From a virus, in IMG/VR virus record IMGVR_UViG_3300025769_001065, positions 1-20,741 of that record: a stretch of DNA of 20,741 nucleotides. One strand, given 5' to 3'. Positions 1 through 20,741 of this stretch are shown here, one piece after another (position 1 is the stretch's first letter; each line of letters begins with the position of its first letter). A program made the translations under genes and the position numbers. The notes under the pieces are model-generated. The model did not search any database. It saw only the letters and a program-made list of their open reading frames with translations, and was not told the origin of the DNA.

Positions 1-349
1 CAGAATCTTATACTATAACGGTCTTATAGACTCTGGTACTTGGTATTTTGAAGGTAACTCACAGACCAAGGTCCCATTAGTCTCATATTATAGTGATTGG
101 ACCCCACAACCTGGCAGTTATAACTTAAACTTTCAAACTGAGAATGGTTATGACCAAGAAGATGTATGGATTAATGGTTCAGGTGTTGATCTTTATACCC
201 GCTTTTGGAATCAATATGTTGAATTAGTGTATGATAAGTGGACTCGTAGGGTCACAGCTTACTTTATTTTAGACCAAGAGGACCTACTAAACTTTAAATA
301 TAGTGATGTAATCTTTGTTAAAGGTGAGTATTATTATGTTGAAAAGATC
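1..349. repeat. Terminal redundancy, left copy (circular contig junction)
   Basis: These bases recur at 20393-20741 with three differences: C/T at 115 (20507), A/G at 136 (20528) and A/C at 223 (20615). All three fall at third codon positions of the tail gene that crosses the junction. Two are silent and one changes Glu to Asp. The repeat starts and ends inside a coding region with no special sequence at either edge, so it reads as the overlap left when an assembler goes round a circular or circularly permuted genome, not as a genuine packaged terminal repeat. Confidence 0.9.
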
Positions 350-511
350 TATGATGCTCCATTAGATCGTAAACATCGTGTTAAAGTGGACCTGATTACT
401 CTAAATAACTATCAAGTTAACACTGATGACTTCATCCCGCCGATTGACTTCAATATCTGGAATGAATTTGCAGAATTGTGGAATACTACAACGGCCTTGT
501 GGACAGATTAA
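2..511 (+). CDS. Tail-tip/distal tail protein, C-terminal part (5' end at 18519)
   Basis: The reading frame is open from base 2 and ends at TAA 509-511. It is in phase with the gene starting at 18519 when the two ends of the window are joined, so this is its C-terminal 169 residues. The joined protein would be 794 residues. The internal Met at 227 is not the real start, because the frame upstream is open and identical in sequence to the other copy. The segment is rich in Tyr, Trp and Asp and looks beta-rich, with no transmembrane segment. A 30-base gap separates it from the tape measure gene. It probably belongs to the tail tip or baseplate-like hub by position. No enzymatic motif is visible. 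Confidence 0.85.
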   Translation, partial: RILYYNGLIDSGTWYFEGNSQTKVPLVSYYSDWTPQPGSYNLNFQTENGYDQEDVWINGSGVDLYTRFWNQYVELVYDKWTRRVTAYFILDQEDLLNFKYSDVIFVKGEYYYVEKIYDAPLDRKHRVKVDLITLNNYQVNTDDFIPPIDFNIWNEFAELWNTTTALWTD

Positions 512-525
512 CACAATTTGTTAAA

Positions 526-535
526 ATTATATTTA
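526..535 (+). promoter_or_regulatory. ATTATATTTA motif before tape measure gene
   Basis: ATTATATTTA lies 6 bases before the tape measure start in the only gap between the tail-tip and tape measure genes. The same or nearly the same string occurs before the genes at 3475 (one mismatch), 5656 and 15632. TATATTT fits the TAnnTTTG -7 element of Bacteroidota promoters apart from the last base, but I find no well-spaced -33 TTG. It could equally be an A/T-rich translation-initiation leader. Confidence 0.3.
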
Positions 536-541
536 TGATTA

Positions 542-2209
542 ATGAATAACCAACAAATTAATATAGCCTTTAAGGTTGAAGGCCTTGATGGATACATCAG
601 AAATCTTGATGAGCTAAAAAGTGCTTTAGGTCAGGTTGATTCTGAGACTGAGGGTTTGGCAAGTTCAACCAGTAACTTTAATGAATCAATTGATACATCA
701 TCAGGTAGAGTTGAAGCCTTAAAAGGTGCTGTTGATATTCTCGGAGGTAGTGTTGAAGTCCTGGTTGGTGGATTAGGACTATTAGGCGCACAGCCTGCAT
801 GGCTTGAAGCTATTGAAGATGGTTCGGCCAAAGCAATTGCATTTGCTGATGGTCTTTCAAGATTGGCGGACGGTGTTACAGATGTCAGAAACTTTATGAG
901 AACCTATACAGCAACTACAAATGCAAATACTACTGCGATTAAGGCCCAAGATACCGCCACTAAGGCCGCCACTGTTAGTACCAGAACATTTAGTACTGTC
1001 TTAAAGGGAGCTGGTATTGGTTTAGCAATTGCAGGTCTTGCAGCTTTAGTAGCCAATTGGGAAAAGGTCTTGAATTTTATTGGCCTTGGAACCAAAGAGT
1101 TTGATGAATCGTTACAAAAGCAGATAGAAGCCTTAGAGAAAGAACAAGAAATTCAAGAAATCAGAGGTCAATCAGTCTTAGAATCTACACGTCGTGAGGC
1201 CCAACTGGCTTTTTTAAGGGCCCAAAATGCTGAAAGCTATGTTAGATACTTAAGAGATATCGGAGCTAGTGAAGAAGAGATTGAACAGGCCGTTGAAGAT
1301 AGAGCAGAAGCTTATAAAAATCTTGAATTATCAATTGAAAGGGCCGAAGTTGCTCAAAATAATTTTAATAGTGCACAACAAGAGTTAATAGATGCTCTTA
1401 AAGATCAAGATTTAGTTGAATATTATGAAAGATTGGCCTTTTATACTCAACAAGCAGCAGATTATGAGTTTAATAGCTTAAATCAAAGACTTGAAGCTAA
1501 TAAGTTATACTTTAAGACCTTACAGGATCAGGCCAGATTAGAAACCAGTGATAGAATTGTAGAATTAAACAAACAATTAGAAGCTGGTGAAATAACTCAA
1601 GAAACTTATAATCAATTAGCAAAGGCCGCCCGTCAAGACTTAAATAATAAATTATCTGATCTTGATTCTGAACAAGCTGAAAGATCAGTACAAATTACAC
1701 AACAATCTTGGAATAAAAGGTTAGATTTGGCCTCTGGCGCTGTTTCAGCAATTATAGCTCTTAATGAAGCTACAGCTGGAGCATCAGAAGAAGAACAAAA
1801 GAAGGCCTTTGAGCGTAATAAAAAGCTTCAAATTGGTCTGGCAACTATCCAAACTGCACAAGCTGTTACAGCTGCTCTTACTGCTGGTGGTAATCCAATT
1901 AAATTAGCGACTGGTGCACAGTTTGTTGAGGCCGGTATCGCTGCAGCTACTGGTTTAGCTCAGATACTTGCAATTAAAAAGCAAACTTTTGATGGTGGTG
2001 GAGGTCCAGCCCCAGTTAATAGTAATGTTCCTAATGCTGGAGGTTCTATTAATTACTTTTTTGACCAAAATGCAGGCCAGACCTTGACTCCAGGGGCTCA
2101 AGGCCAACAGGATCAACAACCTCAACCCCTTCAGGCATACGTATTGGCTTCAGACGTTGAAAACGGACTACAAGCCACTCAACAAATACAAAACCTATCA
2201 AGATTATGA
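542..2209 (+). CDS. Tail tape measure protein
   Basis: A 555-residue protein with the build of a tape measure protein: long helical stretches rich in Glu, Gln, Lys and Ala (roughly residues 185-440), hydrophobic glycine/alanine-rich segments near 66-83 and 155-172, a second Ala/Gly-rich helical part near 450-500, and a Gly/Pro/Gln-rich tail. The C-terminal AYVLASDV string resembles the end of many Bacteroidota phage tape measure proteins. Such proteins set tail length and travel down the tail tube during DNA ejection. At 555 residues it is short for the class and would imply a short siphovirus-like tail. No lysozyme or peptidase domain is visible. It follows the tail-tip gene after 30 bases and overlaps the next gene by ATGA at 2206-2209. 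GGCC is unusually frequent in it. Confidence 0.8.
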   Translation: MNNQQINIAFKVEGLDGYIRNLDELKSALGQVDSETEGLASSTSNFNESIDTSSGRVEALKGAVDILGGSVEVLVGGLGLLGAQPAWLEAIEDGSAKAIAFADGLSRLADGVTDVRNFMRTYTATTNANTTAIKAQDTATKAATVSTRTFSTVLKGAGIGLAIAGLAALVANWEKVLNFIGLGTKEFDESLQKQIEALEKEQEIQEIRGQSVLESTRREAQLAFLRAQNAESYVRYLRDIGASEEEIEQAVEDRAEAYKNLELSIERAEVAQNNFNSAQQELIDALKDQDLVEYYERLAFYTQQAADYEFNSLNQRLEANKLYFKTLQDQARLETSDRIVELNKQLEAGEITQETYNQLAKAARQDLNNKLSDLDSEQAERSVQITQQSWNKRLDLASGAVSAIIALNEATAGASEEEQKKAFERNKKLQIGLATIQTAQAVTAALTAGGNPIKLATGAQFVEAGIAAATGLAQILAIKKQTFDGGGGPAPVNSNVPNAGGSINYFFDQNAGQTLTPGAQGQQDQQPQPLQAYVLASDVENGLQATQQIQNLSRL

Positions 2210-3276
2210 GTAATAAGATAAACAGAATCGTTGAACTAGCGATTGATCTCGACGAATGGGACGACGATGAGTTGTTCGATGACCTTGGGGTTAATACAGT
2301 GAGTCTAGTTGATGAGCCCGCAATTGGTGTAGATTTTATGTACTTCAGCCAACAGGAGTTCATAGACCCACGTCCAGGTGAAGATCAGGACACCTTCTTG
2401 GACCGTTGTATGGGTGATTCAAAGATGGTCAGTGAATATCCAGACCAAGATCAAAGATTTGCAGTATGTAATAGTTACTATGAAAACTTTGATTATAAAT
2501 TTCAGTCCTATAACGATTATCCAGAAGCTGCACGTAATAATGCACGTCGAGCTTTAGAGTGGGCCGAAGAAAATGGATGGGGTGACTGTGGTACAGGAGT
2601 TGGCAAGGCTAGAGCCAATCAGTTAGCTAATGGCGAAAACATTTCCAGGGATACAATTGCCCGAATGGCCTCTTTTAAACGTCATGAGCAACATAAGGAT
2701 GTGCCTTACTCAGAAGGTTGTGGAGGTCTTATGTGGGATGCTTGGGGAGGCTCAGCTGGTATCAATTGGGCCATCAGTAAACTCAAAGAAATTGAAGAAA
2801 TGCGAGATCATTATCAATTTAGACTTGATGATGAACAAAGAATATGTACAGGACCCCTGATGATCCCAAATAAGATGATAATTCGAGTAGATCATGCTGG
2901 AGACCCTTATTATGTTTACTTTTCCAAGAAAACTATACGTAAGATGGCCGAAAAGTTTTTAAAGGTCAATAACCAACATAATACTGATATTATGCATAAT
3001 AAAATGGTGGTCACTACAAACACTCTGGTTGAGTCCTGGATCACTGAATCACGTTTGCATGATAAATCATACTCTTACGGATTCAGAGTGCCTGAAGGCA
3101 CTTGGATGGTCTCTTATAAGATCAATGATGATGATACTTGGGATAAAATTAAAAGAAGAGAGCTTAAAGGCTTTTCATTGGACGGTCCATTTATTCAAAA
3201 GATCAATGAAAATGCCAGTAATGAGGCCTTACTAAAAAAAATCAAAGATATTTTGAACAATGTCGATGAAGAGTGA
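2206..3276 (+). CDS. XkdF-like prohead protease with two inserted modules
   Basis: A 356-residue protein. Residues about 24-47 (containing VSLVDEPAIGVDFMYF) and about 205-330 match the XkdF-type phage serine protease, which trims scaffold and capsid precursors in the prohead. Candidate catalytic residues are His258 or His264 in the QHNTDIMHN stretch and Ser324 in KGFSLDG; assignment is by motif only. Between the two halves lie two extra modules. Residues about 55-92 carry PRPGEDQDTFLDRCM and EYPDQDQRFAVC, a Cys-containing pattern common in phage head-maturation proteins. Residues about 103-198 run from YPEAARNNARRALEW through GKARANQLANGE to GGLMWDAWGG and also recur in phage structural proteins. 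It overlaps the tape measure gene by ATGA and precedes scaffold and capsid genes, which suits a maturation protease. Confidence 0.75.
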   Translation: MSNKINRIVELAIDLDEWDDDELFDDLGVNTVSLVDEPAIGVDFMYFSQQEFIDPRPGEDQDTFLDRCMGDSKMVSEYPDQDQRFAVCNSYYENFDYKFQSYNDYPEAARNNARRALEWAEENGWGDCGTGVGKARANQLANGENISRDTIARMASFKRHEQHKDVPYSEGCGGLMWDAWGGSAGINWAISKLKEIEEMRDHYQFRLDDEQRICTGPLMIPNKMIIRVDHAGDPYYVYFSKKTIRKMAEKFLKVNNQHNTDIMHNKMVVTTNTLVESWITESRLHDKSYSYGFRVPEGTWMVSYKINDDDTWDKIKRRELKGFSLDGPFIQKINENASNEALLKKIKDILNNVDEE

Positions 3277-3418
3277 AGAAATAGCAAATGTTTTTACAGT
3301 TGGAGGCTTCTTGGCCTTCTTAGCTGATATTCAAATCCTGATCACGACATTAGTTTTAGTAACGGCGTTGATTTTAAATATCAAAAACATATTGAAAAAA
3401 CCCAAAGATAAGGAATAA
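3260..3418 (+). CDS. Small membrane protein, possible holin or lysis factor
   Basis: A 52-residue ORF from ATG 3260 to TAA 3416-3418, overlapping the end of the protease gene by 17 bases in another frame. After a short polar N-terminus (MSMKSEE), residues about 11-41 are almost wholly hydrophobic (VGGFLAFLADIQ then LITTLVLVTALIL), long enough for one or two membrane spans. The C-terminus is basic (KNILKKPKDK). That topology suits a small phage holin or membrane lysis protein, but I recognise no family. A second Met is at 3266. The position between protease and scaffold is odd for a lysis gene. It is too short for ordinary gene-length cut-offs and could be overlooked. Confidence 0.6.
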   Translation: MSMKSEEIANVFTVGGFLAFLADIQILITTLVLVTALILNIKNILKKPKDKE

Positions 3419-3435
3419 TGTCACAAAACGTGATA

Positions 3436-3445
3436 ATTATATCTA
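3436..3445 (+). promoter_or_regulatory. ATTATATCTA motif in the gap before scaffold gene
   Basis: The 56-base gap 3419-3474 between the small membrane gene and the scaffold gene contains ATTATATCTA, one mismatch from the motif at 526, 5622 and 15615. Just upstream is a weak TCAC/GTGA hairpin (3421-3433). The gap would be a sensible place for extra initiation driving the highly expressed capsid block, but no full promoter can be recognised. Confidence 0.25.
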
Positions 3446-3474
3446 AACTTGTAAACTAAAATTACTATTATAAC

Positions 3475-4044
3475 ATGAAAGCTAACGAAGCACTTGCAAA
3501 GATCCGTGTTATGCTGGGAATGGAATCCCCAGTTGTTACGGAAACTGTTGAACTTGCTGAACTTACATTGGCTGATGGGACCGTTGTAAGAGTTGAAGGT
3601 GAACCTGCTGAAGGCAAAGCCCTTTTCGTCGTAACTGAAGACGGAGAGATTCCAGCGCCAGAAGGCATTCACGAAACTCAAGACGGTTTGTTAATCACTG
3701 TAAATGCAGAAGGCGTAATCACAGCCATTGAAGAGGCCGTGCAAGCCGAAGAACAAGAGATGTCTGATGAGTCTGAAGTCCTGGTCGCTGAACCAGAAGA
3801 GACTGAATACTCTGATGAATTGATCTCTGAAATTACTAATATGGTTAAGCCATTATTGGAGAAGTTAGAAAAGATTGAGGCTAATTTCCAGGCCCTTGAT
3901 CAGGACTTTAATAAGTTCCGTAACGAACCAGCTGCTGACCGTATTACAAACAATTTAACTATGTCTACTGAGGTTATTAAAAATCACGGTGAAAGACAAG
4001 ACAAGCGTTACGAAGCGCTTTTGAATATTCGTAAAACCAAATAA
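3475..4044 (+). CDS. Putative head scaffolding protein
   Basis: A 189-residue acidic protein directly between the prohead protease and the major capsid protein, the standard position for a scaffold. Residues about 25-85 form a repeated-strand region (LADGTVVRVEGEPAEGKALF, then DGEIPAPEGIHET and GLLITVNAEGVITAIEE) that I associate with scaffold-like proteins of Bacteroidota phages. Residues about 108-145 form an amphipathic helix with heptad spacing (ISEITNMVKPLLEKLEKIEA), suitable for a coiled coil. The C-terminus is basic (QDKRYEALLNIRKTK), as expected for a capsid-binding tail. It starts at ATG 3475 after an A/T-rich leader and ends 14 bases before the capsid gene. It is probably cleaved or expelled during maturation. 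Confidence 0.65.
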   Translation: MKANEALAKIRVMLGMESPVVTETVELAELTLADGTVVRVEGEPAEGKALFVVTEDGEIPAPEGIHETQDGLLITVNAEGVITAIEEAVQAEEQEMSDESEVLVAEPEETEYSDELISEITNMVKPLLEKLEKIEANFQALDQDFNKFRNEPAADRITNNLTMSTEVIKNHGERQDKRYEALLNIRKTK

Positions 4045-4058
4045 ATTAATATTTTAAA

Positions 4059-5009
4059 ATGGCTACTACTTTGACTCTTACTGGCCTTACTGGCTATGTA
4101 GAAGAGAATGCTTTCGAACTATTGTCGAAGGCGGTACTCGAAACTAACTTGGCACAATACGTAAATGTACGTGCTGGATTGCAAGGTAACTCTGTCGACA
4201 TTCCGTTGATGGCTGATGACTTTGCTTTGAAGAATGATGGTTCTGCTACTTACTGCGGATGGTCTGATAATGGTACTACTACTATCTCTCAGGTTAACAT
4301 GAAGCTTGCACACCCAAAGTTGCAGAGAGCTTACTGTGTTAACACTCTCCGTGACACTTTTATGTCTCAGCAGCTTTCTGCTGGTGCTTACAATGGTGAG
4401 GAGGCCCTTCCATTCGAAGCTGTTGCTGCTAACTACTTCACTCAGAAGGTTAGTAACTACAACGAGATTTTCATGATTCTCGGTGATACTCTTGGTGGTG
4501 TAACTTACGGTGGTTTGAAGGCTCAGGCCGCAGCTGCTGTAACTGCAACTACTATGACTGGTATTGACCAAGGTAAGTGGGTTGCTGGTACTGCTGGTGC
4601 TGGTGAAATCAACGCATTGGACGCTGCTCTTGCTGTATTCCAATCTGCACCTGCTGAGATTGCATTACGTGATGACAATATCTTGATTGTTAGCGTTGCT
4701 GCTTACAAAGCTCTTTTAGGTGCTATGGTAAAAGCAAACTTGTACAACTACACTGGTAACGTAAATGAGGTATTCATCCCATCTACTAACGTCCGTGTTG
4801 TTCCTTCTGCTGGTATTGCTGCTACTGATAACTTTAAGCTTTTAACTTCAGGTGCTAACATCATCATGGGTACAGACTTAACTTCTGATTTTGATGAGTT
4901 CCGTGTATGGTACTCACAGGACAACGATGAAGTTCGTGCTTCTATGAAGTGGGCTGTAGGCGTTGCAATCGTTGAACCAGGATTGTGTGTTGCAGTTGAC
5001 GAACAATAA
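4059..5009 (+). CDS. Major capsid protein, HK97-like
   Basis: A 316-residue protein placed just after the scaffold. The N-terminus (LTGLTGYVEENAFELLSKAV), a central region with strands and helices (ILIVSVAAYKALLGAMVKA), and the C-terminus (FRVWYSQDNDEVRASMKWAVGVAIVEPGLCVAVDEQ) fit the pattern of major capsid proteins with the HK97 fold, where a late strand precedes the conserved P-domain end. Codon use is distinct: 11 of 12 Tyr codons are TAC, and Asn and Phe favour AAC and TTC, while surrounding genes prefer T-ending codons. That is typical of translational selection on the most abundant virion protein. It is preceded by an A/T-rich leader and followed 18 bases later by the likely tail tube gene. 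Confidence 0.85.
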   Translation: MATTLTLTGLTGYVEENAFELLSKAVLETNLAQYVNVRAGLQGNSVDIPLMADDFALKNDGSATYCGWSDNGTTTISQVNMKLAHPKLQRAYCVNTLRDTFMSQQLSAGAYNGEEALPFEAVAANYFTQKVSNYNEIFMILGDTLGGVTYGGLKAQAAAAVTATTMTGIDQGKWVAGTAGAGEINALDAALAVFQSAPAEIALRDDNILIVSVAAYKALLGAMVKANLYNYTGNVNEVFIPSTNVRVVPSAGIAATDNFKLLTSGANIIMGTDLTSDFDEFRVWYSQDNDEVRASMKWAVGVAIVEPGLCVAVDEQ

Positions 5010-5027
5010 AAATAAATACCATTAATC

Positions 5028-5555
5028 ATGCCTTGCGGAACATTAACTAACATCGCGCTTGATTGCGCACCGGACATTGGTGGTATCTCTAAGATTTTCG
5101 TAAAAGAGATCGGAGACTCTGTTATCGCGGCATCTGATACAAATGGTGCAGTTGCTATTACTGCAATTGATGTGGATGGGACTGCCCTTGTTGCAGACCT
5201 AACAGGTTTCACAGAAATTGAATTGGCCAAAGAGGTCGGTTCAATTGTGGATACTGCAACCCCTTCAGCTGCTGCTGGTACTGTATTCTTTTCTTGTGTT
5301 GTTTCAGCTGTTGCAAACGGTTCAAGTGCTACCAACTTGGAAACTCTAAAGGCCATGGCTACCTCTAAGAGGTTGATGGCTATTGTTAGAGATAATAATA
5401 ACAATTACTGGTTGATTGGAAATGATAAAGGTTGTGTACTTACAACTGGTTCCAACCAAACAGGTACTGCTTATACTGATTTGAGTGGTCTTAGCTTCGA
5501 GCTTACAGGTACTTCGGGTTCTACTCGTTGGTCTGTAACTGGTATTACTGAGTAA
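5028..5555 (+). CDS. Putative major tail tube protein
   Basis: A 175-residue, beta-rich, Gly/Thr/Ala-rich protein following the major capsid gene and ending just before a strong terminator. Its C-terminal third (LMAIVRDNNNNYWLIGNDKG, then SNQTGTAYTDLSGLSFELTG) resembles tail tube proteins of Bacteroidota phages, where a conserved YWLxG-type strand is followed by a Gly-rich hairpin. Sharing a transcription unit and a terminator with the capsid gene would give both highly abundant virion proteins strong expression. A head decoration or cement protein is the main alternative. The start ATG 5028 is followed by Pro-Cys-Gly, and Cys residues recur at 12, 89 and 136. Confidence 0.55.
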   Translation: MPCGTLTNIALDCAPDIGGISKIFVKEIGDSVIAASDTNGAVAITAIDVDGTALVADLTGFTEIELAKEVGSIVDTATPSAAAGTVFFSCVVSAVANGSSATNLETLKAMATSKRLMAIVRDNNNNYWLIGNDKGCVLTTGSNQTGTAYTDLSGLSFELTGTSGSTRWSVTGITE

Positions 5556-5573
5556 TCAAATCAAGTCTAATAT

Positions 5574-5601
5574 AAAAAGAGGGCCTTATGGCCCTTTTTT
5601 T
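5574..5601 (+). terminator. Rho-independent terminator after capsid/tail tube genes
   Basis: The stem is GGGCC (5581-5585) with GGCCC (5590-5594) around a TTAT loop. An upstream A-tract (5574-5580, broken by one G) can also pair with the T-tract 5595-5601. A short GC stem followed by seven T is a classic intrinsic terminator 19 bases past the stop codon of the putative tail tube gene. It should end the transcript carrying scaffold, capsid and tube genes. Confidence 0.9.
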
Positions 5602-5620
5602 GTCTTACAACTTTTCAAGG

Positions 5621-5631
5621 ATTTATATTTA
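5621..5631 (+). promoter_or_regulatory. ATTTATATTTA motif after terminator, before gene 5656
   Basis: The gap from the terminator to ATG 5656 is where a new transcript for the portal block would be expected to start. It contains ATTTATATTTA, sharing TTATATTTA with the sites at 526 and 15615. Placement 20 bases downstream of a terminator makes this the best-supported copy as a real promoter -7 element (TAnnTTT), but no clear -33 element is seen. Confidence 0.35.
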
Positions 5632-5655
5632 ATTATGTAAAAACACTACAAGTAC

Positions 5656-6021
5656 ATGTTAATGAACCTTGGTTTAAATAGAATTTCATTGCCAATTAAT
5701 GGCAGAATGCCTGCAAATGGAGGCCTGAGGCTGTCTTTAAAAAGTTTGTACTCTAATAGATTTTTGTTTAAGTTGGTACCTTATACTATTAATCAATATA
5801 GTGAGTGGTTTATAATTACATTTGATAATCCTGATGATTTTACAAACCAATCAGTTGAGGGTTACTATGAATTGATTTTAGAATATTATGATAATAATAG
5901 CTGGTATCAGTTTAATAACTATTTAGTTAAATGTAGTAACTCATTAAATAATTTAGGCGTACCTAAGACGTTTATCTCAGATAATGACGATAACGAAAAT
6001 TACGTATTCTATCAATCATAA
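5656..6021 (+). CDS. Unknown small structural-block protein
   Basis: A 121-residue protein, first in the block after the terminator. Its stop shares one base with the portal start at 6021, so the two are translationally coupled. It is rich in Tyr, Asn, Leu and Trp, alternates polar and hydrophobic residues as in beta strands, and has no membrane segment or catalytic motif that I recognise. ATG 5656 is followed by a second in-frame ATG at 5662, and either could be the start. Coupling to the portal suggests a small virion component of the portal or neck, but this is inference from position only. Confidence 0.6.
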   Translation: MLMNLGLNRISLPINGRMPANGGLRLSLKSLYSNRFLFKLVPYTINQYSEWFIITFDNPDDFTNQSVEGYYELILEYYDNNSWYQFNNYLVKCSNSLNNLGVPKTFISDNDDNENYVFYQS

Positions 6022-7139
6022 TGGAAGATAATAAAACACTAAACCAAGTTAAGATCTTTAGCTTTGAAGCAATGGACCTACCGGTCTTTAAAGAAGTTAG
6101 AGGTAAGGACTGGGTTTCATTTGGAGAGGATAACATGTATCCTCAAAAACTTATAGAACTGGCACAAACATCGGCCATTCACTCAACTGCTATTGAATCT
6201 AAGATTGATGCAACTTTTGGTGAAGGTTTAAGAGAGATTGGAGATCGTCCAGTAAACTCTAAAGGTCAGACCTTTAATGACGTATACAAAAGAATCGCAT
6301 ATGATATGGTTATGTTCAATGGATATTGCCTGAATGTGATTTGGAATAGGGCTGGTGATTCTATCTCTGAAATCTATCATATTCCATTAGCTAATGTTAG
6401 AAGTGGCAAGATGGATGACCAGGATGTTGTAAATGAATATTGGTATTCTAGTAACTGGAATAATACTCGTAAGTATAAGCCAATTAGTTATAGAGCGTTC
6501 TCAACTACTGATAATCGTGGAGATAACGCTAGTCAAATCTTTTATCATTATGATTATAATCCAGGTTCTGAGTTATACCCAATGGCCAACTATATTGGAG
6601 CAATCAATGATATTGAATTAGATGCAAGAATTAGTCGCTTTCATAATGCTAACATTAGCAACGGCTTATCACCCAGTTTGTTTATCAACATGCCTAACGG
6701 TGAGCCTACAGATGCTGAAAAACGTCAGCTTTTTCGTGATATTATGGCCAGTTATTCTGGAGAAGATAACGCTGGTCGATTAATGTTAACTTTTTCTGAA
6801 GGTCCTGAATTGGCCCCACAGATTCAAACCATCGAAGCAGCCAATGATGATTATTATATTATCTTAGAACAGAGAATAACCTCAAGGATCCTAACTGCTC
6901 ATAGAATTACCAGTCCTTTATTGGTTGGTATTAGGGACACAGGGACAGGCCTAGGCAGCAACTCAGATGAAATTGAAGTTGCATACACCCACTTCCTTTC
7001 TACAGTGATAGAGCCAATCCAGAAGGGCCTGAATAAGTCCTTTCAAAAGATTGTGAACTCTATGTTCCCATCAGAGCAATTGGTGGTACAAACAATACCA
7101 TCAACTATGGATTTTAATAATACACAAACAGTACAATAA
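6021..7139 (+). CDS. Portal protein
   Basis: A 372-residue protein with the features of HK97-type portals: an N-terminal segment ending in GEDNMYPQKLIELAQTSAIH, the helix before the stem (STAIESKIDATFGEGL), a wing region with DVYKRIAYDMVMFNGYCLNVIW, the central IYHIPLANVRSGK segment, and a C-terminal helical part with TAHRITSPLLVGI and SDEIEVAYTHFLSTVIEPIQKGLN. The dodecameric portal forms the DNA entry vertex and binds the terminase. The placement downstream of the capsid gene and about 12 kb from the terminase round the circle is unusual. It shares single bases with both neighbours (6021 and 7139), so the block is coupled. Confidence 0.85.
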   Translation: MEDNKTLNQVKIFSFEAMDLPVFKEVRGKDWVSFGEDNMYPQKLIELAQTSAIHSTAIESKIDATFGEGLREIGDRPVNSKGQTFNDVYKRIAYDMVMFNGYCLNVIWNRAGDSISEIYHIPLANVRSGKMDDQDVVNEYWYSSNWNNTRKYKPISYRAFSTTDNRGDNASQIFYHYDYNPGSELYPMANYIGAINDIELDARISRFHNANISNGLSPSLFINMPNGEPTDAEKRQLFRDIMASYSGEDNAGRLMLTFSEGPELAPQIQTIEAANDDYYIILEQRITSRILTAHRITSPLLVGIRDTGTGLGSNSDEIEVAYTHFLSTVIEPIQKGLNKSFQKIVNSMFPSEQLVVQTIPSTMDFNNTQTVQ

Positions 7140-7693
7140 TGGCATACGTATTGATGATAAGTGAGAATCGGCTTAAGAAGCTGACCTCAATTCATGAAAA
7201 TGTGGAGCCAGATGACTTGATGCCTTTTGTTACCCAAGCACAAGATTTAAAGATTCAAGATATTCTCGGCACCAAATTTTATAACAACCTAAAGGACTCT
7301 ATCGTAGCAGACGATTTAACGGCCGCAGAAGATGAATTGCTAGATGAATACATTGCACCAACTCTTGCTAATTATGCTTTATATTATGCGTTACCTCATA
7401 TCAATTATAGAGTTCAAAATAAAGCAGTCCTTAATCCCACTAGCGAAGAATCAAATGCGGTTGATTTGGAACAGCTTAAATTCTTACGACAAGCTGTTAG
7501 AGACACTGCTGAATTTTATGAGTCTCGCCTTCGTGAGTATTTGTGTGACTTCTCTAATGATTTCCCTGATTACCTTAATCCTGGAACTGACGGAATGATG
7601 CCAAGTGCAACTAAAAACTCAACTAGTGGTATTTTTACACCTGTTACTAGTATTAATAGAAAAAATGGATATGATTATCCAAAACACTTATAA
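7139..7693 (+). CDS. Head-tail connector/head completion protein (DUF6712-like)
   Basis: A 184-residue protein immediately after the portal. The N-terminal region (VEPDDLMPFVTQAQDLKIQD followed by ILGTKFYNNLKD) and the central helices (DEYIAPTLANYALYYALPHI, then the aromatic-rich FYESRLREYL) match the DUF6712 type of protein that sits beside portals in Bacteroidota phages and is thought to be the head completion or connector ring. The C-terminus is Ser/Asn-rich and probably flexible. It ends 2 bases before the fibre gene. Confidence 0.65.
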   Translation: MAYVLMISENRLKKLTSIHENVEPDDLMPFVTQAQDLKIQDILGTKFYNNLKDSIVADDLTAAEDELLDEYIAPTLANYALYYALPHINYRVQNKAVLNPTSEESNAVDLEQLKFLRQAVRDTAEFYESRLREYLCDFSNDFPDYLNPGTDGMMPSATKNSTSGIFTPVTSINRKNGYDYPKHL

Positions 7694-7695
7694 TT

Positions 7696-9870
7696 ATGGG
7701 ACTTACATTATTTAATGAACAAATAAATCAAACGTACCCAGCTTTAATTAAGTTTGGGGACAATCAACCAATTAGTGGTAGCTTAAAGGTCCTGAGTGAT
7801 GGTCAGGGTACTGATCTACCTGTTCAAATTAGTACGGGTGTTGTAACCTTTACCGCGGTAGTAAATGTCCAGGCACCAACCCAAAATTCACATGCAACGA
7901 CCAAGTTATATGTGGATACTCAAATTGGTAACGAAGAAACTGCTCGTATCGCTGGTGATGCTAACTTACAGACCCAAATTGATAATATTACTGCAGGTGT
8001 TGGTAGTGTTATTAGTATCGATGGTATTGATGGAGTTGTAGATTTAGTAGAAGGTAATGAAATAACAATTACACCTAATACTACAACAGGCCAAATTACA
8101 ATTGCAGTTTCAACAACTTTAACAGATTTAATAGCTCAAAACACTACAACGGCCAATGCTGCTTTAACTTTAGCTACCAGTAATTTAGGATTGATTAATA
8201 CTAATACTGGTGATATTCAAGATTTAGTTTCAGGTATTGGTAATGTGACAGGAGTTAAGACTACAGGTCAACCTAATATTATTAGTGTTGTTGAATTTGC
8301 TGCAGGTAATAATGTTACTCTTAACCAAAGTGGTCAAATAATTACTATTAATGCTTCAGGTACTGGTGGAGCTGCCGTAGATTCAGTTAATGGAGAAACA
8401 GGAGCTGTTGTATTACAATCAACAGACCTTGATTTATTAACAATTACTCCAGATACTGGTACAGGTCAAATTAACTTTGAAGTATTAAGACAAAGAACCC
8501 AGTTAGAAGATATTAAAAACGTAACAGCAGGTACACTACTTAAAGGTAGAGCCTTACATATTACCGGTGCTACTGGTAATGAAGTTGAAGTAATTTATGC
8601 TGATGCTGCTTCAGGTTTAGCTGCTCATTTAATTAACTGGCAAGATCTATCACCAGGCCAATCAGGAAAAGGAGTATCATCTGGATTTATTAATAACGTA
8701 TTAATACCTGATACTTCTCTTTATCCTCCTGGCACTGAGGTTTATTTAGCTAATAATGGTGGATTTTCACCTAACAAACCAACAGGTACATCAATTGTAC
8801 AATTTTTAGGAGTTGTATTCAATAGAAGCGTACCTTCAGGTAATGGTACTATTTCAGGTCTTATTCAAAATCTTGGAGTAGAAAATCAACTTCCAAATCT
8901 TCAACAGGACTATATTTGGGTAGGTGATGCTAATGGTGTACCACAAGCTGTTAGTTCATCAACTATTGGAACGACTACCACAATCAACAATAATGCAAAC
9001 AACAAAATCATCACTGGCTCTGACACGGCTGATACTCTTGAAGCTGAGGCTAAGTTTACCTACGATGGTACTAATGTCGATATCATTGGTGCTGGTGTAT
9101 CAGATGGATTGAGGATTACTGGTGGTAATATTGGCGGTGCAGCACCTTCTCTTGGTCTTATAAGTGGATCGAATTTTAATAGGATTGATGTAAAGACTGA
9201 TTTGGTTCTTCAGAATCAAGCTAAGATTGCTTTTGATAGTGACCCAACCAATACTTACATAGCTGCTGATGCTGTGACTCCTGAGAACATTCAGTTCCAT
9301 GCTGATGGGGATTTGCAATTCTACCCTGACAATGCATTTGAGGTCTACACTGTAGCTGTAGGTGCTACTAAGGTATTTAATGTTGATAGTGGAATCTCTA
9401 ACGCAAGAGTTAGTATTGGCTATCCAGCCGTTTCAGGCCCAAGAGAGCTTAATGTAGTTGGAGGTATTACATTTAATGAGGACTTCTTTGACCATGAAGA
9501 CACTCAATCTACACTGACATGGAAGGGTGAGACCATCAATCTTGGTACTGCTGTAGCAACCACTGCTGGTAGACTCTACTATTGGACTGGAACAACTTGG
9601 TCATTAGCAGATGCTGATGTACTTGCTGCTGCATCGAGTCTGTTGGCTATTGCTACTAGTACTATATCATCTAGAGGTATGCTTATAAACGGTTGGTACG
9701 AGATTCAAACTGTATTTTCAAATGGTCAACTTTATATGTCTCCATCAGCAGGAGAGTTTACAACCACACAACCATCTACATCTGGCCAGTACGTCAGAGT
9801 AGTAGGTCATGGCACTAATACGAATTTGATTCGTTTCAATCCATCAAATGATTTTTATGAAGTAGAATAA
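7696..9870 (+). CDS. Tail fibre / appendage protein
   Basis: A 724-residue protein rich in Thr, Asn, Gly, Ser and Val, typical of elongated trimeric fibres. Recognisable fibre elements are SHATTKLYVDTQI near residues 65-77, a short coiled-coil-like ARIAGDANLQTQIDN near 83-97, and SVNGETGAVVLQSTDLDL near 230-247. Repeated beta-strand blocks follow, and the C-terminal module (WYEIQTVFSNGQLYMSPSAG, then VRVVGHGTNTNLIRFNPSND) resembles modules seen in environmental phage fibres. Base use changes along the gene: the first part (to about 8900) uses TTA for Leu almost throughout, while the rest mixes CTT, TTG and CTG, suggesting a mosaic joined from two sources. It likely mediates host attachment and is followed by another adhesin with overlapping stop and start. 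Confidence 0.75.
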   Translation: MGLTLFNEQINQTYPALIKFGDNQPISGSLKVLSDGQGTDLPVQISTGVVTFTAVVNVQAPTQNSHATTKLYVDTQIGNEETARIAGDANLQTQIDNITAGVGSVISIDGIDGVVDLVEGNEITITPNTTTGQITIAVSTTLTDLIAQNTTTANAALTLATSNLGLINTNTGDIQDLVSGIGNVTGVKTTGQPNIISVVEFAAGNNVTLNQSGQIITINASGTGGAAVDSVNGETGAVVLQSTDLDLLTITPDTGTGQINFEVLRQRTQLEDIKNVTAGTLLKGRALHITGATGNEVEVIYADAASGLAAHLINWQDLSPGQSGKGVSSGFINNVLIPDTSLYPPGTEVYLANNGGFSPNKPTGTSIVQFLGVVFNRSVPSGNGTISGLIQNLGVENQLPNLQQDYIWVGDANGVPQAVSSSTIGTTTTINNNANNKIITGSDTADTLEAEAKFTYDGTNVDIIGAGVSDGLRITGGNIGGAAPSLGLISGSNFNRIDVKTDLVLQNQAKIAFDSDPTNTYIAADAVTPENIQFHADGDLQFYPDNAFEVYTVAVGATKVFNVDSGISNARVSIGYPAVSGPRELNVVGGITFNEDFFDHEDTQSTLTWKGETINLGTAVATTAGRLYYWTGTTWSLADADVLAAASSLLAIATSTISSRGMLINGWYEIQTVFSNGQLYMSPSAGEFTTTQPSTSGQYVRVVGHGTNTNLIRFNPSNDFYEVE

Positions 9871-10676
9871 TGGCAAATGCAGTAAAGACATACAATGGTG
9901 GTGATGCTTTCTTGCTGAAGCCTAATGGGATAGATAGCAGGACTGTCAATAAGCTGTTGTACACCCCAAGCCAGATTCCTCAGCAAGGTATCTTGGCTAA
10001 TTATGACCCAGCACACCCTGATAGCTATTCTGGTACAGGTACTTCAATGTTTGACTTGTCAGGTAATGGTCAAACAATTACTTTGAATGGTGGGTTAGAG
10101 AGTGGTTATGTTCAGAATGGCTGGTTTACATCTGATAATGTAAATGACTATGGTCAAAGTGGGACTAATAGTGTTACTATAAATGGGACAGCACTCACTA
10201 TGGGAATGTGGATGAGGCTTAATGTTTACCCTACTGCAAACTTTAATATTGGTTGTGGGGCATTTGCAAATGGTACACTTACTGGGAACTTTATAGACAT
10301 AAGAAAAACATCAACACAAATTCAAGCAAGGTCAAGGTATCAAGATAGTTCTGGTACCCTTGAGGTATTACAACTTGGTAGCAATCCATTGAGTGTTGGA
10401 ACTTGGTATTACATAGCATCAACCTTTGATAGTGCTACAACTACTATGATGTTGTACCTTTTTGATGGGACTGGACTTGTTAACTCAAATACAAATACTA
10501 GCACCCCATGTGATTTTGTAAATAATCCACTAGTGGGTTCAATTGTTTACAATGGATTATCAGGTTTTTATGCACCCATATCAACTGGTGAAGCACATTT
10601 CTATCAAGGGACAGCACTATCACAGGCAAGAATAGAGAACATTTACGAAAACACGAAAGCAAGATATGGCTACTAA
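9870..10676 (+). CDS. LamG/concanavalin A-like adhesin, likely receptor-binding protein
   Basis: A 268-residue protein. After an N-terminal attachment segment of about 40 residues, residues about 43-265 follow the laminin-G/concanavalin A-like jelly-roll pattern: YDPAHPDSY, then LSGNGQTITLNGG, LTMGMWMRL, VGTWYYIASTFDS, TMMLYLFDG and a final EAHFYQGTALSQARIENIYEN. Proteins of this type are carbohydrate-binding lectin-like domains on phage tails and cell surfaces. It shares one base with the tail fibre gene at 9870 and overlaps the next small gene by 11 bases. I saw no GGCC in it, in contrast to the tail genes elsewhere, which agrees with it being an exchangeable host-range cassette. Placement in the virion is inferred. 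Confidence 0.75.
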   Translation: MANAVKTYNGGDAFLLKPNGIDSRTVNKLLYTPSQIPQQGILANYDPAHPDSYSGTGTSMFDLSGNGQTITLNGGLESGYVQNGWFTSDNVNDYGQSGTNSVTINGTALTMGMWMRLNVYPTANFNIGCGAFANGTLTGNFIDIRKTSTQIQARSRYQDSSGTLEVLQLGSNPLSVGTWYYIASTFDSATTTMMLYLFDGTGLVNSNTNTSTPCDFVNNPLVGSIVYNGLSGFYAPISTGEAHFYQGTALSQARIENIYENTKARYGY

Positions 10677-10887
10677 ACTTTATAAGGTCTACCCAGCAAG
10701 AGACTACGATAATTTGGATTCGATCAAATTTACTACTAATATAAGATGGAGTAATGACGGTTCTGAGTTCATTGTTGAGTTCAAAGAACAGCCTCACGGT
10801 AACACTGTCGTACTGACTCATCAAGAAGCTGTTGATTTAATGAGTACTGAAGAGTGGAGATATCCTGATGACCTGTTTGAAGTTTAA
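10666..10887 (+). CDS. Unknown 73-residue protein
   Basis: A short protein overlapping the adhesin gene by 11 bases, starting ATGGCTACTAAAC. It has alternating charged and aromatic residues (KLYKVYPARDYDNL, FIVEFKEQ, TEEWRYPDDLF), no membrane segment and no known motif. It may be a small chaperone or cap for the adhesin or fibre, as is common for short genes directly downstream of tail fibre genes, but this is position-based inference only. Confidence 0.6.
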   Translation: MATKLYKVYPARDYDNLDSIKFTTNIRWSNDGSEFIVEFKEQPHGNTVVLTHQEAVDLMSTEEWRYPDDLFEV

Positions 10888-10902
10888 GAATTTATTCATA
10901 TC

Positions 10903-10932
10903 TTTTGAAAATTAATCAAATAAATAACTTAC
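10903..10932 (+). promoter_or_regulatory. Putative promoter/operator: TTTTGA-N11-ATAAATAACTTAC
   Basis: TTTTGA (10903-10908) is followed after 11 bases by ATAAATAACTTAC (10920-10932), which abuts the start codon of the holin gene at 10933. The same two boxes, spaced by 12, occur at 11223-11253, and a related pair at 12149-12170. The 13-base identity ATAAATAACTTAC in two separate intergenic regions is unlikely to be chance. It may be a promoter for the phage sigma factor or a shared translation leader. Confidence 0.4.
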
Positions 10933-11112
10933 ATGAAAAAGCCACAAGTTTTAGGAATTATCAGACACGCCCTTACTTTTATCGGCGGTCTATTAGTAAT
11001 GCAAGGTGTTGTAGATGATGCAGTTATTGCAGAATTATCAGGCGCTTTAATGACAGTAATCGGCGGTATATGGTCGATCATTGATAAATCAACTGAAAAA
11101 GAAAATAGATAA
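10933..11112 (+). CDS. Holin, Pam3-gp28-like
   Basis: A 59-residue ORF from ATG 10933 to TAA 11110-11112. The pattern RHALTFIGGLLVMQGVV, followed by a polar turn, a second hydrophobic helix with ALMTVIGGIWSII and a basic end, matches the Pam3-gp28 family of putative phage holins: an RHxLTxxGGxLVxxG helix then a GxxWSxxxK helix. Two membrane spans would lie near residues 9-27 and 37-51. Holins oligomerise in the inner membrane to trigger lysis. No endolysin follows; the next feature is a strong terminator. The small size explains why it is easily missed. Confidence 0.75.
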   Translation: MKKPQVLGIIRHALTFIGGLLVMQGVVDDAVIAELSGALMTVIGGIWSIIDKSTEKENR

Positions 11113-11153
11113 ATAGATTAACGTTTCATTTGTGTTTCATTTTTTGTTTTTTT

Positions 11154-11186
11154 GGGGGACCCTATTAGGCCGGGGTCCCCTTTTTT
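11154..11186 (+). terminator. Rho-independent terminator after holin gene
   Basis: GGGGACCC (11155-11162) pairs perfectly with GGGTCCCC (11173-11180) around a 10-base loop containing GGCC, and six T follow at 11181-11186. It lies 41 bases past the holin stop and closes the long portal-to-holin transcription unit. The T-rich run before the stem would not make a U-tract on the other strand, so it works in the + direction. Confidence 0.93.
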
Positions 11187-11222
11187 GTGTAATAATATAA
11201 TATTTTTCATAAATTTAACCTT

Positions 11223-11253
11223 TTTTGATGAAACAGTTAGATAAATAACTTAC
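11223..11253 (+). promoter_or_regulatory. Putative promoter/operator before HNH gene
   Basis: TTTTGA (11223-11228), 12 bases, then ATAAATAACTTAC (11241-11253). It lies between the terminator and the HNH gene (start 11296), exactly where a new transcript would need to begin. It shares the 13-base downstream box with the site before the holin gene and contains one ATGAAACA copy (11228-11235). Confidence 0.45.
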
Positions 11254-11295
11254 AATGCTACTTAAAGTATTGTTAAAAAACATAACAAATGAAAC

Positions 11296-11700
11296 ATGTT
11301 AGACTTATTCGATTATGAAACGCCAGAAGAATGGAAACAATTCCACGTATCTTATGTTAAAAAATCTAAAGCATTAAAAAGATATTGGTGGATCTCTAGC
11401 TATGGCCGAGTTAAAGTTACATTCAATTACAAAAGAAAAGAATACTTTCCACATTTGGGATTAACAGGTCGTGGATATGAGGCTATTTCAATCAATGATG
11501 CTATTGAAAAGTACGTACATAGACTGGTTGCTAGATTCTTTATACCGAATCCATTTAATCATCCAGTTGTTAATCACAAAGACTTAGATAAAACTAATAA
11601 CCATGTTGATAATTTAGAGTGGGTAACACATCAAGAGAATGCTAGACATTATCATAATTGGAAAGAGTTTATTGAATTTTTAGAGAATGAAGAAGACTAA
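11296..11700 (+). CDS. HNH homing endonuclease with NUMOD4-like N-terminus
   Basis: A 134-residue protein. Residues about 28-42 (KRYWWISSYGRVKV) form a NUMOD4-like DNA-binding start. The HNH nuclease core is YVHRLVARFFIPNP (73-86), then VVNHKDLDKTNNHVDNLEWV (91-110) and THQENARH, with His75, His94 and His103/Asn106 in the expected places for the metal-binding beta-beta-alpha fold. Free-standing phage HNH genes of this kind are usually selfish homing elements that cut homologous sites in competing phages. It has its own promoter-like region upstream, and ATGAAACATG overlaps its start codon. It could instead nick at packaging sites like terminase-associated HNH proteins, but its distance from terL argues against that. 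Confidence 0.85.
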   Translation: MLDLFDYETPEEWKQFHVSYVKKSKALKRYWWISSYGRVKVTFNYKRKEYFPHLGLTGRGYEAISINDAIEKYVHRLVARFFIPNPFNHPVVNHKDLDKTNNHVDNLEWVTHQENARHYHNWKEFIEFLENEED

Positions 11701-11866
11701 TAATGAATGGGGTTACGAGGACCCTGGAGGTGATCTGAGGCTATTAATTAGCTTCGACTATAATAACTATAGTTATGAGTCTCCAGGGTTCCTAGCCTAT
11801 CCTAAAATGAAAAAGAAGCAACATGCAAATGTTTTTCATAAAAATAGTAATAATGGATTATTTTGA
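11687..11866 (+). CDS. Short ORF, 59 residues, of uncertain reality
   Basis: ATG 11687 overlaps the last 14 bases of the HNH gene, and TGA 11864-11866 overlaps a TTG start of the next ORF, so it makes a continuous chain of coupled genes. The product is polar (KKTNNEWGYEDPGG at the start, YESPGFLAYPKMKKKQH in the middle) with no known motif. The DNA for residues about 11-36 also folds into a strong branched inverted-repeat structure (11718-11793), so this stretch may be a noncoding RNA in which the frame is open by chance, or both. Confidence 0.35.
   Translation: MKKTNNEWGYEDPGGDLRLLISFDYNNYSYESPGFLAYPKMKKKQHANVFHKNSNNGLF
11718..11793 (+). ncRNA. Candidate structured RNA, three-way junction
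   Basis: AGGACCCTGGAG (11718-11729) pairs with CTCCAGGGTTCCT (11781-11793) as 12 pairs with one bulged T. Inside, GAGGCTA (11737-11743) pairs with TAGCTTC (11749-11755) around TTAAT, including one G-U pair. ATAAC (11763-11767) pairs with GTTAT (11772-11776) around TATA and is extended by ACT/AGT at 11757-11759 and 11778-11780. The three helices meet in a compact junction with a 7-base linker (GTGATCT). No hammerhead core (CUGAUGA/GAAA) is present. A structured RNA, mRNA control element or DNA cruciform are all possible. Confidence 0.4.
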
Positions 11867-12075
11867 AGTATTTAAGACTAGTTGGATTTAATAAGACAAA
11901 TTGCGAGAATCCTGTGATACAGGTACCTATTCTTCAGGCCGAATGTATCCAGGATTCTTTTGTCTTTTATTTAGATAAAAAAGAATTAGAAGAACATTTA
12001 AAGAACTCAAAGATTAACTACATACATGATAAATGGTTTGAAGATTTAAATATTGATGATTACCTGATCCACTGA
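11863..12075 (+). CDS. Unknown 70-residue protein, TTG start
   Basis: The frame opens at TTG 11863, overlapping the previous TGA as TTGA, and contains no ATG, so TTG or a nearby ATT must be the start if it is real. The product looks protein-like (QAECIQDSFVFYLDKKELEE then KINYIHDKWFEDLNIDDYLI), mostly alpha/beta with acidic and aromatic residues and no membrane span. No family is recognised. Within it GAATCCTG (about 11902-11909) and CAGGATTC are inverse complements with a further ATAC/GTAT pair inside, so the mRNA may fold. It sits in the HNH block ahead of the structured gap. Confidence 0.5.
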   Translation: MKYLRLVGFNKTNCENPVIQVPILQAECIQDSFVFYLDKKELEEHLKNSKINYIHDKWFEDLNIDDYLIH

Positions 12076-12080
12076 TTGTT

Positions 12081-12102
12081 ATAGAAGTGTCATAGAAGTG
12101 TC
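12081..12102 (+). repeat. Tandem repeat, two 11-base units (ATAGAAGTGTC)
   Basis: ATAGAAGTGTC occurs twice in direct succession right after the stop codon of the preceding ORF, followed by ATAATAAT. It opens the gene-free stretch 12076-12575. Two perfect 11-base units may be a binding iteron or a replication slip. Confidence 0.7.
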
Positions 12103-12148
12103 ATAATAATATTAAACACTAAAAAAAGTTTAAATATTTTCACTTTTA

Positions 12149-12170
12149 TTGAAACATTATAGATAAATAG
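12149..12170 (+). promoter_or_regulatory. Promoter-like site: TTGAAACA then AGATAAATAG
   Basis: TTGAAACA (12149-12156) is followed by AGATAAATAG (12161-12170). TGAAACA plus AGATAAATA also occur together at 11229-11247 with a spacer shorter by one. It lies just upstream of the series of nested hairpins beginning at 12190, so it could drive a noncoding transcript or the leader of the sigma-factor operon. Confidence 0.35.
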
Positions 12171-12441
12171 AAGTATAAGACATAATAACAGTGGCTGGAG
12201 CAACCCACTTAAAATAGACTCGAAACTTCAGTTATACCAACTGTTGGATCGAGTAAATTAAATGTTTGATTAGGCCTTAAGTTTCTTTTATAAGTTTTGT
12301 CCTGTTGGCCCGCTTAAGACTTCCTATCATCCGTTATTTTTTAATCTTTTAAACTTGTAGGGGGCCAACAAAGAACTTAAAGGAATTAAAATACAAGATT
12401 AACAAAATACCAAAAAGATGAGCATTCAATATCAATTGTGT

Positions 12442-12476
12442 TCAGTTGAATTTTGTCATTAGACAAAATTAACTGA
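12442..12476 (+). other. Strong A/T-rich hairpin, 15 pairs with one bulge
   Basis: TCAGTT (12442-12447) and AATTTTGTC (12449-12457) pair with GACAAAATT (12462-12470) and AACTGA (12471-12476); G12448 is bulged and the loop is ATTA. One base separates it from the GC-rich dyad that follows. No T-tract follows directly, so it is not a normal terminator. Confidence 0.8.
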
Positions 12477-12477
12477 C

Positions 12478-12514
12478 TCAGCCGCGACGATCACGACGTG
12501 ATCGCGCCGGCTGA
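12478..12514. other. GC-rich dyad, 37 bases, candidate origin or protein-binding site
   Basis: TCAGCCG (12478-12484) pairs with CGGCTGA (12508-12514), and CGATCAC (12488-12494) with GTGATCG (12498-12504), around GAC, separated by a symmetric 3x3 internal loop. It is by far the most GC-rich patch in an A/T-rich genome and is rich in CpG steps. The following bases are CAACAATATAAAAA, with no T-tract, so it does not look like a terminator. A replication origin hairpin, a cos/pac site 1.6 kb before the terminase genes, or an operator are candidates. Confidence 0.6.
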
Positions 12515-12575
12515 CAACAATATAAAAATTACTTATCTTAATAGGATAAATAAGGTAACAAAACAAATAAACACA

Positions 12576-13040
12576 ATGAAAATAACTATTCCTTCTGATT
12601 ATGAATCCTTTGGTAAAGAAATACCTGAAAGAACAATGGTATTGATTGCTTTAATGTACAGATTAGAAAAGTATTATAAAGTTGATGAATGGTACACTTT
12701 TTGGTTACATGATGTTGTAACTATAGTTGGTATTAAAGTTACAACTAATATTCCTAAAAACTTAACTAATCTTGAAGCTCACCTTAAGAAATTCATAAAT
12801 ACAGCTAATTTTGATTCAAATAGATTAAGCCTTAAACTTAAAAAGTATGGTTACAGATATGATGTTGAGTATACCTTAACTGAAACAGAATCAATTATTC
12901 TACAAACACATCTTGATGGTATTAAGAATAAAGATTTTGAAGAACCTAAAATAGACAAGTACACTGAATTTTTTAAAGATGCAACCTATTATACGGAAGA
13001 AAGCTTAGCTAAAAAATTACTTAGAAATATAAATGCTTGA
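12576..13040 (+). CDS. Unknown 154-residue protein upstream of sigma factor
   Basis: I place the start at ATG 12576 (MKITIPSDYESFGKEIPE), after an A-rich leader. The frame is open to a GTG at 12498, but that GTG is inside a strong DNA dyad. The protein is Lys-, Tyr- and Thr-rich and appears alpha/beta: EIPERTMVLIALMYRLEKYY near 14-33, a linker with VVTIVGIKVTTNIPKNLTNL, then LSLKLKKYGYRYDVEYTLTE near 86-105 and a helical end. No catalytic motif is seen. It overlaps the sigma factor start by 8 bases, so the two are coupled. It could be a regulator or sigma partner, or the only unrecognised candidate for a replication function. I saw no GGCC in it. Confidence 0.7.
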   Translation: MKITIPSDYESFGKEIPERTMVLIALMYRLEKYYKVDEWYTFWLHDVVTIVGIKVTTNIPKNLTNLEAHLKKFINTANFDSNRLSLKLKKYGYRYDVEYTLTETESIILQTHLDGIKNKDFEEPKIDKYTEFFKDATYYTEESLAKKLLRNINA

Positions 13041-13695
13041 TATTAATAAATGGGTTGAAGATAATTATAATGATATAGTCTCTTGGATCACAGGAGTCAC
13101 AAGGGGTGAACGTAAAGACTTGGTTAATGATTTTATTCAAGACATTATTATCATCTTTCTAGGCCATTCAAAATCACTTGAGGCCATTGAGCGTGGAGAA
13201 GCAAGATGGTTTATAGTTAGAATAGCAATGAATCAATGGAGAAGTAAAACCTCAACATTTCATTATCAATATAGATTACGTTATACAGATATGGTCGATA
13301 AAGAATTACAAGCAGATGAGCCTTATGATCCAGAACAGGACTTATTGCTAGAATTGTTAATGATAAGTCTTGATGAAATGTCAAAGATACCAGATTATCG
13401 ATATGAGTACTTTATGATTATGTTATACTATTCAAGTGGCTGTAACTTCTCAGAGGTTGAACGTCGCACCAAGATACCAAGGACCACGGTAAGTTCTGTC
13501 TATTACCGAGGTATGGAAAAACTCAGACAGATCGTAAAATCAAATCAAACTAAATTAACAAATGGAACTTTACAACTTAATGGAGATCTTACTAAGTACA
13601 ATTTTGATCGGATTGACATCAGCCGTGGTGGTAATCAGCAAACCGTATCAATCAGTGATAAGCTTTTTAGGGCCAAATACTTTGACTTTTTTTAA
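13033..13695 (+). CDS. Phage RNA polymerase sigma factor (sigma-70/ECF-like)
   Basis: A 220-residue protein. Residues about 30-83 resemble sigma region 2: DLVNDFIQDIIIIFL, then the DNA-melting helix ARWFIVRIAMNQWRSKTS followed by aromatic residues. Residues about 104-168 resemble region 4: LLLELLMISLDEMSKIPDYR, then the helix-turn-helix GCNFSEVERRTKIPRTTVSS with YYRGMEKLRQIV. Such proteins direct host RNA polymerase to phage promoters. Residues 177-220 lie past region 4 and are encoded in the same DNA as the membrane protein at 13562 in another frame. It overlaps the preceding gene by 8 bases. The repeated box pairs at 10903, 11223 and 12149 are candidate target promoters, by inference only. 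Confidence 0.8.
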   Translation: MLDINKWVEDNYNDIVSWITGVTRGERKDLVNDFIQDIIIIFLGHSKSLEAIERGEARWFIVRIAMNQWRSKTSTFHYQYRLRYTDMVDKELQADEPYDPEQDLLLELLMISLDEMSKIPDYRYEYFMIMLYYSSGCNFSEVERRTKIPRTTVSSVYYRGMEKLRQIVKSNQTKLTNGTLQLNGDLTKYNFDRIDISRGGNQQTVSISDKLFRAKYFDFF

Positions 13696-13843
13696 CTGCG
13701 CGTTATGCACAGGTTTTTGGATAACGGCTGTAGGACTGTGGCAACTGCAGGGGTACGCCCCCATTGAAAGCTTTATGTTTGCCGGCCTTGGAGCGGTAAC
13801 ATCAGAATTAACATACAGAAAATTATCAACAATAGAATTATGA
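13562..13843 (+). CDS. Small membrane protein with CxxCxGFW motif (DUF1360-like)
   Basis: A 93-residue protein with three hydrophobic stretches: about 8-24 (EILLSTILIGLTSAVVV), about 50-62 (CTGFWITAVGLWQ) and about 68-80 (ESFMFAGLGAVTS). FFNCALCTGFWITA resembles the CxxCxGFW signature of small DUF1360-type membrane proteins found in phages and bacteria, function unknown. The first 134 bases overlap the sigma factor C-terminus in another frame. An in-frame ATG at 13580 would shorten that overlap by only 18 bases. Its stop overlaps the next start as ATGA. A role in lysis or the host membrane is possible but unproven. Confidence 0.7.
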   Translation: MELYNLMEILLSTILIGLTSAVVVISKPYQSVISFLGPNTLTFFNCALCTGFWITAVGLWQLQGYAPIESFMFAGLGAVTSELTYRKLSTIEL

Positions 13844-14175
13844 ATTTTATTCACGGATTAACAGACGAAGAATTTGACTATATTGAAGAAATTGATCTTT
13901 TTAAAGCTAGAAGTATTAATGCAAATGACTTTAAAAGATTAATGGAAATCAAGAACAGATGTTATGGTACAAATCAACGAGCACAAATTGGATGCGGCGC
14001 GTGTGCAAGACAATTAATACATCATTTAAACGTATTATATTTAGATAAAAAGGAACAACTCCTTAAAGAAGTAAATCAAATAATACAAAAAGATGCCGAA
14101 ATTCAAGAAAGGCCAAAGCGGAAACCCAGGAGGTCGACCAAAGGGAGCAGTAAACAAAACAACAACCCAGATTAA
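13840..14175 (+). CDS. Unknown Cys-containing protein with basic tail
   Basis: A 111-residue protein coupled by ATGA to the gene before. Residues 1-85 are acidic and helical (LTDEEFDYIEEIDLF, NANDFKRLMEIKNRCY) with RAQIGCGACARQLIHH near 48-63, a pattern I have a sense of from small genes beside phage terminases but cannot name. CGAC could bind metal with Cys42. The last 28 residues (ERPKRKPRRSTKGSSKQ and on) are extremely basic and lie in the DNA that encodes the start of the next gene in another frame, an 83-base overlap. A DNA-binding role near packaging is possible, as inference only. Confidence 0.65.
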   Translation: MNFIHGLTDEEFDYIEEIDLFKARSINANDFKRLMEIKNRCYGTNQRAQIGCGACARQLIHHLNVLYLDKKEQLLKEVNQIIQKDAEIQERPKRKPRRSTKGSSKQNNNPD

Positions 14176-14392
14176 AGAAGCATACCATATGCTGTTACAT
14201 GATAACTTAGATAACCTAAGTGAATGGCTTGAAAGGGTTGCTGAAGATAATCCAGAAAGGGCCATAGAAATAATCCTAAAAATGAGTGAATATGTATTAC
14301 CAAAACTTGCCCGTAAAGAAGTCACTGGCGCTGATGGCAGCGACCTTTTTTCTAATCTTAAGTTTAAGTTCGGAGAAACAAAACAGGACTAA
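14093..14392 (+). CDS. terS: Probable small terminase subunit (DUF5681-like)
   Basis: A 99-residue protein directly before terL, 2 bases apart. The N-terminus FKKGQSGNPGGRPKGAVNKT (4-23) is the DUF5681-type Gly/Pro/Lys motif common at the start of short proteins next to phage large terminases. Helices follow near 25-50 and 53-76, and the C-terminus is KFKFGETKQD. The small terminase recognises phage DNA and controls the large subunit. It is short for the class and has no obvious helix-turn-helix, so the assignment rests on position and the N-terminal motif. The first 83 bases overlap the gene before in another frame. Confidence 0.6.
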   Translation: MPKFKKGQSGNPGGRPKGAVNKTTTQIKEAYHMLLHDNLDNLSEWLERVAEDNPERAIEIILKMSEYVLPKLARKEVTGADGSDLFSNLKFKFGETKQD

Positions 14393-14394
14393 CA

Positions 14395-15615
14395 ATGTTA
14401 GCGATAGGCTTCACACCTCACAAGAAACAGAAAGAGATTTTAGACTCTATTCTGACTCAGTCCACCAAATTTCACGTGGTATCAGTCGGTCGTCAATTTG
14501 GCAAGAGTTTAATGGGTCTCAACCTGTTATTGTACTGGGCAATCAACGAATCCCCGTGCAAGATCTTGTGGGTGAGCCCTGTGTACTCCCAATCCAATAA
14601 GATACAAAAAGAGCTGTTTGAAGCCATCCAAGAAAGCGGGCTGATCAAAAATATCAACTTCTCAGATAACTATATCCAATTAAAGAATAAGACAGAGATA
14701 ATCTTTAGATCAGCAGAAAGATATGATAATATAAGAGGTTGGACATTCGATTATGCAATACTAGACGAAGCAGCCTTTATGAAACAAGAAGCATGGACAG
14801 AAGCCATCAGACCTACACTATCAGTCCGAGGTAAGAAAGTCCTGTTTCTATCTACTCCTAAAGGTAAGAACTGGTTTCATGATCTCTATCAATTAGGACT
14901 ATCAGACAATCCTAATTATATGAGTTATCAAGGCAGCTCCAGGGATACGCCCTATATAGATCCTCAAGAAATTGAAGACGCTAAGAAAACTTTACCAGAT
15001 AAAGTCTTTAAACAAGAATACCTGGCAGAATTCTTAGATGATGGTGGAGAAGTCTTCTCAAATCTCAATGAAATCACATTTAATCAATGGCCTGCAGGGG
15101 ATACCCCTAAGTATTATTGTGGAATAGACTTAGGTAGACAAGAAGACTGGACTGTAGCCACAGTTTTGAACTCTGAGGGTCAAGTGGTTGAGATCTATAG
15201 AAATCATCAAGTTAACTGGGATGTTATGATTAATGACTTGGTTAAACTGATTAATAAATGGAATGCTATAACACTAGTAGAAGTCAACTCTATTGGTGAT
15301 GTAATATTTGATAGTCTGAAGCGAAAGGTCAAACAAATAAGGCCTTTTGTGACTACAAGTAAGTCAAAACAAGATGTTATTGAGGCCTTAATCTTGGCCG
15401 TTAACAACAGGGACGTACAGATCCCGTCTCAGAAGTTATTTGAGCCCTTGTATAATGAGATGTCTTACTTTACGTATGAATACAATCCAAGGACTCGAAG
15501 TGTGAAATACGGCCATCCTAAGGGCTTACATGATGACTGTGTGATGAGTTTGGCCATTTCTTGGAGTGCTTATAAGTCTCAGAGGTCTCTGGGCCAATAC
15601 AATTGGATAGTGTAA
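14395..15615 (+). CDS. terL: Terminase large subunit
   Basis: A 406-residue DNA-packaging motor with both domains. ATPase: Walker A VGRQFGKS (31-38), Walker B YAILDEAAF (120-128) with the catalytic Glu125, and coupling motif STPKG (153-157). RuvC-like nuclease: first Asp in YCGIDLGRQEDWT (Asp245), a second acidic site in LVEVNSIGDVI (Glu296 or Asp302), and the last in GLHDDCVMSLAIS (Asp380/Asp381). The start at ATG 14395 is 2 bases after the small subunit stop. At about 400 residues it is compact but intact. It translocates DNA through the portal and cuts it at the end of packaging. The portal gene lies far away at 6021, which is unusual. Confidence 0.95.
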   Translation: MLAIGFTPHKKQKEILDSILTQSTKFHVVSVGRQFGKSLMGLNLLLYWAINESPCKILWVSPVYSQSNKIQKELFEAIQESGLIKNINFSDNYIQLKNKTEIIFRSAERYDNIRGWTFDYAILDEAAFMKQEAWTEAIRPTLSVRGKKVLFLSTPKGKNWFHDLYQLGLSDNPNYMSYQGSSRDTPYIDPQEIEDAKKTLPDKVFKQEYLAEFLDDGGEVFSNLNEITFNQWPAGDTPKYYCGIDLGRQEDWTVATVLNSEGQVVEIYRNHQVNWDVMINDLVKLINKWNAITLVEVNSIGDVIFDSLKRKVKQIRPFVTTSKSKQDVIEALILAVNNRDVQIPSQKLFEPLYNEMSYFTYEYNPRTRSVKYGHPKGLHDDCVMSLAISWSAYKSQRSLGQYNWIV

Positions 15616-15624
15616 TTATATTTA
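15615..15624 (+). promoter_or_regulatory. ATTATATTTA motif before gene 15632
   Basis: ATTATATTTA begins on the last base of the terL stop codon and lies 7 bases before the next start. It is identical to the 526-535 site. The close, similar spacing to the start codon at both (6 and 7 bases) suggests a translation leader or leaderless promoter. Confidence 0.3.
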
Positions 15625-15631
15625 CTTATAG

Positions 15632-16294
15632 ATGTTTAAATTAGTCATAGGAAATAAAGAATACGAGGTCCCTCATTACTTACAGATTTCTAAGTATCAA
15701 AAGATGATGCAATGGAATATGATACGTAGTGAGGACTGGCCTGAAATCGTACATATCGTGATGGGGGTCCCCAAGGATCAAATTAGTCTGATTCCTGAAG
15801 AAACCTTAGAATTAGCGATGAGTGTGATCATGGCCTTGTTCTCTCCAAGTATGGTAGTCAGAAAGCATATTGATGGTCATAAGTTGATTGATTTTACTCA
15901 GATCTCTTTGGGCCAGTGGATTGATTTAGAGTATGCTATATCACTCGGAGTAGACCGAAACATAGTTGATATTGTCAAGATACTTTACAGTGTCTCAGAC
16001 CCTTCCGAGTGGCCTCTAGAGTATGTGTATGGCGCGGTCCATAAGTTCTTAAACTGGAGAGTTAAGATCTATGAGTCCTACAAGGTCTTATTTGACCAGC
16101 CAGACTCTGAGGACCTCAAAGAAGTCAAGAACCCGCGCCCAGTGGCCAAAGTTTGGTATGATATTGTAATGGTGTTAGCTGAAGGCCGCTTTTTAGACAT
16201 CGATAAAGTTACAGACCGTAAGGTCATAGAGTGCTTTAACTGGTTGGCCTGGAATAAGGATCAACAACGTAAATTACAACAACAAAAACAATGA
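15632..16294 (+). CDS. Putative tail assembly chaperone or related tail protein
   Basis: A 220-residue soluble helical protein. It opens with FKLVIGNKEYEVPHYLQISK and has SLGQWIDLEYAISLG near 92-106, a GQFIDLE-like motif I associate with putative tail assembly chaperones of Bacteroidota phages. A second helical part (WPLEYVYGAVHKFLNWRVKI, then WYDIVMVLAEG) and a Gln/Lys-rich end (NKDQQRKLQQQKQ) follow. It overlaps the next gene by ATGA. In many phages the chaperone sits beside the tape measure gene; here it is some 5 kb ahead of it. No programmed frameshift site was evident near its end, so the function is tentative. Confidence 0.55.
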   Translation: MFKLVIGNKEYEVPHYLQISKYQKMMQWNMIRSEDWPEIVHIVMGVPKDQISLIPEETLELAMSVIMALFSPSMVVRKHIDGHKLIDFTQISLGQWIDLEYAISLGVDRNIVDIVKILYSVSDPSEWPLEYVYGAVHKFLNWRVKIYESYKVLFDQPDSEDLKEVKNPRPVAKVWYDIVMVLAEGRFLDIDKVTDRKVIECFNWLAWNKDQQRKLQQQKQ

Positions 16295-16737
16295 CATATC
16301 AAACAATAATTCAAAGGTTCTTAGACTTGTTACAGCAACATAAGTTTATTAATGAAACAGGCTATGGCAACCTATCGGACATCCAGGTCCCAGAGGACCA
16401 GAAGCCGCCAGATTATCCATATGCTTTCATTAATCCGATTGATATGACTGCAGGGTCTACAGTGTTCTCAGTTACCTTTAACTTAATTGTGATGACTCAG
16501 ATGCTGGAAGGCCAGCCTTATGAACTTGAAGGCCAAAGTAATTGCGCAAAGTACATCAATGACATCGCGGCCACGTTTATTCAGACTAATCAGGACCCTT
16601 TGATGACTGTAGTGACTCCGATTACTATGATACCTTTTAAAGAGCGCTTTCAGGACAATGTAGTTGGTGCAACGGCCACAATAACTGTAAATTACGCCAG
16701 ACCTATGGACGTATGTGATTCACCATTATCAGTATGA
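16291..16737 (+). CDS. Putative tail terminator / tail completion protein
   Basis: A 148-residue protein. The N-terminal helix (TIIQRFLDLLQQHKFI), the conserved-looking DYPYAFINP segment near 41-49, the strand VFSVTFNLIVMTQM near 58-71, a helix QSNCAKYINDIAATFIQ, and the final strand NVVGATATITVNYARP fit the alpha/beta pattern of tail terminator proteins that cap the tube. It is flanked by the likely chaperone and the neck-type protein, with ATGA overlaps on both sides. Identification is by pattern and order. Confidence 0.55.
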   Translation: MTYQTIIQRFLDLLQQHKFINETGYGNLSDIQVPEDQKPPDYPYAFINPIDMTAGSTVFSVTFNLIVMTQMLEGQPYELEGQSNCAKYINDIAATFIQTNQDPLMTVVTPITMIPFKERFQDNVVGATATITVNYARPMDVCDSPLSV

Positions 16738-17144
16738 TTGATTCAAACATAGATCAGATACAAGTCCTAATAGAGGACGAGGTCTCCAGATACTCTGAGG
16801 TGATTCCAGATCAATTGATAAGTTTGGTAAGAGAAATCCAATCGTCAATGAAAGGGGGTGCGCCAGTGGACTCTGGTGACCTCAGACGTAGTATCAGAGT
16901 CCGTTTACAAGACTATGATCTTTCTATTAGTATGTTAGACTATGGATACTATCAAAGTTTTGGAGTCAACGGCCGCAATCAGCGAGGGGCCTTAGGCTTA
17001 CCACCTGAAGTCGCCGCAAGCTTCGGAGTCGAAGAGGGTTATAAGTTTGGTAGTAACAAAGTGTGGGGTATCAGGCCAAAACGCTTTTATCCAATGGACA
17101 TCGAAGAAATCATATTTCAAATATTATTAAGAGACAATGGCTAA
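16734..17144 (+). CDS. HK97 gp10-like head-tail joining/tail completion protein
   Basis: A 136-residue protein. The pattern APVDSGDLRRSIRVRL (43-58), followed by strands and YGYYQSFGVNGR (67-78), then a C-terminal RPKRFYPMDIEEIIFQIL helix, matches the HK97 gp10-like family: PVDTGxLRxSI then a glycine/aromatic strand reading YAxYxxxG. These proteins join head and tail. It overlaps its neighbours by 4 and 8 bases. Confidence 0.75.
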   Translation: MIDSNIDQIQVLIEDEVSRYSEVIPDQLISLVREIQSSMKGGAPVDSGDLRRSIRVRLQDYDLSISMLDYGYYQSFGVNGRNQRGALGLPPEVAASFGVEEGYKFGSNKVWGIRPKRFYPMDIEEIIFQILLRDNG

Positions 17145-18522
17145 TATTATAGCAACTAAAACACCAGAGTTTGTTGAACAGGCCTATGGTAAGAATATAG
17201 TGACCTTATACGACCTTGATGAGGACGGTTTAAGGTTTGTGTTAAGAGTCAGGGACGAAGCAACCTCAGAGATTGTTGCAGACCTTAGACAGTATCCGAA
17301 TAATGCTGGTTACGCGCACTTTGACCTGCAAAAGATCTTACAAACTCAAGTTAGTGGTAAAGAGGACGTAGAGACTACACCGTATCTCAGTACGGCCGAA
17401 ACAGAAGAGTTTAGTTATGAATTATTGATAGGTTTTGAGTTAGGGACTGGCCAAGTCTTTATACAAAGCACTGTTACAACTGATGAGTTTGGAGAGTTCA
17501 CAGTTACTAACGGCCGCAAGGCCTATGATCAGCTTGACTGGAATTTGAGTGATTATGTACCTATCATTACTCAAGGTGATCTTGGAGGTAATCCATTTAC
17601 TGTAATTAATAATCCAGTTAAGGCCTTAACAGACCGCCACACTCAAAGTGTCTTAGGCTCACAGATCTCTGATGGTAAACCAACCGCTTTAACTGATACG
17701 GCCCAAGTTAACATTTTATGGCGTAACTGGGACGATGATTATACTTTGACTTTTGCTAATAAGTTTATTGATGAAAACGCGCCGGACTTCTTTAATGGTA
17801 TTGACTTCTTTTACGTTTATTTGTATAATGGAAGTTCATTTGTTAATCAGGTTTCATTTTTTAACTTAGTCTCACAGGGTGGAGGCCCTGATGTAGCTCC
17901 AAGTGATCAGCTTCTTCCAACTGGTGAGTATTCTTATATTACTTTACAACATGGGGCCTCAAACCCTAGTATCAGTGCTTTAAATAATGTGACTCACTAT
18001 TATGTGGCGGCCTTTTCATATGCTATTGATGATCCAGCGCTTGGAGGCCAGTCCCGTATGAGTCAATGGTATAGAGTTAACATAGATAATGGAGAATGTA
18101 ATGACTTTGATCATGTACAAGTCTCTTGGGTCAATTCATTTGGATTCCGTGATTACTTCACATTTGAGAAGCGTCAGGACCTTCAAATTACTACAGATAG
18201 AGAAACATTCAGAAGAGAACAAAGTGACTGGAATGGTCCCTCTGTGACCCTAAACTCTTATTCAAGAGGTCTGACTACTTATGGTCAACTGGCCGAAGAA
18301 GAGTGGCAGATTAATACTCGTTACTTGACTGATAATGAGTCTGAGTACTTAAAGAACTTATATGTCTCTCCGGATGTCAGAGTCCGTTTTAGCGATGGTG
18401 TATGGAGACCTGTAGTTATTACAAGTAACACATGGACCCGCCAGACCTTTAGAACAGACCAGATGTTCCAACACCAGGTCACATTTAAGATGGCCAATCA
18501 ATTAAACTTACAAAACGGATGA
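17137..18522 (+). CDS. Distal tail / tail tip protein
   Basis: A 461-residue soluble beta-rich protein with no membrane span. The N-terminal part (ADLRQYPNNAGYAHFDLQKI) and the C-terminal part (SWVNSFGFRDYFTFEKRQDL, then YLKNLYVSPDVRVRF and RTDQMFQHQVTFKMAN) are typical of large tail proteins in Bacteroidota phages, probably in the distal tail or tip. It overlaps the next tail gene by ATGA. GGCC occurs 13 times by my count. All nine GCC alanine codons follow a codon ending in G, while the other Ala codons are GCT, GCA or GCG; this context bias is treated in the findings. Confidence 0.65.
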   Translation: MANIIATKTPEFVEQAYGKNIVTLYDLDEDGLRFVLRVRDEATSEIVADLRQYPNNAGYAHFDLQKILQTQVSGKEDVETTPYLSTAETEEFSYELLIGFELGTGQVFIQSTVTTDEFGEFTVTNGRKAYDQLDWNLSDYVPIITQGDLGGNPFTVINNPVKALTDRHTQSVLGSQISDGKPTALTDTAQVNILWRNWDDDYTLTFANKFIDENAPDFFNGIDFFYVYLYNGSSFVNQVSFFNLVSQGGGPDVAPSDQLLPTGEYSYITLQHGASNPSISALNNVTHYYVAAFSYAIDDPALGGQSRMSQWYRVNIDNGECNDFDHVQVSWVNSFGFRDYFTFEKRQDLQITTDRETFRREQSDWNGPSVTLNSYSRGLTTYGQLAEEEWQINTRYLTDNESEYLKNLYVSPDVRVRFSDGVWRPVVITSNTWTRQTFRTDQMFQHQVTFKMANQLNLQNG

Positions 18523-20741
18523 TACAACTCAGAGTTGAAGACCGGGGCCAGTACTTCTTTCTGGACCTGTATGACCAGGACCCTATCAAACTTACTTTTA
18601 ATATTGAGAGTCTGTTAGAGGTGGCCACGACCAGTGAGTTTACCAGACAGTTTAGGGTACCGGCCAGTAATACAAATACAGAGTTCTTTAAGACTGTTTT
18701 TTATGTAAACGGCCGCGACTTTGACGTTACACAGATTAAAAAGGCCGCTATATTAATTGATGGTGCTGAGTTTCGTCAAGGTGAAATCAGATTGTTAAAG
18801 ATCTATGAGACCAGGACTTATAACAAGTATGATTATGAGATTGTCTTTTTAGGTAGTGTTAAAAACTTAGGGACGACCCTTGGAAACAAGACTCTGGGTG
18901 ATTTAGACATCTCTGATCTTGCACATACAGTAAACTACACAAATATCGTTCAGAGTTGGCAGGCCTATCCCGAAGGTGCTCTGAATGGCGGCCTGCTTAA
19001 TGGCGATGTCTTGTATCCACTTGTAGACTTTGGTAACACATATACTAATGGTACAGTGGACCAGACTCGTATTGCTGTAGGTTCTGGAGTCCATTTTACA
19101 AATTCAAGTAATCCATTAACTGATGATCGCTTCAGGCCTATGATTAGGGCCAAAACTATCATTGATAAGATCTTTGAGGCCACTGATTACTCATATGATT
19201 CAGAGTTCTTAGATAGTGATGACTTTAGACATATCTATATTTCAGCTTGGGGTAATAATGCCGTTGTAGATACTGGGGCCCAGAATAACTTTAACTTAGC
19301 CAGATGGCCTAATCCAAGTGATTTTAATCCTTATACTGCTACAAATGCAAACAATCCTGGGCCTTTTGTTATTCAGATTAATGAAGAAGACTATGATTAT
19401 GGTAATAATGTAGAGATTAACCCTACTTTATTAACTCGTGAGTATACCGCGCCAATTTTAGGCCAGCAATATGACTGGACATGTAATGTTAGATATGTAC
19501 TGAATTGGGGTTATTCTGGAGGCCAAGCTGGCACTGATGTTTGGGAGATTACTCCGATGATTTCAACAGTTGATGGTACGGCGGACCCTTATCCAATTTA
19601 CAGATTCTCTTATACTCGTAATACTCCAGGTTATTTGTTAACAGTTGAAAAGAATGAAGGTTCAGGTTTTGTCACTCAAACACCTTTACAGCCTATTGAT
19701 GTTGTTGACCCTATAATTGGTCAGGAGACCCAGGTAGCATGGCTCTTTGATGAGATAATTGAAAAGACTGTAACACCAACTACTGGTCTTGTAATTAGAC
19801 CTGGTGAATTAGAGTACATCTCAGGACCTAATAATGTAGCATTCTCAGGTAAGCCAGTTATCACAATTACTGCCGCGCCAGGTACTTTTAACCCGGCCCA
19901 GTTATTTGAAGAGGACTATAAGCAATTAGATTTCTTGAAAGACATCTTTAAGATGTTTAGATTACTCTTAATTCCTAATCCAATAGACCCTTCAAAGTTT
20001 ACTATTGAGCCTTGGCAAAATTATATCAGTAGCGGTGAGGTCAAAGACTGGACTCAAAAGCTGGATTTAGATAAAGATATTACATTAACTCCATTAGTAT
20101 TAGAACAGGCCGATCGTTTAGTATTAACGATGAAAGAAGAGGACAAAGACTACTTAAATGAACTTAATGTAGACCAATTCAAAGAGACTTTCGGTACTCT
20201 TAAGCTTGATACGGCCTATGATATGTTAGAGGGTGAAACTAAAGTTGAAGTTGGTATGGCTCCAACACCAATGACTCAAATTAATGGTTATACGGCCAAC
20301 CCAGCAGTTTGGGAGACTGTTATGATCCCTCAGATGTGCACAAATGAGTTTGAGGACGGTATTAGAGTCTTTAAGCCTGTGGTCCCAAGCACCAGAATCT
20401 TATACTATAACGGTCTTATAGACTCTGGTACTTGGTATTTTGAAGGTAACTCACAGACCAAGGTCCCATTAGTCTCATATTATAGTGATTGGACCCCACA
20501 ACCTGGTAGTTATAACTTAAACTTTCAGACTGAGAATGGTTATGACCAAGAAGATGTATGGATTAATGGTTCAGGTGTTGATCTTTATACCCGCTTTTGG
20601 AATCAATATGTTGACTTAGTGTATGATAAGTGGACTCGTAGGGTCACAGCTTACTTTATTTTAGACCAAGAGGACCTACTAAACTTTAAATATAGTGATG
20701 TAATCTTTGTTAAAGGTGAGTATTATTATGTTGAAAAGATC
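18519..20741 (+). CDS. Tail-tip/distal tail protein, N-terminal part (continues at 2-511)
   Basis: The start ATG 18519 overlaps the preceding TGA as ATGA. The frame is open for 741 codons to the end of the window. Joined at the overlap it continues to TAA 511, for 794 residues in all. The N-terminus (MIQLRVEDRGQYFFLDLYDQ, then SLLEVATTSEFTRQFRVPAS) is a beta-rich opening seen in Bacteroidota phage tail proteins, and strands continue throughout with FEEDYKQLDFLKDIFKMFRL near 465-484. It is likely part of the tail tip hub. No peptidase, hydrolase or membrane segment is visible. GGCC and G-ending codons followed by GCC are common, as in the previous gene. Confidence 0.8.
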   Translation, partial: MIQLRVEDRGQYFFLDLYDQDPIKLTFNIESLLEVATTSEFTRQFRVPASNTNTEFFKTVFYVNGRDFDVTQIKKAAILIDGAEFRQGEIRLLKIYETRTYNKYDYEIVFLGSVKNLGTTLGNKTLGDLDISDLAHTVNYTNIVQSWQAYPEGALNGGLLNGDVLYPLVDFGNTYTNGTVDQTRIAVGSGVHFTNSSNPLTDDRFRPMIRAKTIIDKIFEATDYSYDSEFLDSDDFRHIYISAWGNNAVVDTGAQNNFNLARWPNPSDFNPYTATNANNPGPFVIQINEEDYDYGNNVEINPTLLTREYTAPILGQQYDWTCNVRYVLNWGYSGGQAGTDVWEITPMISTVDGTADPYPIYRFSYTRNTPGYLLTVEKNEGSGFVTQTPLQPIDVVDPIIGQETQVAWLFDEIIEKTVTPTTGLVIRPGELEYISGPNNVAFSGKPVITITAAPGTFNPAQLFEEDYKQLDFLKDIFKMFRLLLIPNPIDPSKFTIEPWQNYISSGEVKDWTQKLDLDKDITLTPLVLEQADRLVLTMKEEDKDYLNELNVDQFKETFGTLKLDTAYDMLEGETKVEVGMAPTPMTQINGYTANPAVWETVMIPQMCTNEFEDGIRVFKPVVPSTRILYYNGLIDSGTWYFEGNSQTKVPLVSYYSDWTPQPGSYNLNFQTENGYDQEDVWINGSGVDLYTRFWNQYVDLVYDKWTRRVTAYFILDQEDLLNFKYSDVIFVKGEYYYVEKI
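20393..20741. repeat. Terminal redundancy, right copy
   Basis: Right-hand copy of 1-349 with the three third-position differences given for the left copy. The frame passes unbroken through the join, which argues that the two ends are the same locus in a circular or circularly permuted genome sampled from slightly different variants. Confidence 0.9.

Follow-up and report, generated by a model that had tools for sequence, protein, structure and literature searches.

The window analysed here, a 20,741-base virus fragment (IMG/VR record IMGVR_UViG_3300025769_001065), carries genes for a head-maturation protease, a portal protein, a DUF6712 protein, tail proteins, a sigma-like protein and the terminase large subunit (TerL), with the portal closest to that of Nonlabens phage P12024S at 27% identity, and a tRNA/tmRNA search of the window finding none. 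As an earlier note on this DNA had claimed, positions 12076-12575 hold no gene, with the only frame touching them arising when the next gene, whose start codon is likely ATG 12576, is extended to a GTG. The sigma-70-like protein encoded further downstream also matches Sigma70_r4 (E 0.0099), short of the cut-off of that model. The features of the region and of its relatives are collected in Table 1.

Upstream of this stretch, an intrinsic terminator probably closes the tail-gene unit, and an exact 14-base repeat, ATAAATAACTTACA, at 10920-10933 and 11241-11254, lies 5' of a gene at each site and may serve this phage as a promoter or translation signal. Strong inverted repeats at 11700-12080 (z -3.8 on the + strand, -4.8 on the - strand) span two small ORFs, 11687-11866 and 11863-12075, which may therefore overlap another structure or be non-genes. 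Genes for HNH endonucleases recur 5' of the RNA described below in L104 (452-1066), L033 (2760-3431) and L035 (2793-3437) as in the window, with a gap of ~20 nt between gene and RNA in the three relatives. A homing or group I intron, prompted by the HNH gene, was considered and rejected, with no model match and no split gene found, and with the RNA lying between genes in relatives.

Table 1. Positions of features in the window and in related contigs (L numbers); unprefixed positions are those of the window.
Feature	Position	Strand	Details
Intrinsic terminator	11154..11181	+	10-bp stem, 7 G-C, T-tract
Free-standing HNH endonuclease gene, 5' of the RNA	11296..11700	+	Pfam HNH_3 E 4e-10, PHROG 59 E 2e-26
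Conserved RNA core (domain I), ~185 nt	12188..12373	+	nhmmer, covariance model including the window, MAFFT covariation
P1 hairpin, 5' end of core	12190..12209	+	AGTGG (12190-12194) with CCACT (12205-12209)
PK1	12198..12221	+	P1 loop GAG (12198-12200) with CTC (12219-12221), directly 5' of invariant AAAC
Invariant AAACTT ... GTTGGA element, variable apical hairpin	12223..12248	+	invariant columns in alignments A4, A6, A7
Helix D, outer layer of two-layer helix	12268..12328	+	GATTAGG (12268-12274, one bulge) with CCTATC (12323-12328)
Helix A, inner layer	12276..12318	+	CTTAAGT (12276-12282) with GCTTAAG (12312-12318)
Helix B, crosses D/A and C	12289..12359	+	TATAAGTTT (12289-12297) with AAACTTGTA (12351-12359)
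Helix C, crosses D/A and B	12303..12370	+	TGTTGGCCC (12303-12311) with GGGCCAACA (12362-12370)
Domain II	12410..12577	+	CCAAAAAGATGAGC (12410-12423), tandem hairpins 12442-12476 and 12478-12514
First operon gene, 154 aa	12576..13040	+	
Sigma-70-like protein	13033..13695	+	PHROG 1740 E 4e-5
Terminase large subunit, query for relatives	14395..15615	+	PHROG 2 E 9e-49
Promoter-like motif TCTTCC...ATATGTAT, two copies flanking the RNA	L072:4114-4148, 4364-4398; L086:4249-4283, 4628-4662		L086 is the same contig as L004
Group 3/4 RNAs ahead of sigma-like/TerL operon	L007:1579-1754, L067:1376-1546, L064:789-967, L013:362-541, L053:3753-3944, L061:3738-3930		
Unannotated structured RNA of crAss-like phage cr118_1	L138:3990-4165 = NC_055872.1, 66637-66810		homologous to L007/L067 group 3 RNA
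Group 5, third candidate RNA family, same slot	L025:276-604, L028:1057-1382, L027:3764-4071		a few covarying, crossing helices

Relatives and their place at operon heads

Relatives were drawn from IMG/VR, where a TerL profile gave 80 loci, with blastn of 12000-12600 against these loci placing its best four matches (L072, L033, L059 and L035) at window positions 12194-12269, all of them 5' of sigma-like/TerL genes. Iterated nhmmer with seven seeds yielded one more independent contig, L020 (E 5e-25), and a DNA pattern search, which returned 17 stretches, five resembling coding chance matches, added L092, L094/L096, L104, L099 and L093. Group 1 comprises the window, L092, L096, L104, L033, L035 and L059, and group 2 comprises L072, L020, L004 and L002, plus L107 (nhmmer E 3.5e-6). 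A covariance model, R1, built on the seven group 1 sequences with the window included (alignment A7), detects L072 of group 2 (E 4.6e-9) and L093 (E 0.012), with L004 and L002 scoring at chance level (E 0.6 and 1.3) and being tied in by nhmmer and place. By sequence, the RNA can be recognised in some TerL relatives and not in others; many phages whose TerL is at least 59% identical are without a recognisable copy.

Further searches added little. A pattern scan of genome contigs gave 29 matches, none confirmed by profile, sigma-factor-based searches gave few loci, and loose regular-expression searches were mostly uninformative. R1 found no match in P12024S, where the operon is packed, and gave chance scores only on seven crAss-like genomes. 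Cyanophage S-RIM12 matched over 22 bases (E 0.3), which was taken as chance, and a chance-repeat origin of the structure was itself ruled out by the relatives.

All 23 of the RNAs listed (groups 1 and 2, L093, and groups 3-5 described below) precede, in sense orientation, the first gene of an operon, mostly at about 0.05-0.3 kb (57-300 nt) from it, the ORF picker having distorted two of the group 4 distances. The operon behind the RNA in the TerL relatives is sigma-like/TerS/TerL, and in L107, another phage type, the RNA heads a portal operon (PHROG portal E 7e-47). The first gene itself varies, being an unknown gene of 150 aa, a zinc-finger gene, a portal gene or crAss-like gp58. An RNA family marking the start of the packaging operon across diverged phages would offer an entry to transcription control in little-studied phages.

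A 35-base promoter-like motif in group 2 ends ~7 nt before P1 and recurs ahead of the next gene; copies flanking the RNA in this way are present in L072, L004 and L020/L019. Further copies lie 5' of divergent minus-strand genes and form the independent part of this result, since the RNA and gene sites had themselves served to build the motif model. A promoter search of the window gave nothing beyond chance (38 vs 37.1).

Covariation and fold of the core

The + strand of 12188-12373 almost certainly encodes a real RNA. Comparison of the relatives shows the predicted core to consist of P1 and a two-layer helix formed by D and A, into which helices B and C interlock, with the strands in the order D A B C followed by A D B C. 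P1 is 100% paired in group 1, with two-sided changes to AGTAG/CTACT and ACTGG/CCAGT, and different sequences, their strands chosen by eye, also pair in group 2. Helix D is 94% paired with two-sided changes in four of six pairs, helix A is 100% paired with such changes in four of the six pairs counted, and helix C is 100% paired with changes on both sides in six of nine pairs. Helices A, B and C were recovered blind, B with compensation in 4/5 columns and with 100% pairing to its own partner vs 48% to partners from other sequences. The loop of P1 probably forms an H-type pseudoknot, PK1, which is supported more weakly than the other helices, the pairings in relatives (GAG/CTC, GAA/TTC, GGG/CCC and GAAGC/GCTTC) being short and hand-picked by eye. 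A P2 pairing within the invariant element is possible, without covariation. The P1 loop carries a palindrome, GAAGCTTC, in L096 (1029-1060), L104 (1089-1120), L033 (3449-3480) and L035 (3454-3485), and is without it in the window; the palindrome could let two RNA copies kiss.

In a MAFFT alignment of six group 1 sequences, 98.7% of cells of the combined P1, D, A and C structure are paired, compared with 79.5% after shuffling and 33-44% when slid, with 15 of the 26 pairs changed on both sides and none of 500 shuffles as high. The bracket string of the 98.7% test was drawn from the window sequence and is thereby favoured over its slid versions; tests independent of it were therefore also run. 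With L092 added, P1, P2, D and A are 97.5% paired vs 85.9% when shuffled. A blind scan that compared every column with every other, and kept helices having two or more compensated columns, returned exactly A, B and C in group 1, where shuffled columns expect 0.1. Applied to group 2, the scan returned TTAAG/CTTAA (GCGAA/TTCGC, TTCAG/CTGAA) as the outer helix, ATAATG/CATTAT as the inner one, GTCAGGT/ACCTGAC as a crossing one, and one small hairpin, with a third crossing helix (GCTTCC/GGAAGC, GCCTCC/GGAGGC, ATATCC/GGATAT) chosen by eye. By-eye pairings, namely PK1 and the group 2 C, are subject to selection bias and were given lower weight. Helices D/A of group 1 would thus be the outer and inner helices of group 2, with B and C crossing both (group 2 C by eye), and two groups that diverge in sequence yet share a single interlocked plan make the fold testable.

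Searching single sequences for the strand order A B C A B C found all three helices, at matching offsets, in L096, L104, L033, L035 and L059, with 0-1 of 200 shuffles equal. The same search found A and C with a different B in L092, preferred another combination in the window (3 of 200 shuffles equal), and was weaker in group 2. Pairs of the G-U type, as in CTTGAT/ATCGAG, occur on the + strand only, becoming A-C mismatches on the opposite strand, and thus suit a + strand RNA alone.

The nested hairpin ladder that the earlier note had seen is largely wrong as a fold, the conserved one being an interlocked pseudoknot. Its 15-pair hairpin (12442-12476), GC-rich dyad (12478-12514), AGTGG/CCACT hairpin (12190-12209) and perfect 9-pair helix TGTTGGCCC/GGGCCAACA are all present, the last two being P1 and helix C. 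Covariation in homologous contigs, a check proposed in that note, revealed compensatory changes in P1, D, A, B and C, hence in these two of its stems. Three other pairings of the note are not conserved in relatives. The supposed double-bulged 12-pair helix reaches at best 8 contiguous bp in the window, against unrelated stems of 4-7 bp in six relatives, and would compete with helix A; the outer layer CTCGA/TCGAG of a two-layer hairpin forms 5/5 pairs in the window and 3/5 in all six relatives; and the upstream CCACT competitor is found in the window only (0/9 relatives).

The note's suggestion that the stretch encodes a large noncoding RNA, or else a structured leader belonging to the sigma-factor operon, is supported by the strong compensatory covariation, the + strand-only G-U pairs and the constant slot before the sigma-like/TerS/TerL operon. 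Its suggestion of a replication/packaging locus acting at the DNA level fares otherwise. Strong dyads and AT-rich flanks would suit an origin or packaging site in which the dyads are read as DNA, but crossing helices that covary, with compensatory changes that include G-U pairs, point to single-stranded RNA of one strand, leaving this explanation largely refuted and scarcely credible.

The 500 nt of 12076-12575 fold at -115.9 kcal/mol on the + strand vs a shuffled mean of -83.5 (z -5.4, none of 100 shuffles equal), with z -5.6 on the opposite strand. This excess stability stems largely from the two hairpins at 12442-12514, with 12430-12520 giving z -7.3, the conserved core alone z -2.1 and its homologues ~0. 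The core scores low because nested folding cannot score pseudoknots, and minimum-free-energy z-scores miss such RNAs, as the near-zero homologues illustrate.

The same two hairpins form part of domain II, a separate domain on the 3' side. Groups 1 and 4 have in common a second domain of two tandem hairpins, 1-3 nt apart, before the first gene, with the membership of the window resting on position and a short sequence match. Relatives also have a related element accompanying the tandem hairpins. In the fold of the window, 12435-12441 pairs with 12571-12577 to close the domain, reaching the next start codon.

Sister families in the same slot

Relatives without the core RNA often have other gene-free regions, of 350-750 nt, in the same slot. 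Group 3 (L007, L067, L064, L013 and cr118_1) and group 4 (L053 and L061) have covarying helices of their own, and a model, R2, finds L053 at 3.6e-11 and L061 at 3.3e-4 with no training on either; groups 3 and 4 are therefore one family. Among crAss-like genomes R2 finds cr118_1 only, itself in the R2 training set; the RNA of this phage first emerged from a blastn match at E 6e-4, then proved alignable over ~250 nt, and stands at the head of a rightward non-packaging operon, adjoining a divergent promoter region. Through a sister family in this crAss-like phage, the RNA would be tied to abundant gut viruses.

Neither R1 nor R2 finds the members of the other, so that shared ancestry of groups 1 and 3 is no more than suggested, by their place, their short motifs and domain II. 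The likenesses are the slot before the same operon in relatives, domain II in group 4, and a short motif, GTTGG..AGGTA..AATGT, noted by eye. That all these RNAs belong to one fast-evolving operon-head class built on a triple-interlocked pseudoknot core and spread widely among phages infecting Bacteroidota-type hosts, with sister families in the same slot and one crAss-like member, and steering transcription independently of the following gene, is a rather doubtful generalisation.

Known RNAs and the proposed role

The covariance models of Rfam 15, a comparison also proposed in the earlier note, gave no match at gathering threshold in the whole window, with GOLLD, ROOL, pRNA, ribozymes and group I introns included so far as the models cover them (the note had likewise seen no specific match to GOLLD or ROOL), and permissive searches of 10600-13100 and of 12 relatives gave only chance matches. 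A literature search of open-licence papers supplied background only, with no description of the core RNA, which would thus appear to be a new, previously uncatalogued structured phage RNA family outside any named family. Short motifs resemble a guide RNA or tracrRNA, an identity rejected with no associated nuclease recognised nearby. Like GOLLD and ROOL, the RNA is phage-encoded and of elaborate structure, ROOL having multiple pseudoknots (PMC12286853). Members of GOLLD are often >800 nt and both families often lie near tRNA islands (PMC12286853), in contrast to a core of ~185 nt, a window without tRNAs and the lack of an Rfam match.

From its place in the relatives, the core RNA probably acts as a leader for the DNA-packaging gene block. 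Our tentative preference is for a cis-acting, gene-independent mechanism over a trans-acting RNA. Transcription would start just before P1, so that the operon transcript would carry the core as its promoter-proximal 5' leader, and the emerging RNA would fold into a compact knot acting in cis, whichever gene follows, on the transcription complex or the transcript, whether by anti-pausing or antitermination as in HK022 put or by 5'-end protection. This is consistent with the constant sense place at operon heads despite a changing first gene, with the group 2 motif just upstream of P1, and with the two tandem stem-loops of domain II. Against it stand the second motif copy between RNA and next gene in group 2, such that some mRNA would lack the leader, the absence of a window promoter beyond chance, and the absence of an excess of downstream intrinsic terminators needing suppression (6 found vs 6.4 expected).

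A stand-alone noncoding RNA acting in trans, made from a promoter of its own, set free by processing or termination, and binding a host or phage protein or the ribosome as decoy, anti-defence agent or regulator, is a possibility to be taken seriously. The paired motif copies of L072, L004 and L020/L019, one directly before P1 and one before the next gene, would suit such an RNA, as would a 5' end that starts as a compact knot, a downstream gene that is not conserved, and an occurrence, by sequence, in only part of the TerL relatives. However, invariable sense placement at operon heads in unrelated contexts is needless for action in trans, and no terminator lies at the 3' end of the RNA (relatives judged by eye). 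The 5' leader position, with domain II closing at the 12576 start codon, would also fit a riboswitch or attenuator specific to the first gene, which is unlikely given that this gene differs among members and that no Rfam riboswitch matched.

The hairpin with its loop pseudoknot and A-rich linker resembles the pistol class in general shape, and P1, the loop pseudoknot, the UAAAU linker and the strictly unpaired islands could together belong to a self-cleaving ribozyme; with no Rfam ribozyme matching even at permissive thresholds, and the pistol likeness being one of shape only, this is very improbable. As a small structured RNA encoded near packaging functions, the RNA resembles phi29 pRNA, which forms a ring on the portal and is required for packaging, and it adjoins terminase genes in most members, yet a packaging RNA working with terminase is even harder to credit. 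No Rfam model matched, the RNA, or a member of its sister family, stands at the head of other operons too (a non-packaging one in the crAss-like phage, and one with the portal gene first in L107), and, as stated above, many phages with TerL at least 59% identical have no recognisable copy.

The favoured cis-acting leader is likened, by description only, to HK022 put, which consists of two stem-loops close to the promoter, ~70 nt (PMC9378689). Both would lie promoter-proximal ahead of a phage operon, the promoter here being putative, and would act in cis and independently of the gene that follows, in put through processive antitermination via RNA polymerase. Domain II likewise consists of two neighbouring stem-loops, which in the window, unlike put, lie behind an extra 185-nt interlocked pseudoknot core.
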